Source: Acidobacteriaceae bacterium (lineage in GTDB: Bacteria; Acidobacteriota; Terriglobia; Terriglobales; Acidobacteriaceae). Taken from it: 64,000 nt of DNA. Numbering within the stretch: position 1 is the first letter of the stretch; each line of letters opens with the position of its first letter. The notes under the pieces are model-generated. The model was not told the DNA's origin, made no database searches, and saw nothing but the letters and a program-made list of their open reading frames with translations. The position numbers were made by a program, and so were the translations under genes. Of the stretch, positions 1 to 64,000 are shown piece after piece. The stretch is taken from NCBI GenBank assembly GCA_003152695.1, contig PMAT01000115.1, forward strand, positions 38,384 to 102,383. Reading direction: 5' to 3'.

Positions 1-84
1 GCCCGCAAGAAGAAACAGGTCGAACCGGCGGCCAAGAAGAACGGCGCCGGTCGAAACGTGAGAAACCAAAAGCGAGCAAAGTGA
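1..84 (+). CDS. 3' end of a lysine-rich protein (partial)
   Basis: Reading frame 1 is open from the window edge to a TGA at 82-84 and codes for a tail rich in Lys and Arg (motifs RKKKQ, AAKKNG, NQKRAK). Basic tails like this are common in acidobacterial DNA-binding or ribosome-associated proteins, but nothing here identifies the family. The two other frames also lack an early stop, so the frame choice rests on the Lys-rich composition alone. ssb follows 79 bp downstream. Confidence 0.35.
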   Translation, partial: ARKKKQVEPAAKKNGAGRNVRNQKRAK

Positions 85-163
85 AACGGGGCGCTTCCAC
101 CCTGGCCTTCTGCTATATTTAGCTTTTGATTACCCCCATTCCTTAAGCACAGGAGCGGTCCTC

Positions 164-628
164 ATGGCTAAGAGCGTCAATAAAGTCATTCTCATCGGCA
201 ATCTCGGAAAAGATCCGGAAGTGAAGTACACCCAAACCGGCATGGCGGTGGCGCGCTTCTCCGTGGCGACCACCGATCGCGTCAAAGACAAAGACGGCAA
301 CTGGCAAGATCGCACCGAGTGGCACAACCTGGTGGCCTTCCAGCGTACCGCCGAAATCGCCGCCGAGTACCTGAAGAAGGGTGGCAAGGTCTATATCGAA
401 GGCCGCCTGCACAGCGATTCCTGGGACGACAAGGAGACTGGCCAGAAGAAATATAAGACCGAGATCATCATCAACGATTTGGTGCTGCTCGGAGGACGCG
501 ATGCCGGCGGCGGCGAAGGCGGTGGACGCGCGGGCAAGTCCAGCGGCATGGACCAGCGCACGCCCGAGCCGGAACATTCGCAGGCGCCGACCGGGGCGGA
601 GATCACGGACGAAGATATTCCGTTTTAG
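164..628 (+). CDS. ssb: Single-stranded DNA-binding protein
   Basis: Binds ssDNA in replication, repair and recombination. The 154-aa length is typical of bacterial SSB. Residues 1-110 form the OB-fold, opening with the family-typical SVNKVILIGNLGKDPEVKYT and containing WHNLVAF and GKVYIEGRL. A Gly-rich linker follows (about 115-130), and the protein ends in the acidic tip TDEDIPF, which in other bacteria recruits partner proteins. The ATG is preceded by AGGAG eight bases upstream. It appears to be a single gene, not linked to rpsF/rpsR as in many bacteria. The call is secure. Confidence 0.97.
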   Translation: MAKSVNKVILIGNLGKDPEVKYTQTGMAVARFSVATTDRVKDKDGNWQDRTEWHNLVAFQRTAEIAAEYLKKGGKVYIEGRLHSDSWDDKETGQKKYKTEIIINDLVLLGGRDAGGGEGGGRAGKSSGMDQRTPEPEHSQAPTGAEITDEDIPF

Positions 629-666
629 CTGCGTTACCTCTCTGTTGCTGTCGTCCCGATTATTGC

Positions 667-722
667 TGTCATCCCGAGCGGGGTCGCCGCGGCGACCGAG
701 TCGAGGGACCTGCTTTTTCTGC
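667..722. repeat. Interspersed repeat A, copy 1
   Basis: A GTCATCCCGAGCG half and a TCGAGGGACCTGCT half flank a perfect 16-bp palindrome (682-697, GGTCGCCGCGGCGACC). The same frame with a different palindrome recurs at 9344-9400, and a looser version lies at 60859-60955. It lies just downstream of ssb and could fold as a hairpin in RNA. Confidence 0.6.
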
Positions 723-744
723 TGAGTTGCCTGAAGGGAATTGA

Positions 745-1713
745 ATGTACAAGTTGATCGGGGTCATGGCGCTATTGCTGCTTTCTTCGGGCGTTAATTA
801 TGCGCAAAGCTCAACGCCAAACCCACAAGAACCCTCCGCACGCAGCGACGTCTCATCACTGCCGGTTTATTCCGACTCTCCTGCCGGACTGGAGTCCCTT
901 TTTTCGGACGCTCTGAAGGCGTCCGTCGAGGGCCGTTCTACAGCAGTTCTGGCGTATGGCCAGTCGCTCGTTCTTCCGGATGCTGAAGCTTGGTTTGTTT
1001 CGAAGTTTGGGGACGTTAAGTGCAAAGAGAAGACTCTGGCAGCTAACGATTGCCTCGGCCCGCGGCTGGCTGCTGCTTACGGCACATATTCGCCAGTGTT
1101 ACCCGCCTCGTTCGAAATGACACTTGGTGACCTCGCGCAGGAAGGACTAACGAACTTTGAAGTAGTCGATTACACCGGGCCGTGTGCCTCTCCTCAGCGG
1201 ATTGTGCCATCGGTAAAACTCGTGGGCAGTCTAACGACCACACCGGTACTTTCGTCAATGCTGTCGGGATTGGTCCAACGTCACGAGCCGGTATACGTGG
1301 TTTGGGCATACAGCCAGGACAAGGAAACAACATTGGCCTTCTTCGTCTATGACGAGGGAGCGTTTCGATACACTGGCATGCCTCATCCGTTCTTGCCTGA
1401 AACTTATATCCAAGTGCGGGACTCGGGAGCATCCATTAGCGGGCCTGCGGCGACGCCGCACTACCTCACCGATGATCAACTTCCCATGCAAAATGTAATT
1501 GTCGATCCGGTAATCGTCGCCAACACCGTGGTTCTGAATGTCGTGGTGGACAAAGAAGGAAAACCCAAAGAGATCTCGTATGTCAGGGGCTCTGAGCAGC
1601 TTAAGGAAGAGGCTATTCGAAGCGTGAGGAAACGCCGGTTCGACCCACCAGGCTTTGGACCGCGCGGTATGCATCCGAACGAGTTCTGTCTGAACTGGAC
1701 ACCTGCAAAGTGA
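745..1713 (+). CDS. Exported protein with a TonB-C-like C-terminal domain
   Basis: A 322-aa protein with an N-terminal signal peptide (hydrophobic GVMALLLLSSG, cleavage likely near residues 20-22 after NYAQ). The last about 75 residues (VVLNVVVDKEGKPKEIS, then AIRSVRKRRFDPP) match the pattern of the TonB C-terminal/energy-transducer fold that many acidobacterial secreted proteins carry without a membrane anchor. The middle part (30-240) is not recognised. A periplasmic location is likely. A true TonB is unlikely, because there is no Pro-rich spanning region and no exbB/exbD nearby. AAGGGA precedes the ATG. Confidence 0.7.
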   Translation: MYKLIGVMALLLLSSGVNYAQSSTPNPQEPSARSDVSSLPVYSDSPAGLESLFSDALKASVEGRSTAVLAYGQSLVLPDAEAWFVSKFGDVKCKEKTLAANDCLGPRLAAAYGTYSPVLPASFEMTLGDLAQEGLTNFEVVDYTGPCASPQRIVPSVKLVGSLTTTPVLSSMLSGLVQRHEPVYVVWAYSQDKETTLAFFVYDEGAFRYTGMPHPFLPETYIQVRDSGASISGPAATPHYLTDDQLPMQNVIVDPVIVANTVVLNVVVDKEGKPKEISYVRGSEQLKEEAIRSVRKRRFDPPGFGPRGMHPNEFCLNWTPAK

Positions 1714-1771
1714 GCGACGCGATTGTGCTTCGACCAACGTCGCACTCGGGATTGCGATCTAACATCACAGC

Positions 1772-3292
1772 ATGAGCTTTCCACGATCCAGTGGCATCCT
1801 GTTACATCCAACTTCTCTTCCGTCGGTTTACGGCATCGGCGAGCTGGGGCCTGAGGCGCATGGCTTCGCCGACTTTCTGCGCGATGCCGGGCAGCGAATC
1901 TGGCAAGTGCTGCCGCTGGGGCCGACCGGATACGGCGACTCTCCTTATCAGTGTTTCTCCGCCTTCGCCGGCAACCCTCTATTGATCAGCCTCGACACGC
2001 TGGCGGAGCGCGGTTATCTCGATTCTCGACAGTTGGACTCGCGTCCGGAATTTTCCGCCGGCCAAGTGGATTTTGGCGCCGTAATCGCATGGAAGGTCCC
2101 CTTGCTGCGCCATGCTTTCCGGTCGTTCCAACGCAGTTCGCCGACCGAGCGCGAAGCCTTCACCGCTTTCTGCGAAACTCACTCCGCCTGGCTCGACGAA
2201 TTTGCCTTGTTCATGGCGCTTAAGGAAGCTCACGATGATGTTGCGTGGACGCTGTGGGATGCCGATCTGGCGCTGCGCCAGCCGGACGCCATTCAGCGCG
2301 CACGTACCCAACTTCGCGACGAGATTGAATGCCATAAGTTCATCCAATTCGAGTTCGAGCGGCAGTGGTGCGAACTGAAGGCGCATTGCGGGCGCAACGA
2401 CATTCGCATCATGGGCGACGTTCCCATCTATGTCGCGCTCGATAGCGCGGACGTGTGGGCCAACCGCGACTTGTTCGAACTGGACGAGTTGGGACGGCCC
2501 ACAGCCGTCTCGGGCGTGCCGCCCGACTACTTCAGCGCCACCGGCCAACTGTGGGGCAACCCCATCTACCGCTGGGAAGCCCACGCCAGGACGGGATATG
2601 CCTGGTGGATCGCCCGCCTGCGCCGCTCCCTGGAAATACTCGACATGATTCGCCTCGACCATTTCCGCGGATTTGAGGCCTACTACGAAATTCCCGGAGG
2701 CGAGATGACGGCGGTTAACGGCGCGTGGGTCAAAGGGCCGGGCGCCCCGCTGTTCGAAGCGCTGGAGAACGCGCTGGGCAGGCTGCCCATCATCGCGGAA
2801 AATCTGGGCGTGATCACGCCGGAAGTGGAAGCACTGCGCGAACGCTTCGGATTTCCCGGCATGGCGATTCTGCAGTTTGCCTTCGGCAAAGATCCGCAAG
2901 CCCCGGACTTCAAGCCCCATAACTATCCGCGCCATCGGGTGGCCTACACCGGCACGCACGACAACGACACCGCCGTTGGCTGGTGGACGAGCACGGCGGG
3001 AGCCGGAAGCATTCGCACCTCCGCGGATGTCGCGGAAGAGTTGGACTATGCGCGGCACTACTTGAACACCGACGGCCACGAAATCAATTGGGTAATGATC
3101 CGCACTCTGTTGGCATCGGTCGCCGACACCGTGCTGTTTCCGTTGCAGGATGTGCTGGGTGTCGGCAGCGCGGGCAGGATGAACCTGCCGGGCACCTCGT
3201 CCGGCAACTGGCGCTGGCGCTTCCGCCAGGAGGATCTGACATCGGCGACGAGCGCGCGGCTAAGGCAGTTGGTGGAAACCTACGAGCGTTAG
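1772..3292 (+). CDS. malQ: 4-alpha-glucanotransferase (GH77, amylomaltase)
   Basis: Transfers alpha-1,4-glucan segments between malto-oligosaccharides in cytoplasmic glycogen/maltodextrin metabolism. The 506-aa length is normal for bacterial MalQ. GH77 hallmarks in order: the N-terminal SSGILLHPTSLPS, the GDVPIYVALDSADVW and SGVPPDYFSATGQLWGNP substrate loops, the nucleophile Asp in RLDHFRGF (about residue 293), the acid/base Glu in IAENLGVITPEVE (about 342) and the stabiliser Asp in THDNDTAVGWW (about 395). No glycogen gene is adjacent. The start follows a spacer with no clear Shine-Dalgarno. Confidence 0.97.
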   Translation: MSFPRSSGILLHPTSLPSVYGIGELGPEAHGFADFLRDAGQRIWQVLPLGPTGYGDSPYQCFSAFAGNPLLISLDTLAERGYLDSRQLDSRPEFSAGQVDFGAVIAWKVPLLRHAFRSFQRSSPTEREAFTAFCETHSAWLDEFALFMALKEAHDDVAWTLWDADLALRQPDAIQRARTQLRDEIECHKFIQFEFERQWCELKAHCGRNDIRIMGDVPIYVALDSADVWANRDLFELDELGRPTAVSGVPPDYFSATGQLWGNPIYRWEAHARTGYAWWIARLRRSLEILDMIRLDHFRGFEAYYEIPGGEMTAVNGAWVKGPGAPLFEALENALGRLPIIAENLGVITPEVEALRERFGFPGMAILQFAFGKDPQAPDFKPHNYPRHRVAYTGTHDNDTAVGWWTSTAGAGSIRTSADVAEELDYARHYLNTDGHEINWVMIRTLLASVADTVLFPLQDVLGVGSAGRMNLPGTSSGNWRWRFRQEDLTSATSARLRQLVETYER

Positions 3293-3318
3293 AGGGACCG
3301 CTCCGCACGTGCGCGGCT

Positions 3319-3981
3319 CTAGCCCACCATCTCTTCGAATTTCAAGGGATCGGGCGGCACGGGAACGGGCGGCGGTTCAATCACTTTCAGGACCTGATAG
3401 GTGTGGCTGATGCGGTGAATGACCGTAATCGTGCTGAGCACGGCGATCACCCATAGCACCGGGCCCATGCGATTGAACAGCGCTCCGATGATGATCAGCA
3501 CGATGCGCTCCGGCCGCTCCATGAAGCCGACCTTGCAGCTGGGGATGAGCGACTCGGCGCGGGCGCGGGCGTAGCTCACCATCACCGAGCTGATCATGAC
3601 GAGCGCGACCATCACCACGTAGAAGAACCGGTTGGCGCGAGCGTAATACACCAGCAGCCCGAAAAAAATGGCCACATCGCTGTAGCGATCGATGATGGAA
3701 TCGAAGAAGCCGCCGAATTGCGTGACCTGGTTGGTGGCGCGGGCCACACGGCCATCCACCATATCGAAAATGCCTGCCCCAATGATCACCAAGCCGGCGT
3801 AGAGGAACATGCGGCGCTGGTTCTCGGCGTGGGCATAGCCAAACAGAACGCCGGCCACCACATTGATCAGCAATCCAATGAAGGTGAGCGCGTTAGGCGA
3901 AATGCGAGTGAGCGCCAGGCCGTGGACAATCTTGTACAAAAGCCACTTGCAGGACCGCCCGACTGCGCTCGTCCAGGTCAT
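3319..3981 (-). CDS. CDP-alcohol phosphatidyltransferase family protein
   Basis: A 220-aa integral membrane enzyme of phospholipid synthesis. It would move a phosphatidyl group from CDP-diacylglycerol to an alcohol. The diagnostic metal-binding signature DGx2ARx8Gx3Dx3D is complete at DGRVARATNQVTQFGG followed by FFDSIID (about residues 74-96). Several transmembrane helices follow, and the C-terminus is Pro-rich. The sequence does not settle the acceptor (glycerol-3-phosphate, inositol phosphate or other). It lies six bases after the Gre factor gene and is probably co-transcribed with it. Confidence 0.9.
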   Translation of the reverse strand: MTWTSAVGRSCKWLLYKIVHGLALTRISPNALTFIGLLINVVAGVLFGYAHAENQRRMFLYAGLVIIGAGIFDMVDGRVARATNQVTQFGGFFDSIIDRYSDVAIFFGLLVYYARANRFFYVVMVALVMISSVMVSYARARAESLIPSCKVGFMERPERIVLIIIGALFNRMGPVLWVIAVLSTITVIHRISHTYQVLKVIEPPPVPVPPDPLKFEEMVG

Positions 3982-3987
3982 TCCGCG

Positions 3988-4461
3988 TCATTGTCCTTCA
4001 TCGTGAATGGTGGTCAGTTTCAGTACCTCTAGTTCACGCTTGCCGGCCGGGGTGACGACCTCGCTGACGTCGCCTACTTTTTTCCCCATGAGGGCGCGGC
4101 CGATCGGGGAACTGGTGGAGATCAATCCCTTGGTCACATCCGATTCTTCGCTGGTCACCAGCTTGTACTCGATCTTTTCCTCTTTGGTGGAATCATAGAC
4201 CAACAAGGTCGAGCCAATGGCGGCGCGGTCGCGTGGGATGTTGGCCATGTTGATCATGGAGAGGTCAGCCATGCGCTGCTTGAGTTGACCCAGGCGGGCG
4301 CGGACGAACTCCTGCCGCTGCTTGGCCATGTGGTACTCGGCGTTCTCGCTCAGGTCGCCCATGGCTACAGCTTTCTTTAGCTCTTTGGGCAGCTCGTGGT
4401 TGAGCTCGTGCTCGAGGACCGTAATCTCTTCCGACAGCTTCTTCTTGATGTGTTCAGGCAT
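3988..4461 (-). CDS. greA: Transcription elongation factor of the GreA/GreB family
   Basis: Rescues backtracked RNA polymerase by stimulating transcript cleavage. The 157-aa product starts MPEHIKKKLSEEI. It has the N-terminal coiled coil with the tip sequence GDLSENAEYHMAKQRQ (acidic D/E pair at the tip) and the C-terminal FKBP-like domain ending in SSPIGRALMGKKVGDVSEV. A longer reading frame reaches 4710, but its extra 83 residues have no GreA similarity and run into the inverted-repeat element, so the ATG at 4461 is preferred. No strong Shine-Dalgarno is seen. The next gene downstream is the phosphatidyltransferase. Confidence 0.93.
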   Translation of the reverse strand: MPEHIKKKLSEEITVLEHELNHELPKELKKAVAMGDLSENAEYHMAKQRQEFVRARLGQLKQRMADLSMINMANIPRDRAAIGSTLLVYDSTKEEKIEYKLVTSEESDVTKGLISTSSPIGRALMGKKVGDVSEVVTPAGKRELEVLKLTTIHDEGQ

Positions 4462-4561
4462 ACTTCGGAGTTGATGGCTTCGGGCCGGCTGGACGCCTCC
4501 CACAAGCATTACACCATTATACGACGAGGGACTCGCCGCCAAGCTCAGCAAGGCCGATTGA

Positions 4562-4582
4562 GGTAGTGTCTCAGTTTGAAAT
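4562..4582 (+). repeat. Left 21-bp terminal inverted repeat
   Basis: This 21-bp sequence (GGTAGTGTCTCAG followed by TTTGAAAT) is repeated exactly in reverse complement at 5595-5615. The pair brackets 1054 bp that hold one outer-membrane protein gene. The bases just outside the left end, CCGATTGA (4554-4561), resemble CGGATTGA just outside the right end, a 7/8 match that could be a target-site duplication. Confidence 0.8.
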
Positions 4583-4749
4583 TCAGGCTGCGCTTTCGTC
4601 GCCAAATGGAGACGTTCGAGTTCGTCGGCGCAGAAACAACGGAACTCATCAGAAAAATCATTGCCTTCTGCGCCTGACGAGCCAGACAAGTGCATCGTCC
4701 AGGTGTTCAAGTGCGACCGCTACGGACGGGCCGCTGCGGATTGGGAGCT

Positions 4750-5448
4750 TCATTTCTTTCCGCCCAAGTGGTCGCCGAAGCGGAAGGTGATGCCTGTCGA
4801 ATAGCGGAAGGCGTTGATGTTGTAACCGTAGTAGTGGAAGACGCCGTGCCGCACTTCCACCTCGCAGCAGGCGCGGTCCAGCAGATATTCCGCCTGGATG
4901 GGGCGCAGCCAGATGCCGTGCCCGAGGGCGATGTCCAGGCCTCCACCGGCTGCCATGGCGAATTTGGTAGTGGAGCCGCTGCCGGTCGTGCCCACTGGCG
5001 GAAGGTTGCTGCAAGTAAGCGGGGGGGTGCAGATTGGCTCAGCCAGCAGCGTACTGCTTGTCCACGTATGCTGCACACCGAACAAGGTTTGAACGAAAGG
5101 CGCGTAACGCGAGCGGCGATAGGTGAAATGTGGCCCAAACAGAAAATTGTGCGCGTGCGCGGTCTCTCGGTAGACTCCCGGAGTGAAGTCCGGTGTCGCA
5201 GGGAACGTAATGTTGGCGCCGCCGTAGTGGCCGGAAAAATCGCTGGTAATCCCGAACCAGCGGTTCAGGAAGATCGTTGTCGAGGTGTCCCATCCACTGA
5301 GACTCGAGCCTTGTGGAAAGTATGCGTTGCTGTGAGTGAGTGAATATCCTCCGAAGGTCTCAAATCGTTGCGCGTCCTGCGCGGCGGCCGATGCGATGAA
5401 AGCAATACAGACAACGAGCAGAAATCCGAGTTTACCCGCGCTGGTCAT
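4750..5448 (-). CDS. Outer-membrane beta-barrel protein inside an inverted-repeat element
   Basis: A 232-aa protein with a Sec signal peptide (GFLLVVCIAFIASAAAQ, cleavage after about residue 24). The rest shows alternating hydrophobic/polar segments ending in aromatic residues (ETFGGYSLTH, GPHFTYRRS, YGYNINAFRYSTGITFRFG), as in the small OmpA-like/OMP_b-brl barrels common in Acidobacteria. Cys residues (ICTPPLTC, RACCEVEV) could form disulfides. The N-terminal part resembles that of the larger protein at 23865-25538 (FGGYS, a GHF/GHY segment, TAxISPDCCH versus RACCEVE), so the two are probably paralogues. It is flanked by a perfect 21-bp inverted repeat. The function is unknown. Confidence 0.75.
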   Translation of the reverse strand: MTSAGKLGFLLVVCIAFIASAAAQDAQRFETFGGYSLTHSNAYFPQGSSLSGWDTSTTIFLNRWFGITSDFSGHYGGANITFPATPDFTPGVYRETAHAHNFLFGPHFTYRRSRYAPFVQTLFGVQHTWTSSTLLAEPICTPPLTCSNLPPVGTTGSGSTTKFAMAAGGGLDIALGHGIWLRPIQAEYLLDRACCEVEVRHGVFHYYGYNINAFRYSTGITFRFGDHLGGKK

Positions 5449-5594
5449 ATCCGCCTCTTTCGTCTCGCTAGCAGTATGACGTGCAGCTGTCGTGTGCGGG
5501 TTGAGCCTTCAGGTTAAGAAGTGTGTTCCGAGTGCCATATTGGGAAGCGGAGAAGACAGAATCTCCGGAGAAGGCGCCGCCACCATAGCCCAAG

Positions 5595-5615
5595 ATTTCA
5601 AACTGAGACACTACC
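5595..5615 (-). repeat. Right 21-bp terminal inverted repeat
   Basis: Exact reverse complement of 4562-4582. It lies 146 bp upstream of the outer-membrane protein start and 48 bp before the next gene on the other side. Together with the left copy it defines a 1054-bp unit without a recognisable transposase, as expected of a non-autonomous element or the scar of one. Confidence 0.8.
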
Positions 5616-5662
5616 CGGATTGACGAGGGCGTTATCCTGAAAGCACTTGGAGAGCGTCAGCA

Positions 5663-5923
5663 ATGAGCGATGTGACTTCACTGCAAGGGCCAGTTGAGAA
5701 GATAGAGGGGAAACTTACGTTATTCATCCCGCTCGAGGCTGGTGAGGACCAATTTATCGAATGTTCCAGGGGCATCGGAGAGGTAGAAGGCGAGTACTTG
5801 AGAATTACCATTCCAGAATGGCTTTCGGGCATGCTCGGGATTGAAGAGGGCAGTATCGTCTCCGTCGATAACGAAGGGGAAAAGTTCAACATTCATCCTG
5901 TCGCTCCGTTACCTCTCCAGTGA
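5663..5923 (+). CDS. Small hypothetical protein, possibly AbrB-like
   Basis: An 86-aa protein of balanced soluble composition. The segment LRITIPEWLSGMLGIEEGS followed by IVSVDNEGEKFNIHPV (about 47-80) has the strand-helix-strand rhythm of the swapped-hairpin AbrB/MazE fold (a xxIPxxLxxxLGIxxGxxVxV pattern). This suggests DNA binding or an antitoxin-like role, but no toxin gene is adjacent and the N-terminal half is not typical. It begins 48 bp beyond the right inverted repeat. The function is not assigned. Confidence 0.6.
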   Translation: MSDVTSLQGPVEKIEGKLTLFIPLEAGEDQFIECSRGIGEVEGEYLRITIPEWLSGMLGIEEGSIVSVDNEGEKFNIHPVAPLPLQ

Positions 5924-5964
5924 CCTGTGGCAATCCAACACCCACTGCCCCAACACCCCGTCAA

Positions 5965-5994
5965 TTGACCCCCTCGGAGAAATCGGGGTATACT
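5965..5994 (+). promoter_or_regulatory. Sigma-70-type promoter for carD
   Basis: TTGACC (5965-5970), an 18-bp spacer and TATACT (5989-5994) make a near-consensus housekeeping promoter. Transcription would start near 6001, leaving a leader of about 65 nt before carD. Confidence 0.6.
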
Positions 5995-6065
5995 ACTGGT
6001 ATCGAACGAGCCGTTCTTCCCCGTAAGACCCAGGTCCAGTCTCTGGGTGTAGTACTCCGGCCCTC

Positions 6066-6596
6066 ATGAATAACCTAAGTTTCAGCATCGGAGACAAGGT
6101 CGTTTACCCTAATCACGGGGTGGGCGTAATCGAGCAGATCAGCAGCCGCACGATCGGCTCACAAGTCGAGAAATTCTACCTCTTGAAGATCAAGGCCAGC
6201 AGTTTGAAGGTCATGGTGCCCTTTCACAACGTGGGCAGCGTGGGGTTGCGAAAAGTGGTGCGCAACGGCGAGGTGCAGAAGATTTTAGATTTTCTCAACG
6301 ATGGAAAGTGCGAGAACCACGCCGATTGGAAATACCGCTTCAAGGAAAACTCTGACAAGATGCGCACCGGTTCGCTGCTTGATGTTGCCGTGGTCCTCAA
6401 AGGTCTGCTGGTCCTGGCCCAATCCAAACCACTCAGCTTCCGGGAAAAGAAAATGCTGGAGCGGGCCCGCTACCTGCTGGTGAGCGAACTGGCGATGTCA
6501 AAGAATCGAGCAGAAGCCGAGGTTGAGGACTTGCTTAACAAATCGTTGTCGAAATCCAAGCTGCGCTTTCCTGAAGCGTCAAGCATGGAAGCCTGA
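6066..6596 (+). CDS. carD: CarD/CdnL-family transcription regulator
   Basis: Binds the beta subunit of RNA polymerase and stabilises open complexes. The protein has 176 aa. The N-terminal Tudor-like RNAP-interaction domain (residues 1-60) reads FSIGDKVVYPNHGVGVIEQI and ends KVMVPFHNVGSVGLRKVV, the family pattern. The C-terminal helical DNA-binding part includes the basic MLERARYLLVSELAMSKNRA. The length fits CdnL-type CarD. A good promoter lies just upstream (5965-5994). The next small gene begins 18 bp downstream and may share the transcript. Confidence 0.93.
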   Translation: MNNLSFSIGDKVVYPNHGVGVIEQISSRTIGSQVEKFYLLKIKASSLKVMVPFHNVGSVGLRKVVRNGEVQKILDFLNDGKCENHADWKYRFKENSDKMRTGSLLDVAVVLKGLLVLAQSKPLSFREKKMLERARYLLVSELAMSKNRAEAEVEDLLNKSLSKSKLRFPEASSMEA

Positions 6597-6614
6597 GTTT
6601 TCCCCGGAAAGCCC

Positions 6615-6884
6615 ATGCCCGGAACCTTACACATCTTCCGCTTGAAACCCGATCCACTGCAATACCAAGCGAACATCAACGTGGGCGCGAATTCGTGGGT
6701 GCGGGTTTTCGACGCTCCTGGTCTCGCTGAGTTTCTGCGCCACAGTTGGGCGCTACCCGAGAGTGAGGTCGAGGCCATGCTGGGGGAACTCCGCACCATC
6801 GGGCGTACCACCGAGGCCCTGATAGACATCCCGGAATCTCACCTGGCGGAAATGGGCTTCGCCGAATCGCCGAGCGACGAGTAG
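6615..6884 (+). CDS. Small hypothetical protein downstream of carD
   Basis: An 89-aa acidic soluble protein with no recognised domain. Visible features are a strand-rich start (TLHIFRLKPDPL), a Trp-containing centre (WVRVFDAPGLAEFLRHSW) and an acidic C-terminus. It lies 18 bp after carD on the same strand, so co-transcription is likely, and its codon use resembles its neighbours. It is convergent with the SDR gene 9 bp away. Confidence 0.6.
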   Translation: MPGTLHIFRLKPDPLQYQANINVGANSWVRVFDAPGLAEFLRHSWALPESEVEAMLGELRTIGRTTEALIDIPESHLAEMGFAESPSDE

Positions 6885-6892
6885 CCGCCTGA

Positions 6893-7669
6893 TTATCCCA
6901 CCAGCACCGCGCCCCCGTTTACGTTGAAGATCTCACCAGTGATGAATCCTGCGTACCGGGTGCAGAGGAACAGGATGGGCGCGGCAATCTCGTCGGGCGT
7001 CGCCACCCGGCCCAGCGGAATCGCGGCGAAGATTCTTTGGCGCCGCGCAGGATCAGAGAGCGCTCCCGCGGTCATGTCCGTCTCAACCCATCCCGGCGCA
7101 ACGCAATTGACGTAAATGCCATGCGGCGCGAGCTCGGTCGAGAGCCCCTTGGTCATGCTGATGACCGCGCCCTTGGTGGCAGCGTAATCGACGTGGCCGG
7201 CCTCGCCGCGCTGCCCGGCAGTGGAGCTGACCATCACGACGTGTCCACCGCGCGCCTGCCGCTTCATCTGCGCCACCGCGTGTTTCACTAACGCGAAGGT
7301 GCTGTCGAGGTTGACGGCCAGCGTGGTGCGCCACTGCTCGTCGGTCATCTGGTCGATGTCAACCTCTTCCGACAGCCAGATACCGTGATTGACGACCAGC
7401 GCATCGAGCGACGCGAAGCGCTCAATGGCTGCATGCACCAGAGATGCGGCGTTCGCGGTGCCGGTGAGATCGGCTTGCACGGCATGGCAGCTTTCGGCGC
7501 CGCATTCCTCGACCAGACGCTGCGCCTCAGACCGCGCCCGCACGTAATTGAAGACGACTCGGGCCCCTGCGCCAACGAACATGCGCACGGTCGCCGCGCC
7601 AATGCCGCGCGAGCCTCCCGTGACCAAGACGACCCGTCCTTCAAGCGATAAAGTCGGAACCGATGGCAT
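6893..7669 (-). CDS. SDR-family NAD(P)-dependent oxidoreductase (FabG-like)
   Basis: A 258-aa classical short-chain dehydrogenase. It has the cofactor-binding TGGSRGIG near the N-terminus, VNHGIW in place of the usual NNAG, the catalytic Ser in MVSSTAGQRG and the YAATK active-site Tyr/Lys (about 165-170), and it ends FITGEIFNVNGGAVLVG, the usual FabG C-terminus. It could be a 3-oxoacyl-ACP reductase or a related oxidoreductase; there are no fatty-acid genes nearby to decide. The frame extends to 7810, but the ATG at 7669 puts the Rossmann motif at its normal distance and is preferred. Confidence 0.9.
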   Translation of the reverse strand: MPSVPTLSLEGRVVLVTGGSRGIGAATVRMFVGAGARVVFNYVRARSEAQRLVEECGAESCHAVQADLTGTANAASLVHAAIERFASLDALVVNHGIWLSEEVDIDQMTDEQWRTTLAVNLDSTFALVKHAVAQMKRQARGGHVVMVSSTAGQRGEAGHVDYAATKGAVISMTKGLSTELAPHGIYVNCVAPGWVETDMTAGALSDPARRQRIFAAIPLGRVATPDEIAAPILFLCTRYAGFITGEIFNVNGGAVLVG

Positions 7670-8046
7670 GGCTAAGAAAGCTATCACATGGCAGGCGTGG
7701 CCAGTTGCCGCATGGCCAGGTAGCTCAACCACATGGATCCAGATTCGGGTAGCTGGCAGCAGCAAGGCGCCACTAAAGAACTGCCCTACCACGGCCGATA
7801 TTACCAACAATGCCGACTAGGCTGTGCAGCAAGGCAGGGATGGTGGGAGCGTGGGGCCCTCGACGAAGGACGCGCTCCCACCATCGCTAATAGCGACGAC
7901 GATCACGGTTTGCCTGACCGGCGCTGCCCTGATTGTCGTGCGAGCAAGAAGCTCCGCTGGCAGGCAGGAGCCTCAAAGCTTCCTTTCTCCCTTTGGGTCA
8001 AGTGAATGTTCTTGTGATTTCTCTCTTCTGTACCTAGAGTCAATAG
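7670..8046. other. Intergenic stretch without a recognised gene
   Basis: This 377-bp gap holds a 13-bp perfect inverted repeat (7839-7851 with 7873-7885, listed separately). No convincing coding sequence was found on either strand. Open frames here lack start signals and have non-coding-like composition. The stretch leads into the permease remnant and may be decayed coding DNA. Confidence 0.5.
7839..7885. repeat. 13-bp inverted repeat with 21-nt loop
   Basis: GATGGTGGGAGCG (7839-7851) pairs perfectly with CGCTCCCACCATC (7873-7885). The GTGGGAGC edge is the same as that of the multi-hairpin repeats at 17831 and 44745, so this may be a short relative of that family or a hairpin at the 5' side of the decayed permease. 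Confidence 0.55.
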
Positions 8047-8223
8047 GCGTCCTTGCTGGGCGGGCGCTACATGGCCGACCAACTTTATGGCGTGCGCTCC
8101 TATGATCCCGTGAGCATCTTACTTGCGGTAGTGGTATTGTCGCTGGCAGCAGCCTTGGCGGGCTTCCTTCCGGCGCGCCGGGCAGCCAGCATTGGGCCCA
8201 TGGAGGCGCTGCGCAACGAATAG
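8047..8223 (+). pseudogene. C-terminal remnant of a MacB/FtsX-like ABC-transporter permease
   Basis: The frame ending at TAG 8221-8223 codes for the unmistakable last segment of this family: a QLYGVRSYDP loop, a hydrophobic helix (ILLAVVVLSLAAALAGF), then LPARRAASIGPMEALRNE. Intact proteins are several hundred residues longer. Here an in-frame TAG lies at 8044-8046, and nothing upstream restores the rest. In Acidobacteria this ending is typical of the duplicated orphan permease family. The internal ATG at 8071 gives only 50 residues. The fragment is best read as a deletion remnant. Confidence 0.75.
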
Positions 8224-8295
8224 CCACGGATGTTGGCGGCTGATCACGATGCGCGAGTGCCCCCGTGCTCGCGACGCCCGCGCAGGGAGTAGCGA

Positions 8296-8763
8296 ATGGA
8301 CATTGAAGCGATTCGGAAGTACTGCCTGCAATTCCCCCACACCACGGAAATCGTGCAGTGGGGAGCCGACCTGTGCTTCAAAGTGGATGGCAAGCTGTTC
8401 GTGGTGGCGGCGATGGAGATGGTGCCGCAACGGGTTTCGTTCAAGTGCACGCCCGAGAACTTTGCCGAGTTGTGCGAGCGGCCTGGAATCATTCCGGCCC
8501 CTTACATGGCGCGGGCGCAATGGGTCAGCCTCGAGCGGCTGAACGCGCTGCCTGATTCCGAGCTACGCGAAATGATTTCTGAATCCTACCGGCTGGTGTG
8601 GGAGCGCCTGCCGATGAAGAGGCGGGTGGAGCTGGAGAGCGGCGCAGCGGCGGGCACAAAGCGACCGGCAGTCCGCAAACCAAAGCCTGCCTTGCGGAAG
8701 GGAGCGGTCAAAGCCAAGTCAGCCGTCAAAGCCAAAAGTACGAAGGCGGGCCGGCGCGGATGA
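8296..8763 (+). CDS. MmcQ/YjbR-family protein with a lysine-rich tail
   Basis: A 155-aa protein. Residues 1-115 follow the MmcQ/YjbR (DUF419) fold: MDIEAIRKYCLQFPHTTE at the start, WGADLCFKVDGKLFVV, a RVSFKCTP strand, and WVSLERLNALPDSELREMI then ESYRLV. The family has a CyaY-like double-wing fold and is thought to bind DNA, but its role is unsettled. The extra C-terminal 40 residues are repetitive and basic (KPALRKGAVKAKSAVKAKS), like a histone-type DNA-binding tail. The TGA overlaps the ATG of the next gene (ATGA), so the two are translationally coupled. Confidence 0.85.
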   Translation: MDIEAIRKYCLQFPHTTEIVQWGADLCFKVDGKLFVVAAMEMVPQRVSFKCTPENFAELCERPGIIPAPYMARAQWVSLERLNALPDSELREMISESYRLVWERLPMKRRVELESGAAAGTKRPAVRKPKPALRKGAVKAKSAVKAKSTKAGRRG

Positions 8764-9320
8764 GGTGGATAGCCGGCCTGCGTCGTGCCGTCATTTTCAG
8801 CGCGATGTTTTCGTCCATCCTGACGATGCAGACGACCTCCGCCGCAGCCCAGTCAGCTTCCCCGGCAGGTGCATCGAGGGCGCCACATAGTTCGATCTCG
8901 CCGCAAACCGCCGCACTGGAGCGCGATTTCTTCGCCGCCATTCGCCAAGGGAACGCCCGGAAGTTTTTGTCGTACGTACCCGAGGAAGGTCTTCACGTTG
9001 GCCCGCAAGCCAAGCCGGTGGGCCGCGCCGAGGTCGAAGAGCAGTTGTCGCATCACCGCGATCTCTACTGCAAACTGTTCGACTCTTCCTGTATCGACGC
9101 TTCCATCAAGCTGGATGCCAGCTCGCGTGCCTGCTCGGACCGCGAGCTGCTGACGCATTCGGAAAGAGTCCGCACCGCCGCCAGCGAGACGGTTCGCAAC
9201 GGCGTGCGTCAGGCAATTCTGGTGGCTGAGGTCAAGAACAAGCGGTGCGGTGGCGCGAACCTCGTCGATTTCATCTTCAATTACGTGCACGGCGAGTGGA
9301 AGCTGTTCTCGGTGCCGTAG
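8760..9320 (+). CDS. Exported hypothetical protein, NTF2/SnoaL-like
   Basis: A 186-aa protein starting at an ATG that overlaps the stop codon of the YjbR-like gene. A signal peptide is likely (hydrophobic run around residues 8-28, with AAAQ as cleavage site). The mature part (LERDFFAAIRQGNARKFLSY, then VNYVHGEWKLFSVP-like ending FNYVHGEWKLFSVP) has the helix-then-curved-sheet rhythm of DUF4440/SnoaL-like proteins. Two Cys pairs (YCKLFDSSC, RACSDRE) suggest a periplasmic disulfide. No enzymatic residues can be named. Starting at 8598 would add 54 residues that overlap the neighbour, so that start is rejected. Confidence 0.65.
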   Translation: MRWIAGLRRAVIFSAMFSSILTMQTTSAAAQSASPAGASRAPHSSISPQTAALERDFFAAIRQGNARKFLSYVPEEGLHVGPQAKPVGRAEVEEQLSHHRDLYCKLFDSSCIDASIKLDASSRACSDRELLTHSERVRTAASETVRNGVRQAILVAEVKNKRCGGANLVDFIFNYVHGEWKLFSVP

Positions 9321-9343
9321 GCCCGGAAAATCTCTTACGCCTT

Positions 9344-9400
9344 GTCATCCCGACCGAGCCCGCTTTAGCGGGCGAGCGGAGGGACCTGCTGTTTCTTCAT
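9344..9400. repeat. Interspersed repeat A, copy 2
   Basis: GTCATCCCGACCGA, then a hairpin GCCCGCTTTAGCGGGC (9358-9373), then GCGGAGGGACCTGCTGTTTCTT. The outer parts match 667-722 closely while the central palindrome is a different sequence, so the frame is conserved and the hairpin core is exchanged. Confidence 0.6.
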
Positions 9401-9626
9401 TGGGCAGGAACGTGTTTTATCCCGCCCAAATCGGGAAACGCGTCGGAATTGCGTTGATTCCGAATTTCTCGTTTAGAGGCGTTTGTAGCCATGCAGACGA
9501 TCCGGAGGTACTTTTGGGCCATCTGCAACCGCAAAACGCTGCCTACGGGCTTGCCAGCGCGTTTAAAACGGCATTTTAGATGGCCATCATGATTGCCAAA
9601 TAGTGGTATACATGGCTGTCATATAA

Positions 9627-9656
9627 GTTAAACACTTTATAGCATGAAAGTGTAAC
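9627..9656. promoter_or_regulatory. AT-rich inverted repeat upstream of the STAS gene
   Basis: GTTAAACACTTT and AAAGTGTAAC face each other across ATAGCATG; the inner ACACTTT/AAAGTGT arms (9632-9638, 9647-9653) are perfect. It lies 120-150 bp before the STAS start in the most AT-rich part of the gap, which suits an operator or a promoter-proximal hairpin. This is inference from position and symmetry only. Confidence 0.35.
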
Positions 9657-9778
9657 ATTGGCGCTTCGGCCCGACGACGGAATTACCCGACCGGCAGCCT
9701 CTATAGCTTTTGTTAGCCTGTCGCCGGGACATCGTGATACGTTGGAAACCCAAACTTCGCCAAAGGAACCACACCGTC

Positions 9779-10159
9779 ATGATGTTGGAAACCGAAGTCT
9801 TCCAATTCGAACCCGATATCACCGGGGTCTCCTGCGCCGGCCGCTTCACCCTGGGGACGCGCCTCAGCGAAACCGAAGCGCTATTCAATTCGCTGATTCA
9901 ACAAGGCGCGCGCAAGCTGGTGCTGGACCTAACCCACGTCGAGTTTGTGGACAGTGCCGGTCTCGGGATCATCATGCATATCTTTGGAGAGATTGGTCAG
10001 CAAGGCGGGCACTTCCGGGTTGCCGGCCCCAGCGATCAGGTGAAGCGCCTGTTTGAGATCACGCACACCAAGGCCATACTGGCGATCGATCCCGACCTGG
10101 TTACCAGCGTGAAGAAGCTTCAGGCTGGCGATGCGACGGCTGCGGGTGTAACGGCGTGA
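9779..10159 (+). CDS. STAS-domain protein (anti-sigma factor antagonist type)
   Basis: A 126-aa single-domain protein of the SpoIIAA/RsbV type, which binds an anti-sigma kinase and is switched by Ser phosphorylation. The conserved segment KLVLDLTHVEFVDSAGLGII (about 48-68) contains the DSAG motif with the phospho-acceptor Ser. The C-terminal half (HFRVAGPSDQVKRLFEITH) fits the family. Start codons at 9779 and 9782 are adjacent; AAGGA lies about 12 bases upstream of the first. No partner kinase or sigma factor is encoded next to it. Confidence 0.9.
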   Translation: MMLETEVFQFEPDITGVSCAGRFTLGTRLSETEALFNSLIQQGARKLVLDLTHVEFVDSAGLGIIMHIFGEIGQQGGHFRVAGPSDQVKRLFEITHTKAILAIDPDLVTSVKKLQAGDATAAGVTA

Positions 10160-10178
10160 AGTCGGTGCGCGAGCCGGA

Positions 10179-11117
10179 TTAGTCCAATTTCAACCCGCCG
10201 GTCAGATCGCTGATCTTTTCGATGCGGTGTTCCAGGCACCATTTCTCCAGGGAATCGACCAGCGTCTCACAGGCGCAGGGGTCCCAGAAATTCACCGTGC
10301 CGACCTCGATGGCACTCGCGCCGGCCAGCAGGAATTCAATCACATCTTCAGCGGTGCTGATGCCGCCGATTCCGATGACGGGTATCTTTACCGCCTTGGC
10401 CGCTTCCCACACCATGCGCAGGGCAATCGGCTTGATGGCGGGGCCGGACAGTCCGGCGGTGACGTTGGAGATGCGCGGCTTGCGGGTTTCGGCGTCAATC
10501 GCCATGGCCACAAAGGTATTGACCAGCGAGATGGCGTCGGCCCCCGCTTCCTCAGCAGCCCGGGCTACTTCGGGAATGCTGGTCACGTTGGGCGAAAGTT
10601 TCACGATCAGCGGACGGGTAGCAATCTTCTTCACCGCGCTCACCACATCAAACAGCATCTTGGGGTCGCTGCCAAAGCTGATTCCGCCGCACTTGGTGTT
10701 GGGACAGGAAACGTTGAGCTCATAAGCGGCGATGCCCGCGCCGTCGTTGAGCATACGCACCACGTCTTCGTACTCCTCCTGCGAATGCCCAAAGACGTTG
10801 CAGAAGAAAACGATGTTCTTGATGTTGTTCAGAAGCGGCAGCTTCTCTTCCAGAAAGGCCCGCACCCCAACATTCTGCAGTCCGATGGCATTGAGCATGC
10901 CGGCAGCGGTTTCAAACAGCCGCGGCGGCGGATTGCCTGCCATCGGCTCGCGGGAAAGTCCCTTCACCACGAACCCGCCCAGACGGTCAAGCGTGACCAC
11001 GTCCTCAAATTCCACGCCATAGCCAAAACTTCCACTGGCGGCCATGACCGGGTTCTTGAGCGTAATTCCCGCAACGTTGACGCTCATATCTAGCGCGGGC
11101 TTCGGAGCAGGACTCAC
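10179..11117 (-). CDS. pyrD: Dihydroorotate dehydrogenase, class 1 catalytic subunit
   Basis: Oxidises dihydroorotate to orotate in pyrimidine synthesis, with FMN as cofactor. The 312-aa product has the class 1 landmarks: LKNPVMAASGSFGYG at the FMN site, GFVVKGLS, NAIGLQNVG, the active-site segment LNVSCPNTKCGG with its Cys, PLIVKLSPNV and the phosphate-binding IGIGGISTAEDVIEF. It resembles the PyrDB (1B) type, but no pyrK is adjacent. The GTG at 11117 is chosen because GGAGG lies seven bases upstream; a GTG at 11150 would overlap the preceding gene, and an ATG lies at 11087. It follows the giant glycosyltransferase gene by 13 bp. Confidence 0.95.
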   Translation of the reverse strand: MSPAPKPALDMSVNVAGITLKNPVMAASGSFGYGVEFEDVVTLDRLGGFVVKGLSREPMAGNPPPRLFETAAGMLNAIGLQNVGVRAFLEEKLPLLNNIKNIVFFCNVFGHSQEEYEDVVRMLNDGAGIAAYELNVSCPNTKCGGISFGSDPKMLFDVVSAVKKIATRPLIVKLSPNVTSIPEVARAAEEAGADAISLVNTFVAMAIDAETRKPRISNVTAGLSGPAIKPIALRMVWEAAKAVKIPVIGIGGISTAEDVIEFLLAGASAIEVGTVNFWDPCACETLVDSLEKWCLEHRIEKISDLTGGLKLD

Positions 11118-11130
11118 CAGTTGGCCTCCA

Positions 11131-14100
11131 TCAATGCGCCTCTCTTTCACGGCCTACGGTAATGGGCTGTCTCACACTGGCAGTGCGCTCCAGTTTGTCC
11201 CAGGCAAAGCTGCCGCCTTCCATAGCGCGCTTGAGGGTCTTGAGGAGCACCAGGGAAAACAGTTGGCGGTAAGCGAAACGTTGCAGCCAGACGTGGCCCA
11301 GCAAGAGGAAGTCGCGTTTTCCGCCGGGCTGTTGCCGCTCCAGCGTAAAGGCGATGGCCGAGGCGATGAAATCAATCACCATGAACAATGCGAAGTACAC
11401 CACCAACTTGTGGAAATCGGCCGGATTCGCCGACTCGGGATGCCGGTACTTGTCGACGAAGTAGATGGCGGAGCCGGCGACGAACATGATGTCGATGAAC
11501 GGCGAGACCAAGGGCAGCAGGACCTGGAAGATGACCATGTTGGGTATCGCGACCCAGCCGAGAGCTCCTTTTTGCTTCACCGCCGCGCGGTGCTTCCACA
11601 CCGACTGCATGATGCCGAAGGACCAGCGGAAACGTTGCCGCATCAGCCCGCGCGCCTTGGTTGGCGCCTCAGTGTAGGCCAGCGCGCGGTCCTCGTAATT
11701 GACCCAATAGCCCGCCTGCAGAAGCGCCATAGTGAGATCGGCATCCTCGGCGACGGTGTCGTGCTGATAACCGCCGGCGGCGCGAACCGGCGCGGTGCGC
11801 CATGCGCCAATGGCCCCGGGGACCACACTCACGGCGTTGAGCGTGTTTAGCGCGCGCCGTTCAAAGTTCTGGCTGGTGATGTATTCCAATGCCTGCCAGC
11901 GGGTCCACAGATTGACGCGATTGCCGACTTTGGCATTGCCCGCCATGGCCGCCACCCGCGGATTACTGAAGTGCGGCACCAGTTTCGAGATCGCGTCGGG
12001 CGCGACCAGGGTGTCGGCGTCGATACCGACAAACAGCTCTTCCGTCACTTGCTCCAATCCGAAGTTCAGCGCGTCCGCTTTGCCGGAGTTTGGCTTGGTC
12101 AACACCATGACCCGGCCGGCCGCGATCTCATTCTGGAAGGCGGTGCGCGTGACCTCCAGAGTCGCGTCCGTGGAACCATCGTCGATGACAATCACGCGAA
12201 GGTTCTTGTAATCGGAATCCAGGACCGAACCGACGGTGCGCTCGATGACCTTTGCCTCATTGTAGGCGGGGATGAGCACGGCCACCGCTGGCTGGTAGCT
12301 GGGATCGAAGTTGCTCTTGCGCCGATGGAAGCGGTCGAAGATGGCCAGAGTCCCGACCAGCACCAAGCGCCCGCTCATCAGCACGTCGCCCACGAAGAAA
12401 ACGAAAATGATGAACGAGGAGATGACTCCGAACATGCCGAAGGTAAGTCCGTCGACCCAGGCGGCCCAGCGTTCATTGGTCGAAATGGGAGGCATGACTT
12501 CAGCGCGTGTCTTGCCCAACAGATTGGAAACCGGAACGATCTCGTAACCCCGGGCCCTCAGGCCGTCGATCATCATGCCCAGCGCCTTGACGGTCTGGCT
12601 GCGGTTACCACCGCCATCGTGCAACAGGATGATGTTTCCACAGCTGAGATTGGCGGGCTGACAGGGCGGCAGGTTGGCCAACACGTCGGCCACAATGTCA
12701 TCTGCGGAGCGCCGCGGATTATCGTGCCAGTCGTTGGGGTCGATCTTGTCTCCCACCGTGATAAAGCCCATGTCCTGCGAGAGCTCCAGGGGGCGGACCT
12801 GGTCGGCGGTATCCGGCTCCTGGTCAATCGAATAGGGCGGACGGAAGAGCACGGGCTTGACTCCCAGCTTGCCTTCGAACAACCGCTCGGTGAGATTCAG
12901 TTCCACCTCGAAGTAGCGCTTGGAAATGTTGCTGATATCGGGATGGGTGAAGGTGTGGTTCCCGATTTCGTGGCCTTCCTGGTAAATGCGCTTGGCAATG
13001 CCGGGATACTTTTCAACTTCCAGCCCGATGAGGAAGAAGGTGGCCTTGACGTTTTTTTCTTTCAGTACGTCGAGAATCTTGGGAGTCCAGGTCGGGTCGG
13101 GGCCGTCGTCGAAGGTGATGGCAACCTTCTTTTGCGAGGTCCCGCCGTACATGTCAACTTCGTACGGCGAAGGCATGGTCTTAAAAACTTCGTCGCTGAC
13201 CAGGTTGGTGTCGGGATCCACCTTGATCGTGCGCTCGCCCGAGGCCGGACGTGAAGTGATGCGCAGGACTTCGCCTTGCCCTTCGATGTCCACATCCTGG
13301 CCAGGTGGAACAGTGCTCAGCTTGGCCGGCGCATTGGCCTCGAATGGCCGGTCCCACACCGCCCACAGAGAGCGGTCTTCCGAACCGAGCCTCCATAATG
13401 CGAAGGTGTTGATGCCCAACGAGTGCGCCGCCCGCATCTGGTTGAGCACCGTTACCCCATCGAGAAACCACACGTCGTGGCGAACATTGCTGTCGTCAAG
13501 ATAAGCAAAGTGTGGGTTCATGGCGTCGTCATCGAAGTTCACGTCGGTCTCGGCGTCCTCGGCTTCCAGCCATGCGTCCTGCGCCGAGACGGTGTGCACG
13601 GCGGCGGGCGGCGTGCCTTTCTTTTGGCCCTTTCGCATCGCCCAGTCGTAGCCGTAATTGCCGACTGCGCAAATGATTTTTTCCTTAGGGATGACCTTGA
13701 GGGCGTCCTGCAGGTTCTTCACGAACCAGTCCTGCCCGGCGACTGGGCCGGAATCGCCGCCGGGATAGTGCTGGTCATAGTTCATCAGGATCAAGCCATC
13801 CGAGACCTGCGCGATGGCGGGATAGTCGAATGTCTTGTCGTTGACCGGTACGGCGATATATAGCTTCAGGCCTTTAGCGTGGAGATCGTCGTAGAGTTCC
13901 TGCACCAGCGCGTGGTAGTCGCCGCGTGAGCTTTCGGGAAAGGCTTCAATGTCGAGCGTGAGGCCTTTGTACTGGTCGGTGGCCAGGAAACTCATGAGCT
14001 CGCTGCGGAAGCGCTGGCGTGCCGCAGGATCGGCCATGAACTTCGCGGTAATATCGGGTTGCCACTCGTTGCGGATGGGATCGAAGTTGTTGACCAGCGG

Positions 14101-14625
14101 CAGGACCTCGGTTTGCGCCTTCTCGCCCTTGAGGAATGGCATCACTCTTTCGTCCACCGAACGGGGTTTGCCCTTGTTGTCCATCAGGTCGTACAGAGTG
14201 TTCAGTTCGGTGACCGCTTGCAGCCGGCCGTCCGCGGTCAGGACATGCATCCATTCGGGAAATAACAGATCGATCTGCGGGTAGTACTCTTTCAGCGAGG
14301 CGAAGCTGGCCGCGTCCCACTGCACATAGAACGCTCCACGAATGCCTTCGTCGGAGTTCAGTACCACCTGCGACGCGGGCCGTTTGGTATTGCGGTGCGT
14401 ATTCTGCCGCCGTGGCGGCTTGCGCTTCTGGTTCTCTTTAAGTGCGTGGTAAGGCTTCTTCACTCCAGGGAGGAGCACCCCCGGAACGGACGATCCACGG
14501 ATGATGGTCGCGACAAAAAACACCACCAGCACCGTGACTACAATCACGCTGGTATCGAGCACCAAGCGTAAACGCCGCCAGCGCTTGCGATCGGGATCGA
14601 AGAAAATCGGTTTCGACTTAGGCAT
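11131..14625 (-). CDS. Trifunctional GH18-like / polysaccharide deacetylase / GT2 membrane protein
   Basis: A 1164-aa fusion. Residues about 22-45 are a membrane anchor. About 95-440 resemble a GH18-type (chitinase/YaaH-like) hydrolase module (PQIDLLFPEWMHVL, GLTLDIEAFPESS, GLILMNYDQHYPGG). About 498-700 are a NodB/CE4 deacetylase: AITFDDGPDPTW with the metal Asp pair, HEIGNHTFTHPD, and RPPYS. About 775-1010 are a GT2 processive synthase (VAVLIPAYNEAKVI, DDGSTDAT, DADT, AEDADL, QRFRWSFG), followed by C-terminal transmembrane helices. The domains fit synthesis, N-deacetylation and trimming or binding of a beta-GlcNAc-type exopolysaccharide, as in Pga/Ica systems. An ATG at 14625 is preferred to 14658. 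The polymer is inferred. Confidence 0.9.
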   Translation of the reverse strand: MPKSKPIFFDPDRKRWRRLRLVLDTSVIVVTVLVVFFVATIIRGSSVPGVLLPGVKKPYHALKENQKRKPPRRQNTHRNTKRPASQVVLNSDEGIRGAFYVQWDAASFASLKEYYPQIDLLFPEWMHVLTADGRLQAVTELNTLYDLMDNKGKPRSVDERVMPFLKGEKAQTEVLPLVNNFDPIRNEWQPDITAKFMADPAARQRFRSELMSFLATDQYKGLTLDIEAFPESSRGDYHALVQELYDDLHAKGLKLYIAVPVNDKTFDYPAIAQVSDGLILMNYDQHYPGGDSGPVAGQDWFVKNLQDALKVIPKEKIICAVGNYGYDWAMRKGQKKGTPPAAVHTVSAQDAWLEAEDAETDVNFDDDAMNPHFAYLDDSNVRHDVWFLDGVTVLNQMRAAHSLGINTFALWRLGSEDRSLWAVWDRPFEANAPAKLSTVPPGQDVDIEGQGEVLRITSRPASGERTIKVDPDTNLVSDEVFKTMPSPYEVDMYGGTSQKKVAITFDDGPDPTWTPKILDVLKEKNVKATFFLIGLEVEKYPGIAKRIYQEGHEIGNHTFTHPDISNISKRYFEVELNLTERLFEGKLGVKPVLFRPPYSIDQEPDTADQVRPLELSQDMGFITVGDKIDPNDWHDNPRRSADDIVADVLANLPPCQPANLSCGNIILLHDGGGNRSQTVKALGMMIDGLRARGYEIVPVSNLLGKTRAEVMPPISTNERWAAWVDGLTFGMFGVISSFIIFVFFVGDVLMSGRLVLVGTLAIFDRFHRRKSNFDPSYQPAVAVLIPAYNEAKVIERTVGSVLDSDYKNLRVIVIDDGSTDATLEVTRTAFQNEIAAGRVMVLTKPNSGKADALNFGLEQVTEELFVGIDADTLVAPDAISKLVPHFSNPRVAAMAGNAKVGNRVNLWTRWQALEYITSQNFERRALNTLNAVSVVPGAIGAWRTAPVRAAGGYQHDTVAEDADLTMALLQAGYWVNYEDRALAYTEAPTKARGLMRQRFRWSFGIMQSVWKHRAAVKQKGALGWVAIPNMVIFQVLLPLVSPFIDIMFVAGSAIYFVDKYRHPESANPADFHKLVVYFALFMVIDFIASAIAFTLERQQPGGKRDFLLLGHVWLQRFAYRQLFSLVLLKTLKRAMEGGSFAWDKLERTASVRQPITVGREREAH

Positions 14626-14665
14626 TCGGAGCCAATTTATCGTAGCAGCAGTTAGCACTTAGTCG

Positions 14666-14709
14666 TTAGCATTTGGCATTTTAGTTAAGCCACTCCGGCC
14701 AAATGCTAA
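14666..14709. repeat. 12-bp inverted repeat between divergent genes
   Basis: TTAGCATTTGGC (14666-14677) pairs exactly with GCCAAATGCTAA (14698-14709) over a 20-nt loop. It lies in the gap between the fusion synthase (minus) and the GT39-like gene (plus), where both promoters must be. It may be a regulatory site or one of the short repeats common in this genome. Confidence 0.45.
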
Positions 14710-14810
14710 GCGCCAAAGGCTAATTGCTATCTGCAAGCTGTTATATTCGCCACGTGCTGGAACCGGAGCGCAACTCGCTGGGGAGAACGGATCGGCACCC
14801 GTTCTGGAAC

Positions 14811-16184
14811 ATGCTGCGGGAGTCTGGGAAGTACTTCCTGCTGGTTACCCTGGCGGCTCTTGCGCTGCGGCTTTTCCTCTACCTTAGATTCCCGCACGTG
14901 ACCGGCGATTCGCTGGTTTACGGGGACATCGCCAAGAACTGGATTCAGCACGGCATCTACGGCCTGACTCACGCCGAGGGGCCGCGGCCTACCTGGATTC
15001 GCCTGCCCGGCTATCCCGCGTTTCTGGCCGTCTGCTTTGCGCTATTTGGAAGCGAGCATTACAACGCCGTCCTGCTGGTGCAAATCGTCATTGACGTGGC
15101 GGGCTGTTTCGTCATCGCCGACCTGGCGCGCAGAACGGTGTCGCCCCGCGCTGCGCGGATCGCATTTCTTCTGGCTGCGCTGTGTCCCTTTACCGCCAAC
15201 TACACGGTGGCTCCGCTGGCTGAGACGCTAAGCATCTTCTTCACTGCGGTGGCCCTCGATTGCGCCGTCGCCGCGTTCCAGGCCTCGGAGGAGGGGCTTA
15301 TCCGCTGGTCTGCTTGGATGGAATGCGCCTTCGCGGTTGCGGCGGGAATCTTGCTTCGCCCCGACGGTGGCATTTTGCTGGTGGCGCTGGGCCTGTTCCT
15401 CCTGTGGCGGATGTGGCAAAGGCTTGCGGAGCGCACGCGCCTGTTCTGGGCGGGCGCGCTGGTGCTGGCGGTTTCGCTGGCTCCCCTGGCGCCGTGGACG
15501 GCGAGAAACTGGCGCGACTTCCACCGCTTCCAACCTCTGGCCCCACGTTACGCCAGCGATCCCGACGAGTTTGTTCCCTCTGGTTTCGACCAGTGGATGC
15601 GAACCTGGGTGGTGGATTACGTTTCCACGGAGGAAGTTTACTGGCAGGTCCCGGGCGATGACGTTACTTTGCAGGACCTGCCCTCGCGGGCCTTCGACAG
15701 CGCCCCGGAGCGCGAGACGACGCAAGCGATCTTCAACGATTACGCCAAGACGCACGTGGTCGATCCCGAGCTTAACGCCCGCTTTGCGGAAGTGGCCAAC
15801 GAGCGCATACAGCGAGCGCCATTTCGCTATTACGTCTGGCTGCCCGCGTTGCGCATCGCCGACATGTGGCTGCGCCCGCGCACCGAAATGCTGCCGCTCA
15901 ACACGCGCTGGTGGGAGTACGCCAACGACCGTGAGAGCAGCGTCCTGGCTGCGCTTTGGGGCGTGCTCAACCTGCTGTTCCTGTTCGCAGCAGCGATGGG
16001 AGTCATGCGCGGGCCGAGGCCTCGTTATCTCGTGCTCATGTTGTTGTTCGTGCTGCTGCGCTCGGCGTTCATGGGGACCATGGAGAACCCCGAGCCGCGT
16101 TACACGCTGGAATGTTTTCCGGTAGTGCTGGTGCTGGGCGGGGTATGGATGTCGGGGATCAAGCGAAGAAGAGTCCTAAGGTGA
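14811..16184 (+). CDS. GT39/ArnT-like polytopic glycosyltransferase
   Basis: A membrane protein of about 457 aa. The first helix (YFLLVTLAALALRLFLYL) is followed by an exposed loop with the acidic motif GDSLVYGDIAKNW, the place of the catalytic Asp in protein O-mannosyl/ArnT-type transferases that use a polyprenyl-phosphate sugar. Nine or more hydrophobic segments follow, then a periplasmic loop (560-750 bp into the gene) and a C-terminal helix pair with ENPEPRYTLECFPV, typical of the family end. The acceptor is unknown. The start is uncertain: in-frame GTG 14754 and TTG 14724 exist, but ATG 14811 places helix 1 at the expected distance. Confidence 0.8.
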   Translation: MLRESGKYFLLVTLAALALRLFLYLRFPHVTGDSLVYGDIAKNWIQHGIYGLTHAEGPRPTWIRLPGYPAFLAVCFALFGSEHYNAVLLVQIVIDVAGCFVIADLARRTVSPRAARIAFLLAALCPFTANYTVAPLAETLSIFFTAVALDCAVAAFQASEEGLIRWSAWMECAFAVAAGILLRPDGGILLVALGLFLLWRMWQRLAERTRLFWAGALVLAVSLAPLAPWTARNWRDFHRFQPLAPRYASDPDEFVPSGFDQWMRTWVVDYVSTEEVYWQVPGDDVTLQDLPSRAFDSAPERETTQAIFNDYAKTHVVDPELNARFAEVANERIQRAPFRYYVWLPALRIADMWLRPRTEMLPLNTRWWEYANDRESSVLAALWGVLNLLFLFAAAMGVMRGPRPRYLVLMLLFVLLRSAFMGTMENPEPRYTLECFPVVLVLGGVWMSGIKRRRVLR

Positions 16185-16215
16185 TGAAGCTGTGACCAGA
16201 ATGTTCTTGGGTGCC

Positions 16216-16248
16216 CCATCCTTTCGCCCGCCTTTGGCGAAAGGGTGG
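16216..16248. terminator. Hairpin between convergent genes
   Basis: CCTTTCGCC (16220-16228) and GGCGAAAGG (16236-16244) pair perfectly over a 7-nt loop, and three or four further pairs extend the stem outward. It lies between the GT39-like gene and the convergent lipoprotein gene, without a clear T-tract, so it may serve as a two-way terminator or be a repeat. Confidence 0.5.
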
Positions 16249-16333
16249 AGACGGATTCACTACATCCCGCTCCTGTTTGTCCCGCGACTAGTCCGTGGGG
16301 AGGATTACTAGCGAGTTGGCGATTTATCAACAC

Positions 16334-16789
16334 CTATTCGGATGTCATGCTTTCGGAAGCGGCCTCGCAGTGTTCTTGAAGGTGGCTGTAGATAGTCTCG
16401 GACGCTTCGGGCGAGTCCCCTACAATCAGGGTCACTTCATTGCGAAATATGTTCGTAATGCCGCCTTGCAAGCAAAAGGTGCTTTCATGCGGGTTGTTCC
16501 AGATAATCTTTGCAACCGTGAGGTTGTCTCCATCTAACACGAGTATTTTTTTAGACGCTCCGTTTCGCTCGAGGTGTGCGTACACTCTGGTGTAATCCGA
16601 CGCTAGGCCAACTCCATGGAAGGTTTCTACGGTATAGAAAACTCCGGTCACAGGCGATTTGAACGTTTCCACCCTATTGGGGTTTGCACACCCTGAAACA
16701 AGCAAGACCGACGCAAGCACAGCGGCAGAAAAGAGATGCTTCTTCGTTGTAAACACAAGGAAACGGAGAACTCTTGGGCCTTCGAGCAT
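16334..16789 (-). CDS. Small lipoprotein of unknown function
   Basis: About 151 aa. The N-terminus is basic, followed by HLFSAAVLASVLLVSGC, a lipobox with the acylated Cys at about residue 34. The mature part (SPVTGVFYTVETFHGVGLA, then RVYAHLERNG, ILVLDGDNLTVAKIIW) has strand-rich character and no recognised domain. The reading frame extends to 16858, but the ATG at 16789 gives the normal signal-peptide length. The base composition is less GC-rich than its neighbours. It is a single gene between the GT39-like gene and panC. Confidence 0.65.
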   Translation of the reverse strand: MLEGPRVLRFLVFTTKKHLFSAAVLASVLLVSGCANPNRVETFKSPVTGVFYTVETFHGVGLASDYTRVYAHLERNGASKKILVLDGDNLTVAKIIWNNPHESTFCLQGGITNIFRNEVTLIVGDSPEASETIYSHLQEHCEAASESMTSE

Positions 16790-16888
16790 GTCGTGATTAT
16801 AAGACCGTTGGCTGGGGTACAAGGGATAGTTGGCGTGAACAGGCCATCTCGCACCCAATCCGGATCAACGACGCTCGGCATCCGTTAT

Positions 16889-17743
16889 TTACCGGGATGA
16901 CGCTGTAATCAGGACATTGTCGATCAGCCTCGTGCTTCCTACATACGCTGCAACGGCCACTAGCGCGCAGTGCGACACATCCACAACAGGATCGAGGGTG
17001 TCGAGATCGACGATGGCGAAGTAGTCCAGCTTCGCTCCGGCCTCGTTCGCAATCACGTGCTTGCCAATCTCGATCAGCTTGGCGGAGTCGCGCTCGCCAT
17101 GGTCCACAGCGGCCTGCACTCGCAGCAGCGACCGATACAACACCGTTGCCTGCTGCCGTTGCTCGGATGTCAGGTAGGCGTTGCGAGAACTCATTGCCAG
17201 GCCGTCTTTTTCACGCACGATGGGACAGACGACGACCTCCACGTCCATATCGAGATCGTTGACTAACTTGCGAAGCACGGCTGCCTGTGCGGCGTCTTTC
17301 TGGCCGAAGAAAGCGAAATCGGGGCGGACGATTTCGAACAGCTTTGCCACAACCGTCGCCACGCCACGGAAATGTCCCGGACGTGATGCGCCGTCAAGCT
17401 TGTCGCTCAGTCCCTCGACCAGCACATAGGTCTGCGCGCCTGTGGGATACATTTCCTCCACCCCAGGCGTGAACAGAAGGTCGGCGCCCAGCTGCTCCAG
17501 CAGCGCAGTATCGCGTTCCATGGTGCGGGGATACTTGTTCAGATCCTCTGCCGGACCGAATTGCAACGGGTTGACGAAGATGGAAACGGCGGTCACATCG
17601 CAGCGCGCCTTTGACGCGTGCACCAGCGAAAGATGGCCTTCGTGCAGCGCGCCCATGGTGGGCACGAATCCCAGGGTCTTGCCGTTACGGGTCACCCGTC
17701 GGCAAGCCGCCTTCATCTCGGCGATGGTCGCAATGCGTTTCAC
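16889..17743 (-). CDS. panC: Pantothenate synthetase
   Basis: Joins pantoate and beta-alanine with ATP hydrolysis, the last step to vitamin B5. The 284-aa length is normal. Motifs: the HIGH-like ATP site TMGALHEGHLSLV (about 30-40), VNPLQFGPAEDLNKYPR, the pantoate loop, FFGQKDAAQAAVLRKL, and the KMSKS-like MSSRNAYLTSEQR. The start codon is GTG, without a clear Shine-Dalgarno. panB lies 1 kb upstream on the same strand, separated by a PsbP-like gene and a hairpin repeat. Confidence 0.97.
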   Translation of the reverse strand: MKRIATIAEMKAACRRVTRNGKTLGFVPTMGALHEGHLSLVHASKARCDVTAVSIFVNPLQFGPAEDLNKYPRTMERDTALLEQLGADLLFTPGVEEMYPTGAQTYVLVEGLSDKLDGASRPGHFRGVATVVAKLFEIVRPDFAFFGQKDAAQAAVLRKLVNDLDMDVEVVVCPIVREKDGLAMSSRNAYLTSEQRQQATVLYRSLLRVQAAVDHGERDSAKLIEIGKHVIANEAGAKLDYFAIVDLDTLDPVVDVSHCALVAVAAYVGSTRLIDNVLITASSR

Positions 17744-17830
17744 GGGATGGTTGCGTTATAGCAGTTTCAGGGCCCCGTCAACTTAGTGGCTAGTAAAACT
17801 CAGCCAGAAAACCAGGATGTGAAATTCCTA

Positions 17831-18012
17831 GTGGGAGCCCCCGCATTTATGCGGGGGAAGGAGCGCTTCAGCGCTCCGGGAAGAAGTTAGTTTTTTATCC
17901 CGCGCTTTAGCGCCGGGAAAACCCCCGGGGGCTAAAGCCCACTCCCAAAATCGACTCGTTTCTCGCTGGACTGAAGTCCAGCTCCCCCCTGCTGAAGCAG
18001 GGGGCTACCACC
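17831..18012. repeat. Multi-hairpin intergenic repeat B, copy 1
   Basis: A 182-bp unit made of successive palindromes: CCCCGCATTTATGCGGGG, GGAGCGCTTCAGCGCTCC, a CGCGCTTTAGCGC core, GGGGGCTAAAGCCC, GGACTGAAGTCC and CCCCCTGCTGAAGCAGGGGG. The same order recurs at 44745-44934 with compensating differences in the stems. A further hairpin (CACCGCTGAAGCGGTG) follows near 18069. The repeat fills most of the 367-bp gap between panC and its upstream neighbour, and no gene is seen in that gap. Confidence 0.8.
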
Positions 18013-18110
18013 AAGAGCTCTCCAGAGTTTTGCTGCGTAAAGTCGGCTTACTCCCGAACCTTAACTGCACCGCTGAAGCGGTGCTCCACCTTGCGCTGCG
18101 CGAAACAACT

Positions 18111-18782
18111 TTAGTGGTCAGGCGGCGCCGCTTTCGAAGGTGGAGGCGCCTGCTTGGGCACATTCTCTTCCTCCTCACCCGCCGGAGGTCCAGGCTCGGG
18201 CAGCATCCAGCTCTCCAGCACACCCGCAAATAACGGTTCCAGGCGCGCCAGATTTTCCGGCGCACATTTCAAGGCGACGGAATATATTTCGCCCTCCGGG
18301 CCCTGAATAAAAACGATCTCTTCGATCCAATCGCGATCGGTCGCCTTCTCGTGATAGCGGACTTTCAGCATCTGGGCCGGTTTGTGGTCCACCGTGCGCT
18401 GCTGGCGTTGCAAGGTTTCGAACGCCTGGCCGCCCTCGCGCATACTGTTGGACGCCTGTTCGATCATCATGTCCAGGCTTAGCGGCTCTTCATCGCCTTC
18501 CGACAGTGGCGTGATCAGCGCAACCGTGATTTCATCCCACAGTGCCTTGTCCAGCTTTTGAGGAGGCGCAACCACCACACCATCGCCATCGTAAACCTCG
18601 CCCAGCATGGTCCAGGAACCGGGATACCTGAAGCAGAACCCGCCATCCGGCTGGCAATAACGCTTTCTGGGAACAGGCTTATGGAGCGGCGCTGGAGCCG
18701 TGGAAGGCTTCTGGCCGGCCGCAACCGCGGGCAGGCCCAGCGCCAGGACTAACCAGATGACAACCCGCAGCAACAGCCGCAT
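18111..18782 (-). CDS. Exported hypothetical protein, PsbP-like fold suspected
   Basis: A 223-aa protein with a signal peptide (MRLLLRVVIWLVLALGLPAVAAGQ, cleavage near 22). The mature domain begins RYCQPDGGFCFRYPGSWTML and ends FAGVLESWMLPEP, the pattern of PsbP/MOG1-like beta proteins. Its two Cys could form a disulfide. The tail is Pro/Glu-rich (PPAGEEEENVPKQAPPPSK). It starts four bases after the panB stop, so it belongs to the panB transcript, although nothing ties it to pantothenate synthesis. An ATG at 18818 is possible but overlaps panB. Confidence 0.7.
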   Translation of the reverse strand: MRLLLRVVIWLVLALGLPAVAAGQKPSTAPAPLHKPVPRKRYCQPDGGFCFRYPGSWTMLGEVYDGDGVVVAPPQKLDKALWDEITVALITPLSEGDEEPLSLDMMIEQASNSMREGGQAFETLQRQQRTVDHKPAQMLKVRYHEKATDRDWIEEIVFIQGPEGEIYSVALKCAPENLARLEPLFAGVLESWMLPEPGPPAGEEEENVPKQAPPPSKAAPPDH

Positions 18783-18786
18783 GTTC

Positions 18787-19674
18787 CTACAGTTGCACAG
18801 CTCGCTTGCGTTGCGCAATTCCCGCTAACGCGGAGAGCGTCTCCTTGGGCAGGTGATAGGACTCGGCGTCGGACGGATAGCTTCCGGCCTTCACATCATC
18901 CTTGAAAGCAACCACCGCGTTGCCGATGACGGATGCCAGGTCCGCGTAGCGGCGGACGAACTTGGCTGGCGGCGCAAACGTCAGCCCCAGCAGATCGTGG
19001 AAGACCAGCACCTGCCCGTCGCAGTCGGGGCCGGCGCCGATGCCGATGGTCGGGACCTCCAGCTCGCGTGTGATCATGCCCGCGACCTCGCGCGGGATGC
19101 CTTCGAGAACGATGCAACAGGCGCCCGCGCGTTCCAGGGCGATCGCATCGTGCATCAGTTGCTCGACGGCTTGCAGGGTCTTGCCTTGCACCTTGTATCC
19201 GCCCATGGCGTGCAGCGATTGCGGCGTAAGTCCGATGTGGCCGACCACGGGAATCTCGGCCTCGACCATGCGTTCGACCAGGCGCGAGCGCTTTTCGCCG
19301 CCCTCGATCTTCACCGCCTCGGCGCCCGCCTCTTTGATAAAGCGGGCCGCGTTGCGCAGAGCGTCGCGCAACGTGACATGGAACGACGCGAAAGGCATGT
19401 CGGCGACCAGAAACGCCCGTTTGACGCCGCGCCTCACTGCGCGCGTGTGGTGCAGCATCTCCTGCATGGTGACGGGCAGGGTGTTTTCATAGCCCAGCAT
19501 CACCATGCCGAGAGAGTCGCCGACCAGGACCATGTCAATGCCGGCCTCATCTACCAGCCGCGCGCTGGGATAGTCGTAGGCGGTCAGACAAGTGATGAGT
19601 TCCTTGCGCTGTTTCTTTTCGAGAAGAGTGGAAGAGGTGATCTTCGAGCGGAAGTCGCCGGTGGTAATACTCAC
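18787..19674 (-). CDS. panB: 3-methyl-2-oxobutanoate hydroxymethyltransferase
   Basis: Makes ketopantoate from ketoisovalerate and methylene-tetrahydrofolate. The 295-aa product starts at a GTG with GGAGG five bases upstream, which is more convincing than the long upstream frame to 19965. Family motifs: TAYDYPSARLVDEAGID, MVLVGDSLGMVMLGYENTLP with the metal-binding Asp, KIEGGE, the catalytic-region VGHIGLTPQS, and GIGAGPDCDGQVLVFHDLLGL. A PsbP-like gene follows after four bases, and panC further downstream. Confidence 0.97.
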   Translation of the reverse strand: MSITTGDFRSKITSSTLLEKKQRKELITCLTAYDYPSARLVDEAGIDMVLVGDSLGMVMLGYENTLPVTMQEMLHHTRAVRRGVKRAFLVADMPFASFHVTLRDALRNAARFIKEAGAEAVKIEGGEKRSRLVERMVEAEIPVVGHIGLTPQSLHAMGGYKVQGKTLQAVEQLMHDAIALERAGACCIVLEGIPREVAGMITRELEVPTIGIGAGPDCDGQVLVFHDLLGLTFAPPAKFVRRYADLASVIGNAVVAFKDDVKAGSYPSDAESYHLPKETLSALAGIAQRKRAVQL

Positions 19675-19777
19675 GATGTCCTCCAGTGCAGTTCCCCGAC
19701 CTGGCAGGGATACCGCCTGTATCCGGCTGAATTTTACACCCGGATTCCATGATGATGCGAATTGAGGGAGCGAGACA

Positions 19778-20239
19778 CTACTCCGCGCAGCTGTGATCGT
19801 GGATGATCCGCCAGCCCTCAGGGAACTTGCGAAAGACCAGCGTGAACACACCATGGGGCTGCTTGCCATCCGGCATGATGAGCTGAAACTTCCCGCGCAC
19901 GAATGCGGAATCGGGACCCAGCGTCCGCACCTGCAAATCGCTGAACGACAATGTTCCCATGGCATGCCCCTCCGATTGGTAGCTGCGACGGTAGCGCTCC
20001 AGGGTTGGTTCCCATCCCTTGGTCTCAGTAGTGCCGGAAAAGAATGTCAGATCAGGCGAGCGCCAATAGCCGTTCATGAACAGTTCCAGATCGTGATGGT
20101 TCCAGGCATCCACCTGGGATTGCAGGACCGCTTGAATTGCCTGGTCCGCACTCGATGTAGCGGTGTGGTGAACCTGCGCGGGCAGCGAAACAACTACTGA
20201 CAAAAGCACCACGGCGAACCCAAGACCGAACTTTGTCAT
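19778..20239 (-). CDS. Exported NTF2-like (DUF4440/SnoaL) protein
   Basis: A 153-aa protein with a signal peptide (GFAVVLLSVVVSLPAQ). The mature part follows the DUF4440 pattern: QSQVDAWNHHDLELFMNGYW, then SPDLTFFSG, ERYRRSYQSEGHAMGTLSF, and the closing strands FVRGKFQLIMPDGKQPHG and GWRIIHDHSCAE. Such cone-shaped domains bind small ligands, and none can be named here. GGAGG lies six bases before the ATG at 20239, which fixes the start. It is monocistronic between panB and the SYLF gene. Confidence 0.82.
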   Translation of the reverse strand: MTKFGLGFAVVLLSVVVSLPAQVHHTATSSADQAIQAVLQSQVDAWNHHDLELFMNGYWRSPDLTFFSGTTETKGWEPTLERYRRSYQSEGHAMGTLSFSDLQVRTLGPDSAFVRGKFQLIMPDGKQPHGVFTLVFRKFPEGWRIIHDHSCAE

Positions 20240-20367
20240 CTGTACCTCCGCTCGCAGCAGTGTAGCCGAGTCGGATAGAAGGCTATACTTTTGGGACGTC
20301 AATGACGCTCGGCGCACAAAAAAGCGGCGAGCCGAAGCCCACCGCTGCGTCGCGACTACAAAGTGGT

Positions 20368-21240
20368 TTAGTGCGCCTCGGCCTGCGCCTCGGCCTTGCC
20401 GCGGCGGACGGTTGCCAGGAAGTGATCGGCGGCCGCCGGCGGCTTCACCTGTCCCAGCAGCGTCGGACGGAAGCGCTCCGGGCGTCCGTACAGGGCGACC
20501 GTGGAATCGTCGTCTTGCTTGATCACCGCGCCGTTCAGGGTCAGTCCGGCAAACAGACCGCGGGTGCGCGAATAAGCCAGCACCTCTGCCTTCATCTTCC
20601 AATCGGTGGAGGCGCTGGCGTCGCGGCCCACCGGGCCGGCCGCCACGCTGCCGTTAGCGCCCAGCTTAAATTTGGAACTCAACAGATCGTTCATGCCCTG
20701 CTGGTTCATGATCAGCATCACCAGGTCCGCAGCCTGGACGCCGATCTGCAAACCCCAACTGCCCCCGGTGATGACAAAGAAAGCCGGCGCGCTCCAACCA
20801 TGGTCAGTGCGGCACGTCGCCACCCCCCGGCCATGCTCGGCGCCAAAGACGAAGCCGCCTTTCACCATGGAGGGGACCACGGCCACGCACTTCGCGCTCT
20901 CGAATACCTCGTTCGGAATACCTTTGTCGGGAGCGCTCAACAATTCATTCAAAATCTTGGAAGAATCGTCCAGCCGGGCCATGACTTTGTCGCGCTCCTC
21001 TCCAGCCTTGGTGCCTTCATTCTTCGCGTCTGCCTTTTCCTGATCGGCAGCATTCTGGTCCTGTGCCGCGGCGTTCCTGTGCGCTTGATCTTGCGCATCG
21101 CTGTTCTGGGTGTCGGTTGGGGTGGTCTGCGTGGCAGTATTGTCGCTGTTGGGATTGGCAGTATTACTTTGATTGTCCTGCGCCAACATGGTGAATGCGC
21201 AGAACATCAACAAGGCCAACAGAATTCCGATTCTCTTCAT
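20368..21240 (-). CDS. SYLF (Ysc84-like) lipid-binding domain protein
   Basis: A 290-aa exported protein with a signal peptide (LLALLMFCAFTMLAQD). A low-complexity Asn/Gln/Asp/Ala linker follows (about 20-75) and then a SYLF domain (about 85-265): SSKILNELLSAPDKGIP, AKCVAVVPSMVKGGFVFGAE, GRGVATCRT, FVITGGSWGLQIGVQAADLV, VLAYSRTRGLFAGLTLNGAV. In eukaryotes SYLF binds phosphoinositides; bacterial members are secreted and of unsettled role. AGGAGGG precedes the ATG. A single gene. Confidence 0.9.
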   Translation of the reverse strand: MKRIGILLALLMFCAFTMLAQDNQSNTANPNSDNTATQTTPTDTQNSDAQDQAHRNAAAQDQNAADQEKADAKNEGTKAGEERDKVMARLDDSSKILNELLSAPDKGIPNEVFESAKCVAVVPSMVKGGFVFGAEHGRGVATCRTDHGWSAPAFFVITGGSWGLQIGVQAADLVMLIMNQQGMNDLLSSKFKLGANGSVAAGPVGRDASASTDWKMKAEVLAYSRTRGLFAGLTLNGAVIKQDDDSTVALYGRPERFRPTLLGQVKPPAAADHFLATVRRGKAEAQAEAH

Positions 21241-21408
21241 GACTTTTGCGTCCCTCCTGGGAAACCCGCTGAACGTGCCTGGGTTCCTCGTCCTTGTATT
21301 TGGATGGCGGATTTACGTAGCGGGTTTGCGAGCCGGAGGTGGTTTATCGGCGGGAAACTTACAACCTGACGGAGCCGGGGGGTAGTGGGCTACTTTGAAA
21401 ACGTCGAG

Positions 21409-21813
21409 TCATAAAAGGTGGTCAGGGTCAAGCCAGACGATTTGAAACAGGTTGTCGATTAGGAGACCGTGCACCCGCCATTGTTGATTTCTGACGGGCG
21501 CGAACTGCCAAGCGTCATGATAAGCCAACTGATCTTCGTCGAGGGTCGAGAATCCCTCTGGGTGATTCGTTGTATCGAAAACAATTATGTGCCGACGATC
21601 TTGGTTATTTTGGTCGGTAAACTGGGCAACTGTCCAATGGCTGTACAGTTGAATGGATTCGATCAGAGCTTGTAGGAATTCAACATTGCAGCGCTGGAGG
21701 GAGAACTCATCGAGGCTAATATCTAGATACTTAAATGAGAACTCTAGGAGTCTTTCATCGTCTGCCTGAAAGTCGGGCGCAGGAATCCTGCGCCCTTGAT
21801 TGATGTTAGACAC
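21409..21813 (-). CDS. Putative toxin partner of a Panacea-domain antitoxin
   Basis: A 134-aa protein beginning three bases after the stop of the Panacea-domain gene, so the two form a tight antitoxin-toxin style operon. No named domain is recognised. The C-terminal half (RRHIIVFDTTNH, QQWRVHGLLIDNLFQIVWLD and a final PDHLL) has the layout of small RelE/HigB-like proteins, which end in a strand pair with His/Asp residues. This similarity is weak and based on pattern only. The gene is less GC-rich than the surrounding chromosome, which suggests transfer. It could also be a non-toxic accessory protein. Confidence 0.6.
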   Translation of the reverse strand: MSNINQGRRIPAPDFQADDERLLEFSFKYLDISLDEFSLQRCNVEFLQALIESIQLYSHWTVAQFTDQNNQDRRHIIVFDTTNHPEGFSTLDEDQLAYHDAWQFAPVRNQQWRVHGLLIDNLFQIVWLDPDHLL

Positions 21814-21816
21814 CCG

Positions 21817-22275
21817 TTATTGCTGCGTTTGCAGCAATGAAGAGTAAAAGCGCCTCATCACCTCCGTGTCGATGACAGCGTTACATGGTTCATCAACGGG
21901 CCTGTCTCCTCGGGCGACCCTCCACGGTTCTTCTCGGTGAGTGAGGCTTTCCAGCCTCGTCGCTTGAATGCTCCCGTAGGCATCCAAAACCGAGTTAATG
22001 TGAGCGGTCACGCGTGCGTCCGCAACTGGCGATACCGTGCAATCAATTGCATTCCACCGATATCCCTTAAACTTTCTGAAAACGGATGGAACGACCGGGC
22101 CATGCACCCAAGCCTCAATTGAGTCATGGAACAGCGGTTCTCCGGTAAACGCTAGATTCCACGCTTGGGCATAGTACAAGAGCTTTTGCAGTTTGAGATT
22201 CGTAATCTCAATCCCGCGCTCCCGAGAGAGGTGGATAATCGTGTCGGCAATTTGTTCCGCCGTGTAGTAAGTCAT
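21817..22275 (-). CDS. Panacea-domain (DUF4065/SocA-like) protein, probable antitoxin
   Basis: A 152-aa protein with the family core: YYTAEQIADTIIHLSRERG, ITNLKLQKLLYYAQAWNLAF, the ExWVHGPVVPSVFRKFKGY segment, and a helical C-terminus. This domain is known as the promiscuous PanA antitoxin, encoded next to many unrelated toxins, and as the SocA ClpXP adaptor. The ATG at 22275 gives the family-typical N-terminus; the open frame to 22326 is longer. A GGGGCGG stretch lies upstream. The partner gene starts three bases downstream. The regional base composition is AT-richer, as expected for an acquired module. Confidence 0.88.
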   Translation of the reverse strand: MTYYTAEQIADTIIHLSRERGIEITNLKLQKLLYYAQAWNLAFTGEPLFHDSIEAWVHGPVVPSVFRKFKGYRWNAIDCTVSPVADARVTAHINSVLDAYGSIQATRLESLTHREEPWRVARGDRPVDEPCNAVIDTEVMRRFYSSLLQTQQ

Positions 22276-22368
22276 TTTATCCGCCCCTGTTTTGCACACG
22301 TGTGTGCATATAAAATTAGATGCCAAAGCGGTGAAAATGTCACGTTAAATAATGCTAATACCCAGATT

Positions 22369-22530
22369 CTAGGCCGCCTTTTCTTCTTTTTTCCCGAATT
22401 CTAGCAACCCCACCAATTCTCCCAAGCGCCAAACGTGGTCTGTGAGTCCCGCTTCCATCGCTGGTGTAACCCGCAGCGACTGGTGGACGCGGCAGAAGTC
22501 GTAGTGCATGTAATTGAGGGCAGCCGGGAC
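22369..22530 (-). pseudogene. 3' remnant of a transposase gene
   Basis: On the minus strand the frame ending at TAG 22369-22371 codes for ALNYMHYDFCRVHQSLRVTP, then AMEAGLTDHVWRLGELVGLL. This is the C-terminal end of IS1-like transposases found widely in soil bacteria (YNFCRVH...TPAMEAGLTDHVW). The upstream part of the gene is missing: the frame runs into unrelated sequence before the neighbouring gene stop at 22554. It is a scar of an insertion next to the toxin-antitoxin pair. Confidence 0.72.
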
Positions 22531-22553
22531 ACATCGCGGCTGGAGGGAAGAAG

Positions 22554-23015
22554 CTATGCGCGGCGCTTGCCAGTGGACGATTGCCAGGGGCGTTGGGGAC
22601 GCTCCGCTTCCGGCAGATCGCGTCCACCTATGCGATCGTACATATACGACTCGCTTACCGTGCCCAGGCCTTCATTGTAGAGGCTGATGGCGCCGGTCCC
22701 TTCCTTCAGCTCGTCCGTGAACTGGTGCAACGCTGTGAGGTGGTCGGCGGTAGCTGGATACTCGGCTTTGGTGGTCTTCAAGACCTTTTGGTAGCCATGA
22801 TCGACCAGCTTTGAGATCTCGCCATCGATGAGGTATCCGGGATAGGCGAATAGCTTGATCCCACCATCCTCGGTGCGCTCAATAGCGGCCGAGCAGTGGT
22901 GCTTCTTCAGAAACACCCGGTTACTGGTGCCCGGAGCTTCCAGCACGTCGAATTCATGACTGCGTAACCACGCCAGCGCGTCTTCGTACGATTTCGCCTT
23001 GATCTTTTTGGTCAT
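22554..23015 (-). CDS. Conserved-looking hypothetical protein
   Basis: A 153-aa protein starting MTKKIKAKSYEDALAWLRSH. It contains VFLKKHHCSAAIERTEDGGI, GYLIDGEISKLVDHGYQKVL, and a helical region ending in FTDELKEGTG with SLYNEGLGTVSESYMYDRI. The composition is soluble, with a basic N-terminus and tail. No family could be named. An ATG three codons earlier (23024) is the alternative start. The insertion remnant at 22369-22530 abuts its 3' end, so the last residues may not be original. Confidence 0.6.
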   Translation of the reverse strand: MTKKIKAKSYEDALAWLRSHEFDVLEAPGTSNRVFLKKHHCSAAIERTEDGGIKLFAYPGYLIDGEISKLVDHGYQKVLKTTKAEYPATADHLTALHQFTDELKEGTGAISLYNEGLGTVSESYMYDRIGGRDLPEAERPQRPWQSSTGKRRA

Positions 23016-23038
23016 CTTCAGCAATAGTCCTTCGCGAA

Positions 23039-23082
23039 CGACCCCCGTCAGACGGGAGTCGCCATGACCGTCTTGGTCATGG
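23039..23082. repeat. Two adjacent hairpins upstream of divergent genes
   Basis: Hairpin 1 (23039-23061) pairs CGAC-CCCG with CGGG-GTCG. Hairpin 2 (23062-23082) pairs CCATGACC with GGTCATGG over GTCTT. They lie back to back in the 280-bp gap between the hypothetical gene on the minus strand and the JAMM peptidase gene on the plus strand. They could be regulatory or remnants of a mobile end. Confidence 0.45.
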
Positions 23083-23297
23083 AATGCGATACCGGAATAC
23101 GGTACTTATGTTGCATCGGCTTCAAACACAATTTACTCGAGCCGGCAGCGCAGAGACTCACACTGTCGCACACTGCACGGTCCAACGGCAACTTCCGTTG
23201 AGGCCAGAATCGCAAGCCTAACCAGTCGTTGTGCCACGAGCGAAGAAGGTTTCCCCGGGGAATCGCGCATGAACGTGATAGAAAAGGCGGCGAAGAC

Positions 23298-23732
23298 ATG
23301 CTGAAACTCCGCCAGCCCATTTACGACGAGATTCGCCGCCACGGCGAAGAGACATATCCGTACGAGTGCTGTGGCGCGCTATTGGGCAGGGTCGAAGGTG
23401 ACGCTCGCATCGTGAGCGCGAGCGTGCGCTGCCGCAACACGCGGACCGACTCTGCAAGCGATCGCTATGAAATTGATCCGGTGGAGGTGGTGCGTATCCA
23501 GCGTGACGCGCGAACCCGCGGGCTCGACATCATCGGCTTTTATCACTCGCATCCCGATCATCCGGCGTACTGGTCGCGAACCGATCTCGAGCAGGCGTAT
23601 TGGTTGGGCTGCTCCTACGTCATTACCAGCGTAGAGGCTGGCAAAGCCCAACTTACGCGCTCGTTCGCGCTCGCCGGCACCACCGTGGAAGACAAGGCCT
23701 TTGTGGAGGAAGAGTTGCTGACCGAGCCGTAG
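23298..23732 (+). CDS. JAMM/MPN-domain metallopeptidase (Mec/Mov34-like)
   Basis: A 144-aa single-domain protein with the full JAMM zinc site: the Glu in YPYECCGALLG (about residue 20) and HSHPDHPAYWSRTD (about 95-108), where two His and an Asp bind zinc and the Ser assists. Bacterial relatives release sulfur-carrier proteins from cysteine adducts (CysO-cysteine peptidase) or cut ubiquitin-like tags. No moaD/thiS-like or cysM gene is adjacent, so the substrate is open. The ATG at 23298 follows a GGCGAAG stretch; the 23229 start would add 23 unrelated residues. Confidence 0.88.
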   Translation: MLKLRQPIYDEIRRHGEETYPYECCGALLGRVEGDARIVSASVRCRNTRTDSASDRYEIDPVEVVRIQRDARTRGLDIIGFYHSHPDHPAYWSRTDLEQAYWLGCSYVITSVEAGKAQLTRSFALAGTTVEDKAFVEEELLTEP

Positions 23733-23811
23733 GCTGGTCGCGAACCCTGGCGACCTTGTGAGCGGCGGGGACGCCGGTTCTTCATGGTTCTCAACCAATA
23801 ATGGTAACGGC

Positions 23812-23847
23812 GACCGCCTTACGCCGCTTTCGCGGCGTAAGGCGGTC
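23812..23847. terminator. Perfect 16-bp-stem hairpin between convergent genes
   Basis: GACCGCCTTACGCCGC (23812-23827) pairs without mismatch with GCGGCGTAAGGCGGTC (23832-23847) over TTTC. It lies 17 bases from the stop of the convergent OmpA-like gene and 80 bases from that of the JAMM gene. It is very stable in either direction, so a shared terminator is the simplest reading. Confidence 0.65.
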
Positions 23848-23864
23848 TGTTCTCGTTCCGGTGG

Positions 23865-25538
23865 TTATCGGTGCTTTGCCGATTTCGGTTTCGGGTACGC
23901 GTTATTGCTCGGCTTCACCTTGGTCTCGTCCACCGGCACGGTGGATTGCAGCAGAGTCGAGCTGCTGACGTCCGCGCCCTGAGGCACCCAGAAGATGTCA
24001 GCCTGGTGCTGTTTGCCGGCACCGGTCCGCACCTCGATACGGCTGGGATCGACGCCCTGCCCATCGGGCGGAGCCGCTACCAGGTATGCCTTTGCATTTA
24101 CGGCGCGCTGTGCCGCCAGATTCATGGGCTCGGCCTTCTTGCCTTTGCCCACCTTGGGCGGCTCCTCGCCGTCAGCGTAACCAACGATCACCAGTTTCGC
24201 GCCAGGATCGTTCTTCAGGGCGCTAGCGTCATCGTCGAGAATCGCCTTGGCTACGTTATCGACCCGCCACGGTATGTACCGCTCATGGGGCCGCGGTATG
24301 AACTCGATGGGGGTCCGGGGGCTGACCGGGGGTGGCACATTGACTTCGACCGCACAGCTTCCTGTGCCCGTGAGTTGTCGGGCATCGGTGGCAGTGACGG
24401 AGATGGTAACGGTGCCGGAAGAAGCAATCCCGGCGGTGTTCAGCGTAGCCGTCGTACCGCTCCCGTTGATGCTGCCGGCGGTAGCCTGATACGAGTAGCT
24501 CGTGATTTGCGAATTATCGGGGCTGCTCGCCGTGGCTGCGATGGTGACGGTCTCACCGGCCTTCACGTTCGTCGGGCTGGCGGAGCAACTCACCACGGGC
24601 GGATGCATTGGCGGTATCGGACGCTCCTTCACTGTGAAAGGCGCCGCGCACGTGGCCAAGCCGTTCTTCTTCATTCTCGGATCGGCGATGGTCGCCTTGG
24701 CTGTGTAGCTGCCCGCCGCCATTCCGGTCGTATCGATTGTGACGGTTTGGACGGCATTGCCCGAAAGCTTGCCACCGGTTGCGGTCCAGCCGTAGTTTGG
24801 TGTGTGTTTCGGGTTAAAGTTCGTGCCGGTAGTGCTGAGCGTTACCGGCTCGCCTGCCCAAACTTCCGTGGGCGCCGCTGACGCGGTACAGGAAAGCGGT
24901 GCTGGTGCGGCGTAGCTGCCGAGGTTGAAGACCACGCCGGCCGCCAAACGGACACTGTTCCATTGGGTCGGGTGGGTGCTTGCGAATATGTGACTGTAGT
25001 TTGAATAAATGTAGTCGGCCTGAATCAGGCGAATAGAGAACCGCGGCTTCACCCTCAGATCGAGTCCGCCGCCGCCGCCCGCTGCGAAACTCCACTCCGT
25101 GTCATGGCAGCAATCAGGAGATATATTTGCCGTTCCCACGAAACCACGGAAAAACGGCGACAAGGAGTTGGTGTGGTACTTGTACTGGAGCCCGAACAGG
25201 GCATAGCCGACGCTGGTTTTGTCGTTTGCAGTAAAAGGATTCCCGGGTGTGGTGGCGCCATTAAAATGGCCGCTGCCGTCCATCACGACGCCAAGATTAT
25301 GCATGCCAGAAAAGTAATAGGTATTGGAAGCGTCAAAGCCTTTTGGAATGTTGTTGATCTTATAGTCGAGATCACCCCATCCATTCGGCGCTAACCAGGA
25401 ATATCCGCCGAAGATCTCATCTTTTGGCTGAGGCGCGTTCTGCGCTGTGGCGCAGACAGCCAGTAAAGCCACCGCGAACGCGGTTGTGAGAAACCTTGCA
25501 AGAACTCGTTGGGGCGCTACTGCAATATGACAAGACAT
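23865..25538 (-). CDS. Beta-barrel / Ig-like / OmpA-like outer-membrane protein
   Basis: A 557-aa exported protein. The signal peptide (LTTAFAVALLAVCATAQ) is followed by an N-terminal barrel-like domain (about 35-215; EIFGGYSWLAPNGWGDL, FSIRLIQADYIYSNYSH, VRLAAGVVFNLGSYA). Two Ig/PKD-like repeats follow, each opening with CxASxxPTxVxAGExVT (about 220-310 and 325-410), and then an OmpA-type C-terminal domain (about 425-535; KLVIVGYADGEEPPK, NLAAQRAVNAKAYLV, RIEVRTGAGK), which usually holds peptidoglycan. GGAGG lies seven bases before the ATG at 25538. It may link outer membrane and cell wall. The barrel resembles that of 4750-5448. Confidence 0.85.
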   Translation of the reverse strand: MSCHIAVAPQRVLARFLTTAFAVALLAVCATAQNAPQPKDEIFGGYSWLAPNGWGDLDYKINNIPKGFDASNTYYFSGMHNLGVVMDGSGHFNGATTPGNPFTANDKTSVGYALFGLQYKYHTNSLSPFFRGFVGTANISPDCCHDTEWSFAAGGGGGLDLRVKPRFSIRLIQADYIYSNYSHIFASTHPTQWNSVRLAAGVVFNLGSYAAPAPLSCTASAAPTEVWAGEPVTLSTTGTNFNPKHTPNYGWTATGGKLSGNAVQTVTIDTTGMAAGSYTAKATIADPRMKKNGLATCAAPFTVKERPIPPMHPPVVSCSASPTNVKAGETVTIAATASSPDNSQITSYSYQATAGSINGSGTTATLNTAGIASSGTVTISVTATDARQLTGTGSCAVEVNVPPPVSPRTPIEFIPRPHERYIPWRVDNVAKAILDDDASALKNDPGAKLVIVGYADGEEPPKVGKGKKAEPMNLAAQRAVNAKAYLVAAPPDGQGVDPSRIEVRTGAGKQHQADIFWVPQGADVSSSTLLQSTVPVDETKVKPSNNAYPKPKSAKHR

Positions 25539-25760
25539 GAGCCATCCTCCGTGGGCCATCAGAATCGGTACAGATCTTGCTGCGTGCAAAGTCTAGCGCA
25601 ACGCGCCAGCATTTGTCTGTGACATGCAAGGTCCCTGGCTTGCGTCGTCAGCAGCTCGGCAAACCGGAAGCGTTCCTGTTTTTGCTTGATTAGTTCCTGG
25701 GAAAGCGTCCCACTTCTAGGCGACGAATGCAAGGGCCATTCGTAGTAATCTCAATTCTTC

Positions 25761-28181
25761 ATGATCGGAACAACTGAACCAGCAACCCCGGTCGAAGCTG
25801 TGGCTGCGGTCTCGCCTCGCGGCGCGGCTCTGGCGATCGGGCTGATGAGCTTCTCTGCCTTGCTGCTGGAATTGGGCCTCACTCGCCTTTTCTCCGTCGT
25901 GCTCTTCTACCACTTTGCTTTTCTGGCTATCTCGATTGCGCTGCTCGGACTGGGCGCAGGCGCGGTCTTCGCTTATCTGCGGCGGCAGTGGCTGGAGCGC
26001 TGGAGCGTGGGACAACTAGGCGCATGGCTGTGTGCGGCAAATGCCGTGGTCATCCTTGCCGTGCTGGAGATCGTTCTACACAGCCAAGTGTCGCTGCACC
26101 TCGACTGGTCGAACTTCCGTCACCTTTCGGTGCTCTACCTGGCTTCGGCCATTCCTTTTTTCATCACGGGACTGCTGTTTTCCCTTGTCTTTGCGCGCCA
26201 TCCGGCACGGATAACCCAGCTCTATGGGGCCGACCTGCTGGGGGGATCGCTGGCCTGCCTGGCGCTGGTGCCGCTGCTGAACGTTATCGGCGGTCCCAAT
26301 ACCATCTTGTTTGCGGCGGTGGCAGTCGCCTTGGCAGGCGTGGCTTGGGGCACTTCACGGACCCGCCGCATTCCGGCGGGCCTCGCGCTGGCGTTGCTGG
26401 TGCTGATCGTGGCGAACTTTCGCGGCAAACTGATTGACATCGTTTATGCCAAGGGCATGAAGCGCGAGACGCCGCTCTACGCCAAGTGGAATGCGCTCTC
26501 GCGCGTGGAAGTGGACAGGTGGGGAGACGCCAAGGCAATCGTCATCGACGCCGACGCCAGCACCTACATCATGAACTCCGATCCCTATCACTGGGACGAG
26601 GCTTACCGTCGCAATCTGATGTCGGCGGCATCGTCGATGGCCAACGTGCTGCGTCCGCGCGGAGACTTCGCCATCATCGGCCCGGGCGGCGGAGTGGATG
26701 TGCTGCGCGCCGTCGCCAACGGCAGCCCGAGCGTCACCGGCATCGAGATCAATCCCATCATTGCCACCGACATCATGCGCGGGACATTCGCTGATTACGC
26801 TCACCACCTCTACCAGATTCCCGAGGTGCACATGCACGTCAGCGATGGACGCTCCTTCGTGCGCAACAGCCGTGACCGGTACGACGTGGTGCAGATGACC
26901 CTGGTTGACACCTGGGCTTCCACCGCGGCCGGGGCGTTTGCCCTCAGCGAAAACAACCTGTACACGGTAGAGGCCTTCCGCGAATACTTCGAGCACTTGA
27001 AGCCGGACGGGATGGTCGCCATCACGCGCTGGGAATTTACCCGGCCCCGCGAGGCCCTGCGGGTGGTTTCGCAGGCCATGGAAGCGCTGCGTCAACTTGG
27101 CGTGCGCGACAGCACGCAGAATTTCATCGTGATCAGCGACGGCGAGTTGAATGTGGATGGGCGTCCCGTGCTGGTGCTGGCCAAGAAGTCGCCCTTCACC
27201 TTGCAAGAGCAGCGGGCTGTGCTGAACCACATCCAGGGGGCAACGTCCGGAGATTCGAACCTGAACCTGCACGTGCTTTACCTGCCCGCTACCGCTGCCA
27301 CTCCGGGCATGGCACATCCCGCGTTCGCGGATTTGATTCGCAGCCAGGACGCGCGTGGCTTCTCCGCGCATTACGCGTTTAACGTTTCGCCGGTCACCGA
27401 TAACGCGCCGTTCTTCTTCTTCACTCTGAAGCCGGGGCAGGTGTTCCGCGGCCAGGACCGCGGCGGTATCGATTGGAAGGTGAACCTGGGGATCGCGATT
27501 CTGGGGCTGGTGTTGGTCATATCGGTCGCCGCCGTCATCGGTTTTCTCGTGCTTCCGCTGCTGCTCTCGCCGCAGGCGCGAAGTGGCCGCAGCGTTCGCC
27601 TGCTGTATTTCATCGCCATCGGATTGGGATACATCCTGGTGGAGATCGCGTTCATTCAGCGCTTCGTTTTGTTTCTGGGGAATCCAACATACGCTCTTAC
27701 CGTAGTGATATTCCTGATGCTGCTTTCCAGCGGATTGGGAAGCGTGCTCTCGCGGCGATGGTTCCACGAGCCAATTCGAGTCGCGTCGGCGATGGCATTC
27801 ATCGTGGCGGCGCTGGTGATCTATTTATTCGCTCTGCCACATCTGCTGGAGGCGCTGGTGGGGCTTCCCTTCGTGGTGAAGCTCATGCTAAGCGCGGCGC
27901 TGTTGATTCCGCCGGGCTTCGCCATGGGCATGCCGTTCCCCAGTGGCCTGCGCGCCTTGTCGTCCCAGGATTCTCACCTGCGGAATTCCACGGCCAAACA
28001 CGGCGCGGTGGAATGGGCATGGGCCATGAATGCTGCGTCGAGCGTGTTGGGTTCAGTGTTGGCCATGGTGATTGCCATCCAATTCGGATTGAATGTCACG
28101 CTGGCCTGCGGCGCAGTAGCGTATGTGCTGGCCATGCTGTTGTTGCGCACGTTGAAGAAGCAGGAAGCAACTAGCAACTAG
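25761..28181 (+). CDS. Polytopic membrane protein with a spermidine-synthase-like domain
   Basis: An 806-aa three-part protein. Residues about 20-225 form six or seven helices (GLMSFSALLLELGLTRLFSV at the start). About 240-560 are a Rossmann methyltransferase/SpeE-like domain: FAIIGPGGGVDVLRAV as the nucleotide loop, GIEINPI with the acidic residue after strand 2, VSDGRSFVRN, and YDVVQMTLVD. About 575-800 are six more helices. True spermidine synthases are soluble and about 300 aa, so this is a membrane-fused relative, of a kind frequent in Acidobacteria. The substrate is unknown. No clear Shine-Dalgarno precedes the ATG. Confidence 0.82.
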   Translation: MIGTTEPATPVEAVAAVSPRGAALAIGLMSFSALLLELGLTRLFSVVLFYHFAFLAISIALLGLGAGAVFAYLRRQWLERWSVGQLGAWLCAANAVVILAVLEIVLHSQVSLHLDWSNFRHLSVLYLASAIPFFITGLLFSLVFARHPARITQLYGADLLGGSLACLALVPLLNVIGGPNTILFAAVAVALAGVAWGTSRTRRIPAGLALALLVLIVANFRGKLIDIVYAKGMKRETPLYAKWNALSRVEVDRWGDAKAIVIDADASTYIMNSDPYHWDEAYRRNLMSAASSMANVLRPRGDFAIIGPGGGVDVLRAVANGSPSVTGIEINPIIATDIMRGTFADYAHHLYQIPEVHMHVSDGRSFVRNSRDRYDVVQMTLVDTWASTAAGAFALSENNLYTVEAFREYFEHLKPDGMVAITRWEFTRPREALRVVSQAMEALRQLGVRDSTQNFIVISDGELNVDGRPVLVLAKKSPFTLQEQRAVLNHIQGATSGDSNLNLHVLYLPATAATPGMAHPAFADLIRSQDARGFSAHYAFNVSPVTDNAPFFFFTLKPGQVFRGQDRGGIDWKVNLGIAILGLVLVISVAAVIGFLVLPLLLSPQARSGRSVRLLYFIAIGLGYILVEIAFIQRFVLFLGNPTYALTVVIFLMLLSSGLGSVLSRRWFHEPIRVASAMAFIVAALVIYLFALPHLLEALVGLPFVVKLMLSAALLIPPGFAMGMPFPSGLRALSSQDSHLRNSTAKHGAVEWAWAMNAASSVLGSVLAMVIAIQFGLNVTLACGAVAYVLAMLLLRTLKKQEATSN

Positions 28182-28210
28182 CAATCGGGACTAGGTATTT
28201 GTTGAAAACG

Positions 28211-28789
28211 TCAGCCTGATACATGCTCCTTGCCTACCGAAAGAAGTTCGACGCTCGCAAGTTTTAACGTATAGATTTCAATGCCCACGATTCGACCCGC
28301 CAGCGTGACTTCGGTTCCTGCCGCGAGCGGCGTGAATTCTCCGGCTCTCCAGAACGGCACGAAGAAAAACACGCTGTAATCGAGGCGGCTGCCTTCGACC
28401 TTGATGTTCACGATGACATGTACGATGGGGGCGGGCGGAAACAGCCATGAGACCTCAGAAATTGTCCCTGTCAGACGTATCCATTTGTGCAAGAACGGCT
28501 TTGTCTTTATTCTTGCGTAAACATCGGTTACTCCGCGCACTGACGCCGTAATCTCCTCAACGTTGACTGTGATGAACCCCCTGCCGTTTCGTATCCATTC
28601 TTTTCGCCATGCTGCGAATGCAGCGAGTACCAAGGTCGCACCCAATACCGCCCAGTTAACCGCTCTCGGCGGTGCTTTGCCAGTCACAACTGTAGTGATG
28701 TACAAAACCGCGAGTATTCCACCCCCGGTCAAGAGTACCTTCCACTCGTCCCACAGGGAGCGCATAAATTGCAGTAGATCTCGCAGCAC
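28211..28789 (-). CDS. Two-TM hypothetical protein with an OB-fold-like tail
   Basis: A 192-aa protein. Two hydrophobic helices (about 22-40 and 45-62) precede a cytoplasmic or periplasmic domain (about 75-190) with WIRLTGTISEVSWLF, VHVIVNIKVEGS, and LAAGTEVTLAGRIVGIEIYT. This rhythm recalls the tRNA_anti-like OB-fold group (short strands with a G-x-V/I pattern), but the match is weak. The start is GTG at 28789; an ATG at 28765 is nearly as good. The composition is less GC-rich than the flanking genes. No functional link to neighbours is evident. Confidence 0.55.
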   Translation of the reverse strand: MLRDLLQFMRSLWDEWKVLLTGGGILAVLYITTVVTGKAPPRAVNWAVLGATLVLAAFAAWRKEWIRNGRGFITVNVEEITASVRGVTDVYARIKTKPFLHKWIRLTGTISEVSWLFPPAPIVHVIVNIKVEGSRLDYSVFFFVPFWRAGEFTPLAAGTEVTLAGRIVGIEIYTLKLASVELLSVGKEHVSG

Positions 28790-29299
28790 GCCAGAATGCT
28801 AGCACTCGCCCACTTGTTTCCAAAGATGTAAATCGTTGTGTGCAAATTAGAACGGTGCCTCCATTTGTGCGGCTGGTTTCGGCAGATACGGCGGCTTCTC
28901 GACTAGTTACCGGACTATGCTTCAACAAGTACATAGTCCCGTTGGCAATCATCAAATGCCTGTTCGCCGTCGTATCACAGTCGGAATATTCAGTCCTTTT
29001 TTTTCTTGCGAGCATTGCGCCACGATTCCCGATTCGGGAAGCACCTGAATGCTTGTTTTATGCGCCTCCGAGCAATTTCTTTAGCGAAGTGCCACTCCTC
29101 GAATTCGCCCGCCAGCAAAGATTCTTCGCCGATTCTGGCGTCCCACTTGCACATTGGGCAACCTACCTTGTTATAATCACTCGCTTGGGTGATGCACGTC
29201 ACATTTGGCTGAGACGCGCGCTTCGCCGTACCGCACGAACCTGGGCGCCGAAGGGGTAATCGGCTCCCCAACCCGCAACACTGGAAAGCTTCATAAATA
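28790..29299. other. Intergenic region upstream of the respiratory operon
   Basis: These 510 bp separate a minus-strand gene from actA. A 139-residue open frame on the plus strand has no ribosome-binding site and no coding-like composition and is not accepted. The stretch is relatively AT-rich at 28840-29180 and ends with the promoter at 29147-29177. Confidence 0.5.
29147..29177 (+). promoter_or_regulatory. Probable promoter of the act-cox operon
   Basis: A consensus TATAAT (29172-29177) is preceded by TG one base upstream (extended -10, TGTTATAAT). TTGCAC (29147-29152) lies 19 bp upstream, a long but usable spacing. It would start transcription near 29184, about 115 nt before actA. Confidence 0.5.
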
Positions 29300-30001
29300 A
29301 TGGCCCAAGTCTTTCATCGCAGCGCGAACACAATTGCACGGGCGTCGATCATCGGAGTGGTGGTGGTCGTGTCGGTGCTGCTGTGGGCGGCCCTGGAGAT
29401 ACAGCGCTCGCCGTACGCCACGTATCAGAACGTGGCGCAGGCGCAACCTGTGCCGTTCAGCCACCAGCACCACGTGGGAGGCGACGGCATCGACTGCCGC
29501 TACTGCCACACTTCGGTTGAGAGCTCTGGGTTCGCGGGCATTCCTCCCACCAAGACGTGCATGAATTGTCATTCGCAGATCTGGACCAACGCGCCCATGC
29601 TGGAACCGGTGCGCGAAAGTTATCGGACCGGTGAGTCGCTGATCTGGACCAGGGTCAACGACCTTCCTGACTTCGTTTATTTCGACCACAGCATTCATAT
29701 CAATAAAGGCGTTGGTTGTGCGAGTTGCCACGGGCCGGTGGACAAGATGCCGCTGACCTACGCGGCCAACTCGCTGCAGATGGAATGGTGTTTGAACTGT
29801 CATCGCGCGCCGGAAAAATTTCTCCGTCCGCGCGACCAGGTGTTTAACATGCGTTACGAACAGCCCAGCTCGGACAATCCTGTCAAGCTGGCCGATGGCA
29901 GCGTGTTCACCGATCAGATCGCCCTGGGCAACGAGTTGAAGCACCGCTACAACATTCGCAGCACCGAGGACATTACCAGTTGCAGTACTTGTCACCGCTA
30001 G
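29300..30001 (+). CDS. actA: Alternative complex III subunit ActA, pentaheme cytochrome c
   Basis: A 233-aa membrane-anchored cytochrome of the quinol:electron-acceptor oxidoreductase ACIII. An N-terminal helix (ASIIGVVVVVSVLLWAALEI) anchors it. Five CxxCH heme sites are visible: CRYCH (about 67), CMNCH (87), CASCH (140), CLNCH (164) and CSTCH (228), the full ActA set. Conserved surroundings include PFSHQHHVGGDGIDCRYCHT and FDHSIHINKGVGC. It is the first gene of the operon, with its own promoter upstream. It would pass electrons from the ActB/ActC side to the mono-heme subunit ActE. Confidence 0.96.
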   Translation: MAQVFHRSANTIARASIIGVVVVVSVLLWAALEIQRSPYATYQNVAQAQPVPFSHQHHVGGDGIDCRYCHTSVESSGFAGIPPTKTCMNCHSQIWTNAPMLEPVRESYRTGESLIWTRVNDLPDFVYFDHSIHINKGVGCASCHGPVDKMPLTYAANSLQMEWCLNCHRAPEKFLRPRDQVFNMRYEQPSSDNPVKLADGSVFTDQIALGNELKHRYNIRSTEDITSCSTCHR

Positions 30002-30060
30002 TCGCGTGGGGTGGACTGCGGTAGTTGGACGAACGACCCTTTCCGGAAACCGACGAGAAG

Positions 30061-33000
30061 ATGGAAGAAAAAGAGAGCCCGAACAAGTCTGAGGCAGTCT
30101 GTCCCAGCAAACTGGAGCTTGTCCAGATCCAAGACAAGCTGGCGCGCGCCAAGAGCGGTCCGCAGTATTGGCGGTGCCTGGAGGAACTGGCCCAGACCGA
30201 CGGCTTCTATGAGATGTTGCACCGGGAGTTCCCGCGGCAGGCATCGGTCTGGCCCGAGGGCGCCTCGCGCCGCGACTTCATGAAGCTGATGAGCGCCTCG
30301 CTGGCGTTGGCGGGACTGTCGGCGTGCGTGAAACAGCCGCTGGAGCCCATCGTGCCTTACGTGCGGCAGCCGGAAGAAATTGTCCTGGGCAAGCCGCTCT
30401 TCTTCGCCAGCGCCATGCCGTTTGGCGCGTATGCGACGCCGGTGCTGGTGGAGAGCCACGAAGGCCGGCCGACCAAGGTGGACGGAAATCCCGAGCATCC
30501 GGCCGGTCTGGGAGGAAGCGATGTTTTCGCGCAGGCTTCCATCCTCGACATGTACGATCCCGACCGCTCGCAGATCATCACCTACCTGGGCGAAATGAAT
30601 ACCTGGAGCGGATTCACCACCACTCTAAAGGGGGCGCTGAATTCGCAAAAGGCGGTGAAGGGAAGTGGCCTGCGGATTCTGAGCCACACCGTCGGCTCGC
30701 CCACCATGGCTTCGCTGATGGACCAGGTGCAGGCAGCCTATCCCCAGTCGAAGTGGGTGCAGTATGAGCCGCTGAACCGCGACAACGTTCGCGCTGGGGC
30801 CAAGCTGGCGTTCGGCCAGTTCGTGGAAACGCGCTACAACCTGGAGAAGGCCGACGTCATTCTGACCCTCGATGGCGACTTCCTTTCCAGCGGCTTCCCT
30901 GGATTCCTGTATTACGCCCGCTCGTTTGCAGCGCGTCGCAATCCTGATTTGAAAGAAAAGATGGCGCGCTTCTATGCCATTGAGAGCACGCCCACCAATA
31001 CCGCGGGCAAAGCCGATCATCGGCTGCCAGTGCGCGCTTCGGAAGTGGAGCAACTGGCGCGGGCCATCGCCGCGGGAGTCGGCGCTGGCGGCGGAGCTTC
31101 GGCAAAACCCGAGCACCAGAAGTTTGTCGCCGCGCTGGTCAAAGATCTACAGGCGCACCGTGGCGCTGCGGTGGTGATTCCCGGCGACAACCAGCCGCCG
31201 GCGGTGCATGCACTGGCGCACGCCATGAATCAAGCGCTGGGCGCGACCGGCAGCACCGTGACCTACAGCGATCCGGTCGAAGCCAAGCCGCAAGACCAGA
31301 CCGCTGCGTTGAAGGAACTGGTTGGCGAAATGAACGCCGGCAAGGTGGACCTGCTGCTCATCATGGGAGTGAATCCGGTCTATGACGCCCCTGCGGATTT
31401 CGATTTCCTCGCCGCCATGAACAAGGTCCCGCTGCGCGTGCAACACAGCTTGTATCGCGACGAGACCAGCGAGCATGTTCACTGGCACATTAACGGCACG
31501 CATTATCTGGAAGAGTGGGGAGACGCCCGGGCCTTCGACGGAACCTATAGCATCGTGCAGCCGCTGATTGCCCCGCTTTACAACGGCAAGAGCGAGTACG
31601 AATTCATCGTTTCCCTGATCGGTTCCCCGGAGACCGCGGGCTACGACATCGTACGCAAGTACTGGCAGGGCAAGATGCCGGGTGGTGATTTCGAAGCCCA
31701 GTGGCGCAAAGCGCTGAACGATGGTTTCGTAGCCAACACGGCGCTGCCTGCGAAGGGCTTGTCCGCCAAGGGCGGGAACATCCCGGCGAGCAACAACAGC
31801 GGCAATGGCGAGGCGATGGAGGTCATCTTCCGTCGCGACCCGATGATCTACGACGGCAGCCGGGCCAACAACGGCTGGCTACAGGAGACTCCGAAGCCGA
31901 TCACCAACCTATGTTGGGACAACGCCGTTTTGATCAGCCCGAACACGGCCAAGAAGCAGGGGCTGGCAACCGGCGACATCATTGAGATCGATGTCAACGG
32001 ACGCAAGCAGAAGGGGCCGATCTGGCCGCAGCCCGGACATCCCGACAATTCCATCACGGTATTCCTCGGCTATGGACGGACCAAGGCAGGCCGCGTCGGC
32101 AATAATGTCGGATTCGACTTCTATCAAATTCGCACCAGCGATGCGGCGTGGATGGCGACCGCCAAGATCAGCAAAGTCGGCGCGGGATATGGGTTCGCTC
32201 ACCCGCAGGGCTTCCAGTACATCGACCATTCCGACCTGCCCAAGGGTACCGAGCCGCTCAGCAACCGTCACATCATTCGCAAAGCGACCTTGCAGGATTT
32301 CATCAAGAACCCCAACTTTGCGCACGAAGGAATCGAGTCGCCTGGGCCGGAGATGACGCTCTACCCCAACTATCAGTACACCGAGCTGAAGTGGGGCATG
32401 ACCATCGACATGAACTCGTGCATTGGCTGCAAAACCTGCATCGTAGCTTGCCAGGCGGAGAACAACATTCCCGTCGTCGGCAAGGAGCAGACGATGCGCG
32501 GCCGGCAGATGCAATGGTTGCGAGTGGATGTGTACTACGAAGGCGGCACCGAGAATCCGTCGGTTTACTACCAGCCGGTCCCTTGCCAACAGTGCGAGAA
32601 CGCGCCTTGCGAAGTGGTTTGCCCCGTCGGCGCCACGGTGCACAGCACCGAAGGCCTGAACGACATGGTGTACAACCGCTGCGTCGGCACCCGGTATTGC
32701 TCTAATAATTGTCCGTACAAAGTGCGCCGCTTCAACTTCCTGCTGTTCCAGGACTTTGAAACTCCGCAGTTCAAGATGATGCGCAATCCCGAAGTCAGCG
32801 TGCGCAGCCGCGGCGTCATGGAGAAATGCACCTACTGCGTGCAGCGCATTACGCACGGCCGCATTACCGCGGAGAAAGAAAACCGCAAGGTCCGCGACGG
32901 CGAAGTGATTACCGCCTGCCAACAGGCTTGTCCGGCGGGCGCCATCGTCTTTGGTGATTTGAACGATCCCAACAGCCGCGTGTCGAAGCTCAAGGCCCAG

Positions 33001-33108
33001 CAGCGCAATTACAACCTGCTGGAAGACCTGAACACGCGTCCCCGCACCTCGTACATGGCGGTGGTGCAGAACCCGAACCCCGATCTTGAGCAGTCGGAGC
33101 CCAGTTAG
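30061..33108 (+). CDS. actB: Alternative complex III subunit ActB (iron-sulfur)
   Basis: A 1015-aa Tat-exported subunit: the SRRDFMKLMSASLALAGL twin-arginine leader lies unusually far in (about 75-95), as is normal for ActB, and is followed by a Cys (SACVKQ) that may be lipidated. The long middle part is molybdopterin-oxidoreductase-like but lacks the cofactor. The C-terminal part has four Cys groups for iron-sulfur clusters: CIGCKTCIVAC (about 787), CQQCENAPCEVVCP, CVGTRYCSNNCP, and CTYCVQ with ACQQACP (about 953). An ATG at 30061 is preferred to an in-frame TTG at 30025. actC starts two bases after the stop. Confidence 0.95.
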   Translation: MEEKESPNKSEAVCPSKLELVQIQDKLARAKSGPQYWRCLEELAQTDGFYEMLHREFPRQASVWPEGASRRDFMKLMSASLALAGLSACVKQPLEPIVPYVRQPEEIVLGKPLFFASAMPFGAYATPVLVESHEGRPTKVDGNPEHPAGLGGSDVFAQASILDMYDPDRSQIITYLGEMNTWSGFTTTLKGALNSQKAVKGSGLRILSHTVGSPTMASLMDQVQAAYPQSKWVQYEPLNRDNVRAGAKLAFGQFVETRYNLEKADVILTLDGDFLSSGFPGFLYYARSFAARRNPDLKEKMARFYAIESTPTNTAGKADHRLPVRASEVEQLARAIAAGVGAGGGASAKPEHQKFVAALVKDLQAHRGAAVVIPGDNQPPAVHALAHAMNQALGATGSTVTYSDPVEAKPQDQTAALKELVGEMNAGKVDLLLIMGVNPVYDAPADFDFLAAMNKVPLRVQHSLYRDETSEHVHWHINGTHYLEEWGDARAFDGTYSIVQPLIAPLYNGKSEYEFIVSLIGSPETAGYDIVRKYWQGKMPGGDFEAQWRKALNDGFVANTALPAKGLSAKGGNIPASNNSGNGEAMEVIFRRDPMIYDGSRANNGWLQETPKPITNLCWDNAVLISPNTAKKQGLATGDIIEIDVNGRKQKGPIWPQPGHPDNSITVFLGYGRTKAGRVGNNVGFDFYQIRTSDAAWMATAKISKVGAGYGFAHPQGFQYIDHSDLPKGTEPLSNRHIIRKATLQDFIKNPNFAHEGIESPGPEMTLYPNYQYTELKWGMTIDMNSCIGCKTCIVACQAENNIPVVGKEQTMRGRQMQWLRVDVYYEGGTENPSVYYQPVPCQQCENAPCEVVCPVGATVHSTEGLNDMVYNRCVGTRYCSNNCPYKVRRFNFLLFQDFETPQFKMMRNPEVSVRSRGVMEKCTYCVQRITHGRITAEKENRKVRDGEVITACQQACPAGAIVFGDLNDPNSRVSKLKAQQRNYNLLEDLNTRPRTSYMAVVQNPNPDLEQSEPS

Positions 33109-33110
33109 CA

Positions 33111-34505
33111 ATGCAGCAGGGACCAGAGGAAAATACGGTTTTGATGGACGTGCCCTGGCCGGAGGAGCCACCGGTATTAGGGCCGGGGCAGACCTTCGGT
33201 TCGATGACCGATACCATTGCCGATGCCGTGCTGACCCGTCCCATCGGCTTGGGCTGGCTGGCGGGCCTGGCCATCGGCATGGGCCTGGTCGCGATCCTGA
33301 TGGCGGCGGTCACCTACCTGTTCCTCATTGGCGTCGGAATCTGGGGCATCAACATACCGATAGGTTGGGGCTTCGCCATCATCAACTTCGTCTGGTGGAT
33401 CGGTATCGGCCACGCCGGCACGCTGATTTCGGCCATTCTGCTGCTGTTGAAGCAGACCTGGCGCAATTCCATCAACCGCTTCGCCGAAGCCATGACGCTG
33501 TTTGCGGTGGCTTGCGCCGGCATGTTCCCGCTATTGCACATGGGCCGTCCTTGGCTGGCTTACTGGATGTTCCCTTACCCCAGCAGCATGGGCGTGTGGC
33601 CGCAATTCCGCAGTCCGCTGGTGTGGGACGTCTTCGCGGTTTCGACCTACGCCACCATCTCGGCGGTGTTCTGGTACGTCGGCCTGGTCCCGGATTTTGC
33701 GACCATGCGCGAAAAGGCCAGCCATCCTCTGACCAAAAAAGTTTACGGAATGCTGGGTCTGGGCTGGCGTGGTTCGGCCCGGCATTGGAAGCGTTACGAG
33801 GCGCTGTATATCCTGCTCGCCGGTATTGCGACTCCCCTGGTGCTCTCGGTGCACACCGTGGTCAGCTTCGATTTTGCCATCTCCATCGTTCCCGGCTGGC
33901 ATACCACCATCTTCCCGCCCTACTTTGTTGCAGGCGCAATTTATTCGGGCTTTGCCATGGTGCTGGTGCTGGCGATTCCCATCCGGCACTACTATCACCT
34001 CGAGTCCATGATCACCATGCGCCACTTGCAGAATGCGGCCAAGATCATGCTGGCTACCGGGTTGATCGTTGCCTACGGTTATTTCTTCGAGGCCTTCATG
34101 GCTTTCTACAGCGGTTCGACTTACGAACGCTTCATGATGCAGAACCGCTGGTTCGGTCCCTATGCGGTGTTCTACTGGACGCTGATTCTCTTCAACCTGG
34201 TCATACCCCAGGTCCTTTGGGCGCCGAAGATTCGCGCCAACACCAGATGGCTTTTCCTGATCTCATTGGTGATTCTGGTAGGCATGTGGCTGGAGCGCTT
34301 CATCATCATCGTGACCAGCCTCAGTCGCGACTTCCTGCCTTCGTCGTGGGGGCATTACGTGGCTACGCGCTGGGACTACGCGGTGTTTTTCGGCACCATC
34401 GGATTCTTTACCGCGGCCATCTTTATCTTCATTCGCATCATGCCGGCCATTTCGATCTTCGAAATGCGCACGCTGCTGCCTGAGGCGGAGGTGAAAGCGA
34501 AATGA
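33111..34505 (+). CDS. actC: Alternative complex III subunit ActC (NrfD/PsrC-like)
   Basis: A 464-aa polytopic membrane protein with about ten helices. It resembles NrfD/PsrC and provides a quinol-binding site on the periplasmic side, next to ActB. Recognisable segments are VTYLFLIGVGIWGINIPIGW, WWIGIGHAGTLISAILLL, AGMFPLLHMGRPWLAYW and HTVVSFDFAISIVPGWHTTI. A paralogous subunit (ActF) lies 1.3 kb downstream. The start follows the actB stop by two bases, and its end overlaps the actD start (ATGA), which indicates coupled translation. Confidence 0.95.
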   Translation: MQQGPEENTVLMDVPWPEEPPVLGPGQTFGSMTDTIADAVLTRPIGLGWLAGLAIGMGLVAILMAAVTYLFLIGVGIWGINIPIGWGFAIINFVWWIGIGHAGTLISAILLLLKQTWRNSINRFAEAMTLFAVACAGMFPLLHMGRPWLAYWMFPYPSSMGVWPQFRSPLVWDVFAVSTYATISAVFWYVGLVPDFATMREKASHPLTKKVYGMLGLGWRGSARHWKRYEALYILLAGIATPLVLSVHTVVSFDFAISIVPGWHTTIFPPYFVAGAIYSGFAMVLVLAIPIRHYYHLESMITMRHLQNAAKIMLATGLIVAYGYFFEAFMAFYSGSTYERFMMQNRWFGPYAVFYWTLILFNLVIPQVLWAPKIRANTRWLFLISLVILVGMWLERFIIIVTSLSRDFLPSSWGHYVATRWDYAVFFGTIGFFTAAIFIFIRIMPAISIFEMRTLLPEAEVKAK

Positions 34506-35050
34506 GCCACGCCCCGCTCTCACCGGCAATCTACGGCATTCTGGCCGAGTTCGATTCGCCCACCGATCTGGTCTATGCGACCAAAGCCGCCTATGCGGCT
34601 GGGTATCGCAAGATGGACGCGTACAGCCCGTTTCCCATCGAAGAAGCCAGCGAGGCTCTCGGCTTCCACAAGAGCCGCGTGCCGCTGATCGTCTTGCTGG
34701 GCGGACTGCTGGGTGGGCTTTCGGGCTTCGGCCTCCAGTACTGGATCAACGTGATTTCCTATCCGCTCAACATCGGCGGGAAACCATATAACTCCTGGCC
34801 GGCGTTTATTGTTCCGACTTTCGAAATGACTATTCTGTTCGCCGGACTTGCGGGCGTCTTCGGCATGTTCGCCTTAAACGGCCTGCCCATGCCGTATCAC
34901 CCGCTGTTCAACGTTGACCGCTTTTCCGCCGTCACTCGCGACAAATTTTTCCTGTGCGTGGAAGCCGCCGATCCCAAGTTCGATGTGGTGGACACGCAGC
35001 GCTTCATGGAAAGCCTGAAGCCGCTGTCGATCTCGGAGGTGCCCCATTAA
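34502..35050 (+). CDS. actD: Alternative complex III subunit ActD (DUF3341)
   Basis: A 182-aa membrane protein of the ActD family. It opens [20 protein letters not shown], with [20 protein letters not shown], then two helices ([21 protein letters not shown] and [19 protein letters not shown]) and a C-terminal [19 protein letters not shown]. The two helices hold the complex to the membrane next to ActC and ActF. Its ATG overlaps the actC stop. Its end carries GGAGGT, which serves as ribosome-binding site for actE, and its stop codon overlaps the actE start. Confidence 0.94.
35035..35048 (+). promoter_or_regulatory. Shine-Dalgarno and probable AUU start codon of actE
   Basis: GGAGGT inside the actD end is followed, at the usual distance, by ATT (35046-35048), which shares its last base with the actD stop (ATTAA). 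No ATG, GTG or TTG occurs in the actE frame between the previous in-frame region and codon 38 (TTG 35157), where a start would cut off the signal peptide. AUU initiation is known mainly from infC. Confidence 0.5.
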
Positions 35051-35798
35051 ATCGTCAGCAAAATTTGACGTCCGGGCATCGACCGCAGCTCCGCGCTCCA
35101 GAAACAACCAGCGCAGCTCCCGCAAAGCAGCGGTTTACATCCTGCTGGCAGCGGCATTGCTGTTGCTCTCAGGCTGCCGCGAAGACATGCAGAACCAGCC
35201 CTACTACCGCCCGCTGCGCGAGAACGATTTCTACGCCGATAAGCGCTCGGCGCGGCCCATTATCCAGGGCACGGTGGCGCGTGGGCATCTAGATGCCGAC
35301 ACCTACTTCTACACCGGCAAGATCGGCAGCAACGATGGCGATTACATGCCTTTTCCGGTGACCGCCGAGGTGATGGCGCGCGGACAGCAGCGCTTCAACA
35401 TCTACTGCGCGCCCTGCCACTCGGAGCTGGGCGACGGCAACGGCATGATCGTGCAGCGTGGTTTCAAGCACCCGCCTTCGTACAATACCGAGCGTCTGCG
35501 GAAGGCCCCGATCGGCTATTTCTTTGACGTCATGACCAACGGCTTTGGCGCCATGCCCGACTACGCTGAACAAGTTCCACCGCAGGACCGCTGGGCCATC
35601 GCGGCGTACATACGGGCCTTGCAGTTAAGCCAGCACGCCAGCGAATCCGATGTTGCATCCGGTGAGCCGATCGCCAAACAGCCGCCGCCCGGCGTTATGG
35701 TTTCGCCGCCCTTTGACACGCAAGGGGCCACCACCGCGGTGTCGGCGCCGCCAAAGCCGAATTCGGCTCCGGCCAACGGAGGCGAAGCAAAACCATGA
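35046..35798 (+). CDS. actE: Alternative complex III subunit ActE, mono-heme cytochrome c lipoprotein
   Basis: About 250 aa when started at ATT 35046. A basic N-terminus with [19 protein letters not shown] leads to the lipobox LLLLSGC (Cys at about residue 44). The mature part has the ActE marks: [20 protein letters not shown] and GTVARGHL, then a single heme site [12 protein letters not shown] (about 120) with axial Met candidates downstream ([10 protein letters not shown]). The C-terminus is Pro/Ala-rich. A TTG at 35157 would leave no leader before the lipobox, so the start upstream is preferred. actF overlaps its end by four bases. Confidence 0.9.
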
Positions 35799-37012
35799 GC
35801 AGAGAGATTCCACAAATCGGGCCCGCCGACTACGCCGTCCCCGCCGCGGCGGCGCAGTGGCAGAAGCGCTGGCTGATTGTCGGCGTGGTGGGCGCTGCCT
35901 TGTGCGTCATCGGCGCAGTTATCTCGCGAGATCAGTTGGACCAGGTCCTGCGCGGTTATCTGATCGCCTACATTTTCTGGCTGGGTCTCAGCCTCGGCTG
36001 CCTGGCGTTGCTGATGGTGCAATATCTTTCCGGTGGACTGTGGGGCTTGGTGCTGCGCCGGGTATTCGAAGCCGCCAGCAAAGGCCTTCCCCTGATGTTC
36101 GTGTTGTTTCTGCCGATCCTGTTCGGACGGCACCACCTCTACGCCTGGATGAACGACCCGAGTCTGACCGCGCGCAACAGTTGGTACCTGCACACGTCAG
36201 GCTTCGGCGGCTGGATCGCTCGCTGGATTCTCTACTTCGCCATTTGGGGAGGGCTGGCCTTAATCCTGGTTCGCCGTGGCAATACACAGGACTATCCGCA
36301 GCCGGCGGGCACGTGGCTGCGCATCCAGGGGATTAGCGGTCTGGGGCTGGTGCTGTATTCCTTGACGGTCTCATTCGCGGTGGTGGACTGGATCATGTCG
36401 CTCGATCCCCACTGGGGCTCGACCATCTACGGGCTCATCTTCCTGGCCGGGCAAGGTTTGTCGGCGCTGGCGTTTGGCATTGTGATGCTCACGCTGTTTA
36501 CCCGTTACAGCCCGTTTCGCGAAATCATCAAGCCGATGCAGTTCCACGATATCGGCAAACTGATGCTGGCGTTCGTGATGTTGTTCGCCTACTTCTCGTT
36601 TTCGCAGTGGCTCATTATTTGGGCGGGCAATCTGCCCGAGGAGATTGGCTGGTACCTGGACCGCATACGCGGGGGATGGGGCGTGGTGGCGCTGATCATC
36701 ATCCTGTTCCACTTTGCGCTGCCCTTTGCGCTGCTGCTGTCGCGCGAGCGCAAACGCGCGGGCAGTCGCCTGATTGGGCTGGCCGTGTTTCTGATGTTCA
36801 TGCGGGTGGTGGACATTTACTGGTACGTGGTGCCCAACTTCGCCCACGAACAGGGACACTTTTATCTCAGCATTTGGTACGTCGTGGCGCCGCTCGCCGT
36901 GGGCGGATTGTGGCTGAGCTTCTTCTTCTACAACCTGCGGGACCGGCCATTGTTGCCGCTCTATGAGCCGCAGATACCGAGCCTGTTGCACCAGAGGTCC
37001 CATGGCCACTGA
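35795..37012 (+). CDS. actF: Alternative complex III subunit ActF (NrfD-like)
   Basis: A 405-aa membrane protein with about ten helices, a shortened paralogue of ActC. Typical segments are [20 protein letters not shown], the [18 protein letters not shown] stretch, [20 protein letters not shown], and [20 protein letters not shown]. In ACIII this subunit is thought to help in proton translocation. It overlaps actE (ATGA) and is itself overlapped by the next gene by 11 bases, so the chain of translational coupling continues. Confidence 0.94.
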
Positions 37013-37514
37013 AAATTCCAAATACGATCCCTTGCGGAATCCCGAGGTCGATTACGAGCGCGCCGACTTAAGTGCGCGCGGAATCGTGCTGTTCCTGGTC
37101 GGACTGCTGGTGGCCGGGGTTTTTATCGAGCTGGTTCTGTGGGGAATGTTCCGCTTCATGGCCAAGAGCGATGTCCTGTTTCCGCAAGCCCAGGCCAATC
37201 CGATGATGAGCGCGCAAAAACTTCCGCCCGCGCCTACTCCCCAGTCGCCGCTGCAAAACCGTCCGCCCGTGGACGTCATGATCTTCCCGGAGCCGCGGCT
37301 GCAAACCGGCGATGCGGCTGACATGGAAAAGTTCTTGGCTTCGGAGCAAGCGGCGCTCGATCCGCCGCAGCCATTCATGGACCAGAGCGGGGTGGTCCAC
37401 ATTCCCGTTTCGCAAGCCATGAAGCTGATCGAGGAACGAGGTTTGCCGGTGCGTCCGAATGCGCCGCCGCCGGAGCTCAACACGCAAACCGAAGCGGGTA
37501 ACCCGAAGAAATAA
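37002..37514 (+). CDS. One-TM Pro-rich protein of the act-cox operon, function unknown
   Basis: A 170-aa protein with a single helix near the N-terminus (IVLFLVGLLVAGVFIELVLW, about 26-48) and a periplasmic Pro-rich domain: QKLPPAPTPQSPLQNRPPVD, then FPEPRLQTGDAADMEKFLAS, PFMDQSGVVHIPVSQAMKLI and EERGLPVRP. The ATG at 37002 overlaps the actF stop region. The position between actF and the SCO gene, and the overlap, suggest a subunit or assembly factor of ACIII or of the ACIII-oxidase supercomplex. The domain was not recognised and this role is inference. Confidence 0.75.
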   Translation: MATENSKYDPLRNPEVDYERADLSARGIVLFLVGLLVAGVFIELVLWGMFRFMAKSDVLFPQAQANPMMSAQKLPPAPTPQSPLQNRPPVDVMIFPEPRLQTGDAADMEKFLASEQAALDPPQPFMDQSGVVHIPVSQAMKLIEERGLPVRPNAPPPELNTQTEAGNPKK

Positions 37515-37547
37515 CATGCGCTCGGCGCAGGAATTGGATTTAAAGCT

Positions 37548-38432
37548 GTGAAACGTTGGTTGCAGGAAATCTCGAAAGGATTGGCAATTCTGCTGACAGC
37601 GGGCGCCTTCGCCGTTGCCCAGCCGCCTTCTTCTTTCCAGGACAAGGGCGCGGGTGCCGCCTCCCAGGTCAGCCCAGCCGACTTGTCGAACATTGGGATC
37701 GAGCAGCGGCTCGATCAGCAGGTGCCGCTCGATCTGCAGTTTAAAGACGAAACGGGAAAGACCGTGCAACTCGGCGACTACTTCAAGTCGGGCCGGCCGG
37801 TCCTTTTGAACCTGGTGTACTACACCTGCCCCATGTTGTGCGGAGAGGAACTGGCGGGCGAGGCCAGCGCGCTCGGCGTATTGCGATTTACTCCGGGAAA
37901 TGAATACGAAGTGGTATCGGTGAGTTTCAACCCAGACGAGACGCCCAAAGATGCGGCCGAGAAAAAGCAGGTTTACGTCGCGCGTATGAATGAGCATCGG
38001 GAGCACAAGACCAACGGCGAGGGCTGGCATTTCCTTACCGGTCAGCAGCCCGAGATCAAACAACTGGCGGACGCGATGGGCTTCCACTACCGCCGCGACG
38101 CGAGCACCGGGCAGTTCATTCACGCCGCCGGAATCATGATCGTGACCCCGAGCGGCAAGATCGCCCAGTACTACTACGGAGTTGAATTCTCCCCGAAGGA
38201 CATTCGCCTCGGCCTGATCGAGGCTTCGCGCGACAAGATTGGCACCCTGGTCGACCAGGTGACGCTGTATTGCTACCACTATGATCCCAAGACTGGACGA
38301 TACGGCGCGGTGGTCACCAACATTATGCGGCTGGCAGGGGCCGCGACCATGCTGATTCTGGGCGGCTTTCTCCTCGTGATGTTCCGGCGGGAGTCGCACG
38401 ACAACAAGAACGGAACAGGACGGGCCCGATAG
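37548..38432 (+). CDS. SCO1/SenC-family copper chaperone
   Basis: A 294-aa thioredoxin-fold protein that would metallate the CuA site of CoxB. It has a GTG start, a signal peptide (GLAILLTAGAFAVAQ), the copper-binding CPMLC in VYYTCPMLCGEE (about 94) and the later conserved His in FIHAAGIMI (about 193). A C-terminal helix (GAATMLILGGFLLVMF) is an extra anchor often seen in the acidobacterial versions. It lies 33 bp after the Pro-rich gene and two bases before coxB, as fits oxidase assembly. Confidence 0.92.
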   Translation: MKRWLQEISKGLAILLTAGAFAVAQPPSSFQDKGAGAASQVSPADLSNIGIEQRLDQQVPLDLQFKDETGKTVQLGDYFKSGRPVLLNLVYYTCPMLCGEELAGEASALGVLRFTPGNEYEVVSVSFNPDETPKDAAEKKQVYVARMNEHREHKTNGEGWHFLTGQQPEIKQLADAMGFHYRRDASTGQFIHAAGIMIVTPSGKIAQYYYGVEFSPKDIRLGLIEASRDKIGTLVDQVTLYCYHYDPKTGRYGAVVTNIMRLAGAATMLILGGFLLVMFRRESHDNKNGTGRAR

Positions 38433-38434
38433 AT

Positions 38435-39427
38435 ATGTGGAAGAACTTCCCACTTTTTCCGGAGCGTGCCTCGGCGCTGGCTTGGCAGGTGGACGGCCTT
38501 TATTTTCTGCTGATCGCGGTATCGGCGTTTTTCACGCTGCTGATTTTTGCAGCGATCTTCTACTTCGCGGTCAAATATCGCCGTTCGGTCCATCCCCATG
38601 CGGTGCAGATTGAAGGCTCGTTGCCGCTGGAATTGGCATGGACGCTGATTCCTCTGGGAATCTGCATGATCTTCTTCGCCTGGGGTTCGCTGATCTACTT
38701 CCAGGAGGCCCGCCCCCCGAAGGATGCGATGGAGGTTTACGTCGTAGCCAAACAGTGGATGTGGAAGTTTGAGTACGAGAACGGACAGCGCGACATCAAC
38801 CAGCTGCACCTGCCAGTTGGCCGCGACGTCAAGATGATCATGAGTTCACAGGACACGATCCACAGCTTCTTCGTGCCGGCTTTCCGTATCAAGGCTGACG
38901 TGCTTCCCGGACGATTTACCACGACCTGGTTCCGTCCCACCAAGGTTGGAACGTATCACCTGTTCTGTTCGCAATATTGCGGCACGAACCACTCTGCCAT
39001 GATCGGTGAGGTGATTGTGATGGACCCCGTCGCCTACCAGGCGTGGATGAGCGGCGGTGCGGGTGGCTCCTCGGGGACACTGGCCGCCAACGGGCAGCAG
39101 CTTTTCCAGCAACTGGGATGCGCGACCTGCCATCGCGCTGATACTCAAGGACGCGGTCCCAACTTGGTTGGCCTGTTCAGTAAGCCGGTGCTGCTGGACG
39201 ACGGACGCACAGTGATGGCCGACGAGAACTATATTCGCGAGTCCATTCTCAATCCCGGCGCCAAGATCGTTTCGGGTTTCAAGCCCATCATGCCCACGTT
39301 TCAGGGGCAGGTTTCGGAAGAGAACCTGATGGCGCTTGTGGCCTACGTCAAATCGCTGGCGCAAACGCAGCCGCAGGGAGGGGCGAACGATGTTTCGTCC
39401 GCTCCGAATACGTCGAACGTGCAATGA
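38435..39427 (+). CDS. coxB: Cytochrome c oxidase subunit II with fused cytochrome c (caa3 type)
   Basis: A 330-aa protein with two N-terminal helices (about 20-42 and 65-88), the cupredoxin domain with the CuA ligand set CSQYCGTNHSAM (about 177-188), and a C-terminal cytochrome c domain with CATCHRAD (about 229). The fused heme marks a caa3-type oxidase, which can take electrons directly from ACIII without soluble cytochrome c. It follows the SCO gene by two bases and leads coxA by 23 bp. Confidence 0.96.
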   Translation: MWKNFPLFPERASALAWQVDGLYFLLIAVSAFFTLLIFAAIFYFAVKYRRSVHPHAVQIEGSLPLELAWTLIPLGICMIFFAWGSLIYFQEARPPKDAMEVYVVAKQWMWKFEYENGQRDINQLHLPVGRDVKMIMSSQDTIHSFFVPAFRIKADVLPGRFTTTWFRPTKVGTYHLFCSQYCGTNHSAMIGEVIVMDPVAYQAWMSGGAGGSSGTLAANGQQLFQQLGCATCHRADTQGRGPNLVGLFSKPVLLDDGRTVMADENYIRESILNPGAKIVSGFKPIMPTFQGQVSEENLMALVAYVKSLAQTQPQGGANDVSSAPNTSNVQ

Positions 39428-39450
39428 GGAATTAGACCTAAAGGTGTGAC

Positions 39451-41082
39451 ATGGCAACCGCAGTACAGACTGTCGAGCGCGAGAACTACCTGAATTCGAA
39501 CTACGGCATCAAGTCGTGGCTGCTGACCACCGATCATAAACGGATCGCGGTCCTGTACCTGATCTCGATCACCGCCATGTTCTGGCTGGGCGGGTTCTTC
39601 GCCATGATGATTCGCCTGGAGCTGCTGACGCCGGCGGGTGACCTGGTCTCGTCCGACACCTACAACAAGCTGTTCACCATGCACGGAATCATCATGGTTT
39701 TCTTCTTTCTGATTCCGTCAGTGCCGGCGGTGCTCGGCAACTTCCTGGTGCCTTTGATGGTGGGCGCCAAAGATCTGGCGTTTCCCCGGGTAAATCTGCT
39801 GAGCTGGTATCTCTATATGGCGGGCGCCATCACCGCGCTGACCGCCATGGTCACCGGCGGCGTGGATACCGGCTGGACCTTTTACACGCCCTTCAGCACC
39901 ACCTACTCCAACACCCATGTGATTGGAGCGGCCATCGGTATTTTCATCGCCGGATTTTCCTCCATCCTGACGGGACTGAACTTCATTGTCACCATCCACC
40001 GAATGCGCGCGCCGGGCATGACGTGGCGCCGCCTGCCGCTGTTCTGCTGGTCGAACTACGCCGCCGCCGTCATTATGGTGCTGGGAACGCCGGTGATCGC
40101 CATCACCTTGCTGCTGGTCGCTTTGGAACGCGCCTTCAACATAGGGGTCTTCAACCCGCAGCTGGGTGGTGACCCGCTGCTGTTCCAGCACTTGTTCTGG
40201 TTTTATTCGCATCCCGCCGTGTACATCATGATTCTTCCCGGCATGGGCGTGATCAGCGAGATCGTCTGCTGCTTCTCGCGCAAGCGCGCCTTCGGTTATG
40301 AGTTCATCGCCCTGGCCTCAATCGCGATTGCCGTGCTGGGCTTCCTGGTATGGGCGCACCACATGTTCGTCGCCGGAATTTCGGTTTACGCCGCTCTGGT
40401 GTTCTCGCTCTTGAGCTACCTGGTCGCCATCCCGTCGGCGGTCAAGGTCTTTAACTGGACCGCGACCATGTACAAGGGATCGATCAGTTACAACACGCCG
40501 ATGCTCTATGCCTTCGGGTTCATCGGCTTGTTCACCGTCGGTGGGCTGACCGGCATTTTCCTGTCTTCGCTGGGCCTCGATGTGCACGTCCACGACACCT
40601 ACTTTGTTATCGCGCACTTCCATTATGTGATGGTGGGTGGCATGGTGATGGCCTACATGGCGGGGCTGCACTTCTGGTGGCCCAAGATCACCGGCAAAAT
40701 GTATCCCGAGGCCTGGGCCAAGTTGTCGGCGCTGCTGGTCTTCGTCGGCTTCAACACCACGTTTTTCCCGCTGTTCATTCTTGGATACATGGGCTCGCCG
40801 CGCCGCTACCATGCTTATCCGCCGGAATTCCAGGTGCTGAACGTGCTCTCGACGGCGGGCGCTTCCATCCTGGCGGTGGGCTACGTTTTACCCATGATCT
40901 ACTTCGTGTGGTCGCTGCGGTACGGAGCGGACGCCGGTCCGAATCCCTGGAACGCGGTAGGGCTGGAGTGGATGACCTCCTCGCCTCCGCCGACCCACAA
41001 CTTCGACGAGACCCCGGTGGTGACTTGGGAAGCGTACGACTACGAACATCAGCCGCAGGAGGAGATCACCGTTGGCCACTAG
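39451..41082 (+). CDS. coxA: Cytochrome c oxidase subunit I, A2 type
   Basis: A 543-aa, 12-helix catalytic subunit carrying heme a and the heme a3-CuB centre. The heme and copper ligands are visible: [10 protein letters not shown] (low-spin His), [16 protein letters not shown] (CuB His with the Tyr crosslink), WAHHMFVAG (CuB His pair) and [14 protein letters not shown] (the two hemes). The YSHPxVY form, in place of GHPEVY, lacks the helix VI Glu and defines the A2 subfamily of proton-pumping oxidases. coxC overlaps its end. Confidence 0.97.
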
Positions 41083-41770
41083 CGATATAGGCGATATTCA
41101 GGTCGCTGAGCGCGCGCTGCAACACCACTTTGCCGACATGGAGCAGCAGCGGGAGACCTCTTCCTTCGGGATGTGGATGTTCCTGCTGACGGAAATCATG
41201 TTTTTCAGCGGGCTGTTCTGTGCGTACCTGGTGTATCGCGCCTCCTACTACCATGCGTTCGTCGAAGGCAGCCAGAAGATGAATATCACTCTGGGCGCGA
41301 CCAACACGGCGGTGCTGATTTGCAGCTCGCTGACCATGGCGCTCGGGGTGCGGGCGGCGCAGATGGGCAAACCCAAGCTGATGGCTATCCTGCTCCTGAT
41401 CACCATCCTCTTCGGTTTCGGATTTCTTGGCATCAAGGCGGTGGAGTACCACGAACACTGGGTGAATCACGAATTTCCCGGACCGAACTTCCATTTCGAG
41501 ACCGGCGACCCGGCACATCCTGCGACCGATGCCCAGCATACTGAGATCTACTTCTCCCTGTACTGGGCGATGACCGGATTACACGCATTGCACATGGTGA
41601 TTGGGATCGGTCTGGTGGCGTGGCTGGTGATTGCGGGCTTGATGGGCGCTTACACGCCGCACTACTACAACCCGGTCGAAAACGTCGGACTGTACTGGCA
41701 CTTTGTTGACCTGGTGTGGATTTATCTTTTTCCGATGCTCTACCTGATCAGCAAGAAACACGGCGGCTAA
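41072..41770 (+). CDS. coxC: Cytochrome c oxidase subunit III
   Basis: A 232-aa membrane protein with seven helices in the CoxC/HCO_III family: [20 protein letters not shown] with its conserved Glu, [60 protein letters not shown]. The start is a TTG at 41072 inside the coxA 3' end, chosen because AGGAGG lies eight to nine bases upstream and the next in-frame ATG would remove conserved residues. Subunit IV follows after 11 bases. Confidence 0.95.
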
Positions 41771-41781
41771 CGAGGAAGTAC

Positions 41782-42117
41782 ATGGCAAAACACGCAGAAC
41801 ACAACGAAGAAACGGGCTCCGTCGGCCACATTGCCCCGGCGAAACTCTACGTGGCAATTTGGGCCATTTTGATGGTGCTGACGCTCACCACGGTTCTGGT
41901 ATCAATGGTCGATATCGGGCCAATGAACATCGTGGTAGCGCTGGTCATCGCGACCATCAAAGGGACCCTGGTGGTCCTGTTCTTCATGCATCTGCGTTAC
42001 AGCCCAAAATTGACCATGGCAACCGTGATCGCTGCCGTGTTCTGGCTGTTCCTGCTGCTTTCGCTCACCATGACCGACTACCTGACCCGCGCCTGGTCAA
42101 CCTATCCGGGGCGTTGA
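41782..42117 (+). CDS. Cytochrome c oxidase subunit IV (prokaryotic)
   Basis: A 111-aa small subunit with three helices (about 24-44, 52-72 and 81-102). YVAIWAILMVLTLTTVLVS, IATIKGTLVVLFFMHLRYSP and a short C-terminus match the bacterial caa3/bo3 subunit IV family (COX4_pro). GAGGAAG precedes the ATG at 41782; a longer frame to 41716 overlaps coxC and has no family similarity. It is the last gene of the respiratory operon. Confidence 0.93.
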   Translation: MAKHAEHNEETGSVGHIAPAKLYVAIWAILMVLTLTTVLVSMVDIGPMNIVVALVIATIKGTLVVLFFMHLRYSPKLTMATVIAAVFWLFLLLSLTMTDYLTRAWSTYPGR

Positions 42118-42181
42118 ACGGCCGTTCCGCGTCTCGTGCGCCGGTGCCAATGCAGATACGGTCCCGAATACGCGCCTCGGG

Positions 42182-42214
42182 TTTCATCATCCTGTAACAG
42201 AGTTGTGTGTACTG
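42182..42214 (+). promoter_or_regulatory. Pho box upstream of phoB
   Basis: Three 11-bp units: TTTCATCATCC (42182), TGTAACAGAGT (42193), TGTGTGTACTG (42204). The middle unit matches the third unit of the pstS box in 10 of 11 bases. It lies about 60 bp before the phoB GTG, so it fits autoregulation. Confidence 0.6.
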
Positions 42215-42272
42215 TATTGCTGTGATACCGACACATGACAGTCCCTCGCCTACCCTCGGCTACAATACAGCC

Positions 42273-42968
42273 GTGAAGCAAACCATCTTTGCCGTGGAAG
42301 ACGACACGGATATTTCACGGCTGGTCAGCCACCACCTGGAGGCCGCCGGATATGGGGTGCGAACGTTTGCCGCAACCGCAGGAGTGATCGCGGAAGCCGA
42401 GAAACAAGCCCCGGCGCTTTTCCTTCTCGACATCATGGTTCCCGGCGGAGACGGACTTGAACTTTGCCGCCGCATTCGCCAGACCTCGTCGCTGGCCATG
42501 GTGCCGGTGATCTTCCTGACCGCCAAGACCAGCGAGGCCGACCGGGTCATGGGGCTCGAACTCGGCGCCGACGACTATGTTCTGAAGCCGTTCAGCCCCC
42601 GCGAACTGGTGGCGCGAGTGCGGGCCGTGCTGCGGCGCTTTGAACGTCCGCTGGCGCCTGCGATTGTGAAAGCCGGCGATATCGAGATTGACAGCGGCGC
42701 CATGACTCTGATGGTGCGCGGGCAACTGACGCAGACCACGGCGACCGAGTTCCGCTTGCTCGAATTCCTGGCCCGCCATCCCAGCCGAGTATTCACCCGC
42801 GACCAACTGCTCGACGCGGTCTGGCGCGACACGCATTACGTTACCCCGCGCTCCGTGGACGTATATGTGCGCCGCATCCGCGAGAAAATAGAAGAGAATC
42901 CCGACGAGCCGCGTTATCTTAGGACAGTACGGGGAGCGGGCTACCGCTTCGAGATTCCTAAGTCGTGA
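42273..42968 (+). CDS. phoB: PhoB-like response regulator (OmpR family)
   Basis: A 231-aa two-domain regulator. The receiver domain (1-120) has the acidic pair in FAVEDDTDIS, phospho-acceptor Asp in LFLLDIMVPGGDG (about 53), Thr in FLTAKTSE and Lys in DDYVLKPFSPREL. The winged-helix DNA-binding domain (about 130-228) includes TATEFRLLEFLARHPSRVFT, and VDVYVRRIREKIE followed by VRGAGYRFE. The GTG at 42273 is preferred; a longer frame starts at 42207 inside the Pho box. The neighbours identify it as the phosphate regulator. phoR begins ten bases after its stop. Confidence 0.93.
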   Translation: MKQTIFAVEDDTDISRLVSHHLEAAGYGVRTFAATAGVIAEAEKQAPALFLLDIMVPGGDGLELCRRIRQTSSLAMVPVIFLTAKTSEADRVMGLELGADDYVLKPFSPRELVARVRAVLRRFERPLAPAIVKAGDIEIDSGAMTLMVRGQLTQTTATEFRLLEFLARHPSRVFTRDQLLDAVWRDTHYVTPRSVDVYVRRIREKIEENPDEPRYLRTVRGAGYRFEIPKS

Positions 42969-42978
42969 CGAGCCATTC

Positions 42979-44706
42979 GTGAAGAACAGGATCTTCCTGA
43001 AGTTGTATCTGGCGGCGCTGTTGATCATCGTCGCTTGCACCCTCACCATGGCGGTACTCCTGCGTCATGCCTGGGTGGGAATGCTGCGCGGCGAGATTGA
43101 GACCTCTTTACGGCAAAAGACCCTGATGTTTGCTTCCCGCGTCGCGGAAGCTCCTCCGGCGTCGCTCCCGCAAATTACCAGGCAGGCCGCCGTTGCCGCA
43201 GACGCGCGGGTGACCGTCATTGACTCCTCGGGGAAAGTGCTGGCCGACTCCGAGGCCAATCCCGACGAGATGGAGAACCATGCCACTCGGCCGGAGTTTA
43301 TCGCCGCCTTGCATGGCCAGGTGGGAAGTTCCACGCGCTTGAGCCACACCATTGGAGTGGAATTACTGTATGTAGCGGTCCCGGTTCCTGGCGGGGCCGT
43401 GCGCCTGGCTTATCCGCTATCAGCGATCCGGGAGGCAAATCGCCACATTGGGCGTGACCTGCTGGAAGCGGCGCTGGTCGCGGCCTTTATCGCGATGTTC
43501 CTTGCGATGGTGGCGACGTATTCCATCAGCCGCAGGCTGGTCCGCATCACCGACTTCGCCGAACGTATCGCCACGGGTGACCTTTCGGCGCGCATTCAGG
43601 AGGAGTCGACGGACGAAATTGCGCACGTCGCCTCGGCGCTCGATAAGACAGCGCGCAAGTTGGAGGACGGATTCCGCGCTCTTGAGAACAGCCGCCAGAC
43701 GCTGGAAGCTCTGCTGAACTCGATGCAGGAAGCTGTGATTGCGGTTGCGCCGGACGGACGCGTGCTGTGGGCCAACCAGCGCATGGAACGCCTGCTGCCC
43801 GGCGGACTGCGTTTGGGAGCGCCGCTGGTGCAATCGTTGCGTGACCCCGAGATCCTGACGGCGGTGCAATACGCGTTGGACAAGCGTGACGTGACCGTGG
43901 CGAATGCCGCCAAGATTTTCTCGGGGCGTGTGTTCGACGTTACCGCTGCGCCTATGCCCGGAGGCGGTGCGGTTGCCGTGCTCCATGATCAGACGGAAGT
44001 TGAGAGGGTGGAAAAAACCCGGCGCGATTTCATTGCCAACGTCTCGCATGAGCTGCGCACCCCGCTGACTTCCATTCAAGGTTATTCCGAAACTCTACTC
44101 GACAACCCCGATCTGGGAGAGGGCACGCGTGATTTTTTGGAGATTATCCGCAAGAATGCCATGCGCATGGCGCGCCTCACCGAGGACCTGCTGGTCCTGG
44201 CGCGGGTCGAGTCCGGGGAGCAGAAACTCAATCTCCAACCGGCCACGCCGCGCGAGTTGCTGGAGGATGCCGTCGAGACCTTTAAAGACCGGGCCGCCAG
44301 CCGTGGCATCGAGCTGTCGTTGATGAACACGGCAACTTCCACCGTCGCGGTCGATCGCGATGCCATTCATCAGGTGCTTTCTAACCTGATTGACAATGCG
44401 CTGAAGTACGGTGACGGCGGTGGGAAGGTCCTGGTGGGGGCGTGCGAGGCCGAGGACGGTGTGCAATTTTACGTTCGTGATTTCGGTTCCGGCATCTCCA
44501 GCGAACATCTGCCCCGGCTGTTTGAGCGCTTCTACCGGGTGGACAAAGCGCGTTCGCACGAATCGGGAGGCACCGGTCTGGGCTTGGCCATCGCGAAGCA
44601 TGTTGTGCGCGCCCACTCCGGAACGATTCATGTGGAGAGTGAACTGAATCACGGTTCCACGTTTTACTTCACCTTGCCTCGTCAGCCTGCGCCGGTGAGC
44701 GCGTAG
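42979..44706 (+). CDS. phoR: PhoR-like sensor histidine kinase
   Basis: A 575-aa kinase. TM1 (LYLAALLIIVACTLTMAVLL), an extracytoplasmic domain (about 35-160), TM2 (about 163-183), HAMP (about 185-240), a PAS-like domain (about 255-340), HisKA with the phosphorylated His in NVSHELRTPLTSIQGY (about 355), and HATPase with DNALKYGDGG, DFGSGIS and GGTGLGLAIAKHVV. The large periplasmic domain is longer than in E. coli PhoR. The start is GTG. It is paired with phoB and would set its phosphorylation under PhoU/Pst control. Confidence 0.93.
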   Translation: MKNRIFLKLYLAALLIIVACTLTMAVLLRHAWVGMLRGEIETSLRQKTLMFASRVAEAPPASLPQITRQAAVAADARVTVIDSSGKVLADSEANPDEMENHATRPEFIAALHGQVGSSTRLSHTIGVELLYVAVPVPGGAVRLAYPLSAIREANRHIGRDLLEAALVAAFIAMFLAMVATYSISRRLVRITDFAERIATGDLSARIQEESTDEIAHVASALDKTARKLEDGFRALENSRQTLEALLNSMQEAVIAVAPDGRVLWANQRMERLLPGGLRLGAPLVQSLRDPEILTAVQYALDKRDVTVANAAKIFSGRVFDVTAAPMPGGGAVAVLHDQTEVERVEKTRRDFIANVSHELRTPLTSIQGYSETLLDNPDLGEGTRDFLEIIRKNAMRMARLTEDLLVLARVESGEQKLNLQPATPRELLEDAVETFKDRAASRGIELSLMNTATSTVAVDRDAIHQVLSNLIDNALKYGDGGGKVLVGACEAEDGVQFYVRDFGSGISSEHLPRLFERFYRVDKARSHESGGTGLGLAIAKHVVRAHSGTIHVESELNHGSTFYFTLPRQPAPVSA

Positions 44707-44744
44707 AGGGGCACGGCTTCAGCCGCGCCATAAGCCGGCTTTTG

Positions 44745-44934
44745 GTGGGAGCCCCCGCATTTATGCGGGGGAAGGAGCGCTTTAGCGCTCCGGCAAAGAG
44801 TTCGGCCTTGACACGCGCTTTAGCGCTGGGAATCCCGGAATCACAGAACCCCAGGGCTAAAGCGCATTTCAAAATCGACTCCTTTTCCGCTGGACTAAAG
44901 TCCAGCCCCCCTGCTAAAGCAGGGGGCTTCCACC
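44745..44934. repeat. Multi-hairpin intergenic repeat B, copy 2
   Basis: A 190-bp copy of the element at 17831-18012, with the same order of palindromes: CCCCGCATTTATGCGGGG, GGAGCGCTTTAGCGCTCC, CGCGCTTTAGCGC, GGGGCTAAAGC, GGACTAAAGTCC, CCTGCTAAAGCAGG. Loop bases change from TTCA/TGAA in copy 1 to TTTA/TAAA here while the stems stay paired. A related hairpin (GGCACGGCTTCAGCCGCGCC) precedes it at 44710. It sits between phoR and the Pho box of the first phoU. Confidence 0.8.
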
Positions 44935-44949
44935 TACGCCTGCCTGTGA

Positions 44950-44993
44950 ATTCAAGCGAACTTCATGGGGCTTTCATCAAGAATTCACAATCG
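44950..44993 (+). promoter_or_regulatory. Pho box upstream of the first phoU (four units)
   Basis: TTCA occurs at 44951, 44962, 44973 and 44984, an exact 11-bp period: ATTCAAGCGAA, CTTCATGGGGC, TTTCATCAAGA, ATTCACAATCG. This is the layout of PhoB sites. TATTCT (44999-45004) a few bases downstream may be the -10. The gene starts about 105 bp from the box. Confidence 0.7.
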
Positions 44994-45098
44994 CTACTTA
45001 TTCTGCACTGCATAGCTCGCACATTCACCCGCTGACGGCTGCAGGTATCGGGTCGGGGCGGACGTATCGGTTCGGGTGTAGCATCGAAATGTTCCACC

Positions 45099-45827
45099 AT
45101 GAGTTCAACAGAATTGGTCTCGCCCAGCCCGGATACCATCTGCGCAGAGTTGCGGGAACAGACCCTGCAGGCTTGTCGTGTGGCCCGCATCGCAGCCGGC
45201 ATTGTCGCCGAAGGGATCGCCACCGGCGTACCTTCCCTGTCGGATGGGGTTCGCGAGCGCGAGAAGGAACTGGACACGCTCGATCGTCTCATTGATCAGG
45301 GCGTGACCTCGATCATCACCAAGGTGGACGAGGAACATGCGCGCGAACTGCTGGCCTGCCTTAAATTCATTATTGACCTGGAGCGCATCGGCGATCTCCT
45401 GCTGAACTGCAGCAATCGCGCCGCCGCCGTGGGCAGCCGCATCGAGCTGCAGGACATCCGCGATCTCACCGTTATGGCCTCGCGGCTGGAGAAAATGCTC
45501 GGCGATGTGCATGATGCTTTCCGGGAACGCGATCTCAATCGCGCGCTGGCGGTGTTGCGCTCCGACGCGGAACTGGATCGCCTGCGCAACCTGGTTTTTC
45601 TTCGCCACATTGAAAACCACGATGGCGCTCCCCGCCAGGAGAGCTTCCACGTGCTATTCATGACGCAGTCGCTGGAGCGGGCCGGCGACCATGCCAAAAA
45701 TCTGGCGGAGGAAGTTTGCCATCTGGTCAGCGGACACAGCGTCCGCCACGTCTTACGCTCCTACGACAAGCCCATGGAGCAGATGTTCATCGAAGACCTG
45801 AAGCGGCGTCAGGGGAGCGCGAAGTAA
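45099..45827 (+). CDS. phoU: PhoU-domain protein, first copy
   Basis: A 242-aa helical protein with two PhoU repeats. Motifs: ERIGDLLLNCSNRAAAVGSR (about 95) and SLERAGDHAKNLAEEVCHLV (about 190), the metal-binding E/DxxD-type segments of each three-helix bundle. PhoU connects Pst transport to the PhoR kinase. This copy is separate from the pst operon and has its own four-unit Pho box. Sequence differs clearly from the second PhoU at 49817. Its role may be regulatory rather than tied to the transporter. Confidence 0.9.
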   Translation: MSSTELVSPSPDTICAELREQTLQACRVARIAAGIVAEGIATGVPSLSDGVREREKELDTLDRLIDQGVTSIITKVDEEHARELLACLKFIIDLERIGDLLLNCSNRAAAVGSRIELQDIRDLTVMASRLEKMLGDVHDAFRERDLNRALAVLRSDAELDRLRNLVFLRHIENHDGAPRQESFHVLFMTQSLERAGDHAKNLAEEVCHLVSGHSVRHVLRSYDKPMEQMFIEDLKRRQGSAK

Positions 45828-45905
45828 GGCACTGGAGCCAGGTCCTGGTCGCCGAAGTGCTGAACGCCATGGAACGCCGGCACTGGGACTGACCACCAGG
45901 GAGAG

Positions 45906-45949
45906 GTTCATGCGAAATTCACCCCCATGTAACGGAGTTGTAACAATCC
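45906..45949 (+). promoter_or_regulatory. Pho box upstream of pstS (four units)
   Basis: Four 11-bp units: GTTCATGCGAA, ATTCACCCCCA, TGTAACGGAGT, TGTAACAATCC, starting at 45906, 45917, 45928 and 45939. The spacing is exact. The GTG of pstS is 53 bp downstream, with AGGAGGA before it. Confidence 0.72.
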
Positions 45950-46002
45950 GAAGGTAAAACCAACTAGGTACTCATCTCTGGCCAATCTCAGGAGGAAACT
46001 AC

Positions 46003-47013
46003 GTGATTCGCTCTCTCAGGGTGCTCCTCTGCATCGCTGTATTGGTGAGCTGCGCTTTTGCGCAGACGAGACTTAATGGGGCTGGCGCCACCTTTCCCTA
46101 CCCCATCTATTCCAAGTGGTTTAACGAGTATCACAACCAGCATTCGGACATCGAGATCAATTACCAGTCGATCGGCAGCGGCGGCGGCATACGCCAGGTC
46201 CAGGCCGGGACCGTGGATTTCGGCGCCAGCGATGGCCCTATGACCGATCAGCAGATCGCCGAATCCAAGGTCAAAGTGCTGCACGTTCCGACCGTCCTCG
46301 GTTCGGTCGTGCCTGCCTACAACATTCCCGGAGTCAGTGGCGAGGTGAAGTTTACTCCCGACGCCCTGGCCGGAATCTTCCTGGGCAAGATTACCAAGTG
46401 GAATGACAAGGCGATCACGTCAGCGAATCCAGGGGTGAATTTTCCCGACCAGAGCATTACGGTTGCGCACCGCTCCGATGGCAGCGGTACCACGTACATC
46501 TTTACCGATTACCTTTCAAAAGTTAGCCCCGATTGGAAGAACAATGTCGGCAAAGGCACCTCGGTGAAGTGGCCGGTAGGAATCGGCGGCAAAGGAAACG
46601 AAGGCGTGGCCGGTTCCATACGCCAGTTGCCCGGCTCCATCGGCTACATCGAACTGATTTACGCGCTGCAGAACAAGATTCCGTTCGGCAGCGTGCAGAA
46701 CTCCTCGAAGAATTTCATCAAGGCCAGCCTGGAATCAACGACGGCGGCCGCGGTGGGAGTGAAGATGCCGGCCGACTTCCGGGTGTCGATCACCAATCCT
46801 CCCGGCAAGGATGCTTATCCGATTGCCAGCTTCACCTGGCTGCTGATTCCGACCAGTCCCACGGATGCCACCAAGGGAAAGGTGCTGAAGGACTATCTCT
46901 TCTGGATGCTGGACAAGGGCCAAACCATGACGCAGGCGCTTTCTTACGCTCCTCTGCCCGCGCAAGTGGTGGAGATGGAAAAGGCCGCCATCACCAAGCA
47001 GGTCAAGCCGTGA
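46003..47013 (+). CDS. pstS: Phosphate ABC transporter, substrate-binding protein
   Basis: A 336-aa periplasmic protein that binds phosphate for the Pst importer. A GTG start with AGGAGGA, a signal peptide (VLLCIAVLVSCAFAQ), then LNGAGATFPYPIYSKWF, the phosphate-binding QSIGSGGGIRQVQAGTVDFG and SDGPMTD, VAHRSDGSGTTYIFTDYLS with the Ser/Asp phosphate ligands, and GSIGYIELIYA. The family is well matched. It has a Pho box upstream and a terminator-like hairpin right after its stop, before pstC. Confidence 0.96.
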   Translation: MIRSLRVLLCIAVLVSCAFAQTRLNGAGATFPYPIYSKWFNEYHNQHSDIEINYQSIGSGGGIRQVQAGTVDFGASDGPMTDQQIAESKVKVLHVPTVLGSVVPAYNIPGVSGEVKFTPDALAGIFLGKITKWNDKAITSANPGVNFPDQSITVAHRSDGSGTTYIFTDYLSKVSPDWKNNVGKGTSVKWPVGIGGKGNEGVAGSIRQLPGSIGYIELIYALQNKIPFGSVQNSSKNFIKASLESTTAAAVGVKMPADFRVSITNPPGKDAYPIASFTWLLIPTSPTDATKGKVLKDYLFWMLDKGQTMTQALSYAPLPAQVVEMEKAAITKQVKP

Positions 47014-47038
47014 GCGCTTGATCTACCGGATACCAACG

Positions 47039-47070
47039 CGCCAACTCCCCCCAGCGGGAGTTGGCGTTCT
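47039..47070 (+). terminator. Hairpin between pstS and pstC
   Basis: CGCCAACTCCC (47039-47049) pairs perfectly with GGGAGTTGGCG (47056-47066) over CCCAGC, followed by TTCT. An 11-bp GC-rich stem directly after pstS would partly stop transcription or protect the pstS message, raising PstS over the membrane subunits. Confidence 0.65.
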
Positions 47071-47084
47071 CGCAAGCGCAGCCT

Positions 47085-47106
47085 TGTAATGCTCCTGTAA
47101 CACATG
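47085..47106 (+). promoter_or_regulatory. Pho-box half site at the pstC start
   Basis: TGTAATGCTCC (47085) and TGTAACACATG (47096) are two units at the 11-bp period. They lie after the pstS hairpin and overlap the first ATG of pstC, which suggests a second Pho-controlled start for pstCAB and perhaps a translation start further downstream. Confidence 0.45.
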
Positions 47107-48177
47107 TCTGATAGCGTGGACCCGATGAATCCGACCGAACCGCTGGGACAGCTCCCGAAGCCCGCGACCGCGATTCCTTCCATGGCGCAGGTGAGCAAGG
47201 AGCGGAAGACGGCAGCCTCCACCGTCCTGCAGAAGATTCGCACCAGCCATCCGCGCGCCAGCCGCATTCCGGATTCTGTGTTTGCCGTGATTATTCTGCT
47301 CAGCGCGATTTCCGTGTTTGCCATTGTGGTGCTGGTGGCGTGGGAGTTGATCGACAAGTCGCGCTTGTCGCTCCATCAGTTCGGGATCGGCTTCTTCTAC
47401 GGACACGACTGGGACCCGGTGGCGGGCAGTTTCGGCGCCATGCCGTTCATCTACGGCACGCTGGTCTCATCGTTCCTGGCCCTGCTGATGGCGGTGCCGC
47501 TGTCGATTGGGGTGGCCGTGTATGTCACCGAGATGTGCCCGCAGCGGCTGCGCGCCATCATCTCGTTTCTGGTGGAATTGCTGGCGGCGATTCCCAGCGT
47601 GATCTATGGCTTGTGGGGAATCTTCGTGCTCGCGCCGTTGCTACGCGAATACGTCGAGCCATTTCTGGCGCGGACCCTGGGCTGGACTGGACTGTTCACC
47701 GGCCCCATGTACGGCTTGGGTATGCTGGCCGCTGGCATCATCATGGCGATCATGGTGGTGCCGGTGATTGCCTCGATTACGCGCGAGGTGATGACGGCGG
47801 TCCCGCAAAACCAGCGTGAAGCCGTGCTGGCGCTGGGCGCCACCCGTTGGGAAATGATCCGCATGGGCGTTCTGCGCAATGCGCGCATCGGCATTGTGGG
47901 CGGCGTCATCCTCGGACTGGGCCGCGCCCTGGGCGAAACCATGGCCGTCACCATGGTGATCGGCAACCGTCCCGAGATCGCGAAGTCGCTGTTCGCGCCC
48001 GGCTACACCATGGCCAGCGTCATTGCCAACGAATTCACCGAGGCCACCGGCGATTTGTACCTGAGCGCGCTGGTCGAGATCGGGCTGGCGCTGTTTATCG
48101 TGACTCTGATCGTCAACGCCCTGGCCCGGCTGCTGGTGTGGAGCATCACCGGCGGGACTGCGAGGGTGCGTGCCTAA
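47104..48177 (+). CDS. pstC: Phosphate ABC transporter, permease PstC
   Basis: A 357-aa inner-membrane subunit. TM1 is FAVIILLSAISVFAIVVLVAW, and five more helices follow. The MetI-type permease signature is present (VPQNQREAVLALGATRWEMI, then the EAA-like loop). GLWGIFVLAPLLREYVEP follows the typical PstC periplasmic segment. The N-terminus is 50 residues longer than usual; ATGs at 47125 and 47182 would give shorter, more typical forms and would clear the Pho-box half site at 47085-47106. pstA follows with a one-base gap. Confidence 0.94.
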   Translation: MSDSVDPMNPTEPLGQLPKPATAIPSMAQVSKERKTAASTVLQKIRTSHPRASRIPDSVFAVIILLSAISVFAIVVLVAWELIDKSRLSLHQFGIGFFYGHDWDPVAGSFGAMPFIYGTLVSSFLALLMAVPLSIGVAVYVTEMCPQRLRAIISFLVELLAAIPSVIYGLWGIFVLAPLLREYVEPFLARTLGWTGLFTGPMYGLGMLAAGIIMAIMVVPVIASITREVMTAVPQNQREAVLALGATRWEMIRMGVLRNARIGIVGGVILGLGRALGETMAVTMVIGNRPEIAKSLFAPGYTMASVIANEFTEATGDLYLSALVEIGLALFIVTLIVNALARLLVWSITGGTARVRA

Positions 48178-48178
48178 T

Positions 48179-49048
48179 ATGTCCGCACCGTCAGCGCCGC
48201 AGCAGGTCGGCCTGATACGGCGTTTTACCAACGCAGGCGCGACCACCTTCGCGGTGGCGGCCGCCATCCTGGTGCTGGTTCCGCTGCTGGCCATCTTCGC
48301 TTACCTGGTCATCAAGGGAATCGGCTCCGTCAATTGGGCTTTTCTTACGCAGACGCCGAAACCGCCGGGCGAAGTGGGCGGCGGCATGGCCAATGCCATC
48401 GTTGGCACCGGAATCATCCTTGCCGTGGCCAGCGTCATCGGGGTGCCCTTGGGTATCGGCTCGGGCATTTACCTGGCGGAATATGGCCGCAATCGCTTTG
48501 GCGACCTGGTGCGATTTACCGCCGACGTGCTGAATGGCGTACCGTCGATCGTTATCGGCATTGCCGCCTATTCGCTGGTGGTCGTCCCGCAGAAGCACTT
48601 CTCGGCATTTTCCGGTGGCGTGGCCCTGGGAATCATGATGATCCCCACGGTCGCGCGCGCCACCGAAGAAATGCTGCTGATGGTGCCCAACGTGATCCGT
48701 GAAGCGGCCTATGGACTGGGCATTCCCAAGTGGCGCACCACCCTCTCCATCTCGCTGCGCACCGCTTCCGCTGGAGTGATCACCGGCTGTATGCTGGCAT
48801 TTGCCCGGGTGGCGGGAGAAACGGCCCCCCTACTGTTCACCGCTTTTGGAAATCAGTTTTGGAACCTGAAATTGAATCAGCCCACTGCGGCGCTCTCGTT
48901 GCAGGTTTTTACCTATGCCATTTCGCCCTATGACGATTGGCACAAGCAGGCGTGGGCCGGAGCGCTGATCCTGATCGTTTTGATCGTGGGCGCAGTTGCG
49001 GCAGTCCGCATCACCACCAGCCGCGGAATGTTGAAGGGGGGATCGTAA
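48179..49048 (+). CDS. pstA: Phosphate ABC transporter, permease PstA
   Basis: A 289-aa inner-membrane partner of PstC with six helices ([20 protein letters not shown] first). Recognisable parts are [60 protein letters not shown] and the permease loop [20 protein letters not shown]. The ATG at 48179 follows the pstC TAA by one base; a GTG at 48170 overlaps pstC. pstB starts seven bases after its stop. Confidence 0.95.
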
Positions 49049-49055
49049 GGCTCCT

Positions 49056-49817
49056 ATGGGCGTCGGAATCGAAGTGCGTGGACTGAATGCCTGGTATGGC
49101 AAGAACCAGTCGCTGAACTCCATCGACATGACGGTGGCTGCCAACCACGTGACCGCGGTCATCGGCCCCTCGGGATGTGGCAAGAGCACCTACGTGCGCT
49201 GCCTCAATCGCATGCACGAGACCATTCCGGAGGCCCGCGCCGAAGGCTCGGTCAAGGTCGGCGAGATGGATGTTTACGGCAGCGGCTCCGATCCGGTCGA
49301 GGTGCGGCGGCGCATTGGCATGGTCTTCCAGAAGCCGAATCCGTTTCCCACCATGTCAATCTACGATAATGTTGCGGCCGGCCTGAAGCTGAACGGCTTC
49401 CGCAACCGCAAGCAGATGGACGAACTGGTCGAGCGTTCGCTGAAACTGGCGGCTTTGTGGGAAGAAGTGAAGGACTCTTTGCACAAGAAGTCAGGGGCGA
49501 GCCTGTCGGGCGGGCAACAGCAACGGCTGTGCATCGCGCGCGCCCTGGCGGTCGAGCCCGAAGTGCTGTTGATGGACGAGCCGGCCTCGGCCTTGGATCC
49601 CATCTCGACCAGTAAAATCGAAGAACTCATATTTCAGTTGAAGCAGCACTATACCGTGGTCATCGTGACCCATAATATGCAGCAGGCCGCGCGTGTGGCC
49701 GAGTTTACCGGCTTTTTCCTCATGGGCAGTCTCATCGAGTACGACAAGACGGAAAAGATCTTTACCACCCCCGCCGACAAGCGGACGGAAGACTACATTA
49801 CAGGCAGGTTTGGATAA
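49056..49817 (+). CDS. pstB: Phosphate ABC transporter, ATP-binding protein
   Basis: A 253-aa ATPase. Walker [20 protein letters not shown] (about 37-55) is followed by the PstB-typical [18 protein letters not shown], the ABC signature [15 protein letters not shown] (about 150) and Walker [17 protein letters not shown], then a switch His in [11 protein letters not shown]. The end [18 protein letters not shown] is the usual PstB C-terminus. Its TAA overlaps the ATG of the second phoU (TAATG). Confidence 0.97.
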
Positions 49818-50485
49818 TGCGCAGCCGCTTTCAGCAGGGACTGGACGAACTGAAAGAGAAACTGTTGCGGATGGGAGGCCTTGCCGAGCAGGCCATCGAT
49901 CGCGCAACCGAAGCCTACCGCACCCGCGACAGCAAGTATTGCCAGATGGTGCTGGCCGGGGAGAGCGCGATCAACGACGCCGAACGCGAGATCGATGAAC
50001 TCTCGCTCGACCTGCTGGCCATGCAGCAGCCTATGGCGGTCGATCTGCGCTTTATCCTGGCGGTGCTGAAGATCAACGCCGACTTGGAGCGCGTGGGCGA
50101 CCAGGCAGTGAACATTGCGCAACGGGTGCTCGACCTGATCAGCGAACCCGAGGTGCAGTTGCCCGTGGATATTCCGCGCATGGCCGACAGCGTCAGCACC
50201 ATGGTGCAACGCGCGCTCGAAGCCTTCCTCGATGGCAAAGCCGAGGTGGCCGAGGCGGTTCTCCAGATGGATGGCATCGTCGACCGCATGAAAGATGAAG
50301 CCTTCATTGTGCTGGTCCAGAAAATGCAAAACGAACCCGCGGTGACCCGCCCGGCGCTTAACGTACTGCTCATCTCGCGCAATCTGGAGCGCATCGCCGA
50401 CCACGCCACCAATATCGCCGAAGACGTGATTTTCTGGGTGCGCGGCGCCGACGTGCGCCATGGCGGCGCTCACTACCGGCAGTAA
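49817..50485 (+). CDS. phoU: PhoU, second copy, coupled to pstB
   Basis: A 222-aa classical PhoU. It begins [20 protein letters not shown] and has the paired motifs INADLERVGDQAVNIAQRVL (about 90) and ISRNLERIADHATNIAEDVIF (about 190). The start overlaps the pstB stop by one base, the gene order pstSCAB-phoU of many bacteria. This is the copy expected to dampen PhoR through the transporter. A separate PhoU lies 4 kb upstream. Confidence 0.95.
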   Translation: MRSRFQQGLDELKEKLLRMGGLAEQAIDRATEAYRTRDSKYCQMVLAGESAINDAEREIDELSLDLLAMQQPMAVDLRFILAVLKINADLERVGDQAVNIAQRVLDLISEPEVQLPVDIPRMADSVSTMVQRALEAFLDGKAEVAEAVLQMDGIVDRMKDEAFIVLVQKMQNEPAVTRPALNVLLISRNLERIADHATNIAEDVIFWVRGADVRHGGAHYRQ

Positions 50486-50602
50486 ATCCCATTGCGATGG
50501 TTGACATCACAGTCCACATTCGCGATATTGAGCTAACAGAGGCCAGCCTGCATCTAAGTAAGCGGGCCATCTGTCAGATCGAGACTGCCGGAAGGGAAGC
50601 CA

Positions 50603-50986
50603 ATGAAGAAGACGCTGGGCACGGCCGTGTTTCTACTGCTTGCACTGAATTGTTTTGCCTGGCAACTGCAATTCCCTTTGGGGGGATCGGGATCTCCAGA
50701 CGCCGAGCGTAAGCCCACTCGCGTCACCACGCGCACTCTTACCGGCGTCGTGCTCAGCAAGAGCGACACTCCCGTGAGCAACGCCGTGGTTTATCTGAAG
50801 AACATGAAGTCGCTGGCAGTGAAAACCGTTATTGCCGGCAACGACGGCGCCTATCGCTTCCCTGAGCTCTCGCCCAATGTGGATTATGAGATCTATGCGC
50901 AGCGCGAGGGCAAAAAGAGCGACACGAAAACCTTGAGCCAGTTCGACGACCGGCAGAAGGCCAACATCATTTTGCGAATCAAGTAG
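50603..50986 (+). CDS. Small exported carboxypeptidase-regulatory-like protein
   Basis: A 127-aa protein with a signal peptide (GTAVFLLLALNCFAWQ) and one Ig-like CarboxypepD_reg domain (about 42-125): TRTLTGVVLSKSDTPVSNAV, VYLKNMKSLAVKTVIAGNDG, AYRFPELSPNVDYEIYAQREG. In Acidobacteria such domains occur in surface proteins and TonB-dependent receptors; here the domain stands alone. It lies 117 bp after the second phoU and is not obviously part of the pst operon. Confidence 0.8.
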   Translation: MKKTLGTAVFLLLALNCFAWQLQFPLGGSGSPDAERKPTRVTTRTLTGVVLSKSDTPVSNAVVYLKNMKSLAVKTVIAGNDGAYRFPELSPNVDYEIYAQREGKKSDTKTLSQFDDRQKANIILRIK

Positions 50987-51036
50987 CGGGAAGCTGTTAC
51001 GGAACGGGCTTTTCGCCCTTCGCTCTTCTTTTCGGC

Positions 51037-51777
51037 TTAGGATGAGGAACGAGTGGGTTCCAACTCGCGCAGGCGGCGTACCGTCTCCGCGACATCGCCG
51101 TTCTGAAACAATCGAATCCCCGCGACCCCGGCGGCGCCTGCGGCGAGGCACGCTTCGGCGTTCGCCAGAGTGACTCCCCCCAGCGCCAATATCGCAAAGC
51201 GTTGCGACACTGGTTTTGCGTTGTTCAGAGACGCCGATCCGCACGCGGCGCACAGCACGTCGATCCCGATCCCTAGTACACCGGTGTGTGCCTTCTCGAA
51301 AATCGGTGCCAAGACCGCGAAGTTTGCTCCCTGATCAGCGGCGGCACGCACCTCTTCGATCGTGTGGGCTGAGACCGCAATCACCGGCGCGCGATCGCTG
51401 GCTTGCATCCACAGCGCGCGAACCTCTGGGACGTCCAGCTCGCTTGCGGGAAGGTGCACGCCGTCGGCCCCGGCCGCGAGCGCAACGTCGGTGCGCCCGT
51501 TGATCAGCAGCTTTGCCGTCGCGGAATGATCTCGGACCACTTGCACCGCCTCGCGCGCCAGCCGTTCCACATCGCGCGCCGCCAGATCCTTCTCGCGAAG
51601 CTGAATGTAGTCAACGCCGGCGCGCGCCGCCTCGCCGATCCTGACGAGTAATCGGCTGCGCTGCTGCGCGTCCGTTCCGGCAAGGCCCTTGCGGTCCGTG
51701 ATGTAGTAGAGCAGCATCGCCGCAGTGATTGTATTCCGCTGAGCGCGAGGCGCAGAATTCGAGCCAAGCTGTTCCAT
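51037..51777 (-). CDS. Thiamine phosphate synthase-like protein (ThiE/TenI)
   Basis: A 246-aa TIM barrel. Family marks: LYYITDRKGL, GVDYIQLREKDLAARD, LINGRTDVALAAGADGVHLP, VIAVSAHTIEEVRAA, FAVLAPIFEKAHTGVLGIGI, and the phosphate-binding end VTLANAEACLAAGAAGVAGI. It would couple the thiazole and pyrimidine halves of thiamine, but TenI-type relatives lack this activity and no thi gene is adjacent. The start is uncertain (51777 or 51717); it faces pgeF head to head, only 12 bp apart. Confidence 0.88.
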   Translation of the reverse strand: MEQLGSNSAPRAQRNTITAAMLLYYITDRKGLAGTDAQQRSRLLVRIGEAARAGVDYIQLREKDLAARDVERLAREAVQVVRDHSATAKLLINGRTDVALAAGADGVHLPASELDVPEVRALWMQASDRAPVIAVSAHTIEEVRAAADQGANFAVLAPIFEKAHTGVLGIGIDVLCAACGSASLNNAKPVSQRFAILALGGVTLANAEACLAAGAAGVAGIRLFQNGDVAETVRRLRELEPTRSSS

Positions 51778-51789
51778 TAGAATAGAGGC

Positions 51790-52731
51790 GTGTCCGCGCG
51801 CCCGAATTCCAACCCCCATTCCTCACGGCGGAAATCTCAACCGGACCAACCCGCGGTTGCAAACGGAAACGCGCTCGAGATTCTGCGCGCGCCAAGCCTC
51901 GCGGCCCTGCCCTGGCTGGTGCATGGATTCAGTACCCGACGGGGCGGGGTCTCAACATGCTACGGCGGCCGGAGCTTGAACCTCGGCCTTACCCCGGCGG
52001 ACAGCAAGGAAAACGTCGAGCGTAACCGCGCGCTGTTCCTTGAAGCGCTGGGCGCGGCGAGGCAAAACTCCGGCGGCGTTTGGCCGCTGGTGCAAATGAA
52101 ACAGATGCACTCGGCGGTGGTTCATCGCGTGAGCGAGCCGCCACGCGCGCCGCTCGCGGGTGACGGCATCATCACCAACACGCCCGCATTGCTGCTGGCC
52201 ATCAAGACTGCCGATTGCGTTCCCGTGTTAGTGGCTGACGTGAAGCGCCGCGTGATTGGCGCATTCCACGCAGGCTGGCGCGGTACCGCCGCCCGCATCG
52301 TGGAGAAGGGCGTGGGCGAAATGCGCCGGCAGTTTGGCAGCGTGCCGCGCGATCTGCGCGCCGCTATCGGGCCGTCCATCCGGCGCTGCTGCTATCAGGT
52401 TGGCCCCGAAGTTCGTGCCGAGTTCGACTCGCAATTCCCCTACAGCAGCGATCTCTTCGAAGAAGTCTTCGACGCGAACGCCATCCACGTTCGCTATCCC
52501 ATGTTGTTCCTGACCGCGCGGGCTCCCGGTCACAGCGAGCTTGGTCCCGAACTGCATCTTGATCTGGTTGAGGCCAACCGCCGACAGCTCGAAGACGCCG
52601 GGCTGCGTGCCGAGCACATCAGCATCGTCGACGGATGCACCGCGTGCGACACCGCGCGCTTCTTCTCGCACCGCGCCACGTTCGGCAAAACCGGACGCAT
52701 GATGGCCGCCATCGGCATCCGGGCAGAATGA
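51790..52731 (+). CDS. pgeF: Purine-nucleoside phosphorylase/laccase-domain protein (PgeF/YfiH)
   Basis: A 313-aa protein with the DUF152/YfiH fold. The zinc-binding residues are visible in KTADCVPVLVAD and AFHAGWRGTAARIVEKG (His and Cys ligands) and in the IGPSIRRCCYQVG segment. Relatives cleave purine nucleosides (LACC1-type) or edit peptidoglycan precursors. The start is GTG with AGAGG upstream, giving a Ser/Pro-rich N-terminal extension of about 30 residues. The last gene before the minisatellite. Confidence 0.9.
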   Translation: MSARPNSNPHSSRRKSQPDQPAVANGNALEILRAPSLAALPWLVHGFSTRRGGVSTCYGGRSLNLGLTPADSKENVERNRALFLEALGAARQNSGGVWPLVQMKQMHSAVVHRVSEPPRAPLAGDGIITNTPALLLAIKTADCVPVLVADVKRRVIGAFHAGWRGTAARIVEKGVGEMRRQFGSVPRDLRAAIGPSIRRCCYQVGPEVRAEFDSQFPYSSDLFEEVFDANAIHVRYPMLFLTARAPGHSELGPELHLDLVEANRRQLEDAGLRAEHISIVDGCTACDTARFFSHRATFGKTGRMMAAIGIRAE

Positions 52732-52786
52732 GATCACCCGCGTCGCCAAAACAAAACGGGCCGGAGATTTCTCCCCGGCCACTAAC

Positions 52787-52898
52787 CACTATCCACTGAC
52801 CACTATCCACTGACCACTATCCACTAACCACTATCCACTAACCACTATCCACTAACCACTATCCACTAATCACTATCCACTAATCACTATCCACTATC
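52787..52898. repeat. 14-bp minisatellite, eight units
   Basis: Eight tandem copies of CACTATCCACTRAY with no length variation. The changes go in order: GAC, GAC, AAC, AAC, AAC, AAT, AAT, ATC at the unit end. It fills the space between two convergent genes and overlaps the stop codon of the pruA-like gene in the last unit. Such arrays probably expand by slippage. Confidence 0.9.
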
Positions 52899-54519
52899 TC
52901 CTGACCTTCTCCCCAATCGACTTTGCCTGGGTGAACAGCAACAAATAGTCCGGCCCGCCCGCCTTCGAGTCTGTGCCCGACATATTGAAGCCGCCGAAGG
53001 GATGCGCGCCCACCATGGCTCCCGTGCACTTGCGATTGATGTACAGGTTGCCGACGTGGAACTGCTCTTTGGCCGCCTCGATCTTATCTTCCGACGTGGT
53101 ATAGACCGCGCCGGTCAGGCCGAACTCGGTGTTGTTGGCGATTTCAAGCCCATGTTCGAAGCCGCGCGACTTGATCACCGCCAGCACCGGGCCGAAGATT
53201 TCCTGCTGCGAAATTGTCGCCATGGGATCGACATCGGCAATCACCGTGGGCTGGATGAAGAAGCCATCGCCGGCTTCGGTGGCGCGCGCGCCGCCGGTAA
53301 TCAGCCTTCCGCCTTCCGCAATGCCCTTCTCGATATAGCCCAGAATCGACTTCATCGATTTCTCGTTGACCACCGGGCCCATCCCCGGGTTCTGCGTGGG
53401 GTCGCCAACCGTGATCTTCTCCACGCGCTCCTTCAGGCGTTGCAAAAATTTGTCGTATACGCGCTCATCCACGATGGCGCGCGAGCACGCCGAGCACTTC
53501 TGCCCGCTGAATCCAAACGCCGCGGAGGCCACGCCCTCGACCGCCGCATCGAGATCGGCGTCAGTGTCCACCACGATGGAGTCCTTGCCGCCCATCTCCA
53601 GGACAGTGCGCTTGATCCAAATTTGGCCGGGTTGCTGCACCGCGGCGCGCTGGTTGATGTGCAGTCCCACTTCCTTCGATCCGGTGAACGCGATGTAGCG
53701 CGTCTTGGGGTGCTCGACGATGGCATTGCCAAAACTGTTGCCATGGCCGGGACAGAAGTTGACCACGCCGTCGGGGAGGCCGGCCTCTTCCAGGAGCTCG
53801 AAGAACTTCGCCGCGATGGTGGGCGAATCGCTCGAGGGCTTCAGGATGACCGTGTTGCCACTGACGACGGAGGCCAGCGTCATGCCGCCCATGATGGCGC
53901 CGGGAAAATTCCACGGCGGAATCACCACGCCCACGCCCAGCGGGATGTAGCGCAGGTAGTCGCGCTCGCCCGGCAACTGCACGGGCGGCTCGGCCTTGGA
54001 GAGGCGCAGCGCTTCCAAGGCGTAGAAGTCGCAGAAGTCGATCAGTTCGGCGATGTCGCCATCGGCCTCGGCCCAGTTCTTGCCGACCTCAAAGATCATC
54101 CACGCCATCAGCTCGAACTTGCGCTCGCGCAGCAGCGCGCTCACCCGGAACAGCAGGTTGGTGCGCTCCTCGATGGAGGCGAATTTCCAGGTCTCGAACG
54201 CCTTCAGCGCAGCCTGCATCGCGGGCTCAACCTCGCTCGCGCTCGCCGCCTGATGAATGCCGACAATCTCCGACGGCTTGGCCGGATTAAGCGATTGCGT
54301 CTTCTCCGCGGTCTTCAGGTGACGGCCGCCGATGACCAGTTCGTATTCGCGGCCCAGTTCGTTGCGGACTTTCTCGATGGCCGCCTTCATGCGGCGCGCG
54401 TTTTCCGGGTTGCTGAAATCAACCGAGGGTTCATTCTTGAAGGTGGCGGGAATCTGGGCGTTGTTGACGGTAGCGGAAATGCGAGTTCCTTCCCGGGCGG
54501 GAGTTGTTGTGGTAGCCAT
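52894..54519 (-). CDS. pruA: L-glutamate gamma-semialdehyde dehydrogenase
   Basis: A 541-aa aldehyde dehydrogenase of the 1-pyrroline-5-carboxylate dehydrogenase type (proline to glutamate). NAD-binding: GVGVVIPPWNFPGAIM and ILKPSSDSPTIAAKFFELLE; FTGSKEVGLHI; the active-site Glu in VLEMGGKDSIVVD; the catalytic Cys in FGFSGQKCSACSR; then EIFGPVLAVIKSR. The N-terminal QIPATFKNEPSVDFSNPENA resembles the RocA/PruA family. No proline dehydrogenase is adjacent. The stop lies in the last unit of the minisatellite. Confidence 0.93.
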   Translation of the reverse strand: MATTTTPAREGTRISATVNNAQIPATFKNEPSVDFSNPENARRMKAAIEKVRNELGREYELVIGGRHLKTAEKTQSLNPAKPSEIVGIHQAASASEVEPAMQAALKAFETWKFASIEERTNLLFRVSALLRERKFELMAWMIFEVGKNWAEADGDIAELIDFCDFYALEALRLSKAEPPVQLPGERDYLRYIPLGVGVVIPPWNFPGAIMGGMTLASVVSGNTVILKPSSDSPTIAAKFFELLEEAGLPDGVVNFCPGHGNSFGNAIVEHPKTRYIAFTGSKEVGLHINQRAAVQQPGQIWIKRTVLEMGGKDSIVVDTDADLDAAVEGVASAAFGFSGQKCSACSRAIVDERVYDKFLQRLKERVEKITVGDPTQNPGMGPVVNEKSMKSILGYIEKGIAEGGRLITGGARATEAGDGFFIQPTVIADVDPMATISQQEIFGPVLAVIKSRGFEHGLEIANNTEFGLTGAVYTTSEDKIEAAKEQFHVGNLYINRKCTGAMVGAHPFGGFNMSGTDSKAGGPDYLLLFTQAKSIGEKVRR

Positions 54520-54766
54520 AAGTGCGTCCTCTCAGATGTTGGTCAGTGCAGTTTTAGTAGATGCCGTGCGCTGCGGCAGGATGCGGCACGAGCGCAGGCC
54601 GATCTCTAATGATAAGCGCGGGCGAGGGCTTTGTCTTGTGAGGCCCGTGCCGAACGAGGACGCGCCGAGGCGATCACGAGTAGGACGGTCAAAGGTATCT
54701 GTCCTTTCTGGTTCGTCTTGTGGTTTATTGTTGACGTAGGGGCGAAAGAATGGCGAAATATATCAA

Positions 54767-55609
54767 ATGACTAGAACTCGCCCTAAGCGGTTACACCATG
54801 ACGAGGTGGGTCCATGGTCCGAGCTAAAGCTCGAGATTCTCAGAAAGTATGCAACCGCCTATTCCACGATCCTGACGGAGAAGGGTTTTCATCACTCCTA
54901 TGTTGACGCATTCGCCGGATCTGGACACCACCTTTCCAAGCGAACCGGAGAGCTAATTCCGGGGAGCCCTCTCAACGCCCTGGATGTCAAGCCGCCATTC
55001 GACAATTTCTACCTTATCGACCTTGATGCTGTAAAGGTTGATGAACTCCGCAAACTCACAGCCGACAAGAACAATGTCCACGTTTTTGGCGGTGATTCCA
55101 ATTCAATACTGCTTTCTGAAGTGTTCCCGAACATTCGATACGAGAGTTATAAGCGCGCACTATGCATCCTCGATCCTTATGGGCTTCACCTCAACTGGAC
55201 CGTAATTGCTGAAGCCGCTAAGCTACGCACTATTGAAATATTTCTGAATTTTCCCGTGCTTGACATGAACCGGAATGTACTCTGGCGTACCGAAGATGCT
55301 TCGGGTGAGAGCGTTGTCCGCATGAACGCGTTTTGGGGAGGCGAGTCTTGGAGGGATGTGGCCTACAGCTCTGACGCCAATCTGTTTGACATAAAAGAGA
55401 AACAGACCAACGAAGTCATTGCTGAAGCCTTTCGAGAGCGCTTGCGGACCGTGGCTGGATTCAAGCACGTGCCAGAACCGGCCCCAATGCGGAACTCGAA
55501 AGGCGCGGTTCTTTATTACCTATTCTTCGCAGCACAGCAGCCAGCGGCAGAAAAAATAGTAACGGACATCTTCAGCGCGTACCGCAAACGAGGGATGCTG
55601 CATGGCTGA
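54767..55609 (+). CDS. tcmP: Three-Cys-motif partner protein (TcmP-like)
   Basis: A 280-aa protein of the TcmP family, always found beside a three-Cys-motif protein. Visible blocks: a basic start RTRPKRLHHDEVGPWSELKL, HSYVDAFAGSGHH (a methyltransferase-like glycine loop), NFYLIDLDAVKVDEL, VFGGDSNSIL, CILDPYGLHLNWTVIAEAAK (DPxG loop) and FLNFPVLDMNRN. These resemble a degenerate Rossmann methyltransferase. The last eight bases overlap the start of the next gene. The base composition is less GC-rich than its neighbours, which suggests acquisition. The activity is not known. Confidence 0.85.
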   Translation: MTRTRPKRLHHDEVGPWSELKLEILRKYATAYSTILTEKGFHHSYVDAFAGSGHHLSKRTGELIPGSPLNALDVKPPFDNFYLIDLDAVKVDELRKLTADKNNVHVFGGDSNSILLSEVFPNIRYESYKRALCILDPYGLHLNWTVIAEAAKLRTIEIFLNFPVLDMNRNVLWRTEDASGESVVRMNAFWGGESWRDVAYSSDANLFDIKEKQTNEVIAEAFRERLRTVAGFKHVPEPAPMRNSKGAVLYYLFFAAQQPAAEKIVTDIFSAYRKRGMLHG

Positions 55610-56348
55610 ACGCTCAAAGATCGAATGGACGGATGCGACGTGGAACCCGGTTCGCGGCTGCACTAAGATCAGTCCGGGCTGCGCCCATTGCTACGCCGCT
55701 GTGTTTGCTGAACGATTCCGTGGCGTCAAAGGCCATCCCTACGAGCAAGGGTTTGATATTAGGCTCGTGCCGGAGAAGCTGAATGAGCCTTTGAAATGGC
55801 GCTCACCCAGACGCGTATTCGTCAATTCCATGAGCGACTTGTTTCATGAGGCTGTTCCAGACGACTACATTGCTTCCGTTGTGGATGTGATGGTCCGGGC
55901 GGATTGGCATACATTTCAGGTGCTTACGAAGCGGTCCCGGCGTATGCGCGACCTGCTAAGAACATGTCTCAGGTTTGCGGCAGCCAAACCGCACATCTGG
56001 TGGGGAGTAAGTGTTGAAAATCAAAAGCACGGGCTGCCCAGGATCGAGCACCTGCGCTCCACACCAGCAGCGGTAAAATTCCTATCCATCGAACCCCTGC
56101 TAGAGGATTTGGGGACGATCAACCTATCTCGTATCGACTGGGTGATTGTTGGCGGAGAAAGCGGATTCGGGGCTAGGCCAATGTTGCCGCAATGGGTAAC
56201 CTCCATCCGCAGCCAGTGCCGGGAACATGGTGTTCCGTTCTTCTTCAAGCAGTGGGGCGGTGTTCGCAAGAAGCGAACTGGGCGTTTGCTGGATGGACAA
56301 ACCTACGACGAGATGCCACCGACAACCCTGAGAGTCCTCTCGGCATGA
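55602..56348 (+). CDS. Phage Gp37/Gp68-family three-Cys-motif protein
   Basis: A 248-aa protein of the Gp37/Gp68 (DUF5131) family. It starts SKIEWTDATWNPVRGCTKIS, and the motif CTKISPGCAHC (Cys-x6-Cys-x2-Cys, about 20-30) recalls an iron-sulfur site of radical-SAM type. Other landmarks: VFVNSMSDLFHEAVPDDYI, FQVLTKRSRRM, WWGVSVENQ, FLSIEPLLEDLG, WVIVGGESGFGARPM and FFFKQWGG. It is translationally coupled to tcmP (eight-base overlap). No phage genes surround it. The chemistry and target are unknown; a nucleic-acid modification or defence function is only a guess. Confidence 0.85.
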   Translation: MAERSKIEWTDATWNPVRGCTKISPGCAHCYAAVFAERFRGVKGHPYEQGFDIRLVPEKLNEPLKWRSPRRVFVNSMSDLFHEAVPDDYIASVVDVMVRADWHTFQVLTKRSRRMRDLLRTCLRFAAAKPHIWWGVSVENQKHGLPRIEHLRSTPAAVKFLSIEPLLEDLGTINLSRIDWVIVGGESGFGARPMLPQWVTSIRSQCREHGVPFFFKQWGGVRKKRTGRLLDGQTYDEMPPTTLRVLSA

Positions 56349-56373
56349 ACCTGCAAATCACCTGACCGAATCG

Positions 56374-56835
56374 CTACGTGCCGATGTCCATCCACTCCGG
56401 ATGGTAGTCCTTCCAGATGCCCGTTCCGGCCGAGATCTGGCGGACGGGAGCGTCTTCGGCGTGCTTGGCGGTACGTACCCACTCCCAGGCGTGCAGGATT
56501 TCGGAGCTGTCGAAGTAACGAGTCTCGGCCTCAAGGATGGCTGCGCCCGCGGTAACGATCGCCACAATCTCTTCCCACTTATCGGCGCCCACCACCGCCA
56601 TCCGCGCGATGTGGTCGGTGTGCTTCTGGAGAAATCGCATTTCCTCCCAGCGCGCTCCCCAGTCGGCGCCATGCATCTGCGAAAGATCGGCGACAATGCC
56701 GATGGGCTTGTGTTTGCGCTGGGTAATCACGATTTCGATTTGCGGCTCAAACGCCTTAATGTCTTCGGCCGTCAGTTTGCCGACCACCTTGAAGCCCAGT
56801 ACTCCCCCAAAGCTCTCCTTGAGACGTTCGATCAT
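56374..56835 (-). CDS. SpoIIAA-like (STAS/SEC14-type) protein
   Basis: A 153-aa protein of the DUF3478/SpoIIAA-like group. It begins MIERLKESFGGVLGFKVVGK, then LTAEDIKAFEPQIEIVI, KPIGIVADLSQMHGADWGAR, and RMAVVGADKWEEIVAIVT. The C-terminal 35 residues (VRTAKHAEDAPVRQISAGTG) leave the family pattern. Such proteins are thought to act in stress signalling or lipid binding; the target is not known. The ATG at 56835 has GGAG about 11 bases upstream. It converges on the Gp37/Gp68 gene. Confidence 0.82.
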   Translation of the reverse strand: MIERLKESFGGVLGFKVVGKLTAEDIKAFEPQIEIVITQRKHKPIGIVADLSQMHGADWGARWEEMRFLQKHTDHIARMAVVGADKWEEIVAIVTAGAAILEAETRYFDSSEILHAWEWVRTAKHAEDAPVRQISAGTGIWKDYHPEWMDIGT

Positions 56836-57019
56836 GGCGTGCGCGCTCCTTCTGTTAGCAGGTCGAGATAACTGCAAGATACTGTTGTACACGATTGTCG
56901 GTATTCCATTGCATAAATTCCTTCACGCTTTGGCCGCACTATGCAATACGGCGGCAGCAGGCTCAGGCTTCGGAACCAGCTGAACGCTAATGCCGAAAAG
57001 GGGCTGTTTCGGCGGCAGC

Positions 57020-58216
57020 TTAGACGGCGCTGCCTGCCGCCAAACTTTTCGGGGTCCCGGGCCCCGCGGACGGACTCGCGGCAAGCCTCTGATGGTCGAC
57101 CCAGCGGGCCCGAATGCGCAGGAATGGCCACTCAATCACAAGAAAGGTGACGGCAGCCACAAACAGACTGGCAGCTAGACACAAGAAATAGACAGCCCAC
57201 AAGCCGAAGATGCCGCGACTCGACCAGCCGGACAACCAATTGCGCATGAGGATCAGCATACCAGTGTGGTTAAGGTAGAGGCCAAACGAGAGGCGACTCA
57301 CCAGGTAGAAGACCTTCGAGCGGAGTATACCCGGTAGGGGAAGAGCAGAAATCGCATATAGCTCCAGCGAGCCGTAGATAAGGCCGAGCGCTGTGAAATT
57401 CAGCAATAGAGAATCAATTCTGTAGAGTCCGAAACCACAAATCACCATCATTCCAGCAGCCACCGCCGTGAAGGTTTTCAGGCGCAGCCAGGCCTTGTGG
57501 AAGACGGAAAGCCATGCCAGCAAGACCCCAACCGCAAGACCGTCGGCATGGGTATAAATCGGAAGGTACAACTCTATCCGCAAGTCGCTGTCAATCAGAT
57601 AGGAGTGGGCAATCACCCAGGCGCGAGCTAAGACCAAGGCCACTATCGTTATACAGGGCACGATCCACAAGCGACGGGGCAACAGTATGAGTACAAATAG
57701 CGACAGTAATATTGGGGCGGCAATGTAAAACTGTTCTTCCGTGGATAAGGACCAACCACCCCCTAGCTGGCCGGGGAAGATGTTCGACAGAAAAAACCCA
57801 TCGGGCCAGATAGTCGCGACGCTGCTCCGTTTGAAATACAATGCGGCCGCGGCAAATATCACGAAACTGAAATATAACGGCCAGATACGAAGCCCGCGAC
57901 GTAGCAGAAAATGCCCAATGCGAATTCGCCCCGTGCGATCCAGTTCTTTCCAGAGCTGAGTCCCGATTAATAGTCCACTCAAAACGAAGAACAGATCGAC
58001 GCCGGTCCAGCCCCATCGGAGTATCTGAAAGTGCGGTATGAGAGGGGCGGCATGAAAGAAACCGGCATAATGTCCAGTGAATACCAGTAGGATGGCGGCG
58101 CTGCGCAGGACGTCGAGTGCTGCAACATTCGCTCGAGGCGGATGAAAGAGATCGTCCAGCCCTTCCCTGAAACCAGCGGGAATTCTGACGGGTGCTTTCA
58201 CGTTCCCGACCCTCAT
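57020..58216 (-). CDS. Acyltransferase family 3 (OafA/YrhL-like) membrane protein
   Basis: A 398-aa polytopic protein with about ten helices. Family signatures: ANVAALDVLRSAAILLVFTG with the conserved Arg, then HYAGFF (catalytic-type His), GWTGVDLFFVLSGLLIG, the RRGLRIWPLYFSF segment and GGGWSLSTEEQFYIAAP. The C-terminal SFGLYLNHTGMLI and FLVIEWPFLR are typical. It would transfer acetyl or similar groups to an exported sugar. No glycan operon is adjacent. It is followed by a PBP4-type gene 20 bp away on the same strand. Confidence 0.9.
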   Translation of the reverse strand: MRVGNVKAPVRIPAGFREGLDDLFHPPRANVAALDVLRSAAILLVFTGHYAGFFHAAPLIPHFQILRWGWTGVDLFFVLSGLLIGTQLWKELDRTGRIRIGHFLLRRGLRIWPLYFSFVIFAAAALYFKRSSVATIWPDGFFLSNIFPGQLGGGWSLSTEEQFYIAAPILLSLFVLILLPRRLWIVPCITIVALVLARAWVIAHSYLIDSDLRIELYLPIYTHADGLAVGVLLAWLSVFHKAWLRLKTFTAVAAGMMVICGFGLYRIDSLLLNFTALGLIYGSLELYAISALPLPGILRSKVFYLVSRLSFGLYLNHTGMLILMRNWLSGWSSRGIFGLWAVYFLCLAASLFVAAVTFLVIEWPFLRIRARWVDHQRLAASPSAGPGTPKSLAAGSAV

Positions 58217-58239
58217 GAACTAACACTTCAAGCAGGCAG

Positions 58240-59820
58240 TTACTTTTTGTCTTCGACCATCTTCTCCACGATCTGGTCAATGGTGTCGAGCGCTTTCTTG
58301 GCGGGCATGGTGTCGTTGTTGGTCATGATGGAAAACGCGATGTGTTCCCCGCGCTGCGTTGTGGCGTAGCCCGCCAGCGAGTACACGTGCGCCAGCGACC
58401 CCGTTTTGCCATGCACCAGACCCATCACCGGCGTGGTGCGAAAACGTTCGGCGAGCGATCCATCCACCCCGGCGATAGGCAGCGTATCTTCGTAGAGCTG
58501 GCCCCAGGGTTGCCGGTGACAATAGAGCAGGATGGCAACCACTGCGTCGGGAGTGACCAGGTTTTCGCGTGACAGTCCCGAGCCGTCGAGAAAGACGAAC
58601 TGTTCCGGCTTAATCCCGGCGCGAATCAGGAAGCCGCGCAGAACTTCCAGGCCGCCCTGAATCGAGCCCGACGTCCCCTTCTCCTTGCCCAGCAAGCGCA
58701 GCATCAGCTCGGCGTGCAGGTTCTGGCTCACCTTGTTGATGACCCGCAGATCTTGCGCGATCGGCTGCGACTGATAGCTGGCGAGCACCAGCGGCGCGGG
58801 GTTCGGCGGCCGGGTCGTGTCGCCGCCGCCAGAAGCCATTGAGGTGACGCTGAAGGTCTGGGTGGACGCAAGTTCGGTGTGATGAGTGCGGGCGCGTCCG
58901 TAGATGGTGACGCCTCGCTCTTCCAGCAGTTCGCGGAAGAGCCTCGCGGTGAAATCGGCGGGGTCCTCGATGGCCAGGGCTTCCCCGAAGCCGGGGTCAT
59001 CCTGCGGGATGTTGCCCCAGAAGGTGAGCTGATTCGAGCCGGGCTCGCGATTGATCGACACCGTGCGCGGTCCAGTTCCTTGCGGCGTGGTCATCACCCG
59101 GTTATCGATTTTGTAGTACTCGGGAAACGGGACGACGGTCAGGAACGCGCGTTCGCCGGGGCGGTCCGCCGGCATGATGTTCACGAAGATGACGTTGTCA
59201 TTGATGGTCAGCGCCGAAACCGGGGCGCCCCATTCCCGCGCCAGATCGTCCTGCGACCAGCCCTCGCTGTAGCGCTCGAAGACGAAGTAGGAATCGTCGG
59301 CTACTACGTCGCCATCGATATATTTCAAGCCCTGCTGGACAAGCTGGTCGGCGAGAGTCTGTAAGACTTGGATCGGCGGCGTCTTGCGTTCCGTGTGCAT
59401 GTTGTAGGGAAGCGTTCGTCCCGAGAGGTTGGGATCGCCCCGTCCCACCAGCACCAGATCGGAGTTGAGCCGGCCGTACTTGTCGAGCGTGCCCGTGGTT
59501 TCCACCGTGGTCTTGAAGCGATAGTCGGGCCCGATCAGCCCAAAGACGGCAGCCGTGGTGAACAGCTTGGTGTTCGACGCAGGGGTAAAAAGTTTGTCCT
59601 GGTTGAGGGCGTAGAGCGGCTTGCCGGTGTCCATCGAAACCGCGTAGATACCCCAAAATCCGCGCGCCGCCTCGGGATCGCCCAGGATCTTGTCGACCTC
59701 GGACGCCAGCCTCTTCTCCTCACTCGGCTTCTTGTCGGCCTTGTTGTTGCTTGCGGCAAAAGCGGACGTAAGCAGCGCGCCGAGCAGGACAAAGGAGGCG
59801 AGATGGCGAACCCGGTACAT
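58240..59820 (-). CDS. dacB: D-alanyl-D-alanine carboxypeptidase/endopeptidase (PBP4 type)
   Basis: A 526-aa periplasmic peptidoglycan hydrolase (S13). The signal peptide is HLASFVLLGALLTSAFAAS. Active-site motifs: SxxK in LFTPASNTKLFTTAAVFG (about 85), SxN in GSGLSRENLVTPDAVV (about 390) and KTG in LVHGKTGSLAHVYSLAGY (about 470). The long insert between the first two motifs is usual for the class. The longer frame to 59865 adds 15 residues ahead of the signal peptide, so ATG 59820 is preferred. It faces folP across about 95 bp. Confidence 0.95.
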   Translation of the reverse strand: MYRVRHLASFVLLGALLTSAFAASNNKADKKPSEEKRLASEVDKILGDPEAARGFWGIYAVSMDTGKPLYALNQDKLFTPASNTKLFTTAAVFGLIGPDYRFKTTVETTGTLDKYGRLNSDLVLVGRGDPNLSGRTLPYNMHTERKTPPIQVLQTLADQLVQQGLKYIDGDVVADDSYFVFERYSEGWSQDDLAREWGAPVSALTINDNVIFVNIMPADRPGERAFLTVVPFPEYYKIDNRVMTTPQGTGPRTVSINREPGSNQLTFWGNIPQDDPGFGEALAIEDPADFTARLFRELLEERGVTIYGRARTHHTELASTQTFSVTSMASGGGDTTRPPNPAPLVLASYQSQPIAQDLRVINKVSQNLHAELMLRLLGKEKGTSGSIQGGLEVLRGFLIRAGIKPEQFVFLDGSGLSRENLVTPDAVVAILLYCHRQPWGQLYEDTLPIAGVDGSLAERFRTTPVMGLVHGKTGSLAHVYSLAGYATTQRGEHIAFSIMTNNDTMPAKKALDTIDQIVEKMVEDKK

Positions 59821-59916
59821 AGGGCTACTACTCTGGATTTTAGCACCGGCAAGCAAGGCTGCCATATTTCATTTTGCGGCAGCAATTCTGCGCCTTCGGC
59901 CCATTACAATCGTTGC

Positions 59917-60843
59917 ATGCGCCCTCACTTTCGCTGGCAGCTACGGTCCCGCACGCTGGAGTTGGGCCGGCGAACTCTCATCATGGGAGTTCTGAACGTT
60001 ACCCCGGATTCGTTCTCCGACGGAGGCGAGTTTCTGCAGCCGGAACGCGCCGTGCAACAGGCGCTGCACATGCTGGACGAAGGCGCCGGCATTCTGGACC
60101 TGGGAGGCGAATCCACCCGTCCAGGGGCACGCCTTGCCGGCGATGAGGCCAGCGCCACAGTAAAGTCAAAGCCCAGGCCGGTGGTCACCGAGGAGGAAGA
60201 ACTGCGCCGGGTGATGCCGGTGTTGCATGGCATCCTGCAAGCGCGGCCGGGAACGGTCATTTCGGTGGACACCTACAAGTCAGGCGTGGCCCGCGCGGCG
60301 GTGGGCGCAGGCGCGGAGATCGTGAACGATGTCAGCGCCTTTCAGTGGGACCCCGGGATGGGGCAAACGTGCGCCGAATTGCAGTGCGGCGTGGTGCTGA
60401 TGCACACCCGCGGACAGCCCGAGGAATGGCGCAATCTTTCCCGTGATCCCAACATCACGGAATTGGTGGAGCATGACCTCGCCAACCTGCTGCTCATTGC
60501 CCTGCATGGTGGGGTCCAGAGGCCACGCATCGTGCTCGATCCCGGCTTCGGCTTCGGCAAGAATTTCGAAGAGAACTATCCCCTATTGGCGCATTTCGGT
60601 CGCTTGCAGCGCTTCGGATTTCCGCTGCTGGCCGGGACCTCGCGCAAATCGTTTGTGGGACGCACCGTCGGCCAGCGCGCAGGCAGGGACGCGCCACCCT
60701 CGGAACGGCTCTATGGATCGCTCGCTGCCATGGTCGCCAGCATCCTGCGCGGCGCCCACATCGTGCGGGTCCACGACGTGAAGCCAGCGGTGGAAGCCGC
60801 CGCCGTCGCCGATGAAGTGCTTGCCGCGGAGGGCGGGGCTTGA
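59917..60843 (+). CDS. folP: Dihydropteroate synthase
   Basis: Joins p-aminobenzoate and the pterin diphosphate in folate synthesis. A 308-aa TIM barrel, with LIMGVLNVTPDSFSDGGEFL (pterin-binding loop 1), ILDLGGESTRPGARL (loop 2), VISVDTYKSGVARAAVGAGA, IVNDVSAFQWDPGM, VVLMHTRGQPEEW, RIVLDPGFGFGKNFEENYPL, and LLAGTSRKSFVGR near the end. The ATG at 59917 gives the family start; the frame extends far upstream only as a shadow of the antisense dacB. Confidence 0.97.
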   Translation: MRPHFRWQLRSRTLELGRRTLIMGVLNVTPDSFSDGGEFLQPERAVQQALHMLDEGAGILDLGGESTRPGARLAGDEASATVKSKPRPVVTEEEELRRVMPVLHGILQARPGTVISVDTYKSGVARAAVGAGAEIVNDVSAFQWDPGMGQTCAELQCGVVLMHTRGQPEEWRNLSRDPNITELVEHDLANLLLIALHGGVQRPRIVLDPGFGFGKNFEENYPLLAHFGRLQRFGFPLLAGTSRKSFVGRTVGQRAGRDAPPSERLYGSLAAMVASILRGAHIVRVHDVKPAVEAAAVADEVLAAEGGA

Positions 60844-60858
60844 GCGCAAACTTTGAGC

Positions 60859-60955
60859 TGCCATCCTGAGCGAGGAGCGCAAACGGGCCCCGAGCAAACA
60901 CCGGGTTTGTGCTTGCTGGGGCGTTGCACCGACGAGTCGAAGGACCCCTATTGCC
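60859..60955. repeat. Interspersed repeat A, diverged copy 3
   Basis: TGCCATCCTGAGCGAGGAGC opens and ACGAGTCGAAGGACCCCTAT closes a 97-bp stretch with the outline of the copies at 667 and 9344. The centre is longer, with its own palindromic pieces (AAACACCGGGTTTGTG). It lies just after folP. Confidence 0.45.
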
Positions 60956-61001
60956 ACAAGATCACTATGTGGCCGGCTGCCAGAGCGAGACAGTTGAGAA
61001 A

Positions 61002-61247
61002 TTACGGCGCGATCTTCAGGCTACACAAGAAAGCGCTAACCCACACCACGAATCCCCCGGTCCCCACATAGATATACAGGCGCCGCTCGAATGGATTGTG
61101 AATGGTCGGCAGCGGCAAAGGAGCGCCCAAGGCGCGGTGAAACCAAGCGCCCAGCAGACCGCCAAATCCGATGAGCGTGGTGGCGCCGCCAAAAGCCAGG
61201 CCGGCGATGATGAGGATGAAACTGAGGCTGAACACAACCCACCCCAA
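61002..61247 (-). CDS. Small two-TM membrane protein
   Basis: An 81-aa hydrophobic protein. TM1 is VVFSLSFILIIAGLAFGGAT and TM2 runs through GFVVWVSAFLCSLK, joined by a loop with HNPFERRLYIYVGT. Helix pairs with an ERRLY loop are typical of small conserved membrane proteins of Acidobacteria, but no named family is claimed. The start is a TTG at 61247; a GTG at 61235 is possible. The longest antisense frames have no such hydrophobic pattern. Confidence 0.5.
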   Translation of the reverse strand: MGWVVFSLSFILIIAGLAFGGATTLIGFGGLLGAWFHRALGAPLPLPTIHNPFERRLYIYVGTGGFVVWVSAFLCSLKIAP

Positions 61248-61324
61248 CTACTTGCCCAACAGCCTAGACCTTGTGCGACACTTTCCGCAACTGGGCTGTG
61301 GGAGGAACGAAGGGATCGCACAGC

Positions 61325-61687
61325 TCAGCTTTTCTCCCGGTTTGCTTCGCCGCCCTCCGGCCCGTAAAAAAACACCCACGTCGCGAAATCGTCGGTAAAC
61401 TCTACGAAGCGATGTTGCTCGCCGGCGGCGACGAACAGAACATCTCCCGGACCAAAGCTCACTTCTTTTCCTTCCCGCTCAAAGCGTCCCGTGCCGGTGG
61501 CGATCACGTAAATCTCGTCGCGCGTGTGGGGGTGCTGATGATCGGCGCTGCGCGGCGCATACAGCTTCACCGTAAGCGTGCCGTGGCGAAACAATTCCAC
61601 CGAGCGCTCGCCATTGGGGCCGGGCAGTTGCTCCAACCCGCTCATTGCCTTCAGGTAACCGGCGACGATTTTTCCCTCGATCTTCAT
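61325..61687 (-). CDS. Cupin-domain protein
   Basis: A 120-aa single cupin barrel. The metal motif DHQHPHTRDEIYVIATGTGRF (about 52-70) carries the His and Glu ligands and GDVLFVAAGEQHRFVEF (about 83) the second His. The length is that of small mononuclear cupins, and the substrate is unknown. Its ATG overlaps the stop of the DUF1761 gene (ATGA), so the two are coupled. Confidence 0.9.
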   Translation of the reverse strand: MKIEGKIVAGYLKAMSGLEQLPGPNGERSVELFRHGTLTVKLYAPRSADHQHPHTRDEIYVIATGTGRFEREGKEVSFGPGDVLFVAAGEQHRFVEFTDDFATWVFFYGPEGGEANREKS

Positions 61688-62127
61688 TGTGACGGCGGTG
61701 CCGAACTCAGCTCGGCCTTCGCTTTTGGTTTCCACACACCCACGATGATTCCCATCAAAATGCAGCCCAGCAGCGGGTAGGCGGCAGAGATCATGATGAA
61801 CGAAACCGCGCGAATTTCAAAGACCAATTCCGTGATCATCGCAAATGCGGCCGCCAGGCCGATCAGGATACCAATTCCGATTCCGCTCAGCAGATTGTGG
61901 GTTTGGCAGCCACTGAGCACCCGGGCGATGACGTAGGCGATCAAGATGCTGCAGACGAGCGAGACGATATAGGGCCAGAAGTTGGGATGGGCCATGTAGG
62001 CCTGCAACTCCTCCGGCGGGATGCGCGTGCCCGCCTGCCACGGTGCCCGGAAGCACGTGAACCACACCGCTCCCAGTATCCAATCCGCAATGCCTGCCGA
62101 AACCACGGCGCCCCAGTTCAATCGCAT
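61684..62127 (-). CDS. DUF1761-family four-TM membrane protein
   Basis: A 147-aa protein with four helices. The family start NWGAVVSAGIADWILGAVWF (about 4-24) is followed by an exposed loop, WPYIVSLVCSILIAYVIARVL, GIGIGILIGLAAAFAMITEL and LLGCILMGIIVGVW, ending in a charged tail. AGGAGGA lies eight bases before the ATG at 62127. A longer frame to 62829 is antisense to the TPM gene and is rejected. The function is unknown. Confidence 0.88.
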   Translation of the reverse strand: MRLNWGAVVSAGIADWILGAVWFTCFRAPWQAGTRIPPEELQAYMAHPNFWPYIVSLVCSILIAYVIARVLSGCQTHNLLSGIGIGILIGLAAAFAMITELVFEIRAVSFIMISAAYPLLGCILMGIIVGVWKPKAKAELSSAPPSQ

Positions 62128-62283
62128 CGCTGCGCTCCTCCTAAGTGTGCGCGGAGACAATATCCTGTTCCGGGGGTTTGACGCAACTGGGGAACTGCGA
62201 TTCGCAAATTCTGCAAGCGGTTCTTGACACTGCGTCCTGCATTCTCTACGGTACTTACGCCGATGCAATATCGCCGATAACCC

Positions 62284-63099
62284 ATGGCAACGCGTGTCAA
62301 ATTCGCTCTCGCTGTGCTGCTGTTGGCTTGGTGTCCTTTCACATGGGCTGAGAAGATCGCCGATATTCGTCCCCTGGGCTACGTTACCGACCTCGCCCAC
62401 GTTATCGATCCCACCACCAAAGCCAGGCTGGAGACGCTGTGCGCCGAGGTCGAGCAAAAGACTGGGGCGCAAATTGCCGTCGTCACCATAAACTCCCTCG
62501 AAGGCCGCAGCAAGGAAGACTATGCGGCCGATCTCTACAAGCAGCTCGGTGTCGGATCGAAGAAAGACAACCGCGGGGTTCTGCTTTTGGTAGCGCCCAA
62601 GGAGCGTCAGTACAAGATCGAGATTGGCTACGGGTTGGAGCCGGTGATCAACGATGCTCGCGCAGGGGACATCGGGCGGGAGATGGTGCCCAATCTGCGC
62701 AGCGGAGACTACAGTGCCGCGGCGCTCCTCGGTACAACTCGTGTGGCCCAGCTGATAGCGGCGGACAAAGGTGTGCAGTTGAATGGCGTACCGGCCTCCC
62801 AGCCCAGCGCGCCCGCGCCTGCATGGCAAACGGCGTGGTGGCTCCCGTGGCTGATCGTCGTGATCATCTTGGTCGTCATCCGAGCTATTTGGCGCTCGAC
62901 GCGTGGCGGCGGTCGCGGTCCGCGATCAGGCGGAGGCTCCGCTCTTCCCTGGCTTCTGTTGGGCAGCGCCTTAGGTGGTCGCGGAGGTAGCTGGGGCGGC
63001 GGGTTTGGTGGCAGCTCCGGAGGCTACTCGGGCGGCGGCGGATTTGGCGGCTTTGGTGGCGGCATGAGCGGCGGTGGCGGCGCGGGCGGCAGTTGGTGA
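62284..63099 (+). CDS. TPM-domain membrane protein (YgcG-like)
   Basis: A 271-aa exported protein. Signal peptide (FALAVLLLAWCPFTWA), a TPM domain (about 30-165): LGYVTDLAHVIDPTTKARLE, QIAVVTINSLEGRSKEDYAA, GVLLLVAPKERQYKIEIGYG and VINDARAGDIGREMV, a helix (WWLPWLIVVIILVVIRAIW), and a Gly/Ser-rich C-terminus (GGSSGGYSGGGGFGGFGGG). TPM proteins act in the periplasm, in part as a helper of LemA-type or photosystem assembly systems. A lemA-like gene starts 0.8 kb downstream. Confidence 0.92.
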   Translation: MATRVKFALAVLLLAWCPFTWAEKIADIRPLGYVTDLAHVIDPTTKARLETLCAEVEQKTGAQIAVVTINSLEGRSKEDYAADLYKQLGVGSKKDNRGVLLLVAPKERQYKIEIGYGLEPVINDARAGDIGREMVPNLRSGDYSAAALLGTTRVAQLIAADKGVQLNGVPASQPSAPAPAWQTAWWLPWLIVVIILVVIRAIWRSTRGGGRGPRSGGGSALPWLLLGSALGGRGGSWGGGFGGSSGGYSGGGGFGGFGGGMSGGGGAGGSW

Positions 63100-63124
63100 A
63101 CTACTACGGCGGGAGCGACAATCG

Positions 63125-63865
63125 ATGAAGAAACCGGAAAGCAAACTGCAGGAACTCGTTACCCGATTGCAGCAGGCGTGCGGCGAAAATCTGGTGTCCA
63201 TCGTGCTATATGGCTCCGCGGCCCGCGAAGACTTCCACGAAGAATTCTCCGACGTGAACGTGCTGGTTGTGGTGCAGCATTTGAAACCGAGTTCGTTTGC
63301 GGCGATCTCGGCAGTCCTGCACTGGTGGAGTCGCGACGAGAAGCTGCGGCCGCCGATGATCATGACCCTCGACGAGCTGCGCGAGTCCGCCGATGTGTTC
63401 GCGATTGAGTTGCTGGATATTCAGCGCTCGCATAAGACACTGTTCGGCCAGGATGTGGTGACCGCAATCGATGTGCCCATGAATCTGCATCGCATCGAGG
63501 TGGAACACGAACTGCGGACCACGCTGCTGCGGTTGCGCCACCACTTGCTGCTGAGTCCTGGCAACCAGGACGAACTTCGCGCGGTGCTGGCAAAATCGAT
63601 CACCAGCGTTCTCACGCTGTTCCGCCATGCCTTGATCGCGTTGGGACAGGATCCGCCGCAGGCGAAGCCGCAGTTGCTGGAAACCGCTGGGAAGGCTTTT
63701 GGATTTGAGGTGCAGCCGCTGCGTTCGATCCTGGCGTTGCGCAACCAAGGCCCGCATTCGGAGAACGTACACGAGCTGTACCATGCGTACATGAGCGCAA
63801 TTCAGCGGGTCGCTCACGAACTGGATGCGCGCGTACCCAAGAAGCAGTTGCAGAAAGTGACCTAG
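63125..63865 (+). CDS. Nucleotidyltransferase-domain protein
   Basis: A 246-aa protein. The N-terminus (about 1-105) has the nucleotidyltransferase fold: SIVLYGSAAREDFHEEFSDV with the GS and the acidic DxD-like region (FSDVNVLVVV; the second Asp is replaced by Asn), then FAIELLDIQRSHKTLFGQDV. The C-terminus (about 120-246) is helical, HEPN-like or substrate-binding, with LRTTLLRLRHHLLLSPGN and LRNQGPHSENVHELYHAYM. It is 25 bp downstream of the TPM gene. The replaced acidic residue may mean low or altered activity. Confidence 0.8.
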   Translation: MKKPESKLQELVTRLQQACGENLVSIVLYGSAAREDFHEEFSDVNVLVVVQHLKPSSFAAISAVLHWWSRDEKLRPPMIMTLDELRESADVFAIELLDIQRSHKTLFGQDVVTAIDVPMNLHRIEVEHELRTTLLRLRHHLLLSPGNQDELRAVLAKSITSVLTLFRHALIALGQDPPQAKPQLLETAGKAFGFEVQPLRSILALRNQGPHSENVHELYHAYMSAIQRVAHELDARVPKKQLQKVT

Positions 63866-63906
63866 GAAGATGTCCATCTGACAACGATCGGCGGGGAGAG
63901 ATTGGG

Positions 63907-64000
63907 ATGAAAAAAGGAATCATCGTACTGGTCGTAATTGTGTTGTTGCTGCTCTGGATCGGCGGCACATTCGTTGGCCATCGCAACGAGATGGTGCGCA
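63907..64000 (+). CDS. lemA: LemA-family protein, 5' part
   Basis: The last 94 bases encode MKKGIIVLVVIVLLLLWIGG, then TFVGHRNEMVR, the membrane anchor and first conserved residues of LemA (usually GxxNxLV). The gene is cut by the window end. It lies 41 bp after the nucleotidyltransferase gene and close to the TPM gene, a known combination for LemA. Confidence 0.75.
   Translation, partial: MKKGIIVLVVIVLLLLWIGGTFVGHRNEMVR

Follow-up and report, generated by a model that had tools for sequence, protein, structure and literature searches.

A stand-alone Panacea gene and its 134-aa partner

Panacea is a hyperpromiscuous antitoxin domain. In the Panacea survey, its partners fall into 88 clusters, most of them unnamed (PMC8832971). 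The window, by which we mean the whole stretch of 64,000 nucleotides of an Acidobacteriaceae bacterium analyzed here, contains a Panacea gene followed by an unassigned small gene. What does this small gene encode, and is its product the toxin of the pair?

We read both genes as open reading frames on the minus strand. The first gene, panA (21817–22275, ATG at 22275, stop TAA at 21817–21819 included), encodes a 152-aa stand-alone Panacea-domain antitoxin candidate. The Panacea (DUF4065) core that the earlier note had placed in this gene is matched by PF13274 with E = 3.7e-21 and 76.6 bits at a cut-off of 25.7, and phrog_1281 also matches the protein (E = 8e-43). The SocA_antitoxin equivalog model NF047745 gives E = 6e-25 and 87.9 bits, which is below its cut-off of 190. 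Therefore, we call the first gene a PanA and do not claim SocA identity. SocA of the type VI toxin-antitoxin system SocA-SocB likewise has a Panacea domain and its model partly matches PanA; the system differs in that PanA reaches 88 of the 190 bits needed. The mechanism of SocA is that of a proteolysis adaptor. The PanA of Hormoscilla is a tandem duplication, a single ORF with the complete Panacea domain twice (L016:1893-2873 and L019:3941-4921); in L017 this ORF is broken.

The partner gene, the panT candidate (21409–21813, stop at 21409–21411 included), starts with GTG at 21813. This start is supported by the N-terminal IPA text, which is common to the Acidobacterial relatives. As had been noted earlier, the two genes lie three bases apart; the gap is the CGG at 21814–21816. 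This layout resembles that of PanAT systems (Kurata et al. 2022, PMC8832971), in which a stand-alone Panacea gene comes first, a small unrelated partner second, and the spacing is minimal. The patchy, mobile distribution described there is also similar. The difference is that the partner lies outside the validated PanT families named in that text, i.e., membrane peptides, nucleotide cyclase-like proteins, MazF-like RNases, toxSAS and Fic/Doc. The MqsR family added by the 2023 Panacea paper does not cover it either. The partner family may be one of the unnamed clusters of the survey (PMC8832971).

Genomic setting of the gene pair

The GC content is about 50% over 21250–22250 and about 57–64% in most of the surroundings, which bears out the AT-richer patch described before. 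The transposase remnant reported next to the pair is real. It is a C-terminal remnant at 22369–22509 on the minus strand, adjoining the module on its upstream side. Elsewhere in this genome its peptide is matched 13 more times, several of these matches lying in ORFs of 230–340 aa. The panA-partner module itself is present in one copy. Genome G448, from the same genus, shares synteny with the window at panB and at the genes of 22.55–23.7 kb, but carries only some 115–160 bp in place of the window interval of approximately 19.9–22.56 kb. Thus, the module lies in a variable segment. The DNA absent from G448 (19900–22560, about 2.65 kb) comprises most of a DUF4440-like gene, a Ysc84 gene, panAT and the IS remnant. 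The same pair occurs in genome G321 at an unrelated locus, just upstream of mnmE, and the flanking genes differ among the window, G321, and the plasmid and phage copies of the pair.

Just upstream of the panA start, at 22293–22308, there is a 16-bp palindrome, TGCACACACGTGTGCA (arms TGCACAC and GTGTGCA around AC), a possible operator. An equally good palindrome appears in 1.75% of shuffles, which is suggestive only. Among the relatives examined, a comparable palindrome precedes panA in L012 and is missing in L013–L015; we therefore claim no operator.

Linkage of the partner to Panacea

The linkage of the two genes was assessed by a scan of 84,980 species genomes that used only the partner (a three-sequence alignment and the partner's own motifs) and made no use of Panacea. 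The scan returned 59 partner loci from several phyla, including Acidobacteria, Cyanobacteria, Desulfomonile, Fraserbacteria, Clostridiales, Cohnella, Roseateles and Thiomargarita. In 53 of them PanA is located directly upstream, mostly overlapping the partner gene and otherwise nearly so. The other six are a PanA fragment at a contig end (L065), two loci cut by contig ends (L061 and L064) and three truncated remnants (L063, L067 and L070). Partner homologues occurring without a Panacea gene had been named as the finding that would speak against the pairing. It turned out that all full-length close homologues among the 59 loci are Panacea-paired. Panacea is missing only from remote relatives, such as proteins of about 99 aa on plasmids, which follow another small gene. 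The pair was also found in a viral contig (L008), in Bacteroides phage BI-TP1 and on a Parabacteroides plasmid, and in remote form on a Rhizobium plasmid.

In Acidobacteriota, the partner occurs in 3 of 396 genomes, each time with Panacea. Since Panacea itself is present in only 28 of 297 genomes, chance adjacency is excluded, and because the pair is found again in other phyla, the pairing is far above chance. The strict cross-phylum linkage of a Panacea antitoxin gene to the toxin-candidate partner is thus well supported. The distances of PanA and partner sequences correlate with r = 0.92 (permutation maximum 0.35). Without cyanobacteria, the correlation drops to r = 0.37 (p = 0.004), so kinship of the cyanobacteria explains much of the high value. 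The dN/dS of close pairs is 0.04–0.36.

A single-sequence scan of the genome contigs with the window partner gave no match, and neither did a tblastn search with it of the plasmid and phage collections. Weak plasmid matches (Roseibium/Labrenzia VOC proteins, Phaeobacter) were taken as chance.

Sequence families matching the partner

Pfam, PADLOC and PHROG searches with the window partner stayed at noise level. Its residues 108–132, the C-terminal hairpin, match the NCBIfam model MAG6450 (NF046006) with 26 bits, below the cut-off of 40. Among the 41 aligned members of the partner family, 40 match MAG6450 (best E = 9.8e-9), and 40 match phrog_8366 (best E = 3e-11). The window protein thus resembles MAG6450 through its hairpin and differs in falling below the cut-off; the MAG6450 model carries no assigned function, and to our knowledge neither MAG6450 nor phrog_8366 has a described one. 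A match to gp41 of phage SPO1 (E = 0.1) was dismissed as noise, and a sequence profile search of the PDB returned chance matches only, for example beta-secretase with E of about 0.6. Some partner homologues carry a C-terminal extension of about 50–90 residues (L008:4902-5636, L011:2471-3223, L062:4866-5498), which in L008 contains a zinc-finger-like CxxC pattern.

Predicted fold and candidate active site

The earlier note had suggested predicting the structure of the partner. We modelled the window partner (pLDDT 80.4, pTM 0.75) and a Nostoc relative (pLDDT 90.5, pTM 0.84) with AlphaFold2 and compared the models with the PDB using Foldseek. The predicted order of elements is a strand, two helices and three strands, and the N-terminus of the window protein is disordered. 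For the Nostoc model, PDB ranks 1–33 are taken by toxins of the RelE superfamily, apart from rank 31, the insecticidal protein Txp40. The list is headed by P. vulgaris HigB, also in its 70S ribosome-bound state; in ranks 1–10, HigB has probabilities of 0.80–0.91 and E = 0.034–0.1. The PDB neighbours of the window model are almost all RelE, HigB, YafQ and YoeB toxins, with ParE lower in the list. The predicted topology fits the BECR fold (strand, two helices, antiparallel strands), although the best single E is only 0.034. Each match taken singly is weak (none at or below 0.001, rmsd 4–8 Å), and the TM values against the PDB neighbours are about 0.5–0.6 by target length. Against viral models, the Foldseek matches were all either unnamed or implausible. 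When hhalign was run with reversed controls, the partner family showed no link to HigB, YafQ or ParE (probability below 1%). The HigB-like family PF05015 and the other known BECR families in Pfam are unmatched by the window protein and its 40 aligned relatives. As the individual matches are all weak and sequence profiles reveal no link, we regard the RelE/HigB (BECR) fold predicted for the partner as likely, not proven.

We confirm the C-terminal text WRVHGLLIDNLFQIVWLD pointed out before; conservation within the partner family peaks there. R74, F88, R113, V126, W127, D129, H132 and L134 are invariant in all 41 partner sequences, and H75 and H115 are nearly invariant. The hairpin (residues 113–132, R113 VHG...VWLDPD H132) is encoded at 21418–21477 on the minus strand, and the 19-residue spacing from R113 to H132 is kept in 40 of 41 members. 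The hairpin aligns with the end of HigB, WRITFQFINGDAYILNYEDYH, at equal length and without gaps. The active site of S. pneumoniae HigB includes R73 and K92, likewise separated by 19 residues; of the RNase mutants of this protein, R73A is the most affected, losing about 70% of the activity (PMC7984235). R68, R73 and K92 of this protein have been matched to K54, R61 and R81 of RelE (PMC9098466). The active site of GraT is a cleft around the C-terminal His92, and its disordered N-terminus is required for mRNA cleavage (PMC6393540). BECR superfamily toxins carry catalytic basic residues on strand 3 and at the C-terminus. Judging by conservation and this spacing, we propose R113 and H132 as the basic residues at the HigB active-site positions, a putative catalytic pair. 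The analysis thus names residues for mutation.

The partner is similar to the HigB group (PF05015; P. vulgaris HigB, GraT) in its best fold matches, in the length of its C-terminal hairpin, where Arg and His are likewise separated by 19 residues, and, in the case of GraT, in a disordered N-terminal segment (PMC6393540). It differs in having no sequence homology to HigB detectable by profile comparison and in its size (134 aa compared to about 92). Nor are the antitoxins related, HigA being a helix-turn-helix protein whose gene follows that of the toxin.

Interpretation and alternatives

We consider it likely that the module is a type II toxin-antitoxin system whose toxin is a divergent RelE/HigB-fold protein, probably a ribosome-dependent mRNase, neutralised by PanA. 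PanA would be the first product of the operon, and PanT would be translated next, probably by coupling. Free PanT, given its predicted fold, would most likely enter the ribosomal A site and cleave mRNA, using Arg113 and His132 of the hairpin together with the conserved Arg74-His75. Direct binding by PanA would keep it off the ribosome. Loss of PanA or its triggering, for instance by a phage, would free PanT and stop growth. Counting against this reading are the weakness of every single fold match, the lack of a profile link to HigB, YafQ or ParE, the sub-cut-off score for MAG6450 and the eight Panacea partners that others found non-toxic in E. coli (PMC8832971). The earlier note had taken the partner for a possible new toxin type. 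This holds insofar as the family has neither a name nor a Pfam model. The fold predicted for it, however, is that of the well-known RelE/HigB (BECR) toxins, so that a divergent variant of an established toxin fold is more likely than a new kind of toxin. RelE/ParE is among the recurring folds of the later Panacea network (PMC10440598), and ParE domains are recorded in the literature among Panacea partners. Panacea goes unmentioned in a 2025 review of 13 BECR families (PMC11980606). The present analysis places one widespread unnamed family of Panacea partners, by prediction, on the RelE/HigB fold.

Both mRNases and gyrase inhibitors share this fold (PMC11980606). A Panacea pair whose RelE/ParE-fold partner acts on DNA gyrase, in the manner of ParE, or on tRNA would suit the additional conserved features of the partner (R74-H75, H115 and WLDPDH) and the ParE structures in the lower part of the Foldseek list of the window model. 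We nevertheless think it rather unlikely, since the nearest fold matches are HigB, YafQ, YoeB and RelE, with ParE weaker, and the partner has Arg and His at the predicted positions of HigB active-site residues. It is less probable still that the partner is an accessory or co-regulator of PanA and no toxin. In its favor, the partner lacks a sequence-level match to any named toxin, and its toxicity is putative. Against it, the fold neighbours of the partner are toxins, its remote relatives on plasmids are paired with a different small gene, some amid toxin-antitoxin genes, and direct toxin neutralisation is known for stand-alone Panacea (PMC10440598).

Finally, the pair could be a decayed, non-functional copy left in this genome by a mobile element. 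The adjoining transposase remnant, the absence of the interval from the same-genus genome and the single copy in the genome would agree with this. However, neither ORF is truncated, and both retain the invariant residues of the family and the two-gene arrangement. The nearest relatives are only about 41–50% identical, and over such a distance a copy evolving neutrally would not have kept its reading frame, which makes decay very improbable. The reading of the module as a toxin-antitoxin pair with a RelE/HigB-fold toxin thus remains the one we favor, and the pair offers a stand-alone Panacea case for probing direct neutralisation of such a toxin.

Remote relatives and a possible exchange of the antitoxin

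Profile comparison linked the partner family to remote Panacea-paired proteins (L006, L007, L158 and L192) at 98.6% with E = 1e-15, the reversed control giving 0.1%. These proteins were linked in turn to the proteins of about 99 aa without Panacea (95%, E = 3e-8, control 0.7%), which are encoded on plasmids after a gene for 90–102 aa, some of them amid other toxin-antitoxin genes. That one effector domain has differing partners gives it, we infer, the look of a toxin family. We propose, tentatively and with somewhat more doubt than belief, that an unnamed and strongly diverged RelE-type toxin family has swapped its antitoxin between Panacea and an unrelated protein of about 93 aa. It would then be a widespread new class of Panacea toxins, present in Acidobacteria, Cyanobacteria, phages and plasmids, that stops translation and may serve phage defence. 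The analysis also ties the MAG6450 family and the plasmid two-gene unit to likely toxins.

This two-gene plasmid unit is found at L159:1195-1800, L193:897-1500, L194:933-1494 and L195:812-1400. It consists of a 90–102-aa protein with the text GQISLGKEFAG, AbrB-like by look only, and the MAG6450-like protein of about 99 aa. All four units are annotated as hypothetical, and two lie near other toxin-antitoxin genes. At L003:54-1782, an AAA_21/DUF3696 ATPase gene is followed by a gene for a 293-aa protein with a MAG6450-like C-terminus, possibly an ATPase-plus-effector defence operon.
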